Shown here one piece after another: positions 1 through 64,000 of a stretch of 64,000 nucleotides of DNA; position 1 is the first letter of the stretch; every line of letters begins with the position of its first letter. The notes below the pieces were generated by a model, which saw nothing but the letters and a program-made list of their open reading frames with translations, did not search any database and was not told the DNA's origin. The DNA comes from Litoreibacter halocynthiae (GTDB lineage: Bacteria > Pseudomonadota > Alphaproteobacteria > Rhodobacterales > Rhodobacteraceae). The stretch lies in assembly GCF_004365635.1 (NCBI RefSeq), contig NZ_SOBH01000002.1, forward strand, positions 682,001 through 746,000. The letters run 5' to 3'. The position numbers were made by a program, and so were the translations under genes.

Positions 1-190
1 TGGAGGTCCGTTTGGCTTTGGCAGTGCCAGCACCGAGCTGAACAGCTGTGTAGCCGTCCTTCTCCATGGTGCGGTTGGCAACCACTTCCAGCTTGTCGAG
101 TTGAAGAACGGTCACAGGGATCTGCTTGCCGTCTTCCATGAAGAGGCGGGTCATGCCGACCTTCTTCGCAATTACACCAGAGCGCAACAT
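1..190 (-). CDS. rplC: 50S ribosomal protein L3, N-terminal part (cut by window edge)
   Basis: Only the first 63 codons are in the window; the rest lies to the left. Reading leftward from ATG at 188-190 the product begins [17 protein letters not shown], which is the classic L3 start, followed by the [11 protein letters not shown] stretch. L3 binds 23S rRNA early in 50S assembly. It starts 15 nt after the rpsJ stop, the order expected of the S10 operon, so it is cotranscribed with rpsJ. No oddity is visible in the part present. Confidence 0.95.
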
Positions 191-205
191 ATCAAGAAGC
201 CCTCC

Positions 206-517
206 TTAAACCGAGATCTGGACGTCAACGCCGGCAGCCAGGTCGAGCTTCATCAGCGCGTCCACGGTCTGCGGGGTCGGGTCAACGATGTCGAGCAGAC
301 GCTTGTGCGTGCGGATCTCGAACTGATCGCGGGATTTTTTGTCCACGTGTGGGCCACGCAGAACGGTGAATTTTTCGATCTTGTTGGGCAGAGGGATCGG
401 GCCACGCACGTCAGCGCCGGTGCGCTTTGCGGTGTTTACGATCTCTTGGGTAGATGCATCCAGAACCCGGTAGTCGAACGCCTTCAGGCGGATGCGAATG
501 TTTTGGCTTGCGGCCAT
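206..517 (-). CDS. rpsJ: 30S ribosomal protein S10
   Basis: The 103-residue product has normal S10 length and the conserved features: [14 protein letters not shown] near the N-terminus, GPIPLPNK at about 39-46 and RTHKRLLDI at about 69-77. S10 is a 30S head protein and, as NusE, a partner of NusB in antitermination. It is the first gene of the S10 operon here, with rplC 15 nt downstream. An AAGGGG ribosome-binding site precedes the ATG. A candidate promoter lies about 120 nt upstream, giving a leader in which autogenous control would be possible; I cannot assign a known leader structure. Confidence 0.97.
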
Positions 518-643
518 GACATTTCCCCTTGGATTGGGGTCTCAACGGATTGGAGGACAGCGGCTCATCCGGCACCCTCGTCGCGTCGTTATGTGCGGAA
601 CATAAAGAGGGGCATGCGTGGCATACCCCTGTTCCTTGGGGAG

Positions 644-672
644 CGTATAGGGGGAGTCGGTGTGACGCGCAA
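644..672 (-). promoter_or_regulatory. candidate sigma70 promoter of the rpsJ operon
   Basis: On the minus strand a TTGCGC -35 box (667-672) and a TATACG -10 box (644-649) are separated by exactly 17 bp. This predicts a start near 637 and a leader of about 120 nt before rpsJ. Position and spacing fit; strength is inferred. Confidence 0.5.
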
Positions 673-805
673 CACCTTTTGCTGTGTTTTTGTGGGGTTT
701 AGAGAGAGTATCGCTAGGGCGTCGGATGGCGATGCTACATTGGTCCGAACCACTTAATGGTGGCCAAACACGTTCTTCATCGAAATGGTGGGTGACCACT
801 CCAAA

Positions 806-895
806 TCGCCAGCCCTTGCGGATGGGTAAAGCGCGTCTCGGAAACGGTCTAGTGGACCGTTTCAGCGCTGAGCGGACGGAGCCCCAGACTGGCGA
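806..895. repeat. nested inverted repeat in the gap between rpsJ and the small membrane gene
   Basis: The 427-bp stretch 518-944 has no convincing gene. Within it, outer arms TCGCCAG (806-812) and CTGGCGA (889-895) enclose a perfect 9-bp inner stem GAAACGGTC (841-849) / GACCGTTTC (855-863) with a 5-nt loop. There is no T-tract next to it, so it does not look like a simple terminator. It could be a structured RNA, a dispersed palindromic repeat or a remnant of a mobile element; the window has no second copy that I noticed. Confidence 0.45.
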
Positions 896-944
896 TGAAC
901 AGCGCCTACGGCTTGATTTCGGGCAGGGAAATTCTTGCCATCCA

Positions 945-1202
945 TTAAACCTGTAGGAGACCAGATGCGATTGAGAGGCCCTGAAGAAAAATTGCAATGG
1001 CAGTACTTAACGCGGCCTTCCGGTTTTGATCGGATACTTTGAGAGCCCAGTTGTATACGGGATTATCCCCCGGCCTCTCATTACCAATACTAAATCCAGT
1101 TCCCAAATTTGGAGGGGGATTAAGTTTAGCACTTGCATACCAAAAATATGCCGAAAAAAATGCCGCAGTAAGTGCCAGAGCCTGAATAGTTAGTTCAATC
1201 AT
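945..1202 (-). CDS. small membrane protein of unknown function between tuf and rpsJ
   Basis: This is an 85-residue open frame starting MIELTIQALALTAAFFSAYFW. It has a hydrophobic segment at about 5-22, a polar middle rich in Asn and Pro, and a second hydrophobic stretch at about 64-83. Two membrane passes are therefore likely. I recognise no family. It lies in the tuf-rpsJ gap directly behind the tuf terminator and is clearly more AT-rich than its neighbours, which suggests acquisition or weak codon selection. The ribosome-binding site is poor (GAG next to the ATG). It may be a real accessory gene or a chance frame; conservation would decide. Confidence 0.45.
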   Translation of the reverse strand: MIELTIQALALTAAFFSAYFWYASAKLNPPPNLGTGFSIGNERPGDNPVYNWALKVSDQNRKAALSTAIAIFLQGLSIASGLLQV

Positions 1203-1235
1203 CTCTTTTTACCCAGAATGAAAACCCAAAGTTCA

Positions 1236-1264
1236 AAAAAGGCCGCCTCCTTTCGGAAGCGGCC
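1236..1264 (-). terminator. intrinsic terminator of tuf copy 1
   Basis: The minus strand has a 10-bp GC-rich stem (one G-U pair) closed by a GAAA tetraloop (1241-1264), followed by a run of six T (1235-1240). It lies about 80 nt beyond the tuf stop. Confidence 0.85.
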
Positions 1265-1346
1265 TTTTGCATTATCTCTACCGAGTGGGTTCTCATTGCT
1301 TTGCTTCACAAAGCAACTGCCACCCACGCGGCGGGAGAACCCGCCG

Positions 1347-2522
1347 TTACTCGGTGATTTTGGACACAACACCAGCACCAACAGTCCGGCCGCCTTCGCG
1401 GATCGCAAAACGCAGGCCTTGCTCCATCGCGATGGGCGCGATCAGCTCGACGTCGAACTTCAGGTTGTCGCCTGGCATAACCATTTCCGTGCCTGCTGGC
1501 AGGTTCACGGTGCCGGTCACGTCAGTCGTGCGGAAGTAGAACTGCGGACGGTAGTTCGCGAAGAACGGCGTGTGACGGCCACCCTCTTCTTTGGTGAGGA
1601 TGTAGGCCTCGGCCTCGAACTTGGTGTGTGGTGTCACCGAACCCGGCTTGACCAGAACCTGACCACGCTCAACGCCGTCACGGTCGATGCCGCGCAGCAG
1701 GACGCCGACGTTGTCGCCTGCTTCACCGCGATCCAGCAGCTTGCGGAACATCTCGACACCGGTACAGGTGGTTTTTGTGGTGTCACGGATGCCCACGATG
1801 GACAGCTCGTCACCAACGTTAACCACACCGCGCTCGATACGGCCGGTCACAACCGTGCCGCGACCGGAGATCGAGAACACGTCCTCGATTGGCAGCAGGA
1901 ACGGCTGGTCAACAGCGCGCTCTGGTGTCGGGATGTATTCGTCAACAGCGGCCATCAGCTTGCGGATGGAGTCCTCGCCGATTGCTTCGTCGCGGCCTTC
2001 CATAGCGGCCAGAGCCGAGCCCGGGATCACTGGAATGTCGTCGCCAGGGTAGTCGTAGGAGGACAGCAGCTCGCGGATTTCCATTTCAACCAGCTCGAGC
2101 AGCTCGTCGTCATCCACTTGGTCAACTTTGTTCATGTAAACGACCATCTTCGGGATACCAACCTGGCGGCCCAGCAGGATGTGCTCGCGGGTTTGTGGCA
2201 TCGGGCCGTCAGCCGCGTTCACAACCAGGATCGCGCCGTCCATTTGGGCAGCACCGGTGATCATGTTTTTGACGTAGTCGGCGTGGCCGGGGCAGTCAAC
2301 GTGGGCGTAGTGGCGGTTTTCGGTCTCGTACTCGACGTGAGCGGTCGAGATCGTGATGCCACGGGCTTTTTCTTCGGGCGCGCCGTCGATTTGGTCATAC
2401 GCTTGGAAGTCACCGAAATACTTGGTGATCGCTGCTGTCAGCGTGGTTTTGCCGTGGTCAACGTGGCCGATTGTGCCGATGTTGACGTGTGGTTTAGAGC
2501 GTTCAAACTTTTCCTTAGCCAT
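1347..2522 (-). CDS. tuf: translation elongation factor Tu, copy 1
   Basis: EF-Tu of 391 residues, a GTPase delivering aminoacyl-tRNA to the ribosome. The G1 motif GHVDHGKT is at about 19-26, the DCPGH G3 motif near 76-80 and the NKVD G4 motif near 131-134; domains 2 and 3 follow intact. It is the last gene of the str operon (rpsL-rpsG-fusA-tuf) and ends at a strong terminator. A second copy lies at 24655-25830; the two proteins differ only at the last residue (Glu here, Asp there). The middle of the two genes is almost identical in DNA, while the ends differ at synonymous sites, the usual mark of gene conversion. Confidence 0.98.
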
Positions 2523-2613
2523 GATGGCCTCCTGATTTTTTGTGTGTTCAGACGGCGGGTCAGACCCGATGCCTTAGAAGTGGGACGATGCGCGCCCGAG
2601 GCGCGCATCGGAT

Positions 2614-4734
2614 TTATGCAAACTTGGCCTGAATTTCTTCAGAGATCGCGTGTGGTACTGGCTCGTAGTGATCGAACTGCATGGTGAAGTTCGCACGACC
2701 AGACGACATCGACCGCAGCGTATTGATGTAGCCGAACATGTTCGCCAAAGGCACGGTGGCGTCGATAGCAATCGCGTTGCCGCGTGTATCTTGGCCCTGC
2801 ACCTGACCACGACGCGATGTCAGGTCACCGATGATGCCGCCGGTATATTCTTCCGGTGTCACAACTTCGACCTTCATCACAGGTTCCAGCAGTTTGGCGC
2901 CAGCTTTGCGCATCCCTTCACGCATGCACATACGTGCTGCGATCTCGAATGCCAGAATGCTGGAGTCAACATCGTGGAACTTACCGTCGATCAAGGCCAC
3001 CTTGAAGTCGATCACGGGGAAGCCAGCCAGCGGGCCGCTATCCATAACGGACAAGATACCTTTTTCAACACCTGGGATGTATTCCTTTGGAATAGCACCA
3101 CCAACGATCTTGCTTTCGAACGAGTAACCTTCGCCCGGCTCTGTCGGGGAAATGATCATTTTCACTTCGCCGAACTGACCAGAACCACCCGACTGTTTCT
3201 TGTGGGTGTAGGTGTGCTCGACTTCGTGACCAATGGTCTCGCGGTAAGCAACCTGAGGCGCACCAATGTTGGCTTCAACTTTGAATTCGCGCTTCAAACG
3301 GTCAACCAGAATGTCGAGGTGAAGTTCGCCCATGCCCTTCATGATGGTTTGACCGGACTCGATGTCGGTCTCCACGCGGAAGGATGGATCCTCGGCAGCC
3401 AGACGTTGCAGACCCAGAGACATTTTCTCTTGGTCGGCTTTTGTCTTCGGCTCGACGGCAATCTCGATCACTGGATCGGGGAATGTCATCGTTTCCAGTA
3501 CCACCTGCTCTTTTTCGTCCGACAAAGTGTCGCCCGTGGTGGTGTTTTTTAGACCAGCCAGCGCGATGATGTCACCAGCAAACGCTTCGGTGATCTCTTC
3601 TTGCTTGTTCGAGTGCATCATAACCATGCGGCCGATACGCTCTTTGTTGCCCTTGGTGGTGTTCATCAGGTTATCACCCTTGGCGAGCTTGCCAGAGTAG
3701 ATGCGTGTGAACGTCAACGTCCCCATGTAAGGGTCGTTCATGATTTTGAACGCAAGGCCCGAGAATGGCATGTTGTCATCCGCACGGCGCGGAATATCAC
3801 GTGTTTCTGTCTCGTCGCCCGGTTTGAAGCCCATGTAGTCGACAACGTCCAATGGTGACGGCAGATAGTCGATTACAGCGTTAAGCAGCGGCTGAACACC
3901 TTTGTTCTTGAACGCGGAGCCACCCAGAACCGGAACAAACTTCAGCGCCAAGCAACCTTTGCGCAGCAATGCACGCAGAGACTTCACGTCAGGCTCTGTG
4001 CCCTCCATGAGGTATGCTTCCATCGCGTCGTCGTCCATTTCGACGGCGGCTTCGACCATTTTTGCACGCCACTCGTCGGCTTGCGCCTTCAGGCCGTCGC
4101 GGATTGGAGCTTTGATCCAGGATGCGCCAAGGTCTTCGCCCTGCCACAGCCACTCTTCCATGGTCACGAGGTCAATGAGACCTTCAAGCTCGGTTTCGGC
4201 ACCGATTGGGATGCCCACAGGAATAGCAGTTGCACCTGTGCGGTCTTCGATCATGCGAACGCAGTTAAAGAAGTCTGCGCCGATTTTGTCCATTTTGTTA
4301 ACGAACACAATCCGCGGAACTTTGTAGCGGTCGGCCTGGCGCCAAACAGTTTCGGTTTGCGGCTCAACACCTGCGTTACCGTCAAGAACGGTAACTGCAC
4401 CATCGAGAACCGCCAAGGAACGCTCTACTTCAATTGTGAAGTCAACGTGGCCCGGAGTGTCGATGATATTCATGCGGTGCTTCAGAGAGTCCGGCTCGGT
4501 GCCGTTCTCAGTGCGCTCCCAGAAAGTGGTTGTCGCAGCAGAGGTGATCGTGATGCCACGCTCCTGCTCTTGCTCCATCCAGTCCATGGTCGCTGCGCCA
4601 TCGTGCACTTCGCCGATGTTGTGGGATTTGCCTGTATAGAACAGGATACGCTCGGAGCATGTGGTTTTACCGGCATCAATGTGCGCAATAATACCGAAGT
4701 TCCGGTAGCGTTCGAGGGGATAGTCGCGTGCCAT
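2614..4734 (-). CDS. fusA: translation elongation factor G
   Basis: EF-G of 706 residues, the GTPase that drives translocation. The P-loop AHIDAGKTT is at about 17-25, the DTPGHVDF motif near 92-99 and NKMDK near 146-150; the C-terminal domains include the GMGELHLD motif. Length and motifs match the canonical EF-G rather than the EF-G2 paralogue. It follows rpsG by 15 nt and precedes tuf by 91 nt in the str operon, so the whole set is probably driven from the promoter ahead of rpsL. Confidence 0.98.
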
Positions 4735-4749
4735 ATCAGATGCGCTCCC

Positions 4750-5232
<483 letters not shown>

Positions 5233-5604
5233 TTACTTCGGACGCTTCGCGCCGTATTTCGAACGACGTTGCTTACGATCTTTAACGCCTTGGGTATCCA
5301 ACACACCGCGCAGGATGTGGTAACGGACACCCGGAAGGTCTTTTACGCGACCGCCGCGGATCAGAACCACAGAGTGCTCCTGAAGGTTGTGGCTCTCACC
5401 ACCGATGTACGAGATGACCTCGAAACCGTTTGTCAGACGCACTTTGGCGACCTTCCGCATAGCGGAGTTCGGCTTCTTTGGTGTCGTGGTATAAACACGA
5501 GTACAAACGCCACGCTTTTGCGGGCATTGCTCGAGGTGCTGAGACTTGGAAGTCTTGCGTTTTGGCTGGCGCGGTTTGCGGATCAGCTGTTGGATCGTTG
5601 GCAT
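5233..5604 (-). CDS. rpsL: 30S ribosomal protein S12
   Basis: S12 of 123 residues, starting [12 protein letters not shown]. The open frame extends 13 codons further upstream, but the family start is this ATG. The decoding-centre loops are intact: [14 protein letters not shown] carries the lysine equivalent to E. coli Lys42 and [13 protein letters not shown] the one equivalent to Lys87, so the gene has the streptomycin-sensitive form. It is the first gene of the str operon; a promoter with consensus -35 lies about 225 nt upstream. Confidence 0.97.
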
Positions 5605-5827
5605 GGAGGATCGTCCCCTTGGTTTCAACTTCGTTTGGGACACACGCGCGTGCCCCGCTTAATTCTTGGTTGTATTTACGCGTCCGCAAACACAAAGACC
5701 CGCAGCGGGTTACCCTACCTGGGATCCGCGCGGTGGGATTACAGAGGATCGAGACGTCTTAAAGTGTCTGGATCGTGACCACTAAATTTTGATTGCAGGC
5801 CGAGCGATCCCCGACCTGATTGCGCGC

Positions 5828-5856
5828 GTGATATGCGGAGTCGCCAATAGTGTCAA
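5828..5856 (-). promoter_or_regulatory. candidate str operon promoter
   Basis: On the minus strand a perfect TTGACA -35 box (5851-5856) and a TATCAC -10 box (5828-5833) are 17 bp apart. The predicted start near 5821 gives a long leader of roughly 215 nt before rpsL. The interval 5605-5827 shows no gene and is best read as this leader. Confidence 0.7.
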
Positions 5857-5896
5857 CAGGTGCAGGCCGGATAAGGCCTCGAATTCCTGCAGCGTT

Positions 5897-6808
5897 TCAT
5901 CTTGGTCTAAGCCCAAAATGCTGACGTTTGGCTGTCAGGCGTTCGCGGTAGAGCGTGAACAGCCCGGTCGCGACAACGATCCCGGAGCCGAGCATGGTCA
6001 ATCTGTCTGGCCATTCGCCAAACAAGAACAGCCCTAAAATCAAAGCAACAACCAGACTTGTGTACCGGAACGGAGCGACGAACCCGATCTCCCCCGAGCG
6101 CATGGCCGAGACGGAAAAGACATAGCCACCGATTACGAAGAAGCTCGCGCCTGCCAGCCACATGATCGACGTCACGCTGACCGGTTGCCAAGGTTGCGTG
6201 ATGCTACCGACAGCGCCAAGCGACATCACCCCGATCGCCGCAGCAAGAGCGATGGTCATGGACGGCACCGCAGCAGAGATGCGGCGTGCGCACAGGTCGC
6301 GAACGGTCACGCAGACCACCGCCAGCAGCACATAAATGGAGTAGATGGAAAACCCGCTTCCCTCCCCGAAAAGGAAGGGCGGGCGCAAGATCAACATGAC
6401 CCCTGCGAAACCGACCAAAATCGCCATCAGGCGTTTCCAACCAACTGCCTCCCCCAGAAACACTGCCCCGGCGAGCGTTACGGTCAATGGCAGGGCTTGA
6501 AGAATTGCTGTGACGTCGGCAATTGGCATGTGGAACAGCGCGGAAATGAAGAAATACGCCGCAGCGATTTCCACAACGGTGCGTAGCGCGATCAGCATTT
6601 GGTCTTTGCGACTGATACGCGTCCGGAATGTCCCTGCCCGCCAAGCCATAAAGCCAATAAACGCAATCACTGCAATTGATCGCAGGAGCAAAGCCTGAAA
6701 CAGCGGCAACTCGCCCGAGAGTGACTTCATGCACGCGTCGTTCAAGGTAAAGGCGGTCATTGAGCCCATCATGAAAAGGGCGCCACGTGTGTTGTCTGAA
6801 AGGTCCAT
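5897..6808 (-). CDS. DMT-superfamily (EamA-type) permease
   Basis: About ten hydrophobic segments in two five-helix halves, with the typical EamA starts (GALFMMGSMTAFTLNDA at the N-terminus) and a central hydrophobic repeat, mark a drug/metabolite transporter. I chose the ATG giving MDLSDNTRGALF (303 residues); the open frame runs on to an upstream TTG and another ATG at 6850, but the membrane domain begins just after this site. The substrate cannot be told from sequence. It is a single gene between the str promoter and a divergent exported-protein gene. Confidence 0.85.
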   Translation of the reverse strand: MDLSDNTRGALFMMGSMTAFTLNDACMKSLSGELPLFQALLLRSIAVIAFIGFMAWRAGTFRTRISRKDQMLIALRTVVEIAAAYFFISALFHMPIADVTAILQALPLTVTLAGAVFLGEAVGWKRLMAILVGFAGVMLILRPPFLFGEGSGFSIYSIYVLLAVVCVTVRDLCARRISAAVPSMTIALAAAIGVMSLGAVGSITQPWQPVSVTSIMWLAGASFFVIGGYVFSVSAMRSGEIGFVAPFRYTSLVVALILGLFLFGEWPDRLTMLGSGIVVATGLFTLYRERLTAKRQHFGLRPR

Positions 6809-6983
6809 GGAATCGCAGTTATCACCGATATGCGGAACTGAACAGGACATGTTTGTCTCTGCGCTGGATGCCCCGAACGAACCATACAATCACGCGGAAA
6901 AAAAATGGAACCGGACGATCCATCAGACGTTGTCATCTCATAACAGACGCCAACTTGCGTCGTAGAAAATGAATGGAGACACC

Positions 6984-7463
6984 ATGTTTAAGTCACTTGT
7001 GCCCGCAGCGGCAGCCCTTCTGATGAGTTCGTCCGCGTTTGCAGAAACTTCGGTCAGCAGCGTTGATGTCACCGTCGATTTGACGGCGATCAAAAACGAG
7101 AGTGCCGCGGCTTACTACACCAGCATTGAGGAAGACCTCGAGACTGCGATTGTAGCCAAACTCACGGACCAACTTTCGGACGACGGAGCAAGCGTTGTAG
7201 TGGACATCGACGAATTGTCGCTGGCAAACAGCTTCCAGTCGATCCTCGGCCTTGAGGAATCCGAACTGGCGGGGTCGGTCAGTGTCAACAATCTGAACGA
7301 TAACTCGCAGCATCAAGCCTACGAACTTACAGTTTCGTACCTGCCAGCTCCGATCGTTTTTGATCCCGGTGAAGATATCGTCATCATCCGTCGGGACACC
7401 GCGGACTATTACATCCAGATGGTCGACACCTTTGCCGAGCATTTGACCGAAAAACTGAAATAA
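6984..7463 (+). CDS. exported protein of unknown function
   Basis: A 159-residue product with a clear signal peptide (MFKSLVPAAAALLMSSSAFA, cleavage probably after AFA). The ATG at 6984 is preceded by GGAG with 5-nt spacing; an ATG 15 nt upstream has no such site. The mature part is acidic, has an alternating Val/Asp pattern and no cysteines, and ends with a probable amphipathic helix. I recognise no family; a periplasmic role is inferred only from the signal. It runs against rpoC and shares a two-way terminator with it. Confidence 0.75.
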   Translation: MFKSLVPAAAALLMSSSAFAETSVSSVDVTVDLTAIKNESAAAYYTSIEEDLETAIVAKLTDQLSDDGASVVVDIDELSLANSFQSILGLEESELAGSVSVNNLNDNSQHQAYELTVSYLPAPIVFDPGEDIVIIRRDTADYYIQMVDTFAEHLTEKLK

Positions 7464-7487
7464 CGTCGGTTTCAGGATAATGAATGC

Positions 7488-7521
7488 AAAAGCGCCCGCC
7501 GAGTTCTCGGCGGGCGCTTTT
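7488..7521. terminator. bidirectional terminator between the exported protein and rpoC
   Basis: A long perfect GC-rich hairpin (AGCGCCCGCCGAG / CTCGGCGGGCGCT) is flanked by AAAA on the left and TTTT on the right, so it can end transcription from both convergent genes. Confidence 0.9.
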
Positions 7522-7544
7522 ATCTATCAACGGTAGACTGTGTC

Positions 7545-10500
7545 TTACTCGTCGCGGCTTTCAGGTGTTTCCACCACGATCGTCTCCATCGGTTCGTCCA
7601 TCGCGGACTCTTCCGGTGCAGCCAATGCCAGTGCGGCTTCCGCCTCGGCCTTGCGGGCCTCGATCACGACGTTGTCACGCTCTTGCGCGATACGGCGCAT
7701 CTTCTGCGTCGCACCACCTGTACCTGCCGGGATCAGGCGACCCACGATGACGTTCTCTTTCAGGCCGATCAGCTTGTCACGTTTGCCCATGGTAGAGGCT
7801 TCGGTGAGCACGCGGGTCGTCTCCTGGAAGGACGCGGCAGAGATGAACGAACGCGTTTGCAGCGACGCTTTGGTGATACCCAGCAGGATCGGCTCGCCCG
7901 TTGCAGGCTCGCCACCTTTCGAGATCGCCTTTTCGTTGGCGGCGTCGAACTCGGCCTTGTCCACATGCTCGCCTTTCAGAAGCGTGGTCATACCAGAACT
8001 CTGGATTTCCCACTTCTGCAGCATTTGACGAACGATAACCTCGATGTGTTTATCGTTAATCTTCACGCCTTGCAGACGATACACGTCTTGGACTTCGTCG
8101 ATCATGTAGTCGGCCAGAGCCTCCACACCCATGATGGCAAGAATATCATGCGGCGCAGGGTTGCCGTCCATGATGTAGTCGCCCTTCTGGACGAAGTCGC
8201 CTTCGGCCACAGGGATGTGTTTGCCTTTTGGCACCATGTATTCGACTTTTACTTCTGCATCATCCGAGGACTCAATCGCAATGCGACGCTTGTTTTTGTA
8301 GTCCTTGCCGAAGCGAACGTAGCCGTCGATTTCCGCGATGATGGCGTGGTCTTTGGGGCGACGTGCCTCAAAGAGTTCGGCCACACGTGGCAAACCACCG
8401 GTGATGTCCTTGGTTTTGGCACCCTCACGAGGAATACGCGCAACCACGTCACCAGCTTTGATGTCCTGACCGTCTTCGATGGACAGAATGGCATCCACAG
8501 ACATCGGATAGGTGGCTGGGTTGCCATTCTCCAGACGCACAGGTTCGCCGTCCGCACCTTCGATGATCACCTCGGGCTTCAGCTCGTTGCCTTTTGGTGC
8601 AGCACGCCAGTCGACCACAATCTTCTGGGTCATGCCGGTCGCATCATCGGTTTCGTCCTTAACGGCAATACCGGAGATGAGATCGACAAAGCGGGCTTTA
8701 CCGTCTTTCTCGGCGATGATCGGCAAGGTGTACGGATCCCATTCGAACAGCTTGTCGCCGCGAACAACTTTGGCGCCATCTTTGACGTGGATCTTGGAGC
8801 CGTAGCCGATCTTGTGACGCGCACGCTCGGTGCCGTTAGCATCGGTGATGGTCAGTTGCATGTTACGGCCCATGACCACTTTATCACCGGACGCATTCTC
8901 GAGAATGGACGCGTTTTCAAACGCGACCTTACCCTCTTGCGAGGCCTCGAGGAACGACTGTTGACCACCTTGTGCAACGCCGCCGATGTGGAACGTCCGC
9001 ATCGTCAGCTGTGTACCGGGCTCACCGATGGACTGCGCAGCGATGATGCCGACAGCTTCACCGGTGTTCACCAGCGTACCACGGGCCAAGTCGCGGCCAT
9101 AGCACATGGCGCAAACGCCTTCTTCAGCTTCACAGGTCAGAGGTGAGCGCATACGGGCAGCAGGAATGTCTGCCGCGTCGATCGCGTCAGCCTTACGCTC
9201 GTCAATCAGCTCGTCACGGGCAACGATGACTTCGTCCGTGCCAGGCATCAAGATGTCTTCCGCAGCCGTACGGCCCAGAAGGCGCTCGCCGATGGATGCC
9301 ACAACTTCACCGTCATTCACCGCCGAAGAGGCGTTGATGAAGTTGTCGGTGCCACAATCGTGCATGCGCACGATGCAGTCCTGAGCAACATCCACAAGAC
9401 GACGTGTCAGGTAACCGGAGTTCGCCGTTTTCAAAGCCGTATCCGACAGACCCTTACGGGCACCGTGGGTGGAGTTGAAGTACTCCAACACGGTCAGACC
9501 TTCTTTAAAGTTCGAGATGATCGGCGTCTCGATGATCTCGCCATTCGGCTTGGCCATCAGACCACGCATACCGCCCAGCTGTTTCATCTGCGTAACCGAG
9601 CCACGCGCACCGGAGTGGGCCATCATGTAAACCGAGTTCGGCTCGTTTTGCGAACCGTCTTCAGCCCGACCGGAGTCGGAAATGTTGGCCATCATGGCGT
9701 CGGTAACTTGGTCGTTACACTTCGACCATGCGTCGATCACTTTGTTGTACTTCTCGCCCTGAGTGATCAGGCCGTCCATGTACTGCTGCTCGAACTCTTT
9801 TACCTGCTCGCGTGTTCCATCAACGATGGGCCACTTGCTGTCAGGGATGATCATATCGTCCTTACCGAACGAAATGCCTGCCTTGAACGCTTCGCGGAAG
9901 CCCATGGTCATGATCTGGTCACAGAAGATCACAGACTCTTTCTGACCACAGTAGCGGTAGACCGTATCGATGACCTGCTGAACTTCCTTCTTACGTAGAA
10001 GGCGGTTCACCAGCGAGAACGGCGCTTTCGCGTTCAGCGGCAGCAGCGCGCCCAGACGGATACGGCCAGGAGTGGTCTCGAAGCGCGTCAGCACCTCGTT
10101 ACCTTCCTCGTCGATCTGCGGCAGGCGGGCTTGGATCTTGGCGTGCAGATGCACTTCGCCGGAATCCAGCGCGTGCTGAACTTCGTCGACATTAGCGAAG
10201 ATCTTGCCTTCGCCGTGCATGCCTTCGCGCTCCATGGTGATGTAGTAGAGACCAAGGATCATGTCCTGCGATGGCACGATGATTGGTGCACCGTTCGCAG
10301 GGGACAGGACGTTGTTCGTCGACATCATCAGAACACGCGCTTCCAGCTGGGCTTCCAGCGAGAGCGGCACGTGAACAGCCATTTGGTCGCCGTCGAAGTC
10401 AGCGTTAAAGGCCGAGCAGACCAGCGGGTGAAGCTGGATAGCCTTACCTTCGATTAACACAGGCTCGAACGCTTGGATGCCAAGACGGTGCAAGGTCGGC

Positions 10501-11786
10501 GCACGGTTCAGCATCACTGGGTGTTCGCGAATAACCTCGTCGAGAATGTCCCAAACTTCGGGACGCTCTTTTTCGACCAGCTTCTTCGCCTGCTTCACGG
10601 TTGAGGACAGACCTTTGGCCTCTAGACGCGAATAGATGAACGGCTTGAACAGCTCCAACGCCATCTTCTTCGGCAGACCACATTGGTGCAGTTTCAGTTC
10701 CGGACCCGTCACAATCACTGAGCGGCCAGAGAAGTCGACGCGCTTACCCAAAAGGTTCTGACGGAAGCGACCTTGCTTACCTTTCAGCATGTCGGACAAG
10801 GACTTCAACGGACGCTTGTTAGCACCCGTAATGGTCCGGCCACGACGACCGTTGTCGAACAACGCATCCACAGACTCTTGAAGCATACGCTTCTCGTTGC
10901 GAACGATGATGTCCGGTGCGCGAAGCTCAATCAGGCGCTTCAGGCGGTTATTCCGGTTGATCACGCGGCGATACAAATCGTTCAGGTCGGAGGTCGCAAA
11001 ACGGCCACCGTCAAGTGGGACCAGCGGGCGCAGCTCTGGCGGGATCACGGGAACCACGGTCAGAACCATCCATTCAGGACGGTTGCCGGACTCGAGGAAG
11101 TTCTCGACCAGTTTCAGACGCTTGATGATCTTCTTCGGCTTCAGCTCGCCAGTAGCGACGGCCAATTCCTCGCGAAGCGTGTCAGCTTCGGCTTCCAGAT
11201 CAATCGCAGCCAGCATTTCGCGGATCGCTTCGGCGCCAATGTTGGCGGTGAAAGCATCCATGCCATAGGCGTCTTGCGCGTCGAGGAATTCTTCCTCGTT
11301 CATCAATTGGCCGTAGGTCAGATCGGTCAGACCGGGCTCGATCACAACGTAGTTCTCGAAGTAGAGAATGCGTTCCAGATCGCGCAAAGTCATATCCAGC
11401 ATCAGGCCGATCCGGGATGGAAGCGACTTGAGGAACCAGATGTGTGCGACCGGTGCAGCCAGCTCGATGTGGCCCATGCGCTCGCGGCGTACTTTTTGAA
11501 GCGTAACTTCAACACCACATTTCTCGCAGACAACGCCGCGATACTTCATGCGCTTATATTTTCCGCACAGACATTCATAGTCTTTGACCGGGCCAAAGAT
11601 GCGTGCACAGAACAGGCCGTCACGCTCTGGTTTGAACGTACGGTAGTTGATGGTTTCCGGCTTTTTGATCTCGCCGTAAGACCAGCTCAGAATCCGCTCG
11701 GGCGAGGCCAAGGATACTTTGATTTCGTCAAAGCTTTTCGGCGGCGCGATCGGGTTGAACGGGTTGGTTGTCAGTTCCTGGTTCAT
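7545..11786 (-). CDS. rpoC: RNA polymerase subunit beta'
   Basis: Full-length beta' of 1413 residues. The N-terminal zinc ribbon has the cysteine pairs of CLCGKYK and CEKCGVEV; the catalytic [12 protein letters not shown] loop, whose three Asp bind the active-site Mg, lies around residue 460. The bridge helix / trigger loop region ([16 protein letters not shown]) is intact, and the second cysteine cluster ([13 protein letters not shown]) is present. It follows rpoB by 48 nt and is the last gene of the rplJ-rplL-rpoB-rpoC unit. The acidic tail after about residue 1380 is variable in the family. Confidence 0.99.
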
Positions 11787-11834
11787 TTTGCGTCCTTACA
11801 AATTAGGGGATGGGTTGAGTGGGGCGCGAGCGCC

Positions 11835-14800
11835 CTACTCCTCCTCCGCATCCAGGAGTTCCATGTTGAGGCCGAGGCCCCGCACTTCTTTCACGAGAAC
11901 GTTGAACGATTCCGGAATACCGGCCTCGAAATTGTCCTCGCCCTTGACGATCGACTCGTAGACTTTCGTCCGGCCTGCCACGTCGTCCGATTTCACCGTC
12001 AGCATTTCCTGCAAGGTGTAAGCGGCGCCGTAAGCTTCCAGAGCCCAGACTTCCATCTCCCCGAAACGCTGACCACCGAACTGGGCTTTACCACCCAGCG
12101 GCTGTTGCGTGACGAGCGAGTATGGCCCGGTAGAACGTGCGTGGATTTTGTCGTCCACAAGGTGGTGCAGTTTCAGCAGGTATTTCACACCCACGGTCAC
12201 TTTGCGCGAGAATTGCTCGCCCGTGCGACCGTCGTACAGTACCGACTGGCCCGATGTATCGAAGCCCGCTTTTGTCAGCGCCTCGTTGATGTCCGCTTCT
12301 TTCGCACCATCGAAAACCGGCGTCGCGATCGGGACACCGCGGCGCACGGCCTCGGCGGATTCGATCATGTCGGCTTCGATCATGTTGCCGAAAGCGTCAT
12401 TGTAGGTCTCGGAACCATACGCATGCTCCAGAGCTTCGCGCACCGGCTGGCTGTCGCCAGAGCGTTTGAACTCGTCCAGAGCATCGTCGATTTTCAGACC
12501 CAGACCGCGCGCGGCCCAACCCATGTGAGTTTCCAAAATCTGACCGACGTTCATACGCGAAGGCACGCCCAGCGGGTTCAGACAGAAGTCGACCGGAGTA
12601 CCGTCCGCAAGGAACGGCATGTCCTCCATTGGAACAACCTTGGAGATAACACCTTTGTTGCCGTGACGACCGGCCATCTTGTCGCCCGGTTGCAGCTTGC
12701 GCTTCACCGCCACGAACACTTTGACCATCTTCATCACGCCCGGCGGCAAGTCATCACCACGGCGAACCTTCTCGACCTTGTCTTCGAAACGGGCCTGAAG
12801 CGCGTTCTTCTGCGCCTCGTACTGGCCGTTCAAGGCCTCAACGGAAGCCGCTTCGGTCTCTTCAGCCAAAGCCAACTGCCACCACTGGCCACGCGACAGG
12901 GTTTCCAGCAGTTCAGGGGTGATTTCCGAGTTCGGCTTCACGCCTTTCGGACCCTTCACGGCCTTCTTGCCAAGGAGCATTCCCTGCAAACGCGCGTAGA
13001 TGTTGCGGTCAAGGATGCCCATTTCGTCGTCGCGGTCACGGGCAAGGCGTTCGATTTCCTCACGCTCGATTTGCAGCGAGCGCTCGTCCTTCTCGATGCC
13101 GTGGCGGTTGAACAGACGAACCTCCACAACTGTCCCGAAGTCACCCGGCTTCACACGCAACGAGGTGTCGCGCACGTCGGACGCTTTCTCACCGAAGATG
13201 GCGCGCAGAAGTTTTTCTTCCGGCGTCATCGGGCTTTCGCCCTTCGGTGTGATCTTGCCCACCAGAATGTCGCCCGGCTCCACGTCGGCGCCAATGTAGA
13301 CGATGCCAGCCTCATCGAGGTTGCGCAGCGCTTCTTCACCGACGTTCGGGATGTCGCGGGTGATCTCTTCCGGCCCAAGCTTGGTGTCACGGGCGGCGAC
13401 TTCGAATTCCTCGATATGGATCGAGGTGAAGACGTCGTCACGCGCAATGCGCTCGGAGATCAGAATGGAGTCCTCATAGTTGTAGCCGTTCCAAGGCATA
13501 AACGCGACGAGCACGTTCTTGCCAAGGGCCAGCTCGCCCATGTCAGTGGACGGACCATCGGCGATAACTTCGCCTTTGGACACAACGCCACCCACTTTCA
13601 CCAGCGGACGCTGGTTGATGCAGGTGTTCTGGTTGGACCGCTGGAACTTGCGCAGACGGTAGATGTCCACGCCGGGATCGCCCGGCTCCAGATCGTCAGT
13701 CACGCGGACAACGATACGTGTCGCGTCGACCTGGTCGATGATACCGCCACGATGCGCCTGAATGGCAGCACCGGAGTCAGTTGCAACCACACCTTCAATA
13801 CCGGTGCCCACATAAGGAGCATCAGCTTGCAGCAATGGCACAGCCTGACGTTGCATGTTCGAACCCATCAAGGCCCGGTTAGCATCGTCATTTTCAAGGA
13901 ACGGAATCAGCGAGGCCGCAACCGAGACCAACTGCTTTGGTGACACGTCGATCAGGTCAACATTGTCACGCGATTGCAGCATGTAGTCACCGGACTGACG
14001 GGTCGACACCAAATCGTTGGAGAAGCCGCCTTCAGCGGTCAGCTGTGCGTTGGCCTGCGCCACGGTGTGGCGCATTTCTTCAGTGGCGGACATGTATTGC
14101 ACATCATCCGTCACCTTGCCGTCCACAACCTTGCGGTATGGCGTTTCGATGAAGCCGTATTTGTTCACGCGGGCGAAAGTAGCCAGCGAGTTGATCAGAC
14201 CGATGTTCGGTCCTTCCGGCGTCTCGATCGGACACATACGACCATAGTGGGTCGGGTGAACGTCGCGCACCTCAAAACCGGCACGCTCACGTGTCAGACC
14301 ACCTGGCCCAAGCGCCGACAGGCGACGCTTGTGCGTCACTTCGGACAGCGGGTTGGTTTGGTCCATGAACTGCGACAGCTGCGAGGAGCCGAAGAATTCA
14401 CGCACCGCAGCCGCCGCTGGCTTGGCGTTGATCAGATCTTGCGGCATGACCGTGTCGATTTCGACCGAAGACATACGCTCTTTGATCGCGCGCTCCATGC
14501 GCAGCAGGCCAACGCGGTACTGGTTTTCCATCAGCTCGCCAACGGAACGAACACGACGGTTGCCCAAGTGGTCAATATCGTCGATATCGCCACGGCCGTC
14601 ACGCAGGTCGACCAGCGCCTTGATGCAGGCGATGATGTCTTCCTTGCGCAGCGTGCGCACGGTGTCTTCGGCGTCCAGATCAAGACGCATGTTCATCTTC
14701 ACCCGGCCCACAGCGGACAGGTCATAGCGCTCGCTATCGAAGAACAGCGTCTCAAACAGGGCAGAGGCGGATTCGACGGTGGGTGGCTCACCCGGACGCA

Positions 14801-15971
14801 TAACGCGGTAGATGTCCATCAGCGCAGTTTCACGGCTGAAGTTCTTGTCAACGGCCACTGTGTTGCGGATGTATGGTCCCACATTGATGTTGTCGATATC
14901 CAGCGTCGGGATGGTGGTCACGCCGTTATCAACAAGGGTCTTCAGCGTGCCGCCGATGACCTCTTCACCTTTTTTGTCCAGCTCCCAAGTCAGCTCGTCG
15001 CCAGCTTCAACCCAGATTTCGCCGGTTTCTTCGTTGATGATGTCACGCGCGACGAAACGGCCAATGATGCCCTCAAACGGCAGCAGGACGTTTTCGACGT
15101 TGCCCTCTTCGATCAGTTTCTTGACCGCGCGCGGTGTGACTTTCTTGCCGGCTTCGGCAATGACTTCACCCGTCTTGGCGTCGATGATATCCGAGGTCGG
15201 CTTGGTGCCTTTGATCCGCTCCGGGAAGAACTTGGTGGACCAGCCACCTTTCTTCACGGCTTTGAAGTCAACGGTGTCGTAATAGGCATCCATGATGCCT
15301 TCCTGATCTAGCCCCAATGCATAGAGCAGGGTCGTCACCGGCAGTTTGCGACGACGGTCGATGCGCGCAAAGACAACGTCTTTGGCGTCAAACTCGAAGT
15401 CGAGCCACGAGCCGCGATATGGGATGATGCGGCAAGCGAACAGCAACTTACCCGACGAGTGGGTTTTGCCCTTGTCGTGGTCGAAGAACACGCCCGGGGA
15501 GCGGTGCATCTGGGAAACGATAACACGCTCGGTGCCGTTCACAACGAACGTCCCGTTCGGGGTCATCAAAGGCATGTCGCCCATGAAGACGTCTTGTTCT
15601 TTGATGTCTTTAACCGATTTTGCACCGGTATCTTCATCGATATCGAACACGATCAGACGAAGGGTCACCTTCAGCGGGGCGCTGTAGGTCATGTCGCGTT
15701 GCTGACATTCCTCGACGTCGTATTTCGGCTTCTCCAGCTCGTATTTTACGAACTCAAGAATTGCCGTCTCGTTGAAGTCTTTAATCGGGAAGACCGACTG
15801 GAAGACACCTTTGATACCTTCGCCGTCCATCGGTGCCAGCTGGTCGCCGGACTTCAGGAACAGATCATAGGAGGATTTCTGCACTTCAATGAGGTTCGGC
15901 ATAGCCAGAACTTCATCAATTTTGCCGAAATATTTGCGGATGCGTTTTTGACCAACGTATGTTTGAGCCAT
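11835..15971 (-). CDS. rpoB: RNA polymerase subunit beta
   Basis: Full-length beta of 1378 residues counted from the ATG giving [16 protein letters not shown]; the frame extends three codons to a TTG but an SD-like GAAAGG suits the ATG. The rifampicin pocket around residue 520 ([16 protein letters not shown] and [13 protein letters not shown]) shows the sensitive-type residues. The C-terminal [19 protein letters not shown] motif is intact. It is cotranscribed with rplL upstream through a 239-bp gap that holds two hairpins, and with rpoC downstream. Confidence 0.99.
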
Positions 15972-16104
15972 GCTCGTCAAAGCCTTTCAATTTCCTCGGA
16001 TATGTCACCCCGGGGCCGGGCGGCATACCACTTGGACTAAGGACGTCTGGTTCAATACCCGCGCGCCGTCCCAATGGCGCACTCCCGAACCGTTGCCGCT
16101 CCTT

Positions 16105-16174
16105 AGACAGGGCTTTGCTTGAAAGCACTGTCTGAGACGCGGAAAGCTGGACCCGGAATTAACCCGGATCCAGC
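16105..16174 (-). promoter_or_regulatory. two hairpins in the rplL-rpoB gap (attenuator / processing site)
   Basis: In transcription order the first hairpin (16146-16174) has an 11-bp stem with one G-U pair and a 7-nt loop, followed only by CTTTCC rather than a full T-tract. The second (16105-16133) pairs AGACAG with CTGTCT and has an inner five-pair stem. In E. coli the same gap holds a partial attenuator and an RNase III site that lower rpoBC relative to rplJL; the same role is inferred here. Confidence 0.55.
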
Positions 16175-16209
16175 CATTTTGAGGTCTACGCAGCGAAGCT
16201 GCGCAGCAA

Positions 16210-16587
16210 TTACTTGAGCTCGACTTCTGCGCCAGCTGCTTCCAGCTTGGCTTTGATGTCTTCTGCTTCGGCTTTGTCGACGCCTTCTTTGACAGCTTTG
16301 CCGCCAGCTTCGACCAAGTCTTTTGCTTCTTTGAGGCCCAGGCCGGTGATGCCGCGGACTTCTTTGATGACGTTGATTTTTGCTGCACCAGCAGAAACCA
16401 GGATCACGTTGAATTCGGTCTGCTCTTCAGCAGCCGCGCCGCCAGCGTCGCCGCCAGCAGCCATCATAACTGCGCCACCGGCTGCAGGTTCGATGCCATA
16501 CTCGTCTTTGAGGATGGTTTTCAGTTCTTGTGCTTCGAGAAGGGTCAGACCAACAATCTCTTCAGCAAGTTTTTTCAGATCAGCCAT
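16210..16587 (-). CDS. rplL: 50S ribosomal protein L7/L12
   Basis: L7/L12 of 125 residues: N-terminal dimerisation helix (starts [14 protein letters not shown]), an Ala/Gly-rich hinge at about 36-52 and the C-terminal factor-binding domain with [12 protein letters not shown]. It forms the stalk, bound through L10, that recruits EF-Tu and EF-G. The gene follows rplJ by 71 nt. Length and composition are standard. Confidence 0.98.
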
Positions 16588-16658
16588 TATACTGTTTCCG
16601 TTCTATTAAGTTGTGTTCCAACGTGCAGGTTTCAACCCCACGAAGGTATCTGCGAAGA

Positions 16659-17174
16659 TCAAGCGGCTGCTTTTTCCTCGATGGTGCTGAGAATGCTTGC
16701 CAAGTTCGAAGCAGGTGCGCCAATCGCGCCGGCAATGTTCGAAGCAGGAGCAGCAATGCAACCCACGATGGAAGCAATAAGCTCCTCGCGGCTTGGCATG
16801 GCGGCCACGGCTTTAACACCAGCGACATCCAACGCGTTATCGCCCATAGCACCCCCAAGAATAACGAGCTTGTCGTTGTCCTTGGAATAGTCGTTCACCA
16901 CTTTTGCGGCGGCAACTGGGTCCTCTGAATAGGCGAGAACGGTCATCCCTGTCAGGTGTGTTGCAATGCTTGCGCATGGCTTACCTTCAAGGGCGATTTT
17001 GGCGAGCCTGTTCTTGGCGACGCGTACAGACCCACCAGCTTCGCGCATACGCGCACGCAGGTCTTGCATCTCAGCAACCGTGATACCCTCGTAGTGGCTA
17101 ACCACTACGACGCCAGAGCTTTCAAAGATTTGGCCGAGCTCGTCGACCAGTTTCTCTTTTTGTGCTCTATCCAC
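16659..17174 (-). CDS. rplJ: 50S ribosomal protein L10
   Basis: L10 of 171 residues starting [13 protein letters not shown], with the rRNA-binding N-domain ([27 protein letters not shown]) and the C-terminal helix that carries L12 dimers. L10 with L12 normally represses its own operon by binding the mRNA leader; a suitable leader structure is present upstream. It begins the rplJ-rplL-rpoB-rpoC unit, which is separated from rplKA by a Hint-protein gene. Confidence 0.97.
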
Positions 17175-17230
17175 AGTTTCACTCCAATTGTGGAAGGTTA
17201 CCCTTCCGGCTCAGTCTACCGGATTACTCC

Positions 17231-17269
17231 GGCGGTTGGGTCCATCGTACACGGGACGCCCGAACCGCC
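17231..17269 (-). promoter_or_regulatory. candidate L10 autoregulatory leader
   Basis: The 190 nt ahead of rplJ contain a paired element: GGCGGTT and AACCGCC close a stem whose inner arms (GGGCGTCC / GGACCC) also pair with a small asymmetry, followed by a second hairpin-forming stretch nearer the gene. Location and shape agree with known L10 leaders bound by L10(L12)4; assignment by eye, not by a covariance model. Confidence 0.4.
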
Positions 17270-17363
17270 TGGAGTTTGCACCCACAGTCAATCTGGTCTG
17301 ATCCCGTCTCAGGCAGGAATTAAAGGGGTTTAAAGCCCCAACCCGCCATCTCGGACGAAACGC

Positions 17364-17392
17364 AAAAGAGCGCGTGACGAATCGCGCGCTCT
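17364..17392 (-). terminator. terminator of the Hint-protein gene
   Basis: On the minus strand, AGAGCGCG / CGCGCTCT arms (17367-17392) are followed by a short T run. It stands 25 nt beyond the Hint stop and would insulate the downstream rplJ operon. Confidence 0.65.
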
Positions 17393-17416
17393 AGAGCATG
17401 TGGTCAAGTAGTCCCG

Positions 17417-18568
17417 TCAGGCGGGAATGCCAACCCCAATGTTCAACTTTTCGTAGGAAATTGCAAAATTTCTGCCGCGCCAGGCCTGCAGAAGGGGCTG
17501 GGTGTTTTTAGCATGCCGCGAGACCAGTTCACGCATTTGCTTTCCTTTGGGGATCACCCGCGCTGGATCGCTGGCCGAAAACAGCAATTCCGGGAACAAT
17601 GCCTCGATTTCGTTGAGCGCCTCAGAGCCAATTGCCTTTCGTGCCATCGGTCCGGTCAAAAGCGACTCTGTCGGCGCCCCTTCTGCAAAAATGATTTCAT
17701 GGCGATCCAGCAGAACATGGTGATAGGTCACGACAATCATATCGTCCGCATAGGCAATGCCCGGCAGCCCCAAAAGCTTCTTGGCGGGGATCAGTACCTC
17801 TTGAGCCCCGGCGACCCGTCGCGCAATAGCTGAGCTTACAAGCATCCTGTGCTGCTGCGACACGATGAGGTCACGGATAGGCAACCCCAAACCCAACGCG
17901 CCCGCTTCAATGCGGATTGGTGTGTTCTTCCCAAGTGCTGCTCGCTTTGCCTGACCGACCCAACGCACCCGCTGGAATCCGTGGTCACGGGTAAAAAGCA
18001 AATCACCCTCTACAATATCTTCAACGTTAACCGATCCGGTTGGCGTCGTGATCTGCACACCGGTGGTGAAGCAAGTCACAAAGTTAAAGGTTTCGCGTGT
18101 CCCCGTCAGGCCCGAGTATGAGTTTCCCACAAGGCTGTCCAAGCTAAGCGACCTGATGGCCCCTGCTTCCAACGCCGCCTGATCCGCGTTAGCGGAAAAC
18201 TCGGGTGCCATATAAGTGTTACCTGCAGTGTCCTGGAATATCACTGCAGTGATGGTTGCGGTCGTTCCATCGATATATGTAATCGTAGCATTGTAAATCG
18301 AGGTGCCGTCAAATGTCTGCGCGGCACCACCATTGATCGAGAAGGTTTCATTCGCAGCGGAGTTGTTCATATCATAGGCGGTCGTATTACCGCCCCCGAA
18401 CCCACTGCCACTCGGCGAAAAGCTTTGAATATTGTTGACGAGCGAGTTACCAGGCCCGCCGATGGTTTGCCCGACAAGAGACGACGCATTTTCAGCAACC
18501 GTATTCCCTTCGGTCGGGTCAATGCTCGCAAAGTTCCCCAGCGATATAACGTTAAACGTTGTAGGCAT
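17417..18568 (-). CDS. Hint-domain (Hedgehog/intein-like) protein
   Basis: A 383-residue product. The N-terminal 160 residues are rich in Gly, Asn, Ser and Thr and look like an extracellular or adhesive region. A Hint fold (Hint_2 type) then begins at Cys166 in the CFTTG motif, followed by ITTPTG...VEDIVEGDLLFTRDHG, SQQHRMLV and HHVLLDRHEIIFAEG. Family members are common in Rhodobacterales, sometimes secreted, and their role is mostly unknown. I start at the ATG giving MPTTFNVISLG; a GTG eight codons upstream sits too close to a GGAAGG. There is no classical signal peptide. It lies between the rplA terminator and the rplJ leader and has its own terminator. Confidence 0.8.
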   Translation of the reverse strand: MPTTFNVISLGNFASIDPTEGNTVAENASSLVGQTIGGPGNSLVNNIQSFSPSGSGFGGGNTTAYDMNNSAANETFSINGGAAQTFDGTSIYNATITYIDGTTATITAVIFQDTAGNTYMAPEFSANADQAALEAGAIRSLSLDSLVGNSYSGLTGTRETFNFVTCFTTGVQITTPTGSVNVEDIVEGDLLFTRDHGFQRVRWVGQAKRAALGKNTPIRIEAGALGLGLPIRDLIVSQQHRMLVSSAIARRVAGAQEVLIPAKKLLGLPGIAYADDMIVVTYHHVLLDRHEIIFAEGAPTESLLTGPMARKAIGSEALNEIEALFPELLFSASDPARVIPKGKQMRELVSRHAKNTQPLLQAWRGRNFAISYEKLNIGVGIPA

Positions 18569-18780
18569 ATGTGATGTACCGCGAAACGGCACCCTTCCAA
18601 GATTTACTCGACATTCATCTCGACAAGCCTCGGAACACCGAGTCTCTAAAATCTGAATAAAACTGGAATTTGACCGTGATTGGTTCCCAACCGATCAGCA
18701 TTACGGCAATTTTGGGATTGGCCCACTAAGAAGACGTGTCTGGGTGTTTTGGCGAAAACACGTAAATCATTATTCGTAAA

Positions 18781-18809
18781 AAGAAAAAGCGGACCCAAAA
18801 GGGCCCGCT
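18781..18809 (-). terminator. intrinsic terminator of rplKA
   Basis: Minus-strand hairpin AGCGGGCCC-TTTT-GGGTCCGCT (18788-18809), one G-U pair, followed by TTTTTCTT. It ends the nusG-rplK-rplA transcript ahead of the Hint gene. Confidence 0.85.
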
Positions 18810-18842
18810 TTACTCGCCGAATTGTGGCGTCATTTTAGCAGA

Positions 18843-19541
18843 TTAGTTCCCCGTAGCGCTATCCACGGAGATCGTAACGCCTGGACCCATTGTGGAGCTC
18901 AGGGCGATTTTCTGCATGTAGCTGCCTTTTGCGCCAGCTGGTTTAGCCTTGGCAACCGCGTCAATGAAGGCGCGCACGTTCTCGACCAGCTTGTCTTCGC
19001 TGAAGGAAGCTTTGCCGATACCAGCGTGAACCACGCCAGCTTTTTCAACCTTGAACTGCACTTCGCCGCCTTTAGCAGCTTCAACAGCCGCTTTGACGTC
19101 CATGGTCACTGTACCAACTTTAGGGTTTGGCATCAGGTTACGTGGGCCAAGCACTTTACCCAGACGACCAACGATTGGCATCATGTCCGGGGTTGCAATG
19201 CAGCGATCGAACTCGATCTTGCCGGATTGCACGATTTCCATCAGGTCCTCTGCACCCACGATATCTGCTCCAGCCGCTTTGGCTTCTTCAGCTTTCGCGT
19301 CGCGTGCGAACACGGCAACACGCATGGTTTTGCCGGTGCCGTTTGGCAGAGCAACCACACCGCGAACCATTTGGTCAGCGTGACGTGGGTCGACGCCCAG
19401 GTTCATTGCGATCTCGACAGTTTCGTCGAACTTGGCTTTGGCGTTGTTCTTTACCAGAGCAACTGCCTCATCGACAGTGACGTTGCGCTTGCCAGCGAAT
19501 TGCTCACGAGCAGCAGTAGTGCGTTTTCCGTACTTAGCCAT
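18843..19541 (-). CDS. rplA: 50S ribosomal protein L1
   Basis: L1 of 232 residues starting [17 protein letters not shown], with the conserved [16 protein letters not shown] and [15 protein letters not shown] motifs. It binds 23S rRNA at the E-site stalk and usually represses the L11 operon. Its ATG shares one base with the rplK stop (TAATG), so translation is coupled. A strong terminator follows, separating it from the Hint gene. Confidence 0.98.
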
Positions 19542-19966
19542 TACTTCACCTCGATGCCCATAGAACGGGCAGAACCCAGGATGATCAGCATCGCGGACTC
19601 GATATCGTTCGCGTTCAGATCTTTCATTTTCGCTTCGGCAATCTCGCGCACTTGCTTCGTGGTCACGTGACCAACAACTTCACGCGAAGGTGTTTTGGCG
19701 CCAGACTTCAGCTTGGCCGCTTTCTTCAGGAAGTAGGACGCTGGTGGCGTCTTGATGTCCATCGAGAACGACTTGTCCTGATAGTAGGTGATCACGGTCG
19801 GGCAAGGCGCACCTGGCTCCAGATCCTGTGTCTTGGCGTTGAACGCCTTACAGAATTCCATGATGTTAATCCCGCGCTGACCCAATGCTGGGCCTACGGG
19901 TGGGGATGGGTTGGCTTGACCTGCAGGAACCTGCAGTTTCATCGTGCCAGCGATCTTCTTGGCCAT
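19541..19966 (-). CDS. rplK: 50S ribosomal protein L11
   Basis: L11 of 141 residues, starting [18 protein letters not shown], with the [22 protein letters not shown] signature split over residues 22-43 and the C-terminal rRNA-binding domain. It forms part of the GTPase centre and is needed for RelA-type ppGpp signalling. It follows nusG by 104 nt and overlaps rplA by one base. Confidence 0.98.
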
Positions 19967-20070
19967 TGGCCTTCTCCTTTATCAACACCCTCGGGTCGCG
20001 ACCGTCGGGCTGGTGGTTGCCGTGGTCCGGGTCGCAGCACGCGTGCCGCTCGCCTCCCACGTGATGCACA

Positions 20071-20604
20071 TCAGGTCGTCTTGGTGACCTGTGTGAATTC
20101 CAATTCGACCGGCGTCGCGCGGCCAAAGATCGAGACCGTCACCTTCAGGCGCTGGTTCTCGTCGTCTACTTCTTCGACCTGCCCCGAGAAGCCCTCGAAC
20201 GGGCCGTCGGTTACGTTCACGTTCTCGCCAATGTCGAACACAATGGTCGAGCGTGGTGCTTCTGCACCCTCTTCAACGCGGCCAAGGATGGCTTGCACTT
20301 CGGCGTCGCGCATCGGCATTGGCTTGCCTTGCGGACCGAGGAAACCAGTCACGCGGTTGATCGAATTAATCATGTGATAGCCGCGATCGGACATCTCCAT
20401 GCGGACCAGAACGTAGCCAGGCATGAAGCGGCGCTCTGCGGTGACTTTCTTGTTGCGGCGGATTTCGATGACTTCTTCGGTCGGAACCAAAACTTCGTCG
20501 ATTTCATCCTGCAGGCCATTTTCTTCGACAGCCGCGCGAATTTGCTCCGCGATCCGCTTCTCGAAGTTGGACAGCACTGATACCGAATACCACCGTTTTG
20601 CCAT
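20071..20604 (-). CDS. nusG: transcription termination/antitermination factor NusG
   Basis: NusG of 177 residues counted from the ATG giving MAKRWYSVSVLSNFEK; the frame is open 15 codons further up, but the family starts here. The NGN domain (ERRFMPGYVLVRMEM) and the C-terminal KOW domain (GENVNVTDGPFEGFSGQVEEVD) are intact. It acts on elongating RNA polymerase and couples it to S10 or Rho. Unlike the usual arrangement it is separated from secE by a PLP-enzyme gene, and a candidate promoter lies in the 220-bp gap upstream. Confidence 0.97.
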   Translation of the reverse strand: MAKRWYSVSVLSNFEKRIAEQIRAAVEENGLQDEIDEVLVPTEEVIEIRRNKKVTAERRFMPGYVLVRMEMSDRGYHMINSINRVTGFLGPQGKPMPMRDAEVQAILGRVEEGAEAPRSTIVFDIGENVNVTDGPFEGFSGQVEEVDDENQRLKVTVSIFGRATPVELEFTQVTKTT

Positions 20605-20749
20605 CTTGCCTGCGCCTCTATCTTTTCCGACTCTGCCGGTATGTTCCAATATTTTCAGCGGGTTACACCAGCTTCACCAGTGACATTTGCCGAAACGAAA
20701 ACAGCGCGCATCTCGAATCGATACGCGCCATGGGTTCGTGTTGAGCGCT

Positions 20750-20778
20750 GAACTACGCCGCAAGCGCCCAAGATTCAA
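20750..20778 (-). promoter_or_regulatory. candidate nusG promoter
   Basis: Minus strand TTGAAT (20773-20778) and TAGTTC (20750-20755), 17 bp apart, about 145 nt before the nusG start. A separate promoter would make sense because the upstream gene is not a ribosomal-operon member. Support is by motif only. Confidence 0.4.
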
Positions 20779-20824
20779 GGGGTTCTCCCGTGATTTAACG
20801 CCCTAGGAACCATTCCTGCACGTC

Positions 20825-21985
20825 TCAGCTCTGGGCGCGCGTCAGGGCCTGCTCAAGATCATAGATCAGATCATCAGCGTCCTCGATGCCGATCGACAGG
20901 CGCAGCAAACGCGGATGCACCGGAAAACCCTCTCCCGATACGGTCTTGCGATGCTCGATCAGGCTCTCGACGCCACCCAGCGACGTCGCAGGGTAAAACA
21001 CCTCGCAAAATCGCGAAACATCAATTGCCGTTTGTTCGGAGCCATTCACGATGATCGACATCATCCCCCCAAACTGGCCGCCGGTTTGGCGCTTGGCAAC
21101 GTCGTGTCCGGGATCGGAGGGCAGTCCGGGATACAGGACCTTCTCGATATGCGGGTGGCCTTCGAAATGCTTCGCGACGGCCATCGCATTCTGGCAGGAC
21201 CGCTCCACCCGCAAGAACAGTGTGCGCATTCCCCGGATCAACAACCACGCATCGAAAGAGTGCAGGACGGTACCTTGCAGCTTGCGCACCATGCAGATGT
21301 CTTCCCAGAACTGGCCCGTTTGCCGCACGGACAGCACGCCAGCGGTGACGTCTGAATGACCGTTCAAATACTTGGTGGCGGAGTGGAATGAAATGTCTGC
21401 CCCGAACTCCAGTGCCCGCGTCAGGTTGGGTGGCGTGCCTGTACAATCCGTCAGCAGCTTCGCCCCTGCCCCATGCGCAATCTCCGCTGCGGCGGCGATG
21501 TCGGTGACCTCCCAGTCGGGGTTGTTGGGCGTCTCCACCCAAACCAACGCCGTTTCGTCCGGGCGCACCGCCTCTGCCAGCTCCTCAAGGTTGCCAGCGG
21601 CATAGGACGTCAGCTTGATACGGCCATTTGCCTCATATCTCTGAAGCTGCGCCAGAACGCCGTGATACATAACCTTCGGCGCGACGACATGCGCGCCGGT
21701 TGGTAAATGCTCGATAACAGCTGTGCAGGCCGACATGCCGGATGCAAAAAGCAGCGACTCGGCCGCACCCTCCAACTCAGCGATGACAGCTTCTGCCTGC
21801 GCGGTGGTTTGGCTGCCGTCACGGCGATACCAATACGGCTTACGAACTTCATAATTCTCGTCCCGCGCGTAAGTCGCCGTAGGCTGTATCGAGGGGATGA
21901 CGGCACCGGTCTCGGCCTCAACAAAGTGCAGCGCTTGCGCCACGCGGGTCGCAAGGGAGGGCGTTCGGTTGCTTTTATTGGTCAT
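20825..21985 (-). CDS. Cys/Met-metabolism PLP-dependent enzyme (cystathionine gamma-synthase-like)
   Basis: A 386-residue fold-type I PLP enzyme, started at the ATG giving MTNKSNRTPSLATRVA. The PLP lysine is Lys205 in SATKYLNGHSDV, the ring-binding Asp is Asp180, and GGVESLIEHR is the usual C-terminal motif. It differs from typical family members: the DNTF motif reads DCTG, and the phosphate-binding YSRxxNPT motif reads YRRDGSQTT. It may use another substrate, so naming it MetB, MetZ or MGL would overreach. It lies between secE and nusG in the same direction. Confidence 0.85.
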   Translation of the reverse strand: MTNKSNRTPSLATRVAQALHFVEAETGAVIPSIQPTATYARDENYEVRKPYWYRRDGSQTTAQAEAVIAELEGAAESLLFASGMSACTAVIEHLPTGAHVVAPKVMYHGVLAQLQRYEANGRIKLTSYAAGNLEELAEAVRPDETALVWVETPNNPDWEVTDIAAAAEIAHGAGAKLLTDCTGTPPNLTRALEFGADISFHSATKYLNGHSDVTAGVLSVRQTGQFWEDICMVRKLQGTVLHSFDAWLLIRGMRTLFLRVERSCQNAMAVAKHFEGHPHIEKVLYPGLPSDPGHDVAKRQTGGQFGGMMSIIVNGSEQTAIDVSRFCEVFYPATSLGGVESLIEHRKTVSGEGFPVHPRLLRLSIGIEDADDLIYDLEQALTRAQS

Positions 21986-22088
21986 TGTGGGCGTCGCCTC
22001 TGATAGAAAACTCAGGGGCAATCTGACGCGAAAACACAAGGCGCTGCCAGCGCTTTCTACAAAATACAGCAGAGGCGGTGGTGAAGGT

Positions 22089-22283
22089 CTAGAACAGGCC
22101 GAAGATAGCGTTCAGGCCGGTACGGATGCCAATATCCACGAACGAAAAGAAGATCGCGGTGATTGTTGCCATAATAAACACCATGACGGTCGTCAGCATT
22201 ACTTCGCGACGGGTCGGCCAAACGATCTTTGAGACCTCGCCGCGGACCTGCTGGATAAACTGTGCTGGATTCGTGCGTGCCAT
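22089..22283 (-). CDS. secE: Sec translocase subunit SecE
   Basis: A 64-residue SecE of the short alphaproteobacterial form, started at the ATG giving MARTNPAQFIQQVRGE; the frame is open 14 codons more upstream. The conserved amphipathic helix with KIVWPTRREV (about 19-28) precedes one membrane helix. It stabilises SecY in the SecYEG channel. Its neighbours are an alpha/beta hydrolase upstream and a PLP enzyme downstream, instead of the usual tRNA-Trp and nusG. Confidence 0.95.
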   Translation of the reverse strand: MARTNPAQFIQQVRGEVSKIVWPTRREVMLTTVMVFIMATITAIFFSFVDIGIRTGLNAIFGLF

Positions 22284-22355
22284 GATCGGACCCTTGGTTG
22301 TGTTCAGTGGGTCAGTTACGTCCACTTGACCCGCTTTGCAAGAGGGCTGCCAGTT

Positions 22356-23141
22356 TTAGTCATCCTCGCGCAGCCGTGCGAACTGGTCGATCACCATCTG
22401 CATATAGGGCGTCCCGTCGGGATGCGTGCCATCTAACACTTCGTCGACCTGAGACACATGACCTTTAACTTTGGTGTCAATCAACGTCAGTGGCGCGCCG
22501 ACTTGTTCCGCACGTGCAGCACCCAACTGAGCATTGCCGATATTAATAATCCTGTCGTTTGGGCCATGAAACATCAGACAGGGTGGCCCATCCGCCTCCA
22601 GTCGCCAAGGTTGAACAACCGCAGAGCTTATAGCGACCACAGCATCCGGGCGTGATACCCGCCGCACCCAGGGCATTGGCGGATAGGCCAAAGCCAAGCC
22701 GGCGATTCCACCAGCGGAAATTCCCAACACTCCAAGTTTTCGGGACGCGATACCCAGACGTTCGCCTTCGACCCAAAGGTACTCGATCGCGTTGGACATA
22801 TCTTCCATCGCAGCGATGAATGCCGCCCCGTAGAGGTTGGGCGACATGTCCAGCCCCACCTTTTCGGATCGGGCCACTTGAGCCTGAATATGCTCCACAT
22901 CCTCATCGGAGAACGCATCCAGATCAGTTCGCAGGCGATAACTCATGGAGGCCATCGCGAAACCCGCATCCGTCAGTTTTTGGGCGAAGTGGCCCGTTTC
23001 GACATGCGCGCGGTGTCCACGGCGAAAGCCTCCCCCGTGCGCGTATATCACACAGGCATCAGCGGTCAGGGTATCAGGAAGGTAGAGGTCAAGCTCGAGC
23101 TTATGACGAGGATCGTACACAATGTCGGAGACACATTTCAT
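22356..23141 (-). CDS. alpha/beta hydrolase (HSL/esterase-like)
   Basis: A 261-residue hydrolase. The oxyanion motif HGGGF is at 35-39, the nucleophile elbow GISAGG gives Ser142, the acid is probably Asp196 in HGPNDRI and the base His228 in KGHVSQ, so the catalytic triad is complete. This is the hormone-sensitive-lipase / carboxylesterase pattern. No signal peptide is present, so it should act in the cytoplasm. The substrate is unknown. It lies 36 nt downstream of tRNA-Trp and 72 nt upstream of secE, on the same strand. Confidence 0.85.
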   Translation of the reverse strand: MKCVSDIVYDPRHKLELDLYLPDTLTADACVIYAHGGGFRRGHRAHVETGHFAQKLTDAGFAMASMSYRLRTDLDAFSDEDVEHIQAQVARSEKVGLDMSPNLYGAAFIAAMEDMSNAIEYLWVEGERLGIASRKLGVLGISAGGIAGLALAYPPMPWVRRVSRPDAVVAISSAVVQPWRLEADGPPCLMFHGPNDRIINIGNAQLGAARAEQVGAPLTLIDTKVKGHVSQVDEVLDGTHPDGTPYMQMVIDQFARLREDD

Positions 23142-23177
23142 GGTGGCCGACGTGACCTCTTACTCAAAAAATATCAA

Positions 23178-23253
23178 TGGCAGGGGATGAGAGACTCGAA
23201 CTCACGACCCTCGGTTTTGGAGACCGATGCTCTACCAACTGAGCTAATCCCCT
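23178..23253 (-). tRNA. trnW: tRNA-Trp (anticodon CCA)
   Basis: Minus-strand cloverleaf with a perfect 7-bp acceptor stem AGGGGAT / ATCCCCT, D-loop AGCTCAGTTGGTAGAGC, anticodon loop CTCCAAA and T-arm GTTCGAGTC. The 3' CCA is encoded (23178-23180). tRNA-Trp ahead of secE-nusG is a classical arrangement, here interrupted by a hydrolase gene. Confidence 0.97.
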
Positions 23254-23268
23254 GCACTTAATGGTGAG

Positions 23269-23297
23269 GTGTTAATAAAGCAGAGGTGGCTTTGCAA
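23269..23297 (-). promoter_or_regulatory. candidate tRNA-Trp promoter
   Basis: Minus strand TTGCAA (23292-23297) and TAACAC (23269-23274) with a 17-bp spacer. The start would lie about 8 nt before the mature tRNA 5' end. It may also serve the hydrolase and secE. Confidence 0.55.
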
Positions 23298-23375
23298 GGG
23301 ATCATCTGCTCCAAAAAGTTAAAATTGAGTTCCTGCCCACCAAACTCGCGAGCGGTCTGGCAGAAAAGCAACGCC

Positions 23376-23537
23376 TTACTGACGCGGCAGGCCGGACAGT
23401 ATGGATACCAATGCATCGAGCTGCGCTTCAGACAACGTCTCCAATCCTGTCTGGACGGATTGGTCGGTGGAATCAGCGATTGCGGGGCCAGCAAGAAGGC
23501 CAAGCACCACGCCAAAAGACAGTATTACATTTTTCAT
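23376..23537 (-). CDS. 53-residue exported small protein
   Basis: A very short gene starting MKNVILSFGVVLGLLAGPAIA, which is a textbook signal peptide with cleavage after AIA. The mature product is only about 32 residues and contains ETLSEAQLDALVSIL, a likely amphipathic helix, and ends in PRQ. An AAGGA ribosome-binding site sits 9 nt before the ATG, which supports a real gene. No family is recognised. It lies about 120 nt upstream of tRNA-Trp, behind an unusually AT-rich control region with an inverted repeat. Confidence 0.7.
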   Translation of the reverse strand: MKNVILSFGVVLGLLAGPAIADSTDQSVQTGLETLSEAQLDALVSILSGLPRQ

Positions 23538-23692
23538 TGCTTGCAGTCCTTGCGACGATCACTCGAAGCCCTTCGAGCACGGGTCGAACCACACGGGCTC
23601 GACACCGCTCTATTTGGCCATTTGAATCGCATTTAACAGACACGAACCTGTCACCGTCGATCACGCCAGCGTGGTTTAGTTGCAAAAGCTAC

Positions 23693-23717
23693 ATAAGTAT
23701 TTGTTTTACTTATTATA
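23693..23717 (-). promoter_or_regulatory. AT-rich operator-like inverted repeat with a -10 box
   Basis: A perfect 7-bp inverted repeat ATAAGTA / TACTTAT with a 7-nt spacer (23693-23713) overlaps a minus-strand TATAAT (23712-23717). No good -35 box is found at the right distance, which suggests activator dependence. It lies about 155 nt upstream of the small exported protein. The rest of 23538-23809 shows no gene. Confidence 0.4.
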
Positions 23718-23809
23718 TTTGAAATCATTCCAATCCGCACAGCTCCTGTGCAGGAAAGCCCGATCCCGCAGGCGCGCTTGATAATGGTCGCCAAACTGCC
23801 CGGCCCCGC

Positions 23810-24466
23810 TCATGACCACGGCGCCGCAAGCCTCAGGGCATCCAGATCTGCTCCGCAAATGGCGGATTCATGGTCTACAATCCGGTCTATGGGCCAGTCC
23901 CACCATGCGACCTTCAGCAATTCTGACACTGTCGGAGCATCAAACCGCATCCGGACCAGTCGCGCAGGATTGCCTGCATAGATCGCATAGTCCGGCACCT
24001 CGCCCGCCACGACACTCCCCGCGCCGATAATCGCGCCGGAGCCAATACGCGCGCCCGGCAATATCCGCGCACCCTGCCCGATCCAGACGTCATTCCCGAC
24101 CACCGTATCCGGCCCGGGCGCAGGCATCGAAGGCCGCCCCTCCCTATCGCCTCCGAACACGGCGAACGGAAAGCTGGAGAACCCGTCATGACGGTGGTTG
24201 GCGGACGACGTGATAAACATCACCCCATCCGCGATCTGGCAAAACTTTCCGATCACCAGCTTCTCTGGCGAAAAGTCGTAAAGATACGGCGCAAGATGGG
24301 CTGCCCAATCGTCAGGCGGCGTGTGGGCGCTGGCGTAGGTGTAGTCGCCCACCATAAAACGCGGGTGCTCCAATACGGGCTTCAGGAACACCGTTCCCGA
24401 ATGCGCAGAGCCGTCCGGCAAGACAATCGGAAACGGCGTCGAAGGTGCAGGAAATTTGTCGGACAT
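23810..24466 (-). CDS. CatB/Vat-type hexapeptide-repeat acetyltransferase
   Basis: A 218-residue left-handed beta-helix acyltransferase. Isoleucine-patch hexapeptides run through about 70-85 and 120-155 (VVGNDVWIGQGARILPG, GSGAIIGAGSVV), and ANHRHDGFSSFPF holds the His expected of the xenobiotic acetyltransferase group. It probably acetylates a hydroxyl group with acetyl-CoA; chloramphenicol or streptogramin activity cannot be concluded, since chromosomal relatives often have other substrates. It stands alone between tuf copy 2 and the small exported-protein gene. Confidence 0.85.
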   Translation of the reverse strand: MSDKFPAPSTPFPIVLPDGSAHSGTVFLKPVLEHPRFMVGDYTYASAHTPPDDWAAHLAPYLYDFSPEKLVIGKFCQIADGVMFITSSANHRHDGFSSFPFAVFGGDREGRPSMPAPGPDTVVGNDVWIGQGARILPGARIGSGAIIGAGSVVAGEVPDYAIYAGNPARLVRMRFDAPTVSELLKVAWWDWPIDRIVDHESAICGADLDALRLAAPWS

Positions 24467-24593
24467 AAAAACGGCCTTTGTGGGTCTGGATTAAACTTTA
24501 AACCAGATCGCAGCTCTGCCCGCCACCCTGCCATACGTTTTGCCGACACTTTGCCGACGCCTTGCAGACCGCTATTTTTCGGCCCCTTCAAGG

Positions 24594-24620
24594 AAAAAGG
24601 CCGCCCCCTTCGGAGCGGCC
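24594..24620 (-). terminator. intrinsic terminator of tuf copy 2
   Basis: Minus-strand GC hairpin GGCCGCTC / GGGCGGCC (24599-24620) followed by TTTTT (24594-24598). It resembles the terminator of tuf copy 1 but is not identical. Confidence 0.85.
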
Positions 24621-24654
24621 TTTTCTATTCAGTAACACCCGAGTGGGTGACAGA

Positions 24655-25830
24655 TTAATCTGTAATCTTCGACACAACACCAGCGCCAACAGTCCGGCCA
24701 CCCTCACGGATAGCGAAGCGGAGGCCTTGCTCCATGGCGATCGGCGCGATCAGCTCGACGTCGAACTTCAGGTTGTCGCCTGGCATAACCATTTCCGTGC
24801 CTGCTGGCAGGTTAACAGTGCCCGTGACGTCCGTTGTGCGGAAGTAGAACTGCGGACGGTAGTTCGCGAAGAACGGCGTGTGACGGCCACCCTCTTCTTT
24901 GGTGAGGATGTAGGCCTCGGCCTCGAACTTGGTGTGTGGTGTCACCGAGCCCGGCTTGACCAGAACCTGACCACGCTCAACGCCGTCACGGTCGATGCCG
25001 CGCAGCAGGACGCCGACGTTGTCGCCAGCTTCACCGCGATCCAGCAGTTTGCGGAACATTTCAACACCGGTACAGGTGGTTTTTGTGGTGTCACGGATGC
25101 CCACGATGGACAGCTCGTCACCAACGTTAACCACACCGCGCTCGATACGGCCGGTCACAACCGTGCCGCGACCGGAGATCGAGAACACGTCCTCGATTGG
25201 CAGCAGGAACGGCTGGTCAACAGCGCGCTCTGGTGTCGGGATGTATTCGTCAACAGCGGCCATCAGCTTGCGGATGGAATCCTCGCCGATTGCTTCGTCG
25301 CGGCCTTCCATAGCGGCCAGAGCCGAGCCCGGGATCACTGGAATATCGTCGCCAGGATAGTCGTAGGAAGACAGCAGCTCGCGGATTTCCATTTCAACCA
25401 GCTCGAGCAGCTCGTCGTCATCCACTTGGTCAACTTTGTTCATGTAAACGACCATCTTCGGGATACCAACCTGGCGGCCCAGCAGGATGTGCTCGCGGGT
25501 TTGTGGCATCGGGCCGTCAGCCGCGTTCACAACCAGGATCGCGCCGTCCATTTGGGCAGCACCGGTGATCATGTTTTTGACGTAGTCGGCGTGGCCGGGG
25601 CAGTCAACGTGGGCGTAGTGGCGGTTTTCGGTCTCGTACTCGACGTGAGCGGTCGAGATCGTGATGCCACGGGCTTTTTCTTCGGGCGCGCCGTCGATTT
25701 GGTCATACGCTTGGAAATCGCCGAAATACTTCGTGATTGCGGCTGTCAGCGTGGTTTTGCCGTGGTCAACGTGGCCGATTGTGCCGATGTTGACGTGTGG
25801 TTTAGAGCGTTCAAACTTTTCCTTAGCCAT
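24655..25830 (-). CDS. tuf: translation elongation factor Tu, copy 2
   Basis: Second EF-Tu gene, 391 residues, identical in protein to the copy at 1347-2522 apart from the last residue (Asp instead of Glu). All G motifs are intact. DNA identity is complete or nearly so over long internal stretches, with synonymous differences gathered in the last 190 bp and a short block near the start. It stands upstream of the tRNA-Trp/secE cluster, where many proteobacteria carry tufB. It has its own terminator and is a single-gene unit. Confidence 0.98.
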
Positions 25831-25918
25831 AGCGTTAGGCGCCTCAAAATTAGGGGGCCCGCCAGGACCCGTTTCACTTCGCGCGCTACCTATGCAGGAT
25901 CACAAGAAAAATCAAGCG

Positions 25919-26578
25919 TCAGTTGGCCGAGGGGTCAACAACTGTTGGCGCTGCGGCATCAGGATCAGCCGCGGCATCGGCTTTCGCCTTCTCAGCCAGC
26001 GCCGCAAGGTCGTCTTTGGCTGATGCTTCTTTAGCTTTTGCATCCACGTCTTGGCCGAACAAATCTCCATTCGCGACCAGCCACCGCTCAACGGCTTTAG
26101 CAAATTGTGCTGCCAGATTTTGCATCTGCTGTTCGGTTGAGTTGAAGAAACCGGATCCGATAAAAGTCTCGCCATCCAGCTGTTCTAAAACGAGAATTTG
26201 CTTGGATCTCTCTTCTAGTCGGGTCTTGGTCGCGCTGTCCCAGATATGAACCGTGGCACTCATCGCTGACCGGGGCGCCAAGGCAAGCCGTCCACCCTTT
26301 GTGGCCAGAATATATCCGTCGAGGCTGTAGCTGATATGATAGAGCTTCTCGCCTTCGTACCGCCGAAAACGCTTGTCGATGGCGGCTTCCAGCACTTTCT
26401 CCCAGTCTTCGGCAGAGGCCGAACGGGACACACCCATCTTACTGGCCTTGTCGGTTACCGCGACATTCAGGTCCAACTTGAAGTCGCCAAGTGGGGGCTG
26501 GTCCTCGGTATCAGGGTTCGGCACCGCACAGGCAGCCAAAACGAATACAGCGGTCAAAGCAGGAAGAATGGCGCGCAT
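25919..26578 (-). CDS. outer-membrane-type lipoprotein of unknown function
   Basis: A 219-residue product. The start is the ATG giving MRAILPALTAVF, ten nt after an AAGGA; a longer open frame exists upstream. A lipobox VLAAC marks lipid attachment at Cys17. The middle resembles a compact alpha/beta domain (YHISYSLDGYILATKGGRLAL), and the C-terminal 40 residues are an Ala/Asp/Lys-rich tail. I do not recognise the family. The gene is divergent from a cytochrome P450 gene 107 bp away and could share its control region. Confidence 0.75.
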   Translation of the reverse strand: MRAILPALTAVFVLAACAVPNPDTEDQPPLGDFKLDLNVAVTDKASKMGVSRSASAEDWEKVLEAAIDKRFRRYEGEKLYHISYSLDGYILATKGGRLALAPRSAMSATVHIWDSATKTRLEERSKQILVLEQLDGETFIGSGFFNSTEQQMQNLAAQFAKAVERWLVANGDLFGQDVDAKAKEASAKDDLAALAEKAKADAAADPDAAAPTVVDPSAN

Positions 26579-26685
26579 GGATCGGGTTTCCTTCAAGTCT
26601 TGTTCAGCTTGGATACCTGAGCTGCCCCAAGGGTGCAATCATACGCCGCGTTGCCGTGGCGCGAAGACCGCATATATTGTGAGGT

Positions 26686-28047
26686 ATGAAAGACAACACC
26701 AGCACTTATCCGCCCCGCGTGAAGCTTGTCACTGAAAAGTGGGGCATTCTACAATCCCTACGCGCAGCACAACGCAACCTGATCGAAATCATCCCCGAAA
26801 TCGCGCTGCATCAGCCGATTGTGACGGGCAAGATGGGCAAACCATGGCACATGGTGATGGATCCTGACGCCATTCGCCAGATATTGCGCGACCGGCTTGA
26901 TGACTACCCCAAATCCGATGTCACCAAAAACATCCTGCGCCCCGCAATTGGCGACAGTCTATTCGTTGCCGAGGGGGCCCATTGGCGCTGGCAGCGACGT
27001 GCTGCGGCTCCGGTTTTCTCGCATCGTAACGTCGCCAACCTTGCCCCGATCATGAGTGCTGCGGCGGACCGGTCCTGCGCACGCATTGATGCCCATGTGG
27101 GTCGAGCCGCCGATATGTACGCAGAGATGGTGACTTCAACATTCGAAGTGATCTCGGATGTGACGTTCTCTGGTGATGAAGGTTTTGACCGCGCGGCCAT
27201 CCACAAGGCAATCGACGGATACATTGACAGCACTGCAAAGGTTTCACTGTTTGACGTACTGGGCCTGCCCACATGGGTTCCGCGCCCTGGTCGCTTGATG
27301 TCCTCGGGCGGCATGAAGACGATGAAATCCATGGCCGATGGCGTGATCAGCAACCGCAAGGCCAAGCCAGATGGAGAAGTGCCCGACCTTTTGGATTTGC
27401 TCATGGCGGGCGAAGATCCTGAGACCAAACGGTCGATGAACACCTCCGAGTTACGCGACAATCTTCTGACATTCATCGTCGCGGGGCACGAAACAACGGC
27501 GCTGACCTTGGCTTGGGCGCTTTACCTCTGCGCCTTCGACGAAAGTGTTCAGGATCGGGCGCGGGACGATGCGCAATCAGTTCTGCAAGGGCGCACAGCA
27601 ACGGAAGGTGACCTTAAAGACCTGCCTTACATACGGCAAATCATAGATGAAACGCTGCGGCTCTACCCGCCCGCTGCCTTCCTGTCTCGCACCGCGCAGG
27701 TGCAGGACGAACTGTGCGGGCGGCCAATCGCACCGGGTGATACGGTGATGCTGCCCGTTTATGCACTGCACAGGTCGCGGATGCTTTGGGATGATCCGGA
27801 TGCCTTTGATCCGGAGCGGTTCGCCAAGGGCAAGAAGGTCGACCGCTTCGCCTATCTGCCATTTGGCGACGGGCCACGCATCTGCATCGGAATGAGCTTT
27901 GCGGTACAAGAAGCGGTCATAATACTGGCCACAATCCTGTCGCGGTTCAAATTCACACGGGTGAAGGGCAAAGACCCCTACCCCGTTTTGATTCTGACAT
28001 TGCGACCTGAAGGCGGGGTATGGCTGAACGTCGAACGTGCCGATTAG
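26686..28047 (+). CDS. cytochrome P450
   Basis: A 453-residue soluble P450. The I-helix oxygen-activation motif AGHETT, the K-helix ETLRLYP motif and the haem loop FGDGPRICIG, with the thiolate ligand at Cys400, are all present. No ferredoxin or reductase gene is adjacent, so the redox partner must lie elsewhere. The substrate cannot be read from sequence; relatives in marine bacteria act on fatty acids, alkanes or terpenoids. It is a single gene, convergent with parC 15 bp downstream. Confidence 0.93.
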   Translation: MKDNTSTYPPRVKLVTEKWGILQSLRAAQRNLIEIIPEIALHQPIVTGKMGKPWHMVMDPDAIRQILRDRLDDYPKSDVTKNILRPAIGDSLFVAEGAHWRWQRRAAAPVFSHRNVANLAPIMSAAADRSCARIDAHVGRAADMYAEMVTSTFEVISDVTFSGDEGFDRAAIHKAIDGYIDSTAKVSLFDVLGLPTWVPRPGRLMSSGGMKTMKSMADGVISNRKAKPDGEVPDLLDLLMAGEDPETKRSMNTSELRDNLLTFIVAGHETTALTLAWALYLCAFDESVQDRARDDAQSVLQGRTATEGDLKDLPYIRQIIDETLRLYPPAAFLSRTAQVQDELCGRPIAPGDTVMLPVYALHRSRMLWDDPDAFDPERFAKGKKVDRFAYLPFGDGPRICIGMSFAVQEAVIILATILSRFKFTRVKGKDPYPVLILTLRPEGGVWLNVERAD

Positions 28048-28062
28048 GCCGCTGAAATCGCG

Positions 28063-30402
28063 TCAGTCAAACTTGTAGCTTTTCGGGAACCCGTAAGGGG
28101 GGCGCTTGCCGACACCGGCACGCTTGCCAAGCCACTCCGTCATGTCGGGCTCATGGCGAATTTTGCCGCCTCCCATGCCCCATGTCAGCCCATCGTCCCA
28201 CGCGAAGGTCGTGAGGTCGGACAAACCGCCGTCAAGCTCGAGTGAGCCTTGCTTGCCACGAGCCATGTTGTATTTTTGAAGCCGCACGCCTTTGCCACGG
28301 CCCATTTCAGGAAGCTCGGACGTTGGGAAGACCAAAAACTTGCCGTTCTGGCTGACGATGGCGACGTGATCACCGGTTACAGGTCGACAAACGACGGCGT
28401 GGGCATCCTTGACATTAAGCACCTGCTTGCCGCTGCGGGTCTGTGCAACAACGTCGTCTTCCGGCACCACAAAGCCATTGCCCTCAGAAGACGCGACCAG
28501 CAATTTGCGACCCGGCGCGTGGATGAACATATCGACAATTTCGGCTTCGTTGGGCAAGTCGACCATCAGACGCAACGGCTCGCCCATGCCACGCCCGCCA
28601 GGCAGATTGGCAGCGGACACGGTATAAAAACGACCGTTTGATCCGAAGACCAACAGCTTGTCGGTGGTTTCCGCGTGGAAAACAAAACGCCCCTCATCGC
28701 CATCCTTGAACTTCAGTTCACGGGTCAGATCGATATGGCCGGTCATTGCGCGGACCCAGCCCATCTTGGAGCAGACCACAGTGATCGGCTCGCGGTCGAT
28801 CATGGCTTCCAACGGCACGTCTGCGATCTCGGTGGCTTCAGCGAATTGCGTACGCCGCGCGCCACCTTCGCTATCCTTGCCAAACAGCTTGCGCACGTCA
28901 CGCAATTGCTCGGTGATCTTCTTCCACTGCAAATCGTCGCTATCGAGCAGGTCTTCTAGACCAGCGCGCTCGATCATCAATTCATCACGCTCGCGCTTCA
29001 ACTCCATCTCTTCGAGACGGCGCAAGCTACGCAGACGCATGTTGAGGATCGCGTCGGCTTGAACTTCGGTCAGCGACGGCTCGCCGGTGCGAGAGCTCGG
29101 GCCGACATAATCTTTCTCGTCCATCGCACGCGGATGGTCTTTGCCCCAATCCTCGAACATCAGTCCGGATTTGGGATCATCGTCATAACGGATGATATCA
29201 ATCACACGATCAAGGTTGAGGAAGGCGAGGATGAAGCCTTCCAAGACCTCTAAACGGTGGTCGATTTTTTCCAACCGGTGCTGCGAGCGGCGCTGCAACA
29301 CTTCGCGGCGGTGGTCGAGGAAGGCGCGCAGCACCTCTTTCAAAGAACATACCTTGGGCGTGCGCCCGTCGATCAACACGTTCATATTCAGCGAGAACCG
29401 CACTTCCAGATCGGAGTTGCGGAACATCATGCCCATCAGAACTTCAGGGTCGACATTCTTGGAGCGCGGTTCCAGCACAACGCGGATATCTTCGGCACTT
29501 TCGTCGCGGATATCGGCAAGGATCGGGACCTTCTTGGTCTGGATCACTTCAGCGATTTTCTCGATCAGCTTTGATTTTTGAACCTGATAGGGAATCTCGG
29601 TGACCACAATTTGCCAAAGACCACGGCCCAGATCCTCAACCTCCCACTTGGAGCGCAGACGGAAGGAGCCCCGCCCTGTGCGGTAGGCCTCAAGGATATT
29701 CTCGCGCGGCTCGACGATCGTGCCACCTGTCGGGAAGTCTGGCCCCGGCACATGTTCCAGCAAAGTCTCATCGCGGGCGTTCGGAGCTTTGATCAGGTGA
29801 ATACACCCGTTGATCAGCTCATCGATATTGTGGGGCGGAATATTGGTCGCCATGCCCACCGCGATCCCGCTGGAACCATTGGCGAGCAGGTTGGGGAAGG
29901 TCGCGGGCAAAACGGCAGGCTCTTCAAGCGTGCCATCGTAGTTGGGGCGATAATCAACCGCATCCTCGTTGAGGCCTTCGAGCAGGGCCTCAGCGGCAGC
30001 GGTCATGCGGGCTTCGGTATAGCGGGCTGCAGCGGGGTTATCACCGTCGATATTACCGAAGTTGCCTTGGCCGTCGACCAGCGGGTACCGGACGTTAAAT
30101 TCCTGCGCCAGGCGGGCCATTGCATCATAAATCGCAGCATCGCCGTGGGGGTGGTAGTTCCCCATCACGTCGCCGGAAATCTTTGCCGATTTACGGAAGC
30201 CACCATTGGAGGCGAGTTTGAGTTCACGCATCGCATACAGAATGCGGCGGTGTACCGGCTTCAATCCATCCCGCGCATCGGGCAGCGCGCGGTGCATAAT
30301 CGTCGACAACGCATAGGTCAGATAGCGGTCGCCAATCGCTTTGAGCAGCGGTTCGGCCAGTTCGGACGGCTCAATCTGGGGGGTGTCGGCATTGTCAGAC
30401 AT
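28063..30402 (-). CDS. parC: DNA topoisomerase IV subunit A
   Basis: A 779-residue ParC. The catalytic tyrosine is Tyr128 in AARYTEAR; the GyrA/ParC winged-helix and tower domains and a short C-terminal beta-pinwheel follow. Length fits ParC rather than GyrA. The quinolone-determining segment reads [10 protein letters not shown] at 84-93, with Ala and Asp where E. coli ParC has Ser80 and Glu84. parE is not in the window. It is convergent with the P450 gene and divergent from the SH3 protein gene. Confidence 0.93.
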
Positions 30403-30539
30403 AGATGCTGTGTAGCGTCACTGATCGGGAGCGTAAAGCGGCGAGATTTGCAATCAGGGGAGTAATTCTTCCGGTTTCCCCGTGGTCGTTTCGTGATAAG
30501 ATGACACAAGGGCTCGAATACGCCTTGGGGGATTGTTTT

Positions 30540-31067
30540 ATGTTAAAATGGGTCGTCGGCTTGTGCGCCGCATTGTACTTGGTCTTGATCACGATGGGGG
30601 AACCCACGAGTGAGGAGCTGGCATCGCGAAAAGCGCGGGCAGAGCAACAAGTTACCAGAACTGTATCGACCACTTTGGAAGCTCCCGCCATTCAGGTTTC
30701 CAACGCTGTGGCGGAACCCGAAACAACCGCCATTCCAGCCGCTTTGACGACACTGGAAGAGATCGAATCCCCCGCGCTTGTGTCCGCATCGACAGAAACG
30801 ACCACGCCCGCCGCGGCTGAGCCAGTGGCAACGCAACAACTTGCAACCACCCCGGAGGTTGCTACCACGACGATCCGCCGTGTGACCGGCAAACGCGTCA
30901 ACTTGCGCGCGGGTCCGTCCACCACCGCAAAAATTGTCGGTCGTGCCGTGCGCAACGACAGCGCAGAATTGGTTGAGATGCTGCCCAGCGGTTGGGCCAA
31001 GGTCTATATTCTGGAAACCGGCATCGAAGCCTACATTTCTGCTCAGTTTCTATCAGACGCGGGCTAG
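30540..31067 (+). CDS. SH3b-domain membrane-anchored protein
   Basis: A 175-residue product. I start at the ATG at 30540 (MLKWVVGLCAALYLVLI), seven nt after GGGGGA; the frame is open upstream. The N-terminal hydrophobic stretch is a signal or anchor. A low-complexity Ala/Thr/Glu linker covers about 40-105, and a bacterial SH3 domain (VTGKRVNLRAGPS to YISAQFL) forms the last 60 residues. Such domains often bind peptidoglycan or peptides in the envelope. No enzymatic part is present. It precedes an SDR gene by 33 nt. Confidence 0.8.
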   Translation: MLKWVVGLCAALYLVLITMGEPTSEELASRKARAEQQVTRTVSTTLEAPAIQVSNAVAEPETTAIPAALTTLEEIESPALVSASTETTTPAAAEPVATQQLATTPEVATTTIRRVTGKRVNLRAGPSTTAKIVGRAVRNDSAELVEMLPSGWAKVYILETGIEAYISAQFLSDAG

Positions 31068-31100
31068 TCGCCGTAGCACGGTTGCGATAGCGATAGCCAC

Positions 31101-31931
31101 ATGACACGCAAATCCATTCTTATCACCGGCTGTTCCTCGGGTATCGGCTACGACGCGGCACATGCGCTGCACAAGCGCGGCTGGAGAGTCTTTGCCACCT
31201 GCCGGAAACAAGACGACTGCGACCGGTTGATCCGCGAGGGGCTTGAAAGCTTCGTGCTGGATCAAAGCGACACCGCCTCCATGTCTGCGGCAATTGAAGA
31301 GGTGCTGACCCGTACCAGTGGCACTCTAGACGCGCTGTTCAACAACGCGGCCTTTGGCTTTCCGGCGGCGGTGGAAGACGTGCCGACAGACGCATTGCGC
31401 TCGATCTTCGAGACCAACCTGTTTGGCTATCACGAGCTAACCCGCCAAGTGATCCCGATCATGCGAGCGCAGGGGCATGGGCGGATATTGAACTGCTCTT
31501 CAGTGTTGGGGTTCGTCGCGCTGAAACTGCGCGGGGCGTATAACAGCACCAAGTTCGCCATGGAAGGATTGACGGACACGCTTCGCGTCGAGATGCGTGG
31601 CAGCGGGATTGACGTGATCCTGATTCAGCCGGGTCCGATTACGTCAAAATTGCGCCAGAACTCGATCCCGCATTTCGAGAAATGGATCGACTGGCGTTCC
31701 TCGGCCCGCAAGGCTGAGTATGAGGAGAAGGTGCTAACACGGCTGTATGAGGATCGCGGTCCAGACACGTTCGAGCTGCCAGCCTCCGCTGTCAGTGACA
31801 AGGTGTGGCGGGCGCTGACAGATGCGAACCCTAAGGCCCGTTATAAGATCACCACGCCGACCTATCTGATGGCTTTTCTGAAGCGCCTTCTTCCGACTCG
31901 TCTGGTCGATTGGCTAATTGACCGCATGTGA
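31101..31931 (+). CDS. short-chain dehydrogenase/reductase
   Basis: A 276-residue classical SDR. The cofactor motif TGCSSGIG is at about 9-16, NNAAFG near 88-93, the catalytic Ser in NCSSVLG and the Tyr-Lys pair in YNSTK. The C-terminal 60 residues are longer than in minimal SDRs and end in a basic amphipathic stretch, suggesting peripheral membrane contact. Substrate unknown. It reads in the same direction as the SH3 gene. Confidence 0.9.
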   Translation: MTRKSILITGCSSGIGYDAAHALHKRGWRVFATCRKQDDCDRLIREGLESFVLDQSDTASMSAAIEEVLTRTSGTLDALFNNAAFGFPAAVEDVPTDALRSIFETNLFGYHELTRQVIPIMRAQGHGRILNCSSVLGFVALKLRGAYNSTKFAMEGLTDTLRVEMRGSGIDVILIQPGPITSKLRQNSIPHFEKWIDWRSSARKAEYEEKVLTRLYEDRGPDTFELPASAVSDKVWRALTDANPKARYKITTPTYLMAFLKRLLPTRLVDWLIDRM

Positions 31932-32001
31932 TTCAGGTTCGCTTTTTGCATATGCTCCGCTAGATGCAATTCAAACACATGCAACCTACGGGGGCTGAAA
32001 C

Positions 32002-32211
32002 ATGGCCGACGACCCACTTTTCATTGTAGTCGCAGTCGCGTGCATTGCGGTGCTGATCATCCTTCTGATTGGTATTGGCGGCTTCGCCAAAGGCGGCGAT
32101 TTCAACCGCAAACACGCCAACCGCATCATGCGCTACCGCATCGCGGCGCAGTTCATAGCGGTAATCCTTATCCTCATCTTTGTCTTTTTCCGGCGCATGG
32201 GAGGCGCGTAA
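32002..32211 (+). CDS. HIG1-type twin transmembrane small protein
   Basis: A 69-residue protein with two membrane helices (about 6-25 and 46-63) and a positively charged central loop (FNRKHANRIMRYRIAAQ). This is the hypoxia-induced gene 1 (HIG_1_N) pattern; mitochondrial members and alphaproteobacterial relatives are linked to respiratory supercomplexes, in particular cytochrome oxidase. The function here is inferred from the family. It ends 4 nt before the adenosyltransferase start, so the pair is cotranscribed. Confidence 0.8.
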   Translation: MADDPLFIVVAVACIAVLIILLIGIGGFAKGGDFNRKHANRIMRYRIAAQFIAVILILIFVFFRRMGGA

Positions 32212-32215
32212 GCAC

Positions 32216-32788
32216 ATGGTCGTTCTGAATAAAATCTATACGAAAACCGGCGATGCTGGTGAAACGGCATTGGGCAACGGATCGCGCGTGGCCAAGCATT
32301 CATCCCGCGTAAATGCCTACGGCACTGTGGACGAGACGAACGCAACCGTAGGACTGGCACGCCAGCACGCGAGCGGCGAAATAGACGCGCAACTGGCGAT
32401 GATCCAGAACGATCTGTTCGATCTTGGCGCGGATCTGTGCCGCCCAGATATGGAGAAAGACGCGGATGCCGAGTACCAGCCTCTGCGTGTGGCGGCGGCG
32501 CAAGTGTCACGTCTGGAAAACGAGATCGACGCGATGAATGCGGCACTGGAGCCGCTGCGGTCCTTCATCCTGCCCGGTGGCTCGGCACTGGCAGCGCAAC
32601 TGCATCTATGCCGCACGGTATCGCGTCGCGCGGAGCGACTGACCGTGGAACTGGCGGCAATGGAATCAGTGAACGCGGACGCGGTGAAATATCTCAATCG
32701 TCTGTCGGACTGGTTCTTCGTGGCGTCCCGTATTGCCAATAATGACGGCAAAGACGACGTACTTTGGGTTCCGGGCGCCAATCGCTAG
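32216..32788 (+). CDS. cob(I)alamin adenosyltransferase, PduO type
   Basis: A 190-residue ATP:cob(I)alamin adenosyltransferase that makes adenosylcobalamin. The N-terminal IYTKTGDAGET motif (ATP binding) and the C-terminal LNRLSDWFFVASR motif are diagnostic of the PduO family. The ATG at 32216 is preceded by GGAGG; the frame is open 12 codons further upstream inside the previous gene. The cofactor would serve B12-dependent mutases, for example those of the ethylmalonyl-CoA pathway to which mcd in this window belongs. Confidence 0.92.
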   Translation: MVVLNKIYTKTGDAGETALGNGSRVAKHSSRVNAYGTVDETNATVGLARQHASGEIDAQLAMIQNDLFDLGADLCRPDMEKDADAEYQPLRVAAAQVSRLENEIDAMNAALEPLRSFILPGGSALAAQLHLCRTVSRRAERLTVELAAMESVNADAVKYLNRLSDWFFVASRIANNDGKDDVLWVPGANR

Positions 32789-32800
32789 CGCAAACATCTT

Positions 32801-32837
32801 GCGTTTGTGAAATTTTTCGTCATTTTTTCACAAACGC
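32801..32837. promoter_or_regulatory. perfect 12-bp inverted repeat upstream of etfBA
   Basis: GCGTTTGTGAAA and TTTCACAAACGC are exact reverse complements separated by 13 nt of AT-rich sequence. The site lies 12 nt after the adenosyltransferase stop and 120 nt before etfB. No T-tract follows, so a pure terminator is unlikely; an operator for etfBA is an alternative. A TATAAT box at 32913-32918 could be the -10 of etfB, but its -35 is poor. Confidence 0.5.
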
Positions 32838-32956
32838 GGCGTCACAGACCAGTGTGGCGTCGATTTTAACCTGTTTTCCGCAGACTGCCTCCGGTATCTC
32901 GGAAAGTGGAATTATAATGTGTCCACTCCGGATGCTGAACTAGGGAGATACCGCAG

Positions 32957-33718
32957 ATGAAGGTCCTCGTACCCGTCAAACGCGTGATCGACTATAACGT
33001 GAAAGTCCGTGTCAAAGCGGACGGGAGCGGCGTCGATCTTGCTAACGTCAAAATGTCCATGAACCCGTTCGACGAAATTGCTGTCGAACAGGCCATCCGC
33101 CTGAAAGAGGCCGGAAAGGTCGATGAGGTTGTGGCAGTTTCCATTGGTGTGAAGCAAAGCCAGGAAACTTTGCGCACGGCGCTGGCAATGGGTGCGGACC
33201 GCGCGATCCTGATCGTGGCAGCTGATGACGTGCATAATGATATCGAACCTCTTGCCGTTGCCAAATTGCTCAAAGCAGTTGTTGACGAAGAGCAGCCCGG
33301 CCTTGTGCTGTGCGGCAAGCAAGCGATCGACAATGACATGAATGCCACCGGCCAAATGCTGTCGGCGCTTTTGGGTTGGTCCCAAGCGACCTTCGCCTCC
33401 GAGTTGGAAATCGACGGTGACAAGGCTGTTGTGACCCGCGAAGTCGATGGTGGTCTGCAAACCATCAAGGTCAACATGCCAACCGTTGTGACCGTAGACC
33501 TGCGCCTGAACGAGCCACGCTATGCGTCGCTTCCAAACATCATGAAGGCCAAGAAAAAGCCTTTGGATGAAAAAACCGCTGCCGACTACGGCGTGGACGT
33601 GGGCAACCGCCTCGAAATTGTGAAAACGGCAGAGCCTGAGACCCGCAAGGCGGGCATCAAAGTCGCTTCGGTCGAAGAACTTGTGGCAAAACTTAAAGAC
33701 GAAGCAGGAGTACTCTGA
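32957..33718 (+). CDS. etfB: electron transfer flavoprotein subunit beta
   Basis: A 253-residue ETF beta starting [16 protein letters not shown], with the [15 protein letters not shown] recognition region and the GADRAILI nucleotide (AMP) site. ETF accepts electrons from acyl-CoA dehydrogenases and hands them to ETF:quinone oxidoreductase. Its stop overlaps the etfA start (TGATG), giving coupled translation and a 1:1 ratio. mcd at 45.3 kb is a likely electron donor. Confidence 0.97.
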
Positions 33719-34644
33719 TGGCTGTTTTACTTCTTGCAGAAATCACCGATGGCCAGTTGGCCATGGACGCCACCGCGAAAACCGTGACGGCATCAAAGCC
33801 CTTGGGCGACATCACCGTGCTGTGCGTTGGTGCCACTTGTGCCGCCGCAGCGAAGGAGGCCGCGACGATCGAGGGTGTTTCCAAAGTGTTGTGCGCAGAG
33901 CATGATCTTTACGGTCACCGCCTCGCAGAGCCTGCCGCCGATTTGGTGGTCAGCCTTGCAGGGGATTACTCGCACATCGTCGCGCCTGCGACGACCGACG
34001 CAAAGAACCTCATGCCGCGCATTGCAGCATTGCTGGACGTGATGGTGATCTCTGACATCACTGCCGTGATCGATGCCGACACGTTCGAGCGTCCGATCTA
34101 CGCAGGCAACGCCTTGCAAACGGTCAAATCCGCTGACGCGACCAAGGTTATCTCGGTGCGTGGATCAGTCTTTGACGCGGCGGCCACGGGTGGCTCGGCT
34201 TCGGTCGAAAACATTGGTGCGGCGGGCGACCCCGGCCTTTCGGCATGGGTCGAAGACAAGGTCGCAGAATCTGATCGACCAGAGCTGACCTCCGCTGGTG
34301 TCGTTGTATCCGGCGGTCGTGGCGTTGGTTCGGAAGATGACTTCGCCTTGATCGAGAAACTGGCAGACAAGCTTGGGGCCGCCGTTGGCGCATCCCGTGC
34401 AGCAGTCGACAGTGGTTATGCCCCGAACGACTGGCAGGTTGGCCAGACGGGCAAGGTTGTGGCACCGGATCTGTATATCGCAATCGGGATTTCCGGCGCG
34501 ATCCAGCACTTGGCTGGGATGAAGGATTCCAAAGTCATCGTTGCAATCAACAAAGATGAGGAAGCTCCAATCTTCCAAGTGGCCGACTACGGCTTGGTCG
34601 CCGATCTGTTTGATGCAGTTCCAAAGTTGATCGACGCGCTGTAA
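33718..34644 (+). CDS. etfA: electron transfer flavoprotein subunit alpha
   Basis: A 308-residue ETF alpha. The C-terminal FAD domain is intact: [24 protein letters not shown] and the signature [19 protein letters not shown]. It forms the FAD-carrying heterodimer with EtfB, encoded by the overlapping upstream gene. A terminator follows after about 20 nt. The length is typical of the housekeeping (group I) type and not of the FixB-like type. Confidence 0.97.
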
Positions 34645-34665
34645 ATCATCAAAATTTTATGAAAG

Positions 34666-34691
34666 AGGCCCGCCGATAGCGGGCCTTTTTT
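34666..34691. terminator. terminator between etfA and the DUF6473 gene
   Basis: Hairpin AGGCCCGC / GCGGGCCT (34666-34686) followed on the plus strand by TTTTTT. The other side carries only a mixed T-rich run, so it works best for etfA. Confidence 0.85.
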
Positions 34692-34695
34692 ATGA

Positions 34696-35502
34696 CTACA
34701 GAACTTTAAGCAGCCGATCCGCAATTTTTCGATGGGTCGCGGGGCCGATCATTTGCTGCGCCACGGGCGCTTCCATGGCGCTGTAGACCATCCCGTCCAA
34801 AACTCCGCGTTCATGTGCGATATCGACCTCCACGATCTCATCCACCATACCCTGCAAGCGCCCCACAAGCGGAGCGTCCAGAAACAGCGGATCCGGTCCC
34901 AAATCAGCCGCGGAGAATATTTCCGACTGCGGTTCCCGCAGCCAAAGCAAGATGCAGCGTCCATTAATCTGTCGCAGCATAAGCTCCATCCGAGCAAGCC
35001 ACGCTGACCGCAACTCCATCTCGATCGCTGCAAACCGTTGCGGAGAAACGGCCTTCAATGTCGTGAGAAGGTGCCGTGTAAATGAAAACTCACTGAAATC
35101 CACCTCCCGATAGATCGACCGAAGAAGCGTCGACGCCTTCAGAAACCGGTCATTTCGGCGCGCATGAACCGAATAAAACCGGTTCGACATGTTCTGAGCA
35201 CCCATCACCTGAATGACCGTCGTTTTCGATCGGTTGAACAGGCTCAAAAGGGACGGGTCATGGACGAAAGCGTCGACGCCCGCATTCATCGCACTGAAAT
35301 TCGCGCATGGAATGCCAATGGCCTCTTCGACCAATTCTACGAACGGCATTTTAACAAACTTCCCATACGTCTCGCTGCTACCAACAAACGAAATGTAATC
35401 GCTTTTCAGACTGCGCCTTGGCCCGCGAAACAAAAGCTTCGATTGGCCATAACGGCATTGATTGTAATTTAAAGGACTCGCGTCCACTCTTTCAAAGGCC
35501 AT
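34696..35502 (-). CDS. DUF6473-family protein
   Basis: A 268-residue protein started at the ATG giving MAFERVDASPLNYNQC, preceded by GAGGTGGGG. The N-terminal YGQSKLLFRGPRRSL and FVGSSETYGKFV stretches, followed by NAGVDAF, are what I associate with DUF6473 of Rhodobacterales. The fold resembles a sulfotransferase- or SGNH-like alpha/beta protein only superficially; no catalytic motif is certain. No signal peptide. It is a lone gene, convergent with etfBA and divergent from hbd. Confidence 0.65.
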   Translation of the reverse strand: MAFERVDASPLNYNQCRYGQSKLLFRGPRRSLKSDYISFVGSSETYGKFVKMPFVELVEEAIGIPCANFSAMNAGVDAFVHDPSLLSLFNRSKTTVIQVMGAQNMSNRFYSVHARRNDRFLKASTLLRSIYREVDFSEFSFTRHLLTTLKAVSPQRFAAIEMELRSAWLARMELMLRQINGRCILLWLREPQSEIFSAADLGPDPLFLDAPLVGRLQGMVDEIVEVDIAHERGVLDGMVYSAMEAPVAQQMIGPATHRKIADRLLKVL

Positions 35503-35662
35503 TGCCCCACCTCTATTTCGACTCACCCAAAGCCAGTTTTGCAGCCTCAGATTGCCAAAATGCTAAAGAGTTAATTTCTGATAACTTTTAGGTTTCTTGC
35601 GCCCCTTGCACCCTGCCCGTACCGCGGCCTATCTTGGCAGCAACCCGATGGAGTATGCGGCT

Positions 35663-36538
35663 ATGGAAATCTCGAAAATTGGTGTCGTTGGCGCAGGCCA
35701 AATGGGAAATGGCATCGCTCACGTATTGGCGCTTGCGGGCTACCAAGTGCTCATGAACGACATTTCCCAAGACAGTCTCGATAAGGCGGTCGAAATTATC
35801 CAAGGCAATCTGGACCGCCAAGTCAGCCGCGAAAAGATCACCCCTGAAGAGCGCGACGCAGCAATGGCCAATATATCGACCACGCTGACCTTGACCGATC
35901 TTGGCCCGTCAGACCTGATCATCGAAGCCGCCACCGAGCGTGAAACAGTCAAGGCCGCCATTTTTGAAGATTTGTTGCCGCATTTGTTGCCGCATACAAT
36001 CCTGACGTCGAACACATCCTCGATCTCCATCACGCGACTGGCGTCGCGCACGGACCGGCCCGAAAAGTTCATGGGCTTCCATTTCATGAACCCAGTGCCG
36101 ATTATGCAATTGGTCGAACTCATCCGCGGGATCGCGACCGATAAGGAAACCTATAACGCATGCTTGGCAGTCGTCGACAAGCTAGGCAAAACTGCAGCCA
36201 GCGCCGAGGATTTCCCCGCCTTCATCGTCAACCGCATCCTGATGCCGATGATCAACGAGGCTGTTTACACGCTCTATGAAGGTGTCGGATCGGTCAAATC
36301 CATCGACGAGTCTCTAAAGCTAGGTGCCAACCATCCCATGGGGCCGCTCGAGTTGGCGGATTTCATTGGGCTCGACACCTGTTTGGCGATTATGAACGTG
36401 CTGCATGACGGGTTGGCGGATACCAAATATCGCCCCTGCCCGCTGTTGACGAAATATGTGGAAGCCGGATGGCTTGGCCGCAAATCGGATCGTGGATTCT
36501 ACGACTACCGCCAAGACCCACCAGTCCCGACACGCTAG
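35663..36538 (+). CDS. 3-hydroxybutyryl-CoA dehydrogenase
   Basis: A 291-residue 3-hydroxyacyl-CoA dehydrogenase started at MEISKIGVVGAGQMG; a GGAG lies 9 nt before this ATG, and an earlier in-frame ATG has weaker support. The GAGQMG dinucleotide motif is at about 10-15, the catalytic His lies in FHFMNPVP and the helical dimer domain follows (NRILMPMINEAV). The short form without a hydratase domain is the butyryl / PHB-cycle type (Hbd, PaaH). It oxidises 3-hydroxybutyryl-CoA to acetoacetyl-CoA with NAD(P). The next gene is convergent, 3 bp away. Confidence 0.93.
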   Translation: MEISKIGVVGAGQMGNGIAHVLALAGYQVLMNDISQDSLDKAVEIIQGNLDRQVSREKITPEERDAAMANISTTLTLTDLGPSDLIIEAATERETVKAAIFEDLLPHLLPHTILTSNTSSISITRLASRTDRPEKFMGFHFMNPVPIMQLVELIRGIATDKETYNACLAVVDKLGKTAASAEDFPAFIVNRILMPMINEAVYTLYEGVGSVKSIDESLKLGANHPMGPLELADFIGLDTCLAIMNVLHDGLADTKYRPCPLLTKYVEAGWLGRKSDRGFYDYRQDPPVPTR

Positions 36539-36541
36539 CAC

Positions 36542-37435
36542 TTACTTTTTCGCTTGCGGCTTCAACGCCAGTGTTTTCTCGCGCAACCAAGCGACAAAGC
36601 CGCGCGGATTACTGGCCCATTTCTTGATGTCTTCAGGGTCGACAGGCTCGCCCACGATTGGGGCTTGTGGTTTATAAAGCGCATGGCGCACTTCATAAAT
36701 CAGGAGACCCTGCCTTAGCGTGGCCGAAATCCGGTTCGCGATTTGGTAGGCGCGCGAATTTTGGCCTTGAAAGTAAATAGGCACGACTTTGGCACCAGAG
36801 CGGTGGATCATCTTAGCAGTAAACGGGTTCCATTCCGCCTCAATCGCAGGGCCAAATGCGGTCTCCGAGGTCGCCACAACACCGGAAGGGAACAACACAA
36901 TCGCGCCGCCCTCTTTCAAATGCTCCATTGCCTTCCGGCGCATCTCCAGATTTTTCTGAAGCGCGTCTTCTTCATGCGGGAACGGTACAGGGATCATGAA
37001 CATGTCGATGGCGTTTACGCCCGTCAGCAGCGATCGGGTCAGGATTTTGTAGTCCGTACGCACCCGCCCGATCAGTTCCGCCAGCACCATACCATCCACA
37101 AGTCCATGTGGGTGGTTGGCGACAAAAATCACCGGGCCGTCCTTGGGAATATTGTTGATCTGCTCCTGCGGAGTTTGCAGCTCTATGCCCATCACATCCA
37201 GCGCATCACGCCAGAAGCCTTGGCCAAACTTTACGCCACCACGCTCAAATTTCCGGATAAGAAAGAGCAGGTGAAGCTTGCCCGTAAACAGCTCCATGAT
37301 GCGAATGGTCCAGGACTTCCACGGGTTGGTAAAGGTGTTGGCATAGGACAAGTTGCGCTTGTCGTAGGCCACGTATTCGGGATGGTCGTAGGGAAGATCC
37401 TCGGTTCGAGGCGGATCCTGCGGTGCGTCATTCAT
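36542..37435 (-). CDS. PlsC-family acyltransferase
   Basis: A 297-residue lysophospholipid acyltransferase-like protein, started at the ATG giving MNDAPQDPPRT, after GGAG. The catalytic block is NHPHGLVDG at about 110, with a five-residue spacing between His and Asp, the variant typical of hemolysin/ornithine-lipid-type acyltransferases rather than standard PlsC (HX4D). LFPSGVVATS is the second acyl-acceptor motif. It probably acylates a lyso-lipid at the inner membrane. It follows ptsH by 14 nt and is the last gene of the chvI-chvG-hprK-rapZ-PTS series. Confidence 0.8.
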   Translation of the reverse strand: MNDAPQDPPRTEDLPYDHPEYVAYDKRNLSYANTFTNPWKSWTIRIMELFTGKLHLLFLIRKFERGGVKFGQGFWRDALDVMGIELQTPQEQINNIPKDGPVIFVANHPHGLVDGMVLAELIGRVRTDYKILTRSLLTGVNAIDMFMIPVPFPHEEDALQKNLEMRRKAMEHLKEGGAIVLFPSGVVATSETAFGPAIEAEWNPFTAKMIHRSGAKVVPIYFQGQNSRAYQIANRISATLRQGLLIYEVRHALYKPQAPIVGEPVDPEDIKKWASNPRGFVAWLREKTLALKPQAKK

Positions 37436-37449
37436 ATCTCGCTCCGCGG

Positions 37450-37719
37450 TCACATATCTTCGCCGAACTTATCCGCCACCAAAGCAGCCAGAGCGTCCAT
37501 CGCGGTATCGGCATCTTTGCCATCGGTCCGCACATCAATCGAAGTTCCACGCGACGCGGCAAGCATGAGCAAACCCATGATGCTGTCGCCGGATACATCC
37601 ATGCCATCTTTGCACACTGTGACCCGCGCATCAAACTGCTCCGCCACTTCGACAAATTTGGCGCTCGCGCGCGCGTGAAGGCCCTTTTCGTTGATGATGT
37701 TCAGAGTGCGTTCGCCCAT
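37450..37719 (-). CDS. ptsH: phosphocarrier protein HPr
   Basis: An 89-residue HPr. The PTS phosphorylation site His15 (GLHARASAKF) and the HprK target Ser46 (GDSIMGLLML) are both present, so it can be regulated by the kinase encoded upstream. It starts 2 nt after the EIIA stop. No sugar-specific permease or enzyme I gene is in the window, pointing to a regulatory rather than transport PTS, as known in many Alphaproteobacteria. Confidence 0.96.
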   Translation of the reverse strand: MGERTLNIINEKGLHARASAKFVEVAEQFDARVTVCKDGMDVSGDSIMGLLMLAASRGTSIDVRTDGKDADTAMDALAALVADKFGEDM

Positions 37720-37721
37720 CG

Positions 37722-38111
37722 TTATACCGGCCCGTCAAAACTGTTTATATATTTGCGACCCGCTTCCATTGCGAGATCTACGGCGATCCCTACGCTTTGA
37801 CCACGTGACTTAGCAAGCTTGATAAGCATCGGCAGATTGGCACCATAAAGTATCCGGCGATTGTCAGGGCTGCATGCCAAAAGCGACAGATTTGACGGGG
37901 AGCCACCAAACATATCAGTGACAACAACCACGCCATCGCCCTGATCCACACTGTCAGCGGCCGCGCATATCTCGTTCTGTTTGTCTGTACGGTCGTGATT
38001 TTCTTCAATGGTGATCGCACGGATTCCGGTTTGCGTACCGACAACGTGCTCAACCGCTGACAGGTACTCCCTTGCCAGACCGCCATGTGCGACGATGACT
38101 ATTCCGATCAC
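37722..38111 (-). CDS. PTS IIA component, mannose family (regulatory)
   Basis: A 129-residue EIIA of the Man family starting MIGIVIVAHGG; the phospho-accepting His is His9. TDMFGGSPSNLS is the other family motif. The protein stands without IIB, IIC or IID partners, so it is probably the terminal phosphate acceptor of a regulatory phosphorelay with HPr. It lies between rapZ (16 nt upstream) and ptsH (2 nt downstream). Confidence 0.93.
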   Translation of the reverse strand: MIGIVIVAHGGLAREYLSAVEHVVGTQTGIRAITIEENHDRTDKQNEICAAADSVDQGDGVVVVTDMFGGSPSNLSLLACSPDNRRILYGANLPMLIKLAKSRGQSVGIAVDLAMEAGRKYINSFDGPV

Positions 38112-38127
38112 CCGACAAACACCCCGT

Positions 38128-39030
38128 TTACGTATCCCCAGAGCCAGGTTTCGCCTGACGCTCCAATTCCCGATGCCTTATAGACACTTGCCACCCCTTA
38201 TTTGCAAGGGTCTTGCCCATCATTTCCGCCACGGCAACCGACCTATGCTTTCCGCCAGTACACCCGAGGCCGATTGTGAGATAGGATTTCCCTTCATCGT
38301 GAAACGCCGGAAGCAACAAATCCGTCAGGTCGTTGATCTTCTCGAAGAAGGCGTCAAAGCGATCATCTGCCGTGACATAGTTCTCCACTCTCTGATCTTT
38401 GCCAGTCAAACTGCGCAAGTCAGGTTCCCAGTGCGGGTTCCGCAAAAATCGGCAGTCATACACCATATCGACACCGTGCGGGACGCCGCGCTTATAAGAG
38501 AATGAATTCAAAAGCACCGACATTGTTGCTCCGTCCGATGCAGCAAACAGCATCGTCAGTTCGTCGCGCAATTCATGCGGGGACAGGTCCGAGGTCTCAA
38601 TGACCACATCACTTCGCGATTGTATCGCACCAAGCAACTCACGCTCCCGGCGGATGCCTTCTTGCAGGCTCTCATTCGGGGCCATCGGGTGCGGACGACG
38701 TGTCTCAGAATAACGGCGGATCAGCACGTCTTCGCGGGCGTTTAGGTAGAGCAGGCTAACCTCTGCATCCGTTTGTGCAGGTAGCGCATCCACAAGCTGC
38801 ATCAGAGCTTTGGTGGTGAAATCACGGTTTCGCACATCTACCCCAAGAGCGACCGAACGGGTCAGCGGCGGGCCGTCAAGAAGTCTTGGAATAAGCGACA
38901 ACGGCAAGTTGTCTATCGCTTCGAATCCCAAATCTTCCAGCGCGTTAATCGCCGTACTGCGCCCCGCTCCAGAAGGACCGGTGACAATTACTATTTGATG
39001 CGGATTGGCCTTAGGACGGTCTGTGCTCAT
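38128..39030 (-). CDS. rapZ: RNase adapter protein RapZ
   Basis: A 300-residue RapZ/YvcJ-family protein. The P-loop is GPSGAGRS at 18-25, where Arg replaces the usual Lys, and the GCTGGKHRSVAV motif lies in the C-terminal half (about 264-275). GFEAIDNLPLSL is the conserved second block. In E. coli RapZ binds the GlmZ/GlmY sRNAs and guides RNase E; the alphaproteobacterial role is less clear. Its ATG overlaps the hprK stop by 4 nt. Confidence 0.93.
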   Translation of the reverse strand: MSTDRPKANPHQIVIVTGPSGAGRSTAINALEDLGFEAIDNLPLSLIPRLLDGPPLTRSVALGVDVRNRDFTTKALMQLVDALPAQTDAEVSLLYLNAREDVLIRRYSETRRPHPMAPNESLQEGIRRERELLGAIQSRSDVVIETSDLSPHELRDELTMLFAASDGATMSVLLNSFSYKRGVPHGVDMVYDCRFLRNPHWEPDLRSLTGKDQRVENYVTADDRFDAFFEKINDLTDLLLPAFHDEGKSYLTIGLGCTGGKHRSVAVAEMMGKTLANKGWQVSIRHRELERQAKPGSGDT

Positions 39031-39476
39031 GCGCCCATAGAACCGTGAAATCCATGCTTTAGAAAGTGGAAAAGAGCGGCTGGCATATGTGGCGCGTCGA
39101 AACTAGAGAGCCGCCTCACCAAATGGTCGCCAAGTTGGACCTCGCTCGACGAAGGCAAGCGGCTCTGCACTGTGCAATCCAGATCAACTATCGCTGCAAT
39201 CATCACAGGTCCCCTACACGGGGCGGATAACACTCCCATGCCGCGCGCTTCAATGGCTTCTGGCAATTTATCCGGGCGACGGGCCATGACACCCAGAGAG
39301 CTGTCCGACAGTTCGCACCTGTCATCCGCCACCAACTCCGCCCCGAACGCCATCAGTTGTAAGGCAAGCGCAGATTTCCCGGCACCGGAGTGACCGACGA
39401 TCAATAACCCACTTTCATCTACGGCAACACAGGTTGCGTGGATTTGGCAGGGTAATGCAGGGCAGGAAAACGTCAT
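39027..39476 (-). CDS. hprK: HPr kinase/phosphorylase, short alphaproteobacterial form
   Basis: A 149-residue protein made only of the kinase domain. Walker A GHSGAGKS is at 28-35, and EARGMGVL at about 76-83 is the HprK signature. The N-terminal domain of about 130 residues found in Firmicutes is absent, as usual in Alphaproteobacteria. It phosphorylates HPr at Ser46, here encoded three genes downstream. It overlaps rapZ by 4 nt and follows chvG by 59 nt. Confidence 0.93.
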   Translation of the reverse strand: MTFSCPALPCQIHATCVAVDESGLLIVGHSGAGKSALALQLMAFGAELVADDRCELSDSSLGVMARRPDKLPEAIEARGMGVLSAPCRGPVMIAAIVDLDCTVQSRLPSSSEVQLGDHLVRRLSSFDAPHMPAALFHFLKHGFHGSMGA

Positions 39477-39535
39477 AGCAGGAAACTAAAGAGGAATATC
39501 TCTATCGCCCAGCCCTATTCAGAAAATTGCTTGGA

Positions 39536-41254
39536 TCAGGTCGGAAGACCAACCACAAAACGTGCGCCAAGCGGTTCGGATGTGATGTCAGCGTCGGTCG
39601 GGCGAATGTTTTCGGCCCAGATCACACCACCATGAGCTTCGATGATCTGCTTTGAAATTGCCAATCCGAGACCGGAATGATTACCGAACTGGCGCTCAGG
39701 GCGCTCTGAGTAGAAACGGTTGAACACTTTGTTCAATGCCTGCTCGGGGATACCAGGGCCGGTGTCTTCGACAACGACCAGAACGCGGTTGTCGCGACGG
39801 CGCGCCCAGATACGCACTGCATCACCCTCTTCGCAGAAGGATGTCGCGTTGGTGATCAGGTTCACGAAGACTTGCGCCAGACGCGCCTCTAAACCGTGAA
39901 TGACAATCGGCTCGTTAGGGACATCTTTGATAAATTCGACCCCGTTCTCGGCAGCTTGCTGGCCCAAATATTCGGTCAGGTTGTTCAACATCCGCATCAG
40001 GTCGAACGGCTCTTCGTCTTCCTTCACCAGCTCGCTATCAAGACGCGAAGCGTTGGAGATATCACTGACAAGTCTGTCCAAGCGACGCACGTCATGCTCG
40101 ATAACATCCAGCAAACGACTACGCTGCTCGTCGGTTTTTGCCACATGCAATGTGCCGACAGCAGAGCGCAACGACGCCAACGGATTTTTGATTTCGTGGG
40201 CCACATCAGCGGCAAACTGTTCGTTAGCATCAATGCGTTCATACAACGCCGAGACCATCCCCCGCATTGCACCAGACAATCGCCCGATCTCGTCAGGGCG
40301 CGCGGTAAGGTCCGGTATGCGAACTCGGCTCGGGCTAACTTTACGGGCGTTCTTGTCCTGCCCCAACTCTGCGGCGGCGGCGAGATCGGACAACGGATTG
40401 GCGATGGTGGATGCCAGCACAAGGCTAAGGCCGATCGAGACCAGTATCGCGATGACAAACATCTGCAATACCTGCTCGCGTTCGCTGCGGACCAATTGAT
40501 CAATTTGTCCTGCGACAGTCGACAAGGCTATGACCCCAAGCACCTGACCATTGCGTTCGATTGGCGTTGCTACGGAGAATATACTGCCACCAGCGCCATC
40601 CAGACCAGTTCGACTTTCAGTTTGCCCGCTAGCCGCTTGTGCAAACAGTTTCCTTGCCTCGTCCTCTCCGCTAACGTTTGGAACCTGTTTTTGGTTGGAC
40701 CCGAATGCGCTGGAAATCGTTTCCCATACGCTGTTTAGAAATCCAGTGATGACTGTGCCATTCCGGTCGCTCTGAAGTCCTTCGGTTCCCGCAAGTTCTG
40801 GGCGATCAGCCCCCATCGTGCTGGCCAACAATGCTTCGTTTGAAGAAAACACATAGACTTCAACACCAGGAGCGATGTCCAAAGCGCTGAGTGTTGCCGA
40901 TGGATTTTCCAGAGTGGCATCCTCACCGGACACCGCGAGTTGGGCTTCAAACACATCCGCGATCAGCTGTGCTTCGGAGACCAGTGCGACTTCTCGCTGC
41001 GCAACAAGGCTGTCCCGAAATGGGTTGAGGAACAAAACACCCGCAACCATGAGGAGCAATGCCAGCAGGTTGAAGGTAATGATTTTACGCGCCAAGGGGG
41101 AACGGTTCAGCGAAATAAGATTTCGCTTCTCCCGTTTGGATCTAAGCTCTTGCTCGACACCGTCACCTGACTGCGTCCAGTCTTCGCCCATAACCAATTC
41201 TGCGTTTCTTGCTGGCTTGGAGCTCGCCACAGAAAACCTCGACACTAAAGACAT
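39536..41254 (-). CDS. chvG: sensor histidine kinase ChvG (ExoS/BvrS family)
   Basis: A 572-residue membrane kinase. Two membrane helices (about 58-77 and 262-283) bracket a periplasmic sensor domain of about 185 residues; a HAMP linker, the H-box DVAHEIKNPLAS and the ATP-binding N, G1 and G2 boxes (NLITNA, VEDTGPGIP, GLGLAIS) follow. ChvG senses acidic pH or envelope/host cues and phosphorylates ChvI. It starts 2 nt after the chvI stop, so the pair is one unit and continues into hprK. Confidence 0.93.
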   Translation of the reverse strand: MSLVSRFSVASSKPARNAELVMGEDWTQSGDGVEQELRSKREKRNLISLNRSPLARKIITFNLLALLLMVAGVLFLNPFRDSLVAQREVALVSEAQLIADVFEAQLAVSGEDATLENPSATLSALDIAPGVEVYVFSSNEALLASTMGADRPELAGTEGLQSDRNGTVITGFLNSVWETISSAFGSNQKQVPNVSGEDEARKLFAQAASGQTESRTGLDGAGGSIFSVATPIERNGQVLGVIALSTVAGQIDQLVRSEREQVLQMFVIAILVSIGLSLVLASTIANPLSDLAAAAELGQDKNARKVSPSRVRIPDLTARPDEIGRLSGAMRGMVSALYERIDANEQFAADVAHEIKNPLASLRSAVGTLHVAKTDEQRSRLLDVIEHDVRRLDRLVSDISNASRLDSELVKEDEEPFDLMRMLNNLTEYLGQQAAENGVEFIKDVPNEPIVIHGLEARLAQVFVNLITNATSFCEEGDAVRIWARRRDNRVLVVVEDTGPGIPEQALNKVFNRFYSERPERQFGNHSGLGLAISKQIIEAHGGVIWAENIRPTDADITSEPLGARFVVGLPT

Positions 41255-41256
41255 AG

Positions 41257-41958
41257 CTACTCTTCGTTGTATCTGTAACCGATGCCGTAGAGGGTCTCAA
41301 TCGCCGAGAACTCATCATCGGCTGTGCGCATCTTCTTGCGCAGGCGCTTGATGTGGCTGTCGATCGTGCGGTCGTCGACGTAGACCTGATCGTCATAAGC
41401 CACGTCCATCAGCTGGTCGCGCGATTTCACGAAACCCGGACGCTGCGCCAATGCCTGCAAGAGCAGGAATTCGGTCACCGTCAGAGACACATCATTGCCC
41501 TTCCACGTCACTGTGTGACGCAGGGGATCCATCGTCAGATCGCCGCGCACCATGGTTTGGGCGACTTCGCCTTCACCGGCATCATCTTTGGCAATCGCTT
41601 CTTTGCGGCGCAAGATTGCGCGGATACGTTCGACCAGCAGGCGTTGCGAGAAAGGTTTGCGCACATAGTCGTCCGCCCCCATACGCAGACCAAGAACCTC
41701 GTCGATCTCATCATCTTTTGAAGTCAGGAAGATCACAGGAACTTCGGATTTTTGACGCAAACGCTGCAACAAATCCATGCCGTCCATACGCGGCATCTTA
41801 ATGTCGAGAACTGCCATGTCCGGCATTTTGCGGGTGAAAGCGTCCAGTGCGCTTTGACCATCATTATATGTTTCTACCTCAAAGCCTTCGGCCTCAAGAG
41901 TCATTTGAACGGACGTCAGGATGTTCCTGTCGTCGTCCACCAACGCGATTTTTGACAT
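41257..41958 (-). CDS. chvI: response regulator ChvI (OmpR family)
   Basis: A 233-residue OmpR/PhoB-type regulator. The receiver domain has the acidic pair Asp8-Asp9, phospho-acceptor Asp52 ([10 protein letters not shown]) and Lys in FLTSKDD; a winged-helix DNA-binding domain covers about 135-230. It is the first gene of the leftward cluster and is divergent from pckA, an arrangement also known in rhizobia, where ChvI affects pckA and envelope genes. Confidence 0.95.
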
Positions 41959-42116
41959 TGGGTGGCCCCTTTTTACTGCTCGTTGCTCTTATTTTTTTCT
42001 TACCATCGGCCCTTGGCCCTGCGGAATCAATGAAATTGTGGCGAATCAAGGCCTGTCCACCCTCATTTAGGCAATTCCCCCCTAATGTTTGACTAATATG
42101 CCGCACCTTATACCAA

Positions 42117-42130
42117 TGATAACGCTATCA
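42117..42130. promoter_or_regulatory. LacI/GalR-type operator candidate ahead of pckA
   Basis: The 14-mer TGATAACGCTATCA is a near-perfect palindrome (12 of 14 bases) with the central CG typical of LacI-family operators. It follows a TATACC -10-like box and lies 137 nt before pckA, within the 309-bp chvI-pckA gap. PckR in rhizobia and CceR in Rhodobacter are LacI-type gluconeogenesis regulators that could bind here; that link is inference. The rest of the gap shows no gene. Confidence 0.5.
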
Positions 42131-42267
42131 CGTCGCGCCCGACCGGTTTCCTCCCAAAACCGACGTGGTATACGGAGATTGATCACCTCGTCGGGGTGAT
42201 GCCGACGGATACAGGACCCGTTCGGACGTAAAGATGCGCGGGATTTTCCCGCTACAGGAGCAAGCTC

Positions 42268-43866
42268 ATGATCACAGGACGCGTCAATCCAGCTCAAATG
42301 TTGGACCAACAGGGTATTTCCGGCCTTGGGAGCGTCTTCTATAACTATCTGGAACCTGCTTTGGTTGAAGAAGCCCTCAAACGCAACGAGGGCACCTTGG
42401 GTAAAGGTGGCTCGTTTCTGGTGACCACCGGCAAACACACCGGTCGCTCTCCGAAAGATAAGTTTGTTGTGCGGACCCCGTCGGTTGAGAACACCATCTG
42501 GTGGGAAAATAATGCCCCGATGGAGCCGGAAGCCTTTGATGTGCTGTATGCCGACATGGTCGAGCATATGAAAGGTGGCGACTATTTCGTGCAGGATTTG
42601 TTTGGTGGGGCCGACCCGCTTCACCGCCTCGACGTTCGCGTCGTTACCGAGTTGGCATGGCACGGCCTATTCATCCGCCACTTGCTGCGACGCCCCGAAG
42701 CAGAAGAACTGGCGACCTTCGTCCCCGAGTTCACTGTCATCAACTGCCCGAGCTTTCAGGCTGATCCAGGACGCCACGGGTGCCGTTCGGAGACGGTTAT
42801 TGCGATGAACTTTGATAAGAAGTTGATCCTGATCGGTGGCACAGCCTACGCAGGCGAAAACAAAAAGTCCGTCTTCTCACTGCTCAACTACCTGTTGCCC
42901 GAGAAAAACATCATGCCGATGCACTGCTCGGCCAACCATGCCCACAGCAACCCTGCTGATGCGGCTGTGTTCTTCGGGCTTTCAGGCACAGGTAAGACCA
43001 CGCTGTCAGCCGATCCCTCCCGCACGCTGATCGGCGATGACGAGCACGGCTGGTCTGATCGCGGCATCTTCAACTTTGAAGGTGGTTGCTATGCCAAGAC
43101 GATCTCCTTGTCTGCAGAGGCTGAGCCGGAGATCTACGCCACAACCGAGAAATTCGGCACCGTGATCGAGAACATGGTATTCGACAAAGACACCAAAGAG
43201 TTGGACTTTGAAGACGACAGTCTGACCGCGAACATGCGTTGCGCCTATCCGCTGCCCTATATCTCCAACGCCTCCGACACGGCCCTTGGTGGCAACCCCA
43301 AGAACATCATCATGCTGACCTGCGATGCATTTGGTGTGCTACCACCCATCGCGCGACTGACGCCAGCGCAGGCAATGTATCACTTCCTGTCTGGTTTCAC
43401 CTCCAAGGTCGCCGGCACCGAGCGCGGCGTGACCGAGCCGGAGCCCACATTCTCCACCTGCTTCGGTGCGCCCTTTATGCCCCGCCGCCCAGAAGTCTAC
43501 GGCAACCTGTTGCGCGAAAAAATCGCTCAGCACGGCGCATCTTGCTGGCTTGTAAACACAGGCTGGACCGGTGGCGCGTATGGCACTGGCTCGCGCATGC
43601 CAATCCGCGCAACCCGCGCTCTGCTCACGGCAGCCCTGAACGGTTCCTTGAACGAAGGTGAGTTCCGTAAAGACCCGAATTTTGGCTTTGAGGTTCCCGT
43701 CACCTGCGATGGCGTCGACAACCGGCTCCTTGATCCTCGCAGCACATGGGGCAAAGAGTCTGAGTATGACGCTCAAGCCGCGAAGCTGGTGGAAATGTTT
43801 GCCGAAAACTTCGGTCAATACGTCCCGTTTATTGATGACGACGTGAAAGACGCCGCAATCGGATGA
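42268..43866 (+). CDS. pckA: phosphoenolpyruvate carboxykinase (ATP)
   Basis: A 532-residue ATP-dependent PEPCK, which converts oxaloacetate to PEP and starts gluconeogenesis. The kinase-1a P-loop [11 protein letters not shown] is at 237-247, the metal-binding GDDEHGW motif follows at about 256-262, and the oxaloacetate site TGRSPKDKF is at 58-66. The full length is present. The gene is divergent from chvI and overlaps the DUF3859 gene by 4 nt (ATGA). Confidence 0.98.
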
Positions 43867-44432
43867 TCCGCACCTTGCTCAAAGCGGTCGTAACGATCAG
43901 CCTTCTGAGCCTGAATACACCGGCACAGGCGCAGCACTTGGACAGTGTTGCGCCTGACCTGATTTTTGATGAGCGCATCTTGTCCAGAATTGACTATGGA
44001 CTGGTTTGCCCTTCAGGCACCGCTAAGAAGCTCGCGGCTCCGGACACGCATTTGGGCTTCATCACCCAACGCGACCAAAGACAACGGATCGAGCACACAA
44101 CCCAGGTCGTTCCACTCTCCAAGGGCATTGGATTTGGTGTAGATGTGCAGTTGCCGGAAGGCACCGAACTACGGAATGTGGAAATCTCTGTTTTTCATCC
44201 CCCCTATGTCGGCACCGATGTGACCGAGGAAAGCTGGCAAAGCGATTTGCTACCGCACGCCTCAAACCTGAACTTCTTCATGTTCGAGTTCCCGTTCGAA
44301 ATGGTGGCAGGGGACTGGGCACTGCAGGCCAGTCACCAAGGCACCCTACTCTACTCGGTCAATTTCAAGGTCGTCGACCCGTCTCGTATTCCGAACTTGT
44401 CCAGCTACTGTTCGGGCGCATTGCTATCCTAA
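43863..44432 (+). CDS. DUF3859-domain exported protein
   Basis: A 189-residue protein with a signal peptide (cleavage probably after AQA, about residue 23). The conserved core includes [19 protein letters not shown] and [17 protein letters not shown], which I recognise as DUF3859, a beta-rich domain of unknown function. It is translationally coupled to pckA by an ATGA overlap. Its stop overlaps the stop of the convergent TauE/SafE gene by 4 nt. A periplasmic location is predicted. Confidence 0.8.
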
Positions 44433-45196
44433 CCCATCAACCCGCGCCGGATCAGGTTGAGCCCGGCCAAAAGCAAAACCCACGACGTCACTTTGCGAAA
44501 CGTGGCTTGATCAATTCGGTCCTGCACCTTGAACCCCAGCCAGATGCCAACAAGAGCGGGCGGGATCAAAATGGCCGAGAACGGCAGCGTTTCCGCACGC
44601 AAAACTCCTGACTGTAAATGCGCTGCCAAAAGCATGACCGCGCCAAGCCCAAATACCACACCCTGAACGCGCATTTGCTCCTGCTTGGGTGTGTTGACCG
44701 CCGTTAGATATAAAACAGTCGGCGGCCCCCAGATACCTGACAGCCCCGCAACAAATCCGGCGAAGGCGCCAACGGCTGCCTCAATCCCGCCGTTGCGACG
44801 GGCCAAAGTCGGGTTCCAACCCAACAATTGCACTGCGGTAAAGCCGGCCACCGGCAAGCCGATGGCAAGATAGAGGATATTCGATGGGATCATCGTCACC
44901 AATTGAGCGCTGAGAACCAGCATGACCGCGCCAACACCCAAAAACAGTTTGTAATGGGTAAGAGATGTCCATGCCGCCCGCGCGCCCTGCCGCAAGGCCT
45001 GAATGCCATTGGTCGCCACCGTAGGCAGGATCAGCCCCGCCAAGGCCAATTCTGGTGACAAGAAGGTACTTAGGCCCGAGATGAATATTGTCGGCATGGC
45101 AAAACCCACGACACCCTTCACGAAACCGGAAAGCACGCCAATAAGCATGGCCAGTATCAATAATTCCGGCGAAATGATTGAGGAAAACATATCCAT
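44429..45196 (-). CDS. TauE/SafE-family permease
   Basis: A 255-residue membrane protein with about eight hydrophobic segments. The N-terminal half has the family pattern GVLSGFVKGVVGFAMPTI, and the second half GFVAGLSGIWGPPTVLYL. TauE/SafE members export sulfite, sulfoacetate or related organic acids; the substrate here is not shown by neighbours. It is a single gene between the DUF3859 gene and mcd. An alternative ATG two codons in is equally possible. Confidence 0.87.
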   Translation of the reverse strand: MDMFSSIISPELLILAMLIGVLSGFVKGVVGFAMPTIFISGLSTFLSPELALAGLILPTVATNGIQALRQGARAAWTSLTHYKLFLGVGAVMLVLSAQLVTMIPSNILYLAIGLPVAGFTAVQLLGWNPTLARRNGGIEAAVGAFAGFVAGLSGIWGPPTVLYLTAVNTPKQEQMRVQGVVFGLGAVMLLAAHLQSGVLRAETLPFSAILIPPALVGIWLGFKVQDRIDQATFRKVTSWVLLLAGLNLIRRGLMG

Positions 45197-45270
45197 GAGC
45201 GTTGGTAGCCTGCCAACTTTCCAAACGCATCAAATAAATCTTTGCGACATTTTCGTACTCTAACCTACAT

Positions 45271-45304
45271 TTTTGCGCATCAAAGTTGCGCTGCACCTGC
45301 AAAA
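45271..45304. promoter_or_regulatory. inverted TTTTGC / GCAAAA motif upstream of mcd
   Basis: TTTTGC (45271-45276) and GCAAAA (45299-45304) are inverted, with a further TTGCGC between them, 40-70 nt before the mcd start. TTTGCAAA-like sites are bound by RamB/ScfR-family acyl-CoA-responsive regulators in relatives. Only the motif resemblance is seen. Confidence 0.3.
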
Positions 45305-45343
45305 GGATTATTTCAGTGAAAAGCTTTATAAAGGATTCGAGAC

Positions 45344-47035
45344 ATGGCCCATGATGGACAGGATATGACCCTCGCTACCCCAACCCAAACGGTACTGCCG
45401 GATCTGCTAACACTGACTGCAGCCGCCCTTGCCCCAATCAGCGAACTGCTCAATAAGGCGAAAGAAGCGGTGCGGGCGCAAGTTACTGATAACGGGCGTA
45501 TTTCAGCGGTTTTGCTAGAGCAAAATCAAACCGCTGCCCATGGGCTTGCATGGCTCGCCACTTATGTGCAGTCCCTGACCCAGATGCAAAAATGGGCTGA
45601 AAAACTAATCGCCGAGGGCAAATTTTCCGAGGTTGAGCAGCTGATTCACCAGATCGCATTTGGCGAGTATCTTGGTCAAATCCAAGGTGGCATTCCCATG
45701 TCACAGGGTGAAATTCTGCGACTGCAAGATATTGGTCTGTCGCAAGACGACCAGAACAGCGCCATCACGGTCGAGATCACAACCCTCACCCGCACGGCTA
45801 ATACCCAGGCCGCACGCACGCGGCTTGTGGAACTGATGCAGGAACGCTCCGCGGAAATCATCACAGGCGCTTCTGGCCTTGATGACGAACTGGAAATGAT
45901 CCGCGAACAGTTTCGCCGCTTTTCAGTGGAAAAGGTCGAGCCCTTTGCACATGACTGGCACCTCAAAGATGAGCTGATCCCGATGGAGATTATCGAGGAA
46001 CTGGCAGAAATGGGTGTCTTCGGCCTGACCATCCCCGAAGAATACGGCGGGTTCGGGCTATCCAAAGCCTCTATGGTTGTTGTCTCCGAAGAATTGTCGC
46101 GCGGCTATATTGGCGTGGGCAGCTTGGGAACGCGGTCCGAGATCGCAGCCGAGTTGATCCTATGCGGTGGCACTGATGCGCAGAAAGAAAAGTGGCTGCC
46201 CAAACTGGCCTCCGCCGAAACCCTGCCAACAGCCGTGTTTACAGAGCCGAACACAGGCTCCGACCTAGGTGCGCTGCGAACCCGCGCAGTCAAGGATGGC
46301 GATGACTACAAGGTCACCGGCAACAAGACATGGATTACCCACGCGGCGCGCACCCATTTCATGACGCTGCTCGCGCGCACGGACCCCGACACGACCAACT
46401 ATAAGGGTCTGTCCATGTTCATCGCCGAAAAGACCCCCGGCGACGATGCCGACCCCTTCCCGACCGACGGCATGACTGGCGGCGAGATCGAGGTGCTGGG
46501 CTATCGCGGCATGAAGGAATACGAACTCGCCTTCGACAATTTCCACGTCAAGGGTGAGAACCTGCTCGGCGGCACGGAAGGTCAGGGCTTCAAGCAATTG
46601 ATGCAAACCTTCGAGAGCGCGCGCATCCAGACCGCCGCCCGCGCGATTGGCGTCGCGCAGTCAGCCATCGACGTCGCCATGCAATACGCCAACGACCGCA
46701 AGCAGTTTGGCAAATCCCTGATCGACTTCCCCCGCGTGTCCGGCAAAATCGCCATGATGGCGGTGGAAACCATGGTTGCGCGCCAGCTGACTTACTTCTC
46801 GGCCGACGAAAAAGACCACGACCGCCGCTGCGACCTAGAGGCTGGCATGGCTAAACTTCTGGGTGCCCGCGTCGCTTGGGCCAGCGCCGACAACGCGCTG
46901 CAAATCCATGGCGGCAACGGCTTCGCGCTAGAATACAAGATCAGCCGTATCCTGTGCGATGCCCGTATCCTCAACATCTTTGAAGGTGCTGCGGAAATTC
47001 AGGCGCAAGTCATTGCCCGTCGCCTGCTGGACTAA
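45344..47035 (+). CDS. mcd: (2S)-methylsuccinyl-CoA dehydrogenase
   Basis: A 563-residue FAD acyl-CoA dehydrogenase with an extra N-terminal helical region of about 165 residues before the normal fold. That extension with the following SGLDDELEMIREQFRRF and IPEEYGGFGLS stretches matches Mcd of the ethylmalonyl-CoA pathway, which oxidises methylsuccinyl-CoA to mesaconyl-CoA in acetate/C1 assimilation. FAD/CoA-site motifs (TEPNTGSDLGALRT, GNKTWITHAA) are intact. Electrons would pass to EtfAB. AAGGA lies 8 nt before this ATG; an ATG seven codons later is possible. A different acyl-CoA substrate is the main alternative. Confidence 0.8.
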   Translation: MAHDGQDMTLATPTQTVLPDLLTLTAAALAPISELLNKAKEAVRAQVTDNGRISAVLLEQNQTAAHGLAWLATYVQSLTQMQKWAEKLIAEGKFSEVEQLIHQIAFGEYLGQIQGGIPMSQGEILRLQDIGLSQDDQNSAITVEITTLTRTANTQAARTRLVELMQERSAEIITGASGLDDELEMIREQFRRFSVEKVEPFAHDWHLKDELIPMEIIEELAEMGVFGLTIPEEYGGFGLSKASMVVVSEELSRGYIGVGSLGTRSEIAAELILCGGTDAQKEKWLPKLASAETLPTAVFTEPNTGSDLGALRTRAVKDGDDYKVTGNKTWITHAARTHFMTLLARTDPDTTNYKGLSMFIAEKTPGDDADPFPTDGMTGGEIEVLGYRGMKEYELAFDNFHVKGENLLGGTEGQGFKQLMQTFESARIQTAARAIGVAQSAIDVAMQYANDRKQFGKSLIDFPRVSGKIAMMAVETMVARQLTYFSADEKDHDRRCDLEAGMAKLLGARVAWASADNALQIHGGNGFALEYKISRILCDARILNIFEGAAEIQAQVIARRLLD

Positions 47036-47081
47036 GAAACGTGACTAAACATATGGGGCGTGGCCTGTTAAACCGTGCCCC

Positions 47082-47468
47082 ATGAAACAATTCGCACTCA
47101 TCGCTTTGATTTTACTTGCCGCTTGTAAGGACGAAACCATTTCCGGCTACGCAGAAGACGGTGCAGTTTGGCAGCTCGAGTCGATTAACGGTGCCGCGTT
47201 CAAGGCCCGCGCCAGGCTCACCTTTCCACAGCCCGGAAAAATCGCGGGCTCCGGTCCTTGCAACCGCTATTTCGGCAAGCAAACCGCGCCCTATCCGTGG
47301 TTTTCTGTCGACGGCGTCGCCAGCACAAAGCGCGCTTGCCCCGATATGCGAGCCGAAAGTGTCTTCTTTGAAGCTCTAAGAAAGATGACCTTGTCCGAGG
47401 CAACGGGTGCAACACTCATCCTATCGAACGAAACGGGTGATCAGATGATCTTTAAGGCGTCCGAGTAG
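47082..47468 (+). CDS. META-domain lipoprotein
   Basis: A 128-residue protein. The signal ends in the lipobox LLAAC (Cys15), so it is lipid-anchored. The rest is a META/HslJ-like domain: [10 protein letters not shown] at the front, [10 protein letters not shown] in the middle and [10 protein letters not shown] before the last helix, with the usual two additional Cys. Such domains are found in heat-inducible or secreted proteins of unclear role. It overlaps the convergent recO by 17 nt. Confidence 0.8.
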
Positions 47469-48183
47469 CCCCCAGCGCCTCGACCAACCGATCCCGCGCT
47501 GGCGGCAAAGGTTTATTACCCAATTGCGGGGCCATCCACGTCGTTAGGAAGTATCCGGTCGTCGCCAACGCATCCGGCACACCTTCAAGCGATCCATCAC
47601 CGACGCCTCGCAAACAGTTCGGCAAGTTCAGTAGTCGCGAAGCCCATTCGCCTGCTCCTTGTCGTGACACCGCGCGGCCAGTTCGGGGCGAGACATAAAT
47701 CAACTCCTGCATCGACCCCGTCACAGCGCATGATGACAGGTCCAGGCCGAAGCCCAGTTCTTCCAACAACGCCAATTCCCACTGCACATAGGCGAGCGGC
47801 CAAGCATCGCTTTCTCCCAGAAGGTCGAACACCAACAAAGTTCGATCGTAGAGTTCTGGGTGCGGATCACGTTCAGCGAGTGCGAATTGCAGTAACCCAC
47901 AGAGCGCATTTAAACCCGCCAATGCTTTACGGTCGCCCATAACAGCCGCCGCACGGGATTTAACCGGCTCAACCGTGAACGCCCCCAAATGACCTTCAAG
48001 GCGCGCGCGCCACGAGACATCCAACTGCGCTCCGGGTTGCAATATCGGGGCCATTTTACGCCCCGCGCCTCCGCGCACGACACCTGCATGCCGGCCATAG
48101 TCGGGGGTAAAGACATCAATGATGGCTGCGTGCTCGCCGTGGCGGCGCGCTGATAGCAAGACCCCTTGGCTCCGCCAATCCAT
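47452..48183 (-). CDS. recO: DNA repair protein RecO
   Basis: A 243-residue RecO: N-terminal OB fold ([32 protein letters not shown]) and a helical C-terminal domain. It loads RecA on SSB-coated gaps with RecR. Two adjacent ATGs exist; I chose the second because GGAGAG is 6 nt before it. The zinc-binding cysteines of some RecO proteins are not conserved here. It is the last gene of the folK-to-recO housekeeping run. Confidence 0.92.
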
Positions 48184-48196
48184 CATTCACTCTCCG

Positions 48197-48529
48197 TTAA
48201 GTCAGGCCTTCTTGGTCCAAAAGATGCCGGCCCGATTTGTCCTCGACTTCGATTACCCATAGATCAGGGTCGAAACTCAGTTGCATTGTAATGGCCTCGT
48301 CGACCTTTCGCTCGTCATCTTCGCTCAAGACGATCCAAGCCCTCTCACCGCTCATCAGATCAAAAGACCGCTGATAGGCCACCGCCTGCCCGTCCAACGT
48401 GTTCAACTTGACCATAACGACACCCGCTGTCGGATCACCCTTGGAAGTCACAAAGGCCGGAATATTCGCCAGCCGCAGGCGGTTCAGGTAAGCAGAAACC
48501 CAGAAGTCAGTTGTCAGGCGACTACTCAT
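48197..48529 (-). CDS. DUF1491-family protein
   Basis: A 110-residue protein started at [15 protein letters not shown]; the frame is open for 17 more codons inside era. Conserved elements are VMVKLNTLDGQA, QRSFDLMSGERAW and the C-terminal SFDPDLWVIEVEDKSG. This is DUF1491, an alphaproteobacterial family of unknown role, commonly found between era and recO. It overlaps era by 8 nt, so translation is coupled. No signal or membrane segment. Confidence 0.87.
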   Translation of the reverse strand: MSSRLTTDFWVSAYLNRLRLANIPAFVTSKGDPTAGVVMVKLNTLDGQAVAYQRSFDLMSGERAWIVLSEDDERKVDEAITMQLSFDPDLWVIEVEDKSGRHLLDQEGLT

Positions 48530-49436
48530 TACCGTCTTTGAAATCCAAGCCCATCTCGGAGTAGCGTTCGCTTTCCTCAAGCCAGCCGGGTCGCACCTTC
48601 ACCTGTAAAAACAGGTGAACCTTGCGGCCTAGAAACTCAACCAATTCCTCGCGAGCGGCTTTGCCCACCGCTTTAATTGTCTCGCCCTTGGCACCCAGAA
48701 CGATGCCCTTGTGGCCATCTCTGATCACGTAGATGAGTTGCTCGATACGGGCAGAGCCGTCCTTTTGCTCCTCCCAGTTTTCGGTCTCGACAGTCATCTG
48801 GTAAGGCAGTTCCTGATGCAGTCGCAGTGTCAGTTTCTCGCGGGTAATCTCGGCGGCGATCTGGCGCATCGGCGCATCGGCCAATTGGTCTTCGGGGTAC
48901 AGCCACGGACCTTCCGGCACTTTACCTGCAAGCCACTGCCGCAACGCATCGACCCCATGGCCCTTCTCGGCCGAGATCATGAACGTCTCTTCAAACGCGA
49001 AACGGTCATTCAACTCCTTGGTCAACCCAAGCAGCACGTCCGATTTCACGCGGTCGATCTTGTTGATTGCTAGAACCACCGGCGCGCCAGCGGTGCGCTC
49101 TGCCAAACCGTCCATAATGGCGCTGACACCTTCAGTAATGCCACGATGTGCTTCGACAAGCAGCACTACGATGTCTGCGTCCGATGCCCCGGACCATGCG
49201 GCAGCAACCATCGCGCGATCCAAGCGGCGACGCGGGCGAAACAAGCCAGGCGTGTCCACAAACACCAGTTGCGCCTGCCCTTCCATCGCCACCCCGCGAA
49301 TACGCGCGCGCGTGGTTTGAACCTTATGCGTGACGATCGACACTTTCGCGCCCACCATCCGGTTGAGCAGCGTCGATTTGCCGGCGTTCGGCTCTCCGAT
49401 CAGCGCGATGAAGCCCGCGCGGGTTGCCTCGGTCAT
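48522..49436 (-). CDS. era: GTPase Era
   Basis: A 304-residue Era. G1 is GEPNAGKST at about 14-22, G3 DTPGL at about 61-65 and G4 NKID near 124-127. The C-terminal KH domain ([20 protein letters not shown]) binds the 3' end of 16S rRNA during 30S maturation. Its start overlaps the rnc stop by 4 nt (ATGA), the classic rnc-era coupling. Confidence 0.97.
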
Positions 49437-50113
49437 GTGTCCAGCCTTTCTAAAAGCGCTTTGGCCGCAGCCTGTTCCGCTTGCCTCTTGGCCCCTGCTT
49501 TCGCTTCCGCACGCTCGCCCGAGGCAAGCGTCACCGCGATGGTGAATTCCGGCGCGTGGTCGGGGCCTTCGCGCTTGATGATCTCATATATAGGCGTGGT
49601 CTCGCCGCGCGCTTGCACGAATTCCTGCAAGGCTGTTTTTGGGTCGCGGGCATCTTCTTCGACCTCGTGAACCCGTTGACCCCAAAGTCTAAGTATCAGG
49701 TCGCGGGCCGCGGTGAACCCACCGTCACGGTATACAGCCGCGATCAGCGCTTCCATCCCGTCGCCCAGCAACGCCTCTTTGCGGCGCCCACCCGATACCA
49801 TTTCCGACTTACCCAATTTCAGCACTGCGCCAAGTTCAATGTCTCGCGCGACGGCGGCACAGGTCTCTTTACGCACCAACGCGTTGTAACGCGGGGCTAA
49901 AACCCCCTCGGTTGCTTCTGTGTCAGCGTCCAGCAAAGCCTCGGCCATCACAAGGCCAAGCACGCGGTCGCCCAAGAACTCTAACCGCTGATTGTCGGGA
50001 CGCGTGGTCGACGAAATCGAGCCATGCGTCAATGCGCGCACCAGAAGTTCCGGCTGATGAAACCGATATCCGATCCGGTCACAAAAAGCCGAAAGCTCTG
50101 CCGACAGTTTCAT
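49433..50113 (-). CDS. rnc: ribonuclease III
   Basis: A 226-residue RNase III started at [15 protein letters not shown]. The signature [14 protein letters not shown] holds the Mg-binding acidic residues, and [16 protein letters not shown] supplies the second pair. A double-stranded RNA-binding domain fills the last 70 residues. It processes rRNA precursors and may cut the rplL-rpoB hairpin. It lies 7 nt after lepB and overlaps era. Confidence 0.97.
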
Positions 50114-50120
50114 CGCGGGC

Positions 50121-50912
50121 CTACTCAATCGCTTTGAAGAACCGGTCGCCGCGCCAGGTCCAAAAATACAGCATGCGGGAGCCCGCTGACGAGAAGATCA
50201 CCCGGTCCGCGCGGCCCAGAAGGTTGGCAAACGGCACCATGCCGACGCCGCCGCCGGTCTGGGCGAACCGCGAGTCGATGGAATTGTCGCGGTTGTCCCC
50301 CATGAAGAAGAAATGCCCCTCAGGCACGTTGAACACCGGCGTGTTGTCCGCGCCCATGCCGTCACGGATGTTCAGGATGGCATGTGTGACACCACCTTCC
50401 AGTGTCTCCATCGCACGCTCTTTCTCGCATTCGCCACCGATACCGACCGCACCATTGCTGCACGCCGGGAAGCCCCCAACCGAACCTTGAGCGTCATAGG
50501 TTTCGACAAACGGATCAGTTGGCACCTGCTTTTGGGCTTGTCCGTTCAAGAACAGTACCCCGTTCTTCACCTGAACCTTGTCACCCGGCAGGCCGATCAG
50601 CCGCTTGATATAGTCCTGACCGCTGACGGGGTGGCGGAAGACCACGACGTCGCCGCGCTCCGGCTCGTCACCAAACAGGCGGTCGGGGATCGGGCAGACG
50701 CCGAATGGGCAGCTATACTTGGAGTAGCCATAGGCCATCTTGTTGACGAACAGAAAGTCACCGACCAGCAAAGTGTCCTTCATGGATCCGGACGGGATCC
50801 AGAACGGCTGGAAAAACAACGTGCGGAATACGGCTGCAATCGCCAATGCGTAGACCACAGTCTTAACGGTTTCCATGATGCCTTCCGGCTCTTTGTCACT
50901 GCTGCGTGCCAT
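50121..50912 (-). CDS. lepB: signal peptidase I
   Basis: A 263-residue LepB, started at [14 protein letters not shown]; the open frame extends back into acpS but that part is unlike the family. A single N-terminal membrane helix ([16 protein letters not shown]) is followed by the catalytic Ser in PSGSMKDTL and the general-base Lys in [22 protein letters not shown] is the last family box. It cleaves Sec signal peptides at the inner membrane. Confidence 0.97.
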
Positions 50913-50967
50913 CAATATTCTCTTATTTTCAAGGTTGGGTGCTACATGCGACCAGCGGGGGTCGGAG

Positions 50968-51381
50968 TCAAGCCGCCGCCACTGCAATGGGTCGCGCTTC
51001 GATCACGACGAAGGCCTGCGCCCAAGGGTGATCGTCGGTCAATGTGACATGAATTACAGCCTCGTGTCCTTCAGGCGTCATGTCACGCAAGCGTTCCGCT
51101 GCCCATCCGGTAACCTCCATCACAGGTTGCCCTGTGCGAAGATTGCTCACCGCCATGTCCTTCCACGAAATTCCCATGCGCAGTCCCGTGCCCAATGCCT
51201 TGGAACACGCTTCTTTTGCGGCCCACCGTTTAGCATAGGTTCCGGCCACGTCCTTGCGTCGCTCGGCTTTTCGTTGCTCAATGTCCGTGAAAACGCGATT
51301 GCGAAACCTGTCGCCGAACCGCGCCAGCGTGCCTTCGATCCGTTCGATATTCGCCAAATCCGTCCCGATCCCAAGGATCAT
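50968..51381 (-). CDS. acpS: holo-[acyl-carrier-protein] synthase
   Basis: A 137-residue AcpS starting [16 protein letters not shown]; Asp8 and the Glu in [15 protein letters not shown] bind the metal. It transfers phosphopantetheine from CoA to ACP. It lies between pdxJ and lepB as in many Alphaproteobacteria, but here two extra genes separate it from pdxJ; its ATG shares a base with the stop of the preceding gene. Confidence 0.97.
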
Positions 51382-51824
51382 CAGAACCCCGCCGTGATTG
51401 CGCCAGTGGACTGGTTCAGCGTCACATTCAAAACCTTGTCATCGAACCCACCAGTGCTCGCGTTGTAGGTCTTCACCTTAACGCCCCATGTGAGTCCTTT
51501 GGCGGGATCGTAGCTACTGTCCATTCCCTCCAACGTCATACCGCCAAAACCCAAGCTACCGCTACTGCCGACCATCATGCACTGACGCCCACCCACTTCA
51601 TCAAAAGGCGGAGAGAGGACAAGCAGTTGAAACGCCGCCGCTGCCGGCTCCAACGTGTCGATCACAACAAGCCGAACACGGTTGCCGGCGAAGGTTTGTG
51701 TATGGGCTGCCCAAGGTTCGCCAATGGCATCTACACCGGCCAACTCGTCACAAGGACGAACCTCTTGGGCGAAAGCCGGAAGAGTGACCAACGCGAATAG
51801 CCACGCACTCAGTATTCGTTTCAT
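51381..51824 (-). CDS. exported protein of unknown function in the pdxJ-acpS gap
   Basis: A 147-residue product with a signal peptide ([19 protein letters not shown], cleavage after AFA). The mature part has two cysteines (PCDELAG and RQCMMVG) that could form one disulfide, and a Gly/Ser-rich middle. It ends with [18 protein letters not shown] recognise no domain. It overlaps the LysE gene upstream by 4 nt and acpS downstream by 1 nt, so it is a full member of the operon. Confidence 0.75.
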
Positions 51825-52444
51825 GTCAGCCTCGCTGTTAGAATTTTCAAACCTGCAAGTCCAAACATAAGACCAAAGCTGATCTCAAACCATCTCCGCA
51901 TCTTCTGGTAGCCTCGGATAAACGCCGCCGTTGAAAAAAGCAGCGCATAGCCGAAGAAAACAAGGTTGGACACGATGAACAACGCGCCGAAAGTTTCCCA
52001 TACAGCCCGAGGGTCTGATCCCGGCGGCACTGCGATGGCAAAGATTGCCCCCCAGCCAAAGATCGCCTTAGGATTGGTAAGATGTAGTAACAGCCCCTTC
52101 AAATAGACCGAGTGCAGACCGCCGCGCTTGGCTTGAACCTTCGCCAGCGGTTTATCGGAAAGACCCGATCGCAAAGCCTTGAAGCCCAAATACATCAAAT
52201 AGGCGGCGCCAACGTAACGCAGCACTTCCACCAGCCATGCATTCGCAAGCATCAATGCGCTCATCCCCAATGCAGCCGCAACGCCCCAAGACGCGGAGCC
52301 GCAAACGATACCTGCAGCAACTGCCAATCCCGCTGCTCGGCCGCGTTCCATAGAAGTGCCCGCAATTGCCAGCGTTGCTGGCCCCGGAGAAGCCCCGCCA
52401 ATTGCCCACGCCAAAAGCAGCAAGGCAAACTCGATACCCGTCAC
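51821..52444 (-). CDS. LysE/RhtB-family exporter
   Basis: A 207-residue protein with about six membrane helices and the N-terminal family motif [12 protein letters not shown]; the [19 protein letters not shown] block is also diagnostic. Members export amino acids and homoserine lactone-like compounds; the substrate is not determined. It starts with GTG overlapping the pdxJ stop (GTGA) and is coupled to the exported-protein gene downstream. A second LysE gene is at 60926-61540. Confidence 0.9.
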
Positions 52445-53184
52445 GCGCGCGCCTCGTCCATCAGACGCCGCATTTCCTTGATTGCGGGGGCCAGCCCCGT
52501 GAATATCGCCTCTCCAATCAGGAAATGCCCGATATTCAGCTCCACAATTTCCGGCAAAGCCGCAACCGGTTTCACGCTGTCAAAGGTGAAGCCGTGCCCT
52601 GCATGAACTTCAAGGCCTAACGAATGCGCGAGCGTGGCCATGTCGCGCAAGCGCACGAATTCCGCGTCCCGCGCGTCAAAACGACCTTCGGCATGGGCGT
52701 CGCAATAGCTGCCCGCGTGCAGCTCGATTATGTCTGCGCCAATTCGTGCCGCGGCGCGGACCTGCCGCTCGTCGGCCCCGATAAACAGGGACACCCGGAT
52801 ACCCGCATTCTTGAAGGGAGAGATATAAGCTGCCAGCCGATTGTCGTCGCCCGCAACGTCCAGACCACCTTCCGTTGTCCTCTCTTCGCGCCGTTCCGGC
52901 ACAAGGCAAACCGCATGCGGCTTGGTCGCCAACGCGAGCTTCTGCATCTCGTCCGTAGCCGCCATCTCGAAATTCAGTGGAACAGAAATCGCGTCTTTGA
53001 TTGCACCCATGTCCGCATCGCGGATGTGGCGGCGATCTTCCCGCAAATGCGCAGTGATCCCGTCCGCCCCTGCCCCTTGCGCCATGAGTGCAGCACGAAC
53101 CGGATCAGGATTATCGCCACCACGGGCATTTCGAACTGTTGCAACGTGGTCGATATTCACGCCAAGGCGTAGCTGGTTGGTCAT
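52441..53184 (-). CDS. pdxJ: pyridoxine 5'-phosphate synthase
   Basis: A 247-residue PdxJ, started at [20 protein letters not shown], where the catalytic His/Arg residues sit. [25 protein letters not shown] and VHAGHGF are conserved substrate-site motifs of this TIM barrel. It condenses deoxyxylulose phosphate with aminoacetone phosphate to pyridoxine phosphate. The frame is open ten codons upstream. It leads the pdxJ-LysE-exported-acpS-lepB run. Confidence 0.97.
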
Positions 53185-53253
53185 CGGTGCAGTCCTTTGG
53201 AGATGGCTCTTCACATCAGATCATAGGACAACGCGCGGCAAGCTCAACATCGC

Positions 53254-53928
53254 TTATTGCGAGCGACTGTCTTCGGCTTTCTTGGCCGCCTTGCGGAGCC
53301 TAATTTCTTCCAGCTTTGCCTTGATCCGTCCCTTGCGGCGGTTCTGATACGCCGCAATCACCGGAGAGCTTAGATAATAAGCAATGGTTCCCGCCACCAC
53401 CCCGGGAATGAGACCACCTACCATATAAGGAAGGAACACCTCGTCATAAAAGCCGGCCAGTCGATCCCAATGGGCCACGTCATCGGTAAACATCGCCCAA
53501 AAGTTATCTTTCAGGTCACGCCAGGCACCCGCGAAACGTCGTGCGAGGTTCATGTCGGGCTCAAACTCGGTGCCAAGCAAGAAGTGGCCTGTCTTTAGCG
53601 ACACGACGCCAATCGGCAAGTATGTGAGCGGGTTGCCAAAAAAAGTCGCCATCAACGCGGCCAGAATGTTGCCACGCATGACTTTTGCGATGAAGGCCGC
53701 GATGAAAAAATGAAAGCCGTAAAATGGGGTGAAAGTTGTAAACACACCCGCAAAAATGCCCCGCGAAATACGATGAGGCGCATCAGGCAAGCGACGAACG
53801 CGGTGCTTAACATACCCGAACGCCCGCCCCCAGCCACCTTGCGGCCAGATCAAATGCCACGCCCACAGGGCCCAGCTTTTTGGCGTTCGGCGTTTGAACA
53901 CGTCTGGTCTTTCACCTCTCCGCCCCAT
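53254..53928 (-). CDS. DUF2062-family membrane protein
   Basis: A 224-residue protein with an N-terminal basic region (FKRRTPKSWALWAWHLIWPQGGW) and two or three membrane helices. RGIFAGVFTTFTPFYGFHF and GNPLTYLPIGVVSLKTGHFLLG, each quoted in part, are DUF2062 motifs. Function unknown; often next to rsh or pdxJ in Alphaproteobacteria. It follows rsh by 17 nt and should be cotranscribed with it. Confidence 0.88.
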   Translation of the reverse strand: MGRRGERPDVFKRRTPKSWALWAWHLIWPQGGWGRAFGYVKHRVRRLPDAPHRISRGIFAGVFTTFTPFYGFHFFIAAFIAKVMRGNILAALMATFFGNPLTYLPIGVVSLKTGHFLLGTEFEPDMNLARRFAGAWRDLKDNFWAMFTDDVAHWDRLAGFYDEVFLPYMVGGLIPGVVAGTIAYYLSSPVIAAYQNRRKGRIKAKLEEIRLRKAAKKAEDSRSQ

Positions 53929-53945
53929 TGTCTCGGGGCCACTCG

Positions 53946-56069
53946 TTACGGTTTGCGGCTCAAATCTCGGTGCCGTTCCAACCCAGCCACATCACTATCC
54001 GCTTCGATAGCTGTCATCACCCCGTGCAAATGCTCGGAATCTCTGACGTCGACATCCATCAATAACTGGAAATAGTCCGGTTTGCGGTCGATAAAATGCA
54101 TGTCCGAAATATTCGCCTTCTGCTCCCCGATCAATGTGCAAATACGTCCCAGCACCCCAAAGCTGTTGCCGATGGTTAACGCCAGAGTAACCGTATTGGT
54201 TGCGGCGTGTCGTCCAGAATGCCAGCGAATATCAAGCCAGCGCTCTGGCTGGTCCTCCAACTCGACGAGCGCGTCGCAGGCGATGGCGTGAACAAACACC
54301 CCCTCGCCCTTGTACTTGATCCCGACAATCCGCTCGCCCGGCACCGCCTGGCAACAGGCAGCGCGCTTGACCTGCACACCCTCGGGCAGACCGACAACGG
54401 GCCGTTCATTGTCCGCAGGCTCCATATCCGCCTTGCTGGCAAGCTCTGGGTACAGCGCGGTCACAACTTCGCGTGCCGACAACTCGGTCGAGCCAACATA
54501 TTCCAGCAGCTGTGAAGCATCGGTCAAGCTCAACTCCTTCGCCGCAGTCTCTAACGCCTTGTCCGATGCCTTCTTACCGACATGTTCAAACGCCACGCGG
54601 GTCAGCTCCCGCCCCAGTTTGATATAGCGGTCACGGTGCTCTTCACGTAGGGATTTACGGATTGCCGATTTCGCCCGCCCCGTGACCGCGATATCGATCC
54701 ATGTCGGCTGCGGCTTTTGCCCTTCGGCGGTGATGATTTCCACCGATTGGCCGTTGCGCAACCGCGTCCAAAGCGGCACCCGCAATCCATCAACCTTCGC
54801 CCCGACGCAGCTATGCCCGATCCGAGTGTGGATCGCGTAGGCATAGTCTAGCGGTGTGGCACCCCGCGGCAGCTTGATCACCTCGCCTTTCGGGGTGAAA
54901 CAGAACACTTGGTCCGAATACATCTCCAACTTCACATGCTCGAGAAAATCGTCATGGTCGTCGGCTTGATCGAACCGCTCTGTCATCGAAGACACCCAAG
55001 TAGACGGGTCAACGGCAAACGGGTTTTCGACCCGCTCTCCGTCACGATACGCCCAATGTGCGGCGACACCGGCTTCGGCAACATCATGCATTTGGCGGGT
55101 TCGTATCTGGATTTCTACGCGCTTGCCGTCGCGCCCCGATACGGTCGTGTGGATCGAACGGTAACCATTGGTCTTTGGCTGGCTGATATAGTCCTTGAAG
55201 CGACCGGGCACGGAGCGCCAACGGCGGTGCAACACCCCCAAGGCACGGTAGCAATCATCCTCGGAATTGGCGATCACGCGGAAGCCATAGATGTCGGATA
55301 GACGCGAGAAGCTTTGCTTCTTCTCCTCCATCTTGCGCCAGATCGAATAGGGCTTCTTGGCGCGTCCAAATACCTTGCCTTCAATATTCGCGCGGGCCAA
55401 TTCGGTGCGGATGTCTTCGGTGATTTTCGGGACAACATCGCCCGTCTCTTTTTGTAGTGTGATGAAGCGCCGGATGATTGACGCCCGCGCATCCGGGTTC
55501 AGGACGCGAAATGCCAGGTCCTCCAACTCTTCACGCATCCAGTGCATCCCCATGCGCCCCGCTAAGGGCGCGTAGATATCCATTGTTTCGCGGGCCTTCT
55601 GAATCTGCTTGTCTGGGCGCATGTGTTTGATCGTGCGCATATTATGCAGTCGGTCCGCCAGTTTGACCAAAATGACCCGAAGGTCCTTGGACATCGCCAT
55701 AAACAGCTTGCGAAAGTTTTCCGCCTGCTTGGTCTCGGTCGAGTTCAGTTCCAGATTGGTCAGTTTGGTGACGCCATCCACCAGTTCCGCGATCTCCGAG
55801 CCAAAGCGGCGTTCCACCTCGGAATAGGTCGACCCCGTGTCTTCAATCGTGTCATGCAGCAATGCTGTGACAATCGTCGCATCATCCAGCCAACGCTCGG
55901 TCAGCAGGGCGGCAACTTCAACAGGATGGGAGAAATATGGCTCGCCGGAATGCCGTGTCTGCCCTTCGTGCATTTTCGCACCGTAGGCATAAGCATCCCG
56001 GATCAGGGCTTCGTTGGTGTTCGGATTGTAGGCGCGGACCATTGCGATCAGGTCGCTGTCAGAAATCAT
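53946..56069 (-). CDS. rsh: bifunctional (p)ppGpp synthetase/hydrolase
   Basis: A 707-residue Rsh (RelA/SpoT homologue). The hydrolase HD motif is at 72-73 (LLHDTIEDT), the synthetase domain has GFRVIAN and TNGYRSIHTTV, a TGS domain begins about residue 390 and an ACT domain ends the protein. Both halves keep their key motifs, so it is likely bifunctional, as is usual for the single Rsh of Alphaproteobacteria. It follows rpoZ by 31 nt. Confidence 0.96.
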   Translation of the reverse strand: MISDSDLIAMVRAYNPNTNEALIRDAYAYGAKMHEGQTRHSGEPYFSHPVEVAALLTERWLDDATIVTALLHDTIEDTGSTYSEVERRFGSEIAELVDGVTKLTNLELNSTETKQAENFRKLFMAMSKDLRVILVKLADRLHNMRTIKHMRPDKQIQKARETMDIYAPLAGRMGMHWMREELEDLAFRVLNPDARASIIRRFITLQKETGDVVPKITEDIRTELARANIEGKVFGRAKKPYSIWRKMEEKKQSFSRLSDIYGFRVIANSEDDCYRALGVLHRRWRSVPGRFKDYISQPKTNGYRSIHTTVSGRDGKRVEIQIRTRQMHDVAEAGVAAHWAYRDGERVENPFAVDPSTWVSSMTERFDQADDHDDFLEHVKLEMYSDQVFCFTPKGEVIKLPRGATPLDYAYAIHTRIGHSCVGAKVDGLRVPLWTRLRNGQSVEIITAEGQKPQPTWIDIAVTGRAKSAIRKSLREEHRDRYIKLGRELTRVAFEHVGKKASDKALETAAKELSLTDASQLLEYVGSTELSAREVVTALYPELASKADMEPADNERPVVGLPEGVQVKRAACCQAVPGERIVGIKYKGEGVFVHAIACDALVELEDQPERWLDIRWHSGRHAATNTVTLALTIGNSFGVLGRICTLIGEQKANISDMHFIDRKPDYFQLLMDVDVRDSEHLHGVMTAIEADSDVAGLERHRDLSRKP

Positions 56070-56100
56070 CCGTTTGGTCCGCCGCCAATTTTGTAGAGCC

Positions 56101-56454
56101 TTACTTTGGCCCTTGTGCTTCCATCAAGGCCCGCAACAGCTTCTCTTCGGACATGTCGTCATCGGCAGGTTTGTCCTGCTCAACACCCATGAGAAGCGCC
56201 ATGGCGTCTTCTTCAGGCTCGTCCACTTCGATCTGTGTCTGGTTGCTTTCGATCATGCGCTCGCGCAACTCGTCAGCAGTCTGGGTCTCTTCCGCAATCT
56301 CGCGCAGCGATACGACAGGGTTCTTGTCGTTATCACGATCAATGGTGAGCGCGCCGCCGGACGCAATCTCACGGGCACGATGGGACGCAAGCATAACCAG
56401 TTCAAAGCGGTTAGGTACTTTGTCTACGCAATCTTCAACCGTCACGCGGGCCAT
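56101..56454 (-). CDS. rpoZ: RNA polymerase subunit omega
   Basis: A 117-residue omega starting [21 protein letters not shown]. The conserved [12 protein letters not shown] helix is at about 24-35. The C-terminal 50 residues are acidic and variable. Omega clamps the beta' C-terminus and helps ppGpp binding, which fits its place directly ahead of rsh. The gap to folK is 91 bp and could hold its promoter. Confidence 0.96.
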
Positions 56455-56545
56455 GGGGGACTCCAGTCATTCACAGGGGATGTCAGACGGCACAATTAGG
56501 ACCGTTACAGGACGAATACAACCTCAAAACCCGCAAATTTGGCCT

Positions 56546-57133
56546 TCACAGAGGGCAAATCGTGCCTTTTTCCGCATCCGGCAAGGCTGATAACATATCT
56601 GCAAGGCTACGACCGCTTAAAGGATGCACCCAATCAGGCGCAATATCAGCCATTGGAATCAATACAAATGCGCGGTCCTGAATCCTAGGATGCGGCAAAA
56701 TCAGATGGTCCGGCGCTTCCTTCATCTGACGCTCCAACGGCAGATCAACCCAATGCGTCACTGTCTCGGCATCCGGGAGTATCCTGCCTCCATAATCCAG
56801 CAGATCCAGATCGAGCGTACGAGCAGCCCAGCGCGTCTCTCGCACCCGTCCGAAATCAGCCTCAACACGGTGTAAATGCACCAAAAGAGCGTCTGCTGGC
56901 AGGCTGGTCTCAAGCGCTATAGCGGCGTTCACGTAGTCCGGCCCGCTGCCTGGCGGAAACGCGGGACTTCGGAAAAAGCGGCTTTCCGCCAGCACGTTAA
57001 TCGAGTCGCAAGAAATTGCTTGTTTCACGTCGCGCAGGGTGAATTCCGGTGATCCAGAGCTTGACGTCGCGTTACTACCCAGCGCAACATGGGCTATTAT
57101 CAGCCCTTTGTGACCCCCCGTGGGTTGCGGCAT
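56546..57133 (-). CDS. folK: 2-amino-4-hydroxy-6-hydroxymethyldihydropteridine pyrophosphokinase
   Basis: A 195-residue HPPK of folate synthesis. The N-terminal ALGSN motif (about 17-21), FVNAAI-type motif (here YVNAAIAL) and the signature RWAARTLDLDLLDYG followed by LPHPRIQDRAFVL are present. The N-terminal 14 residues before the first strand are longer than usual, so a downstream start is possible. It is divergent from the NYN-protein gene. Confidence 0.94.
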   Translation of the reverse strand: MPQPTGGHKGLIIAHVALGSNATSSSGSPEFTLRDVKQAISCDSINVLAESRFFRSPAFPPGSGPDYVNAAIALETSLPADALLVHLHRVEADFGRVRETRWAARTLDLDLLDYGGRILPDAETVTHWVDLPLERQMKEAPDHLILPHPRIQDRAFVLIPMADIAPDWVHPLSGRSLADMLSALPDAEKGTICPL

Positions 57134-57224
57134 AAGCTTTTTTCCTTATGTTTGCTGAAGCGCGTACGCCTGCGCCCTTCACTCGGGGACTATTAAACAG
57201 GCTGAGCGATTATCGGAAGGACAT

Positions 57225-57806
57225 TTGATGTTTTATAAAGACGAAAGGCTGGCACTGTTTATAGACGGGTCGAATCTATATGCCGCAGCCAAGTCTTTGG
57301 GGTTTGACATTGACTACAAGCTCCTAAGACACGAGTTCATGCGCCGCGGCAAAATGTTGCGCGCATTCTACTATACAGCCCTGCTCGAGAATGACGATTA
57401 TTCGCCCATTCGTCCGCTTGTGGACTGGCTGCATTACAACGGCTTTACCATGGTCACCAAACCGGCCAAGGAATACACCGACCGTGAAGGTCGTCGTAAG
57501 GTCAAAGGCAACATGGATATCGAACTTGCTGTCGATGCTATGGAACTCGCCCCACATGTCGATCACATCGTGATCTTCTCGGGCGACGGCGACTTCCGCC
57601 CCTTGATCGAAGCAATCCAGCGCAAAGGCGTGCGTGTGTCGGTCGTGTCGACGATCCGCTCCAACCCGCCAATGATCTCTGATGAACTGCGCCGCCAGGC
57701 CGACAATTTCATCGAGCTCGACGAGCTGCGCGAAGTGATAGGCCGCCCGCCACGGGAAGGGGACATGAGCTTCACCCGCGAACGGGAACGCGAAGTCACA
57801 GAATAA
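57225..57806 (+). CDS. NYN-domain (LabA/DUF88) protein
   Basis: A 193-residue PIN-like NYN-domain protein. The acidic pocket is formed by FIDGSNLY at about 12-19, DIELAVDAM near 98-106 and SGDGDFRPLI near 120-129, a set typical of a metal-dependent nuclease. RNA is the probable substrate; the target is unknown. It is a single gene between folK (divergent) and a GNAT gene (convergent), with a terminator right after it. Confidence 0.9.
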   Translation: MMFYKDERLALFIDGSNLYAAAKSLGFDIDYKLLRHEFMRRGKMLRAFYYTALLENDDYSPIRPLVDWLHYNGFTMVTKPAKEYTDREGRRKVKGNMDIELAVDAMELAPHVDHIVIFSGDGDFRPLIEAIQRKGVRVSVVSTIRSNPPMISDELRRQADNFIELDELREVIGRPPREGDMSFTREREREVTE

Positions 57807-57811
57807 GAGAG

Positions 57812-57836
57812 AACGCCGGGGCATCGCTCCGGCGTT
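57812..57836. terminator. terminator between the NYN and GNAT genes
   Basis: Perfect 8-bp stem AACGCCGG / CCGGCGTT followed on the plus strand by TTTTCGTTT. It mainly serves the NYN gene; the opposite side lacks a T run. Confidence 0.75.
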
Positions 57837-57842
57837 TTCGTT

Positions 57843-58301
57843 TCAGACTGTTTCGCCGTCAACATCCAGATCATACGTCACCCAACCGGTACGCGTCGCC
57901 AGTTGGTCGTACAATCCGCGTGCACGGTAATTGTCATCCGCGGTGATCCAGCGAACGACGCCCCAACCTCGATTGCGACCCTCAGCCTGCACGGCGGAAA
58001 TCAGCGCCTCGCCCACCTTCAGGCCTCGCGCGTCAGGATTCACAAACAAATCATCCAGAAACCCGCCCGTTCCCGCTGCCAGCGGTCGCGCAAAAGGCCG
58101 GTAATGGGCCAACCCTACAAGCGCGCCATCCACCTCAGCGACAAATCCGTTGACCTCATGGTCGGTGTCCATCAACCATTCCCAGACTCTGTCACGCATG
58201 TCGTCAGTCTGCGCGACCCCGTAGAACGCGGCATACCCTTTGTAAAGTGCGCCCCAAGACTTCCGGTCACTTGCAGCAACCGCTCGTATCTTTATCGACA
58301 T
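57843..58301 (-). CDS. GNAT-family N-acetyltransferase
   Basis: A 152-residue GNAT. Motif A, which binds acetyl-CoA, is FVNPDARGLKVGEALIS at about 86-102, preceded by a beta strand (FLDDLFV); the C-terminal ARGLYDQLATRTGW is the motif-B region. The acceptor is not predictable; relatives acetylate small amines or protein N-termini. A lone gene between NYN and cytochrome c genes. Confidence 0.87.
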   Translation of the reverse strand: MSIKIRAVAASDRKSWGALYKGYAAFYGVAQTDDMRDRVWEWLMDTDHEVNGFVAEVDGALVGLAHYRPFARPLAAGTGGFLDDLFVNPDARGLKVGEALISAVQAEGRNRGWGVVRWITADDNYRARGLYDQLATRTGWVTYDLDVDGETV

Positions 58302-58356
58302 AGTAAAGTCTCCAATCCAGTGGACCCTAGCCGATGCCGTAATTGCAATGCCACCC

Positions 58357-58800
58357 CTAGCGGCTCATCGCGCTATGGCGTTCTTGGATATCCTCAGGCC
58401 ATGTACTCTTGATATAAGCGAGGGCCGCCTTGATCTGGGCATCCGTCAATTCATCCTCAAACCCGCGCATATCACTTTTGTAGTCCCCGCCAACAAGCGC
58501 CTCCGTCCCGTACTTTGTGATCGCGAACAGTTGCTCGTCTGCGTGGTGCCACGTGTGGCCCGTGATGTCATGCGGTGGCGCAGGCAGCCGTCCATTGGCA
58601 CCGCGTTGCCGCCAGTTAGGTTGTCCTTCCAGATCGCCTCCGTGGCACGAGGCGCAGGCCCCATCGTAAATCAGCTTGCCCTCGGCGATGACCTCCGGAT
58701 TGGCATAAGGTGCGGTCTGAGCACTTACGTTGGACACCTGAACGGTTGCCAAAATCGCCACAAGAATAGCGCCGTAGGGAATGAGAATTTGCCTGATCAT
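58357..58800 (-). CDS. exported class I cytochrome c
   Basis: A 147-residue c-type cytochrome with a signal peptide (cleavage after VSA, about 27). The haem site is CASCH (Cys49, Cys52, His53), and Met in SDMRGF is the likely sixth ligand. It is periplasmic and transfers electrons, but no oxidase or dehydrogenase gene is next to it. Relatives are annotated simply as cytochrome c. It is divergent from ispH. Confidence 0.9.
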   Translation of the reverse strand: MIRQILIPYGAILVAILATVQVSNVSAQTAPYANPEVIAEGKLIYDGACASCHGGDLEGQPNWRQRGANGRLPAPPHDITGHTWHHADEQLFAITKYGTEALVGGDYKSDMRGFEDELTDAQIKAALAYIKSTWPEDIQERHSAMSR

Positions 58801-58946
58801 GGTGTTAGATGCTCCTTTTATGAAAAGCTCTTATCCGGCTTCCAGCAGGTGGAGGGTCAAGCGCCCAAAACACACATTTCCGCGAGGCCCCACTGGACCC
58901 CGCCCACTCAAGCCCTTAATTCATGCCCCAAGCAGGAGCGCATAAC

Positions 58947-59897
58947 ATGACCAAGCCCCCCCTCACCCTCTACCTAGCAGCCCCGCGCGGGTTCTGCGCA
59001 GGCGTGGACCGCGCCATCAAAATCGTGGAGATGGCGTTGGAGAAATGGGGCGCACCCGTTTATGTCCGCCACGAGATCGTGCACAACAAATACGTGGTCG
59101 ACGCGCTGCGCGATAAGGGCGCCGTATTCGTCGAGGAGCTTGAAGAATGCCCCGATGATCGACCAGTGATCTTCTCCGCTCATGGCGTGCCAAAGGCCGT
59201 ACCCGCCGCCGCAGCCAAGCGCGAAATGGTCTATGTCGATGCCACCTGCCCGCTGGTCTCCAAGGTTCATATCGAGGCGGAACGTCACCATTCCAACGGA
59301 TTGCAAATGGTCATGATCGGCCATGCCGGCCACCCCGAAACCGTCGGGACGATGGGCCAGTTGCCCGAGGGCGAGGTGATCCTCGTAGAGACCCCCGAAG
59401 ACGTCGCCACCATCACCCCGCGCGACCCTAAAAAGCTGGCCTTCATCACCCAGACCACCCTGTCCGTCGATGATACCGCCGACGTGGTCACCGCATTGCA
59501 GACCCGCTTCCCCGCGATCATCGGGCCGCACAAGGAAGACATCTGCTACGCCACCACCAACCGCCAAGAGGCTGTGAAGGCCATGGCCACCAAGACCAGC
59601 GCCATGCTGGTCATCGGCGCGCCGAATTCGTCCAACTCCAGACGACTGGTCGAGGTCGGGGCCAAGGCGGGCTGCACCTACGCGCAACTGGTGCAACGCG
59701 CCGCCGATATCGACTGGCGCGCGCTGGACGGCATCGACAGCATCGGCATCACCGCAGGCGCTTCCGCCCCCGAGGTGCTGATCAACGAGGTCATCGACGC
59801 CTTCAAGTCCCGTTATGACGTGACTGAGGAAATCGTGGAAACCGCCGTCGAGAACGTCGAGTTCAAAGTCCCCCGCGTGCTGAGAGAGCCGGCATGA
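58947..59897 (+). CDS. ispH: 4-hydroxy-3-methylbut-2-enyl diphosphate reductase
   Basis: A 316-residue IspH, last enzyme of the MEP isoprenoid pathway. The three [4Fe-4S] cysteines lie in PRGFCAGV (Cys17), DATCPLV and [17 protein letters not shown] is the substrate-binding block. The ATG at 58947 has AGGAG before it; an ATG eight codons earlier lacks that. Its stop overlaps the serine hydrolase start by 4 nt. Confidence 0.97.
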
Positions 59898-60850
59898 GCC
59901 TGCGCGCGCTACTGATTGGTGCTATGCTGCTCACTACGCCCGTGGCCGCACAAGATGATCGCCAAGCCGCCATCGTTACCGCGTTCGAGGCATGGATGTC
60001 CGACCACAGCATCACCGAAGCCTCCATCGCCGTGCTCGCAGGCGATGCCCGCGCACCGACGCTGACGAAGGGCTACGGCCGCGATGCCGCCGCGCCTGTC
60101 ACATTGGCCAGCCTGTCGAAAGCCATCACCGGCGCTTGCATCGCGGTGTTCCAGCAAGAAGGTGTCTTCGACCTCGACGCGCAGATTTCAACGCTGATTG
60201 ACGCCCCCGAAGGCACGGGCAGTTTGCCCGATTTTCTGTCCCAGACCTCCGGCTTTGACGAAGACTTGACTCAAGGCAAGCCGTGGCATCTGGAAGCCGT
60301 CCGCACGCCGCGCCATAAGCTCGCGACCAAACTGGCGCTGGAAGCCCCCCGGGCAGATGCATCCTTCCGCTACAACAACGCCAACTACGCCGTACTGGGC
60401 GCCGTGATCGACGCCCATGCGCAACAAGACTACGAGGCCGACTGCCGGTCGCTGGTTCTCGATCCTCTGGGCATCACCACCGCAGCGCTCGACCCTGTCT
60501 GGGGCCCGCTGGGAGCGTGGGGCGGCTGGTCCATGTCCGTTGGCGATTACGCCCGGTTTGCAAAGGAGTGGTTCGGCAGCACCCGCAACATCGGGCGCGC
60601 GCCGCTTGACTGGCCCCATGCCGAGCTTGGGCGCGGTGCGAAATATGTGATGGGGTCATTCTATCGTAATATAAAAGGGCACAACCTCTTCTGGCACGCG
60701 GGATTGCTGTGCTGGGACGACGATGGCGACGGCTCCTATTTTGCCAGCTACGGCGGCGAAATGGTCGTGGTGGTCAGCTACGCCGCCTGTCTGGAGGACG
60801 GCGCGCTTGGCGATCTGGACACGTTCTTGTTCAAGGCGGCGCTGCGTTAG
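59894..60850 (+). CDS. class C beta-lactamase-like serine hydrolase, exported
   Basis: A 318-residue protein with a signal peptide (cleavage after VAA or AAQ, about 19-20). The nucleophile motif is SLSK (Ser73-Lys76), the second motif is YNN in [12 protein letters not shown], and a C-terminal HAGLL stands in place of the KTG box. This is the PF00144 family: DD-peptidases, esterases and AmpC-like enzymes. Beta-lactam resistance cannot be inferred. It is coupled to ispH by an ATGA overlap. Confidence 0.85.
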
Positions 60851-60925
60851 TAGGGTGCCGCGCAAGGGCGTGACATCTTCGCCTGCCATGATATCCCTGT
60901 ATCACGCAACCGGAGCACCCTGCCC

Positions 60926-61540
60926 ATGATCACCACCCAATTCCTGCTGACGGCCCTCGTCGTCGTCCTCGCCCCCGGCACCGGCGTTATCTACACGCTG
61001 GCGATGGGCCTCGGCCAAGGCCGCCGCGCGGCACTTTGGGCCGCGTTGGGGTGCACCTTCGGCATCGTCCCCCACCTCGCCGCCGCCACGCTGGGACTTG
61101 CCGCCGTGCTGCACACCTCCGCCCTGCTGTTCCAGATCGTCAAATTCGCGGGCGTCGCCTACCTGCTTTACCTTGCGTGGCAGATGCTCAAATCCGGCGG
61201 CACCCTGTCGGTCAACGGCACGCAAACAGCGCAAAACGGTTGGCGCACCGCCCGTCGGGGCGCATTGATCAACATCCTGAACCCCAAGCTGTCGATCTTC
61301 TTTCTCGCCCTGCTGCCTCCGTTCCTGTCCGGCAACCCCGCGACAGTCACGATTGAGATGACCCTGCTCGGCACGATCTTCATGGCTCTCACCTTCGCGG
61401 TCTTCGTCCTCTACGGCCTCTTCGCCGCCCGCGCCCGCGATGCGATCCTAGGCTCCGAGCGGGTGCTAAAATTGCTCAACCGCTCCTTCGCGGCAATCTT
61501 CGCGGGCCTTGCCGGAAAACTGGCGCTGGAACGCGCATGA
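60926..61540 (+). CDS. LysE/RhtB-family exporter
   Basis: A 204-residue protein with six likely membrane helices. The N-terminal motif is LAPGTGVIYTLAMGLGQG, a variation of the usual PGP sequence, and KFAGVAYLLYLAWQMLKSGG and RGALINILNPKLSIFFLALLP (quoted in part) are family blocks. An amino acid or metabolite exporter of unknown substrate. Its stop overlaps the DUF3429 start (ATGA). Confidence 0.9.
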   Translation: MITTQFLLTALVVVLAPGTGVIYTLAMGLGQGRRAALWAALGCTFGIVPHLAAATLGLAAVLHTSALLFQIVKFAGVAYLLYLAWQMLKSGGTLSVNGTQTAQNGWRTARRGALINILNPKLSIFFLALLPPFLSGNPATVTIEMTLLGTIFMALTFAVFVLYGLFAARARDAILGSERVLKLLNRSFAAIFAGLAGKLALERA

Positions 61541-61974
61541 TCCCCCGCCCCGCCCTTACCCTTGGCCTTGCGGGCCTGCTTCCGTTTCTGTGGGGGGCGC
61601 TCGGCATATTGATCCCCTCCATCGACGACCAGACCACGGCCCTGCTGGGCCAGCGGTTCGGCGCGTCCCATATCCTGATCTTCTACGGCACCGTGATCCT
61701 GTGCTTCATGTCCGGTGTGCTTTGGGGCTTCGCCACCAAAACCAACGCCGCCATAGCCTACGCGCTGAGCACCCTGCCCGCCCTCTGGGCGTTCTTCACC
61801 ATCGGTGGCGGTGGCACGCGCGCCACCACCGCCGTGCTGATCGGCTTTCTGCTGGTCTTCGCCTGCGATGTGCAATTCGCCCGCTGGGGCCTCACGCCCG
61901 CATGGTGGCTCAAGCTCCGCGCGCTTCTGACGGTCATCGTTTGCACCTGCCTCCTCATAGGAATTTACGCATGA
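61537..61974 (+). CDS. DUF3429-family membrane protein
   Basis: A 145-residue protein with about five membrane helices. GLLPFLWGALG near the N-terminus, FYGTVILCFMSGVLWGFA in the middle and FARWGLTPAWWLKLRALLT near the end are the DUF3429 pattern. Function unknown. It overlaps the LysE gene and the methyltransferase gene by 4 nt each, so all are translated in a chain. Confidence 0.83.
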   Translation: MIPRPALTLGLAGLLPFLWGALGILIPSIDDQTTALLGQRFGASHILIFYGTVILCFMSGVLWGFATKTNAAIAYALSTLPALWAFFTIGGGGTRATTAVLIGFLLVFACDVQFARWGLTPAWWLKLRALLTVIVCTCLLIGIYA

Positions 61975-62561
61975 GCGACAAGGAAACCATCGACGTCTAC
62001 AACGCCCGGGCCGCCGCCTACGCGGACACGTTCGCGCGCAACAAGCCCGACGCCGACCTACTGGCTTTCATGGAGGCGGTCACGCCAAACGGGCACATAC
62101 TCGACCTCGGCTGCGGCCCAGGCAATTCTGCCGCAATGATGCAGGCGGCGGGCTTCACACTCAAAGCCACCGACGCCTCCCCCGAGATGATCCGCATCGC
62201 TCGCGACCAGCACAAGGTCGACGCCCGCCTCGCAACCTTCGACGACATATCAGGCATCGACCGCTACGATGGCATCTGGGCCAATTTCTCGCTGCTCCAC
62301 GCGCCGAAAGCCGACATGCCCCGCCACCTGTCCGCCCTGCGCGAGGCCTTGAAACCCAGCGGCATATTCCATATCGGCCTCAAGATCGGGGACGACGCCA
62401 ACCGCGACAAGATCGGGCGGCTCTACAGCTACTATCAGGAAGACGAATTGAAACACCTCCTTACAAACGCAGGCTTCACCCCGCGCAGCACCCGCCTCGG
62501 CGCGGAGCCGGGGCTTGACGGCACCGTCGCCCCTTTCATCATCGTGCTGTCCGATGGCTGA
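61971..62561 (+). CDS. class I SAM-dependent methyltransferase
   Basis: A 196-residue methyltransferase started at [21 protein letters not shown]; a longer frame reaches back to 61509 but covers DUF3429. Motif I, the SAM site, is [15 protein letters not shown]; motif II is [10 protein letters not shown]; motif III is [14 protein letters not shown]. The acceptor is probably a small molecule. It overlaps rnhA by 8 nt. Confidence 0.9.
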
Positions 62562-63003
62562 GCTGTTCGCCTACACGGACGGCGCATGTTCCGGCAATCC
62601 TGGTCCCGGCGGCTGGGGCGCCATCCTCATCGCGCGTGAAGGCGACACGGTCGTCAAGGAACGCGAGCTGAAAGGCGGCGAGGCCAACACCACCAACAAC
62701 CGCATGGAAATGCTGGCCGCGATCAACGTGCTGGAAACCCTCAGCCGCGCCTCCAAGCTGACGATCGTGACCGACAGTTCCTACGTCAAGGACGGCATCA
62801 CCAAATGGATTCACGGCTGGAAGGCCAAGGGTTGGAAAAAGAAGGGCGGCGAGATCAAGAATATCGACCTCTGGAAGCGCCTTGACGAGGCCCAGTCCCG
62901 CCATGACGTCACATGGGAATGGGTCAAGGGCCATGCAGGCCACCCCGAAAACGAGCGGGCGGACGAGTTGGCACGCGCTGGTATGGCCCCGTTCAAGCCA
63001 TGA
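62554..63003 (+). CDS. rnhA: ribonuclease HI
   Basis: A 149-residue RNase HI started at [17 protein letters not shown]. All four catalytic acids are present: Asp in YTDGACSGN, Glu in NNRMEMLAA, Asp in [10 protein letters not shown] and Asp in NERADELAR. It removes RNA from RNA-DNA hybrids. The first codons overlap the methyltransferase and the stop overlaps the channel gene by 4 nt. Confidence 0.97.
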
Positions 63004-63620
63004 CATCGCTGGTCTATCTCGACTACGCGTCGGTTTTCGTCTTCGCCCTCACCGGCGCGCTGGTCGCCAGCCGCGCCCAGCTTGATATCGTGGGCTTCAT
63101 CTTCATCGCCTGCCTCACGGCTGTCGGCGGCGGCACCGTGCGCGATGTACTGCTGGCCCGCCCCGTGTTCTGGATGGAGGAGCCGACATTCATCATGGTC
63201 GCCTCCGTCGCTGCCTTCATCGTGTTCTTCACCGCGCATCTGCTGGAATCCCGCTACCGCTCGATCCTCTGGATCGACGCGCTGGCGCTGGCCGTAGCCG
63301 TCCCCGCAGGGGTCGCGGCGGCGGTCTCCATGGAATCCACATGGCCTATCGTGCTGATCATGGGCGTCTCGACCGGCTGCTTTGGCGGCCTGATGCGCGA
63401 CGTAGTGTGCAACGAAGTGCCACTGGTCCTCAAACAGGGCGAGCTTTACGTGACCTGCGCCTTCACAGGAGCCGGTGCAGCGGTCGGCCTGCTCGCCCTA
63501 GGCCAGCCCCTATCGATCGCGCTGCTCGGCTGTGCAGTGGTCACGCTGGCCTTACGCACAGGTTCCATCGCCTTTAGTTGGAGCCTGCCCGTCTACAAAA
63601 GCCGCCCGCCGCGCGTCTAG
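63000..63620 (+). CDS. TRIC-type trimeric cation channel family protein (YadS-like)
   Basis: A 206-residue membrane protein with seven predicted helices in two repeated halves. [17 protein letters not shown] and [19 protein letters not shown] are the two conserved TRIC/UPF0126 blocks. Prokaryotic TRIC proteins conduct monovalent cations. The start is the ATG overlapping the rnhA stop (ATGA); the frame is open further up inside rnhA. Its stop overlaps that of convergent fmt. Confidence 0.9.
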
Positions 63621-64000
63621 GAAAAGCGCTGCGGCGGGGTCCAGCCTTGCGTCACAACCGCCACATCACCAGCCTTCTTGCCCGCCCGTTGCAGCGTCAG
63701 GATTGAAACGGCCTCGTCGCCACTGCCTACGTGCAATTCTCCCGCCAAGACCCGAACGTCTCCGGCAGGAATATCCTGCAAGGTCACTGCGGCTCGCAAG
63801 CATTTGATCCGCTCACCATCCGCCTCTGTCCAAGCCCCCGGAAAAGGCGAAAGCCCGTTAATCTGGCGTACAATCTCGGCAGAACCACGCGTCCAGTCGA
63901 TGCGCGCCTCCGCCTTATCGATTTTGGAGGCGTAGGTCACACCGTCCTCGTGCTGTGGCTCCGGCACCAGTTCGTCTAAACGCGCAAGCGCTTCCACAAT
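63617..64000 (-). CDS. fmt: methionyl-tRNA formyltransferase, C-terminal part (cut by window edge)
   Basis: The visible 127 codons encode the C-terminal domain: GVTYASKIDKAEARIDW, QINGLSPFPGAWTE and a final beta-barrel. These are the hallmark blocks of Fmt, which formylates initiator Met-tRNA. The catalytic N-terminal domain lies beyond 64000. It is convergent with the TRIC-type gene, with 4-nt overlapping stops. Confidence 0.93.
   Translation of the reverse strand: MVEALARLDELVPEPQHEDGVTYASKIDKAEARIDWTRGSAEIVRQINGLSPFPGAWTEADGERIKCLRAAVTLQDIPAGDVRVLAGELHVGSGDEAVSILTLQRAGKKAGDVAVVTQGWTPPQRFS

What the first reader, a model, noticed from the sequence alone, without database searches (positions are those of the whole stretch)
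23376..23717. A 53-residue exported peptide behind an AT-rich operator next to tRNA-Trp
Seen: a good ribosome-binding site, a clean signal peptide and a mature peptide of only about 32 residues with one likely amphipathic helix. Upstream is a very AT-rich stretch with a perfect ATAAGTA/TACTTAT repeat overlapping TATAAT. The gene is too short for usual gene calling. Inference: a regulated secreted or periplasmic micro-protein, possibly a signal or membrane-active peptide.
Basis: partly seen in the sequence, partly recalled or inferred. Interest (0 to 1): 0.5.

Follow-up and report, generated by a model that had tools for sequence, protein, structure and literature searches.

The report
Unclassified family of exported small proteins
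The 53-residue reading frame is a real gene under selection for a tiny, apparently exported protein, and it looks like the short form of a so far unclassified family of small exported proteins in Rhodobacterales bacteria that share a control region and often sit beside the same tRNA gene.

Summary
The ORF at 23376-23537 (-) is a genuine gene. A full-length relative sits just upstream of tRNA-Trp in 11 of 21 genomes of its genus (Litoreibacter). Synonymous changes far outnumber amino-acid changes, and the end LSGLPRQ is kept in 10 of 11. The conserved control elements lie elsewhere: a distal dyad (TGCAC-N7-GTGC), a promoter-proximal block (CA-N8-TGA, then CGTG[T/A]) and two covarying leader hairpins. 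A model of this leader led to other genera, where the block precedes longer (70-85 aa) exported proteins with a related core. A profile of that core matches 88 of 394 genomes of the window's GTDB family, often as tandem genes or fused repeats; 18 of the 30 best loci carry tRNA-Trp within about 1.5 kb. Pfam, NCBIfam, PHROGs and PDB gave no family match. Best reading: a small envelope or periplasmic protein on its own mRNA, activated by an OmpR-type response regulator; CenR is the leading but weakly supported candidate. Function is inferred, not shown. A tRNA-Trp leader peptide, a non-coding RNA and a membrane toxin are disfavoured.

The parts
23376..23537 (-). 53-aa small exported protein (short form), stop codon included
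   Evidence: full-length relatives in 11 of 21 genus genomes; pS/pN; alignment A2
23475..23537 (-). signal-peptide-like part MKNVILSFGVVLGLLAGPAIA (likely cut after Ala21)
   Evidence: Ala21 in 11 of 11, A or V at 19 in 11 of 11; no predictor was available
23379..23474 (-). likely mature peptide, 32 residues, with helix around LSEAQLDALVSILSG and end LSGLPRQ
   Evidence: LSGLPRQ in 10 of 11; AlphaFold2 helix 37-48, mean pLDDT 81 in residues 41-50 but 65 over all
23547..23551 (-). ribosome-binding site AAGGA
   Evidence: sequence
23561..23578 (-). leader hairpin 2
   Evidence: 10 sequences: 2 of 5 pairs changed on both sides, 86.0% of cells paired
23585..23601 (-). leader hairpin 1; a similar GTCGG-type inverted repeat stands near this place in several other genera (by eye)
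   Evidence: 10 sequences: 3 of 6 pairs changed on both sides, 88.3% of cells paired; other genera by eye
23625..23677 (-). promoter-proximal block: CA-N8-TGA, GTGA, CGTGTCT
   Evidence: CA-N8-TGA in 11 of 11 carriers; alignments; Litoreibacter-only HMM hits family loci elsewhere
23736..23752 (-). distal dyad TGCAC-N7-GTGC
   Evidence: 11 of 11 carriers, 0 of 38 non-carriers of the short form, 3 of which have too little upstream DNA; GCAC-N7-GTG[CA] in 12 of 27 family upstream regions, shuffles mean 0.55
23330..23366 (-). hairpin after the stop codon, terminator-like
   Evidence: fold; in this species no stronger than shuffles (z 0.20); z at or below -3.30 in 7 of 11 carriers
23178..23253 (-). 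tRNA-Trp, neighbouring gene, with its own conserved CTTGCAAA-type upstream sequence

Best explanation
Shown: the ORF is a protein-coding gene under purifying selection with a signal-peptide-like N terminus. Well supported: it is the short form of a family of small exported proteins in the window's GTDB family that share a core (about LT-x-AQ-xxx-L-xx-I), a control region and often the tRNA-Trp neighbourhood. Inferred: transcription starts downstream of the CGTG block, driven by an OmpR-type response regulator binding direct half-sites just upstream of the -35 region (candidate CenR), perhaps with a second factor at the distal GCAC-N7-GTGC dyad. The mRNA begins with hairpins that protect it or tune translation and ends before the tRNA promoter. 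The product is exported by Sec, cut after Ala21, and the released 32-residue acidic peptide with one amphipathic helix works in the periplasm or at the envelope as a dose-dependent maintenance or stress protein, in the manner of small envelope proteins of other bacteria.
For: Coding and conservation. Dyad in 11 of 11 carriers and 0 of 38 non-carriers, 35 of which have enough upstream DNA. Leader covariation: 5 of 11 pairs changed on both sides, score 0.301 against 0.162 in shuffles, 0 of 500 as high. A leader model built from Litoreibacter alone led to small exported proteins in other genera, two of them beside tRNA-Trp. Locus L047, found earlier by the peptide profile, carries the block without having been chosen for it and encodes two tandem long forms. 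Profile-profile match of short and long cores: probability 91.7, score 27.7; best of 200 column shuffles 14.4. Family profile in 88 of 394 genomes at E<=0.01, about 4 expected by chance. tRNA-Trp in 18 of the 30 best loci. Dyad-to-block spacing 85-88 nt in 10 of 11 family regions with both. For CenR: published sites resemble the block and lie mostly upstream of -35 of envelope and exported genes (PMC9275681); a PWM of them reaches p<=0.05 in 7 of 11 Litoreibacter regions.
Against: CenR PWM: p<=0.05 in only 5 of 27 wider-family regions, and in 15 of 38 on the opposite strand, a control blurred by the near-symmetry of the site; in L001 and L002 the best-scoring place is the second half of the block, not CA-N8-TGA. 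16 of 27 family upstream regions lack dyad, block anchor or both by my patterns, 9 of these 16 with tRNA-Trp nearby. A long-form HMM alone gives the short peptides only E 0.13 or worse, so the homology rests on about 21 columns plus shared control region and place. Absent in 10 of 21 genus genomes by profile. The post-stop hairpin is not above shuffles in this species, L002 or L004; the leader of this species folds only mildly better than shuffles (z -1.77). Poor structure model (mean pLDDT 65). No expression, export or phenotype data.
Confidence: 0.6

Rival explanations
1. The exported peptide is processed to a short signalling peptide (pheromone-like): the strongly kept C terminus LSGLPRQ is the active part, sensed by neighbours.
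For: LSGLPRQ in 10 of 11 relatives, much better kept than the rest; size fits; two pheromone models are among the weak NCBIfam hits.
Against: Those hits are at E 0.029 and 0.16, one member each, and probably driven by the signal peptide. Long forms in other genera continue past this point with a different end, and fused multi-domain forms are odd for a pheromone. No receptor or protease gene was sought.
Confidence: 0.15
2. Leader peptide or attenuator controlling tRNA-Trp (or secE-nusG) downstream.
For: Same strand, 122 nt upstream of tRNA-Trp.
Against: No Trp in the peptide. tRNA-Trp keeps a CTTGCAAA-type upstream sequence of its own in carriers and in genus non-carriers. A strong hairpin separates the two in 7 of 11 carriers (not in this species by z-score). 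In other genera family genes can lie on the strand opposite to tRNA-Trp, e.g. L219 and L220. The peptide is constrained at the protein level.
Confidence: 0.03
3. Membrane-active toxin or antimicrobial peptide (type I toxin-like).
For: Small, hydrophobic N terminus, amphipathic helix.
Against: Conserved cleavage-site residues; acidic mature part; no plasmid or phage relative; tandem near-identical intact copies in other genera would be costly; no RNA family other than tRNA and one sub-threshold hit nearby (Rfam only, antisense RNAs not otherwise sought).
Confidence: 0.05
4. The locus is a regulatory RNA and the ORF is incidental.
For: Two covarying hairpins in the leader.
Against: Codon-level constraint, pS 0.730 against pN 0.319 over all pairs; the long forms share the amino-acid pattern.
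Confidence: 0.03
5. The distal dyad is an NtrC site and the gene is nitrogen-controlled.
For: GCAC-N7-GTGC equals the enterobacterial NtrC spacing (recalled, from no call).
Against: The 5 exact TGCAC-N7-GTGCA places in the own genome do not stand in front of genes that I recognised as nitrogen genes (judged from raw ORF translations by eye). Degenerate sites were not searched; the window's own dyad is itself not an exact match to that pattern.
Confidence: 0.1

Closest known systems
CenKR direct regulon of Rhodobacter sphaeroides (PMC9275681)
   Same: The block CA-N8-TGA resembles published CenR sites (such as TCACCTCCTCGTGAG, TTACATTCGCGTGAT); many targets there carry signal peptides; 28 of 31 sites lie upstream of -35, co-directional
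   Different: Binding not tested; wider-family regions score poorly with the published sites; whether any target of that table belongs to this family was not tested, as it gives gene ids only
DUF4148 (PF13663), small exported proteins of unknown function
   Same: Size, signal peptide, weak matches in 3 proteins (E 0.0034, 0.084, 0.096)
   Different: The two printed scores, 18.2 and 13.7 bits, are below the cut-off of 27 (the third was shown without a score); not a member
Small periplasmic stress proteins such as DUF1471 (recalled, from no call)
   Same: Tiny exported proteins in several paralogues
   Different: Analogy only; that family did not appear in the Pfam scans
Phr-type exported pheromones
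   Same: Signal peptide plus short conserved tail
   Different: Only weak hits (E 0.029 and 0.16); long and fused forms do not fit

Membership tests
The family described here | Core LT-x-AQ-xxx-L-xx-I | tested here: met
   hhalign A3 against A9: probability 91.7; 0 of 200 column shuffles reach the score; single-HMM search alone marginal, E 0.13 or worse
The family described here | Shared promoter-proximal block upstream | tested here: met
   Litoreibacter-only HMM at 12 bits or more: 9 of 30 family loci (4 of the 9 first found by the leader model), 1 of 77 other loci (L047, itself a family locus; the 77 also hold family locus L098, no hit), 0 of 30 reversed. So shared with a part of the family, not all
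The family described here | C-terminal helix (about SGDSEsEKRaxVraLl) of the long forms | tested here: not met
   Short forms stop at SGLPRQ; hence called a short variant
CenR regulon | TGA-N8-TGA type site upstream of -35 | tested here: inconclusive
   p<=0.05 in 7 of 11 genus, 5 of 27 wider family, 15 of 38 opposite strand; the -35 is not mapped
CenR regulon | CenR binding and CenR-dependent transcription | not testable with these tools
   needs ChIP or EMSA and a mutant
DUF4148 | Score above Pfam cut-off | tested here: not met
   18.2 bits and 13.7 bits against 27
Leader peptide of an amino-acid attenuator | Codons for the cognate amino acid | tested here: not met
   no Trp in the peptide
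NtrC-controlled gene | Dyad shared with nitrogen genes of the genome | tested here: inconclusive
   5 exact places, none before a gene recognised as a nitrogen gene; degenerate sites not searched

The most novel reading that the evidence does not exclude
An undescribed family of exported micro-proteins, tandem-amplified in many genomes and present in roughly a fifth of the sampled genera of the window's GTDB family, runs in large part on one old two-site control cassette (distal dyad, CGTGA block, leader hairpin) often anchored beside tRNA-Trp, and serves as an abundant envelope component whose dose is set by gene copy number. Litoreibacter has trimmed it to a single-helix 32-residue form.
Probability: 0.5. 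Interest if true: 0.65.

Novelty: new variant of a known kind. Interest (0 to 1): 0.5.

Why it matters
Small exported proteins are easily missed by annotation. Here a control-region model, not the protein, opened up a family for which Pfam, NCBIfam, PHROGs and PDB searches gave no match above cut-off or beyond chance, in 88 of 394 genomes sampled, with tandem genes and fused repeats. The shared cassette makes its regulator and purpose directly testable in culturable bacteria, and the route may serve for other such families.

Tried and rejected
The ATAAGTA/TACTTAT operator: rejected, in 1 of 11 carriers. Full-length profile A2 in the GTDB family: mostly signal-peptide-only matches, apart from L047. 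Mature-only A3: mostly fragments (10 hits read, none a family gene), apart from L151, which holds two family repeats. Peptide in viral contigs, plasmids and phages: nothing; two long forms in plasmids and one in phages: nothing. Rfam: tRNA-Trp and one sub-threshold suhB-like hit. Families: best weak hits were phrog_8372 at E 0.0041 and NCBIfam BRANT at 0.0093 for short forms, NCBIfam ExtJ at 0.00096 with 19.5 bits against a cut-off of 52.5 and a designed PDB protein (9zem) at 0.0017 over 13 residues for long forms; PHROGs on long-form cores gave one hit at 0.097. None taken as membership. NtrC: unsupported. CenR: inconclusive. ChvI: its published motif TTGC-N3-GCAA (passages of PMC9731502) does not look like the block. 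Ten further weak leader-model loci in the genus (L190-L199): 8 were looked at (not L191, L198), and a family HMM over all 218 loci then held gave no convincing match in any of them; taken as chance. Papers: PMC9275681 seen as passages plus section 11 part 1; PMC9731502 as passages; all others as search listings with starts of abstracts. No paper on this family showed in the searches, which is no proof of absence; the library lacks most subscription journals.

Rows left out: L010 from the leader alignments A4 and A6; L237, L238 and L245 from the 27 upstream regions; G012 from the neighbourhood counts (no true tRNA-Trp match).

Full report
OBSERVATION. The minus-strand ORF 23376-23537 encodes MKNVILSFGVVLGLLAGPAIADSTDQSVQTGLETLSEAQLDALVSILSGLPRQ, with AAGGA shortly before ATG. 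tRNA-Trp lies 122 nt downstream on the same strand. The AT-rich tract and its ATAAGTA/TACTTAT repeat are real, but the repeat occurs in 1 of 11 carriers, this one.

IS IT A GENE? A single-protein search found relatives in 10 of 21 genus genomes at E<=0.01; a profile found full-length relatives in 11 of 21. All 11 lie just upstream of tRNA-Trp on its strand. Titles of matching named contigs give the genus as Litoreibacter; NCBI places it in Roseobacteraceae, Rhodobacterales, whereas the genome searches use the GTDB family. Ala21 is in 11 of 11; the end ILSGLPRQ is in 9 of 11 and LSGLPRQ in 10 of 11. Over all 55 pairs pS is 0.730 and pN 0.319; over the last 22 codons 0.721 and 0.212. This is protein-level constraint. 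The tRNA-Trp neighbourhood was read in 20 genus genomes and 29 other genera; the short form stood there in 11 of 20 and 0 of 29 (same-strand ORFs only). A tree from nusG, L11 and L1 of 20 genomes (one row without nusG) scatters carriers over the main branches of the genus, which fits one old gene with several losses. G002, a near relative, has the acetyltransferase directly before tRNA-Trp and no cassette.

CONTROL REGION. Three conserved things stand upstream. A dyad TGCAC-N7-GTGC is in 11 of 11 carriers and 0 of 38 non-carriers of the short form; 3 of the 38 have too little upstream DNA to show it. It is also present in the 5 carriers whose locus shows no acetyltransferase, so it belongs to the cassette. 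A block of about 53 nt (23625-23677) holds CA-N8-TGA in 11 of 11, then CGTGTCT or a near form. The leader has two hairpins; on 10 sequences (L010 left out) 5 of 11 pairs show changes on both sides, covariation score 0.301 against 0.162 in shuffles, 0 of 500 as high. In this species alone the leader folds only mildly better than shuffles (z -1.77). After the stop codon a strong hairpin (z -3.30 or lower) is present in 7 of 11 carriers; L006 has -1.89, and L001, L002 and L004 are not clearly above shuffles. tRNA-Trp keeps its own CTTGCAAA-type upstream sequence in carriers and genus non-carriers. Together these argue for a separate mRNA and against a tRNA-Trp leader peptide.

A WIDER FAMILY. A covariance model from 10 Litoreibacter leaders recovered 10 of 11 carriers (the missed G020 was not in the model) and gave weak matches (E<=0.1) in 22 other genomes of the 295 searched. 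Several stand in front of small exported proteins: L200 and L201 (both beside tRNA-Trp), L205, L207, L209 and L213; L216 is cut off by a contig end; others look like chance. An HMM of the block, made from 17 sequences of which 6 are from other genera, was run on all 218 loci then held and also hit L047, which had come from the peptide-profile search: two tandem 72-residue exported proteins beside tRNA-Trp. A profile of 16 mature segments matched 88 of 394 genomes at E<=0.01 per genome, about four being expected by chance. The own genome is among the 88 with E 0.007, but the place was not in the listed rows, so I do not know whether it is this gene. In the 30 best loci, one per genome, 18 have tRNA-Trp within about 1.5 kb; some others end early on short contigs. 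At least 12 of the 30 loci hold two or more separate family genes, and at least 9 (L220, L221, L226, L227, L229, L234, L236, L241, L248) hold a reading frame with two or more domains, by my reading of the rows, where one domain can be split in two; G120 has 13 matches. Short and long cores align by hhalign with probability 91.7 over 21 columns; the best of 200 column shuffles scores 14.4 against 27.7. A long-form HMM alone gives the short peptides only E 0.13 and worse, so the homology claim leans on the profile match, the shared block and the shared place.

SHARED ARCHITECTURE. A Litoreibacter-only block HMM reaches 12 bits in 9 of 30 family loci (15 bits in 4), in 1 of 77 other loci (L047, itself family) and in 0 of 30 reversed sequences. 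Four of the nine (L219, L222, L228, L231) had first been found by the leader model and are not independent; L220 is the L047 place. In 27 upstream regions (3 of the 30 loci left out) the dyad GCAC-N7-GTG[CA] occurs in 12, one of them at an odd place, against 0.55 in shuffles, and a CGTGA...CGTGA-TTC pattern in 12 against 0.02; the latter pattern was written after looking. The distance from dyad to block anchor is 85-88 nt in 10 of the 11 regions with both and 81-82 in the other. In Litoreibacter it is 107 (5 species), 139 (2), 151 (1) and 161-162 (3); except for 81-82 these keep roughly the same helical phase (1.5 to 4.5 modulo 10.5; noticed after the fact). The other 16 of 27 regions lack dyad, anchor or both by these patterns, 9 of them with tRNA-Trp nearby, so the cassette is not universal.

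REGULATOR. The block resembles published CenR sites of R. sphaeroides (TTACATTCGCGTGAT before rpoH1, TCACCTCCTCGTGAG before a putative outer membrane protein), which lie mostly upstream of -35 and serve many exported envelope proteins (PMC9275681). A PWM of the 31 sites is at p<=0.05 in 7 of 11 Litoreibacter regions (in L001 and L002 by the second half of the block) but in 5 of 27 wider-family regions, and in 15 of 38 on the opposite strand. CenR stays a candidate (about 0.3, my estimate). Direct half-sites some 10-11 nt apart suit an OmpR-type regulator in general.

KNOWN FAMILIES. Pfam, NCBIfam and PHROGs scans and PDB sequence searches gave no match above a curated cut-off or convincingly beyond chance for short forms or long forms; the best weak hits are listed under Tried and rejected. 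The AlphaFold2 model has low confidence overall (mean pLDDT 65), with a fair helix at 37-48.

HOW IT LIKELY WORKS. Shown: coding gene, conserved control region. Well supported: membership in a wider family. Inferred: OmpR-type activation, leader hairpins protecting or tuning the mRNA, Sec export and cleavage after Ala21, and a dose-dependent role at the envelope. The function itself is an inference from export, tandem dosage and CenR-like sites; no phenotype is known.

Noticed in passing
L047 / L220 (G111), L227, L229, L234, L236: Proteins with two or more fused copies of the same roughly 50-residue domain, with tRNA-Trp in the same locus.
   Followed up: partly
L085 / L233 (G003): A genus member without the short form carries a long-form-like protein on the strand opposite to tRNA-Trp.
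   Followed up: partly
20825-22039 (-) of the window: A protein that looks like a PLP-dependent Cys/Met-metabolism enzyme (by eye, no search) sits between secE and nusG, genes that are usually adjacent (recalled).
   Followed up: no
22356-23141 (-) of the window: A BD-FAE type alpha/beta hydrolase (Pfam) stands between tRNA-Trp and secE, and a relative follows tRNA-Trp in most of the genus loci.
   Followed up: no
24583-24655 (-) of the window: Sub-threshold Rfam match to suhB/mmgR RNA (23.5 bits against 41) between the acetyltransferase and tuf; possibly the tuf terminator.
   Followed up: no
L151 / L226 (G401): A two-domain member with no block hit and no tRNA in the locus, suggesting that the family is also used under other control.
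   Followed up: no
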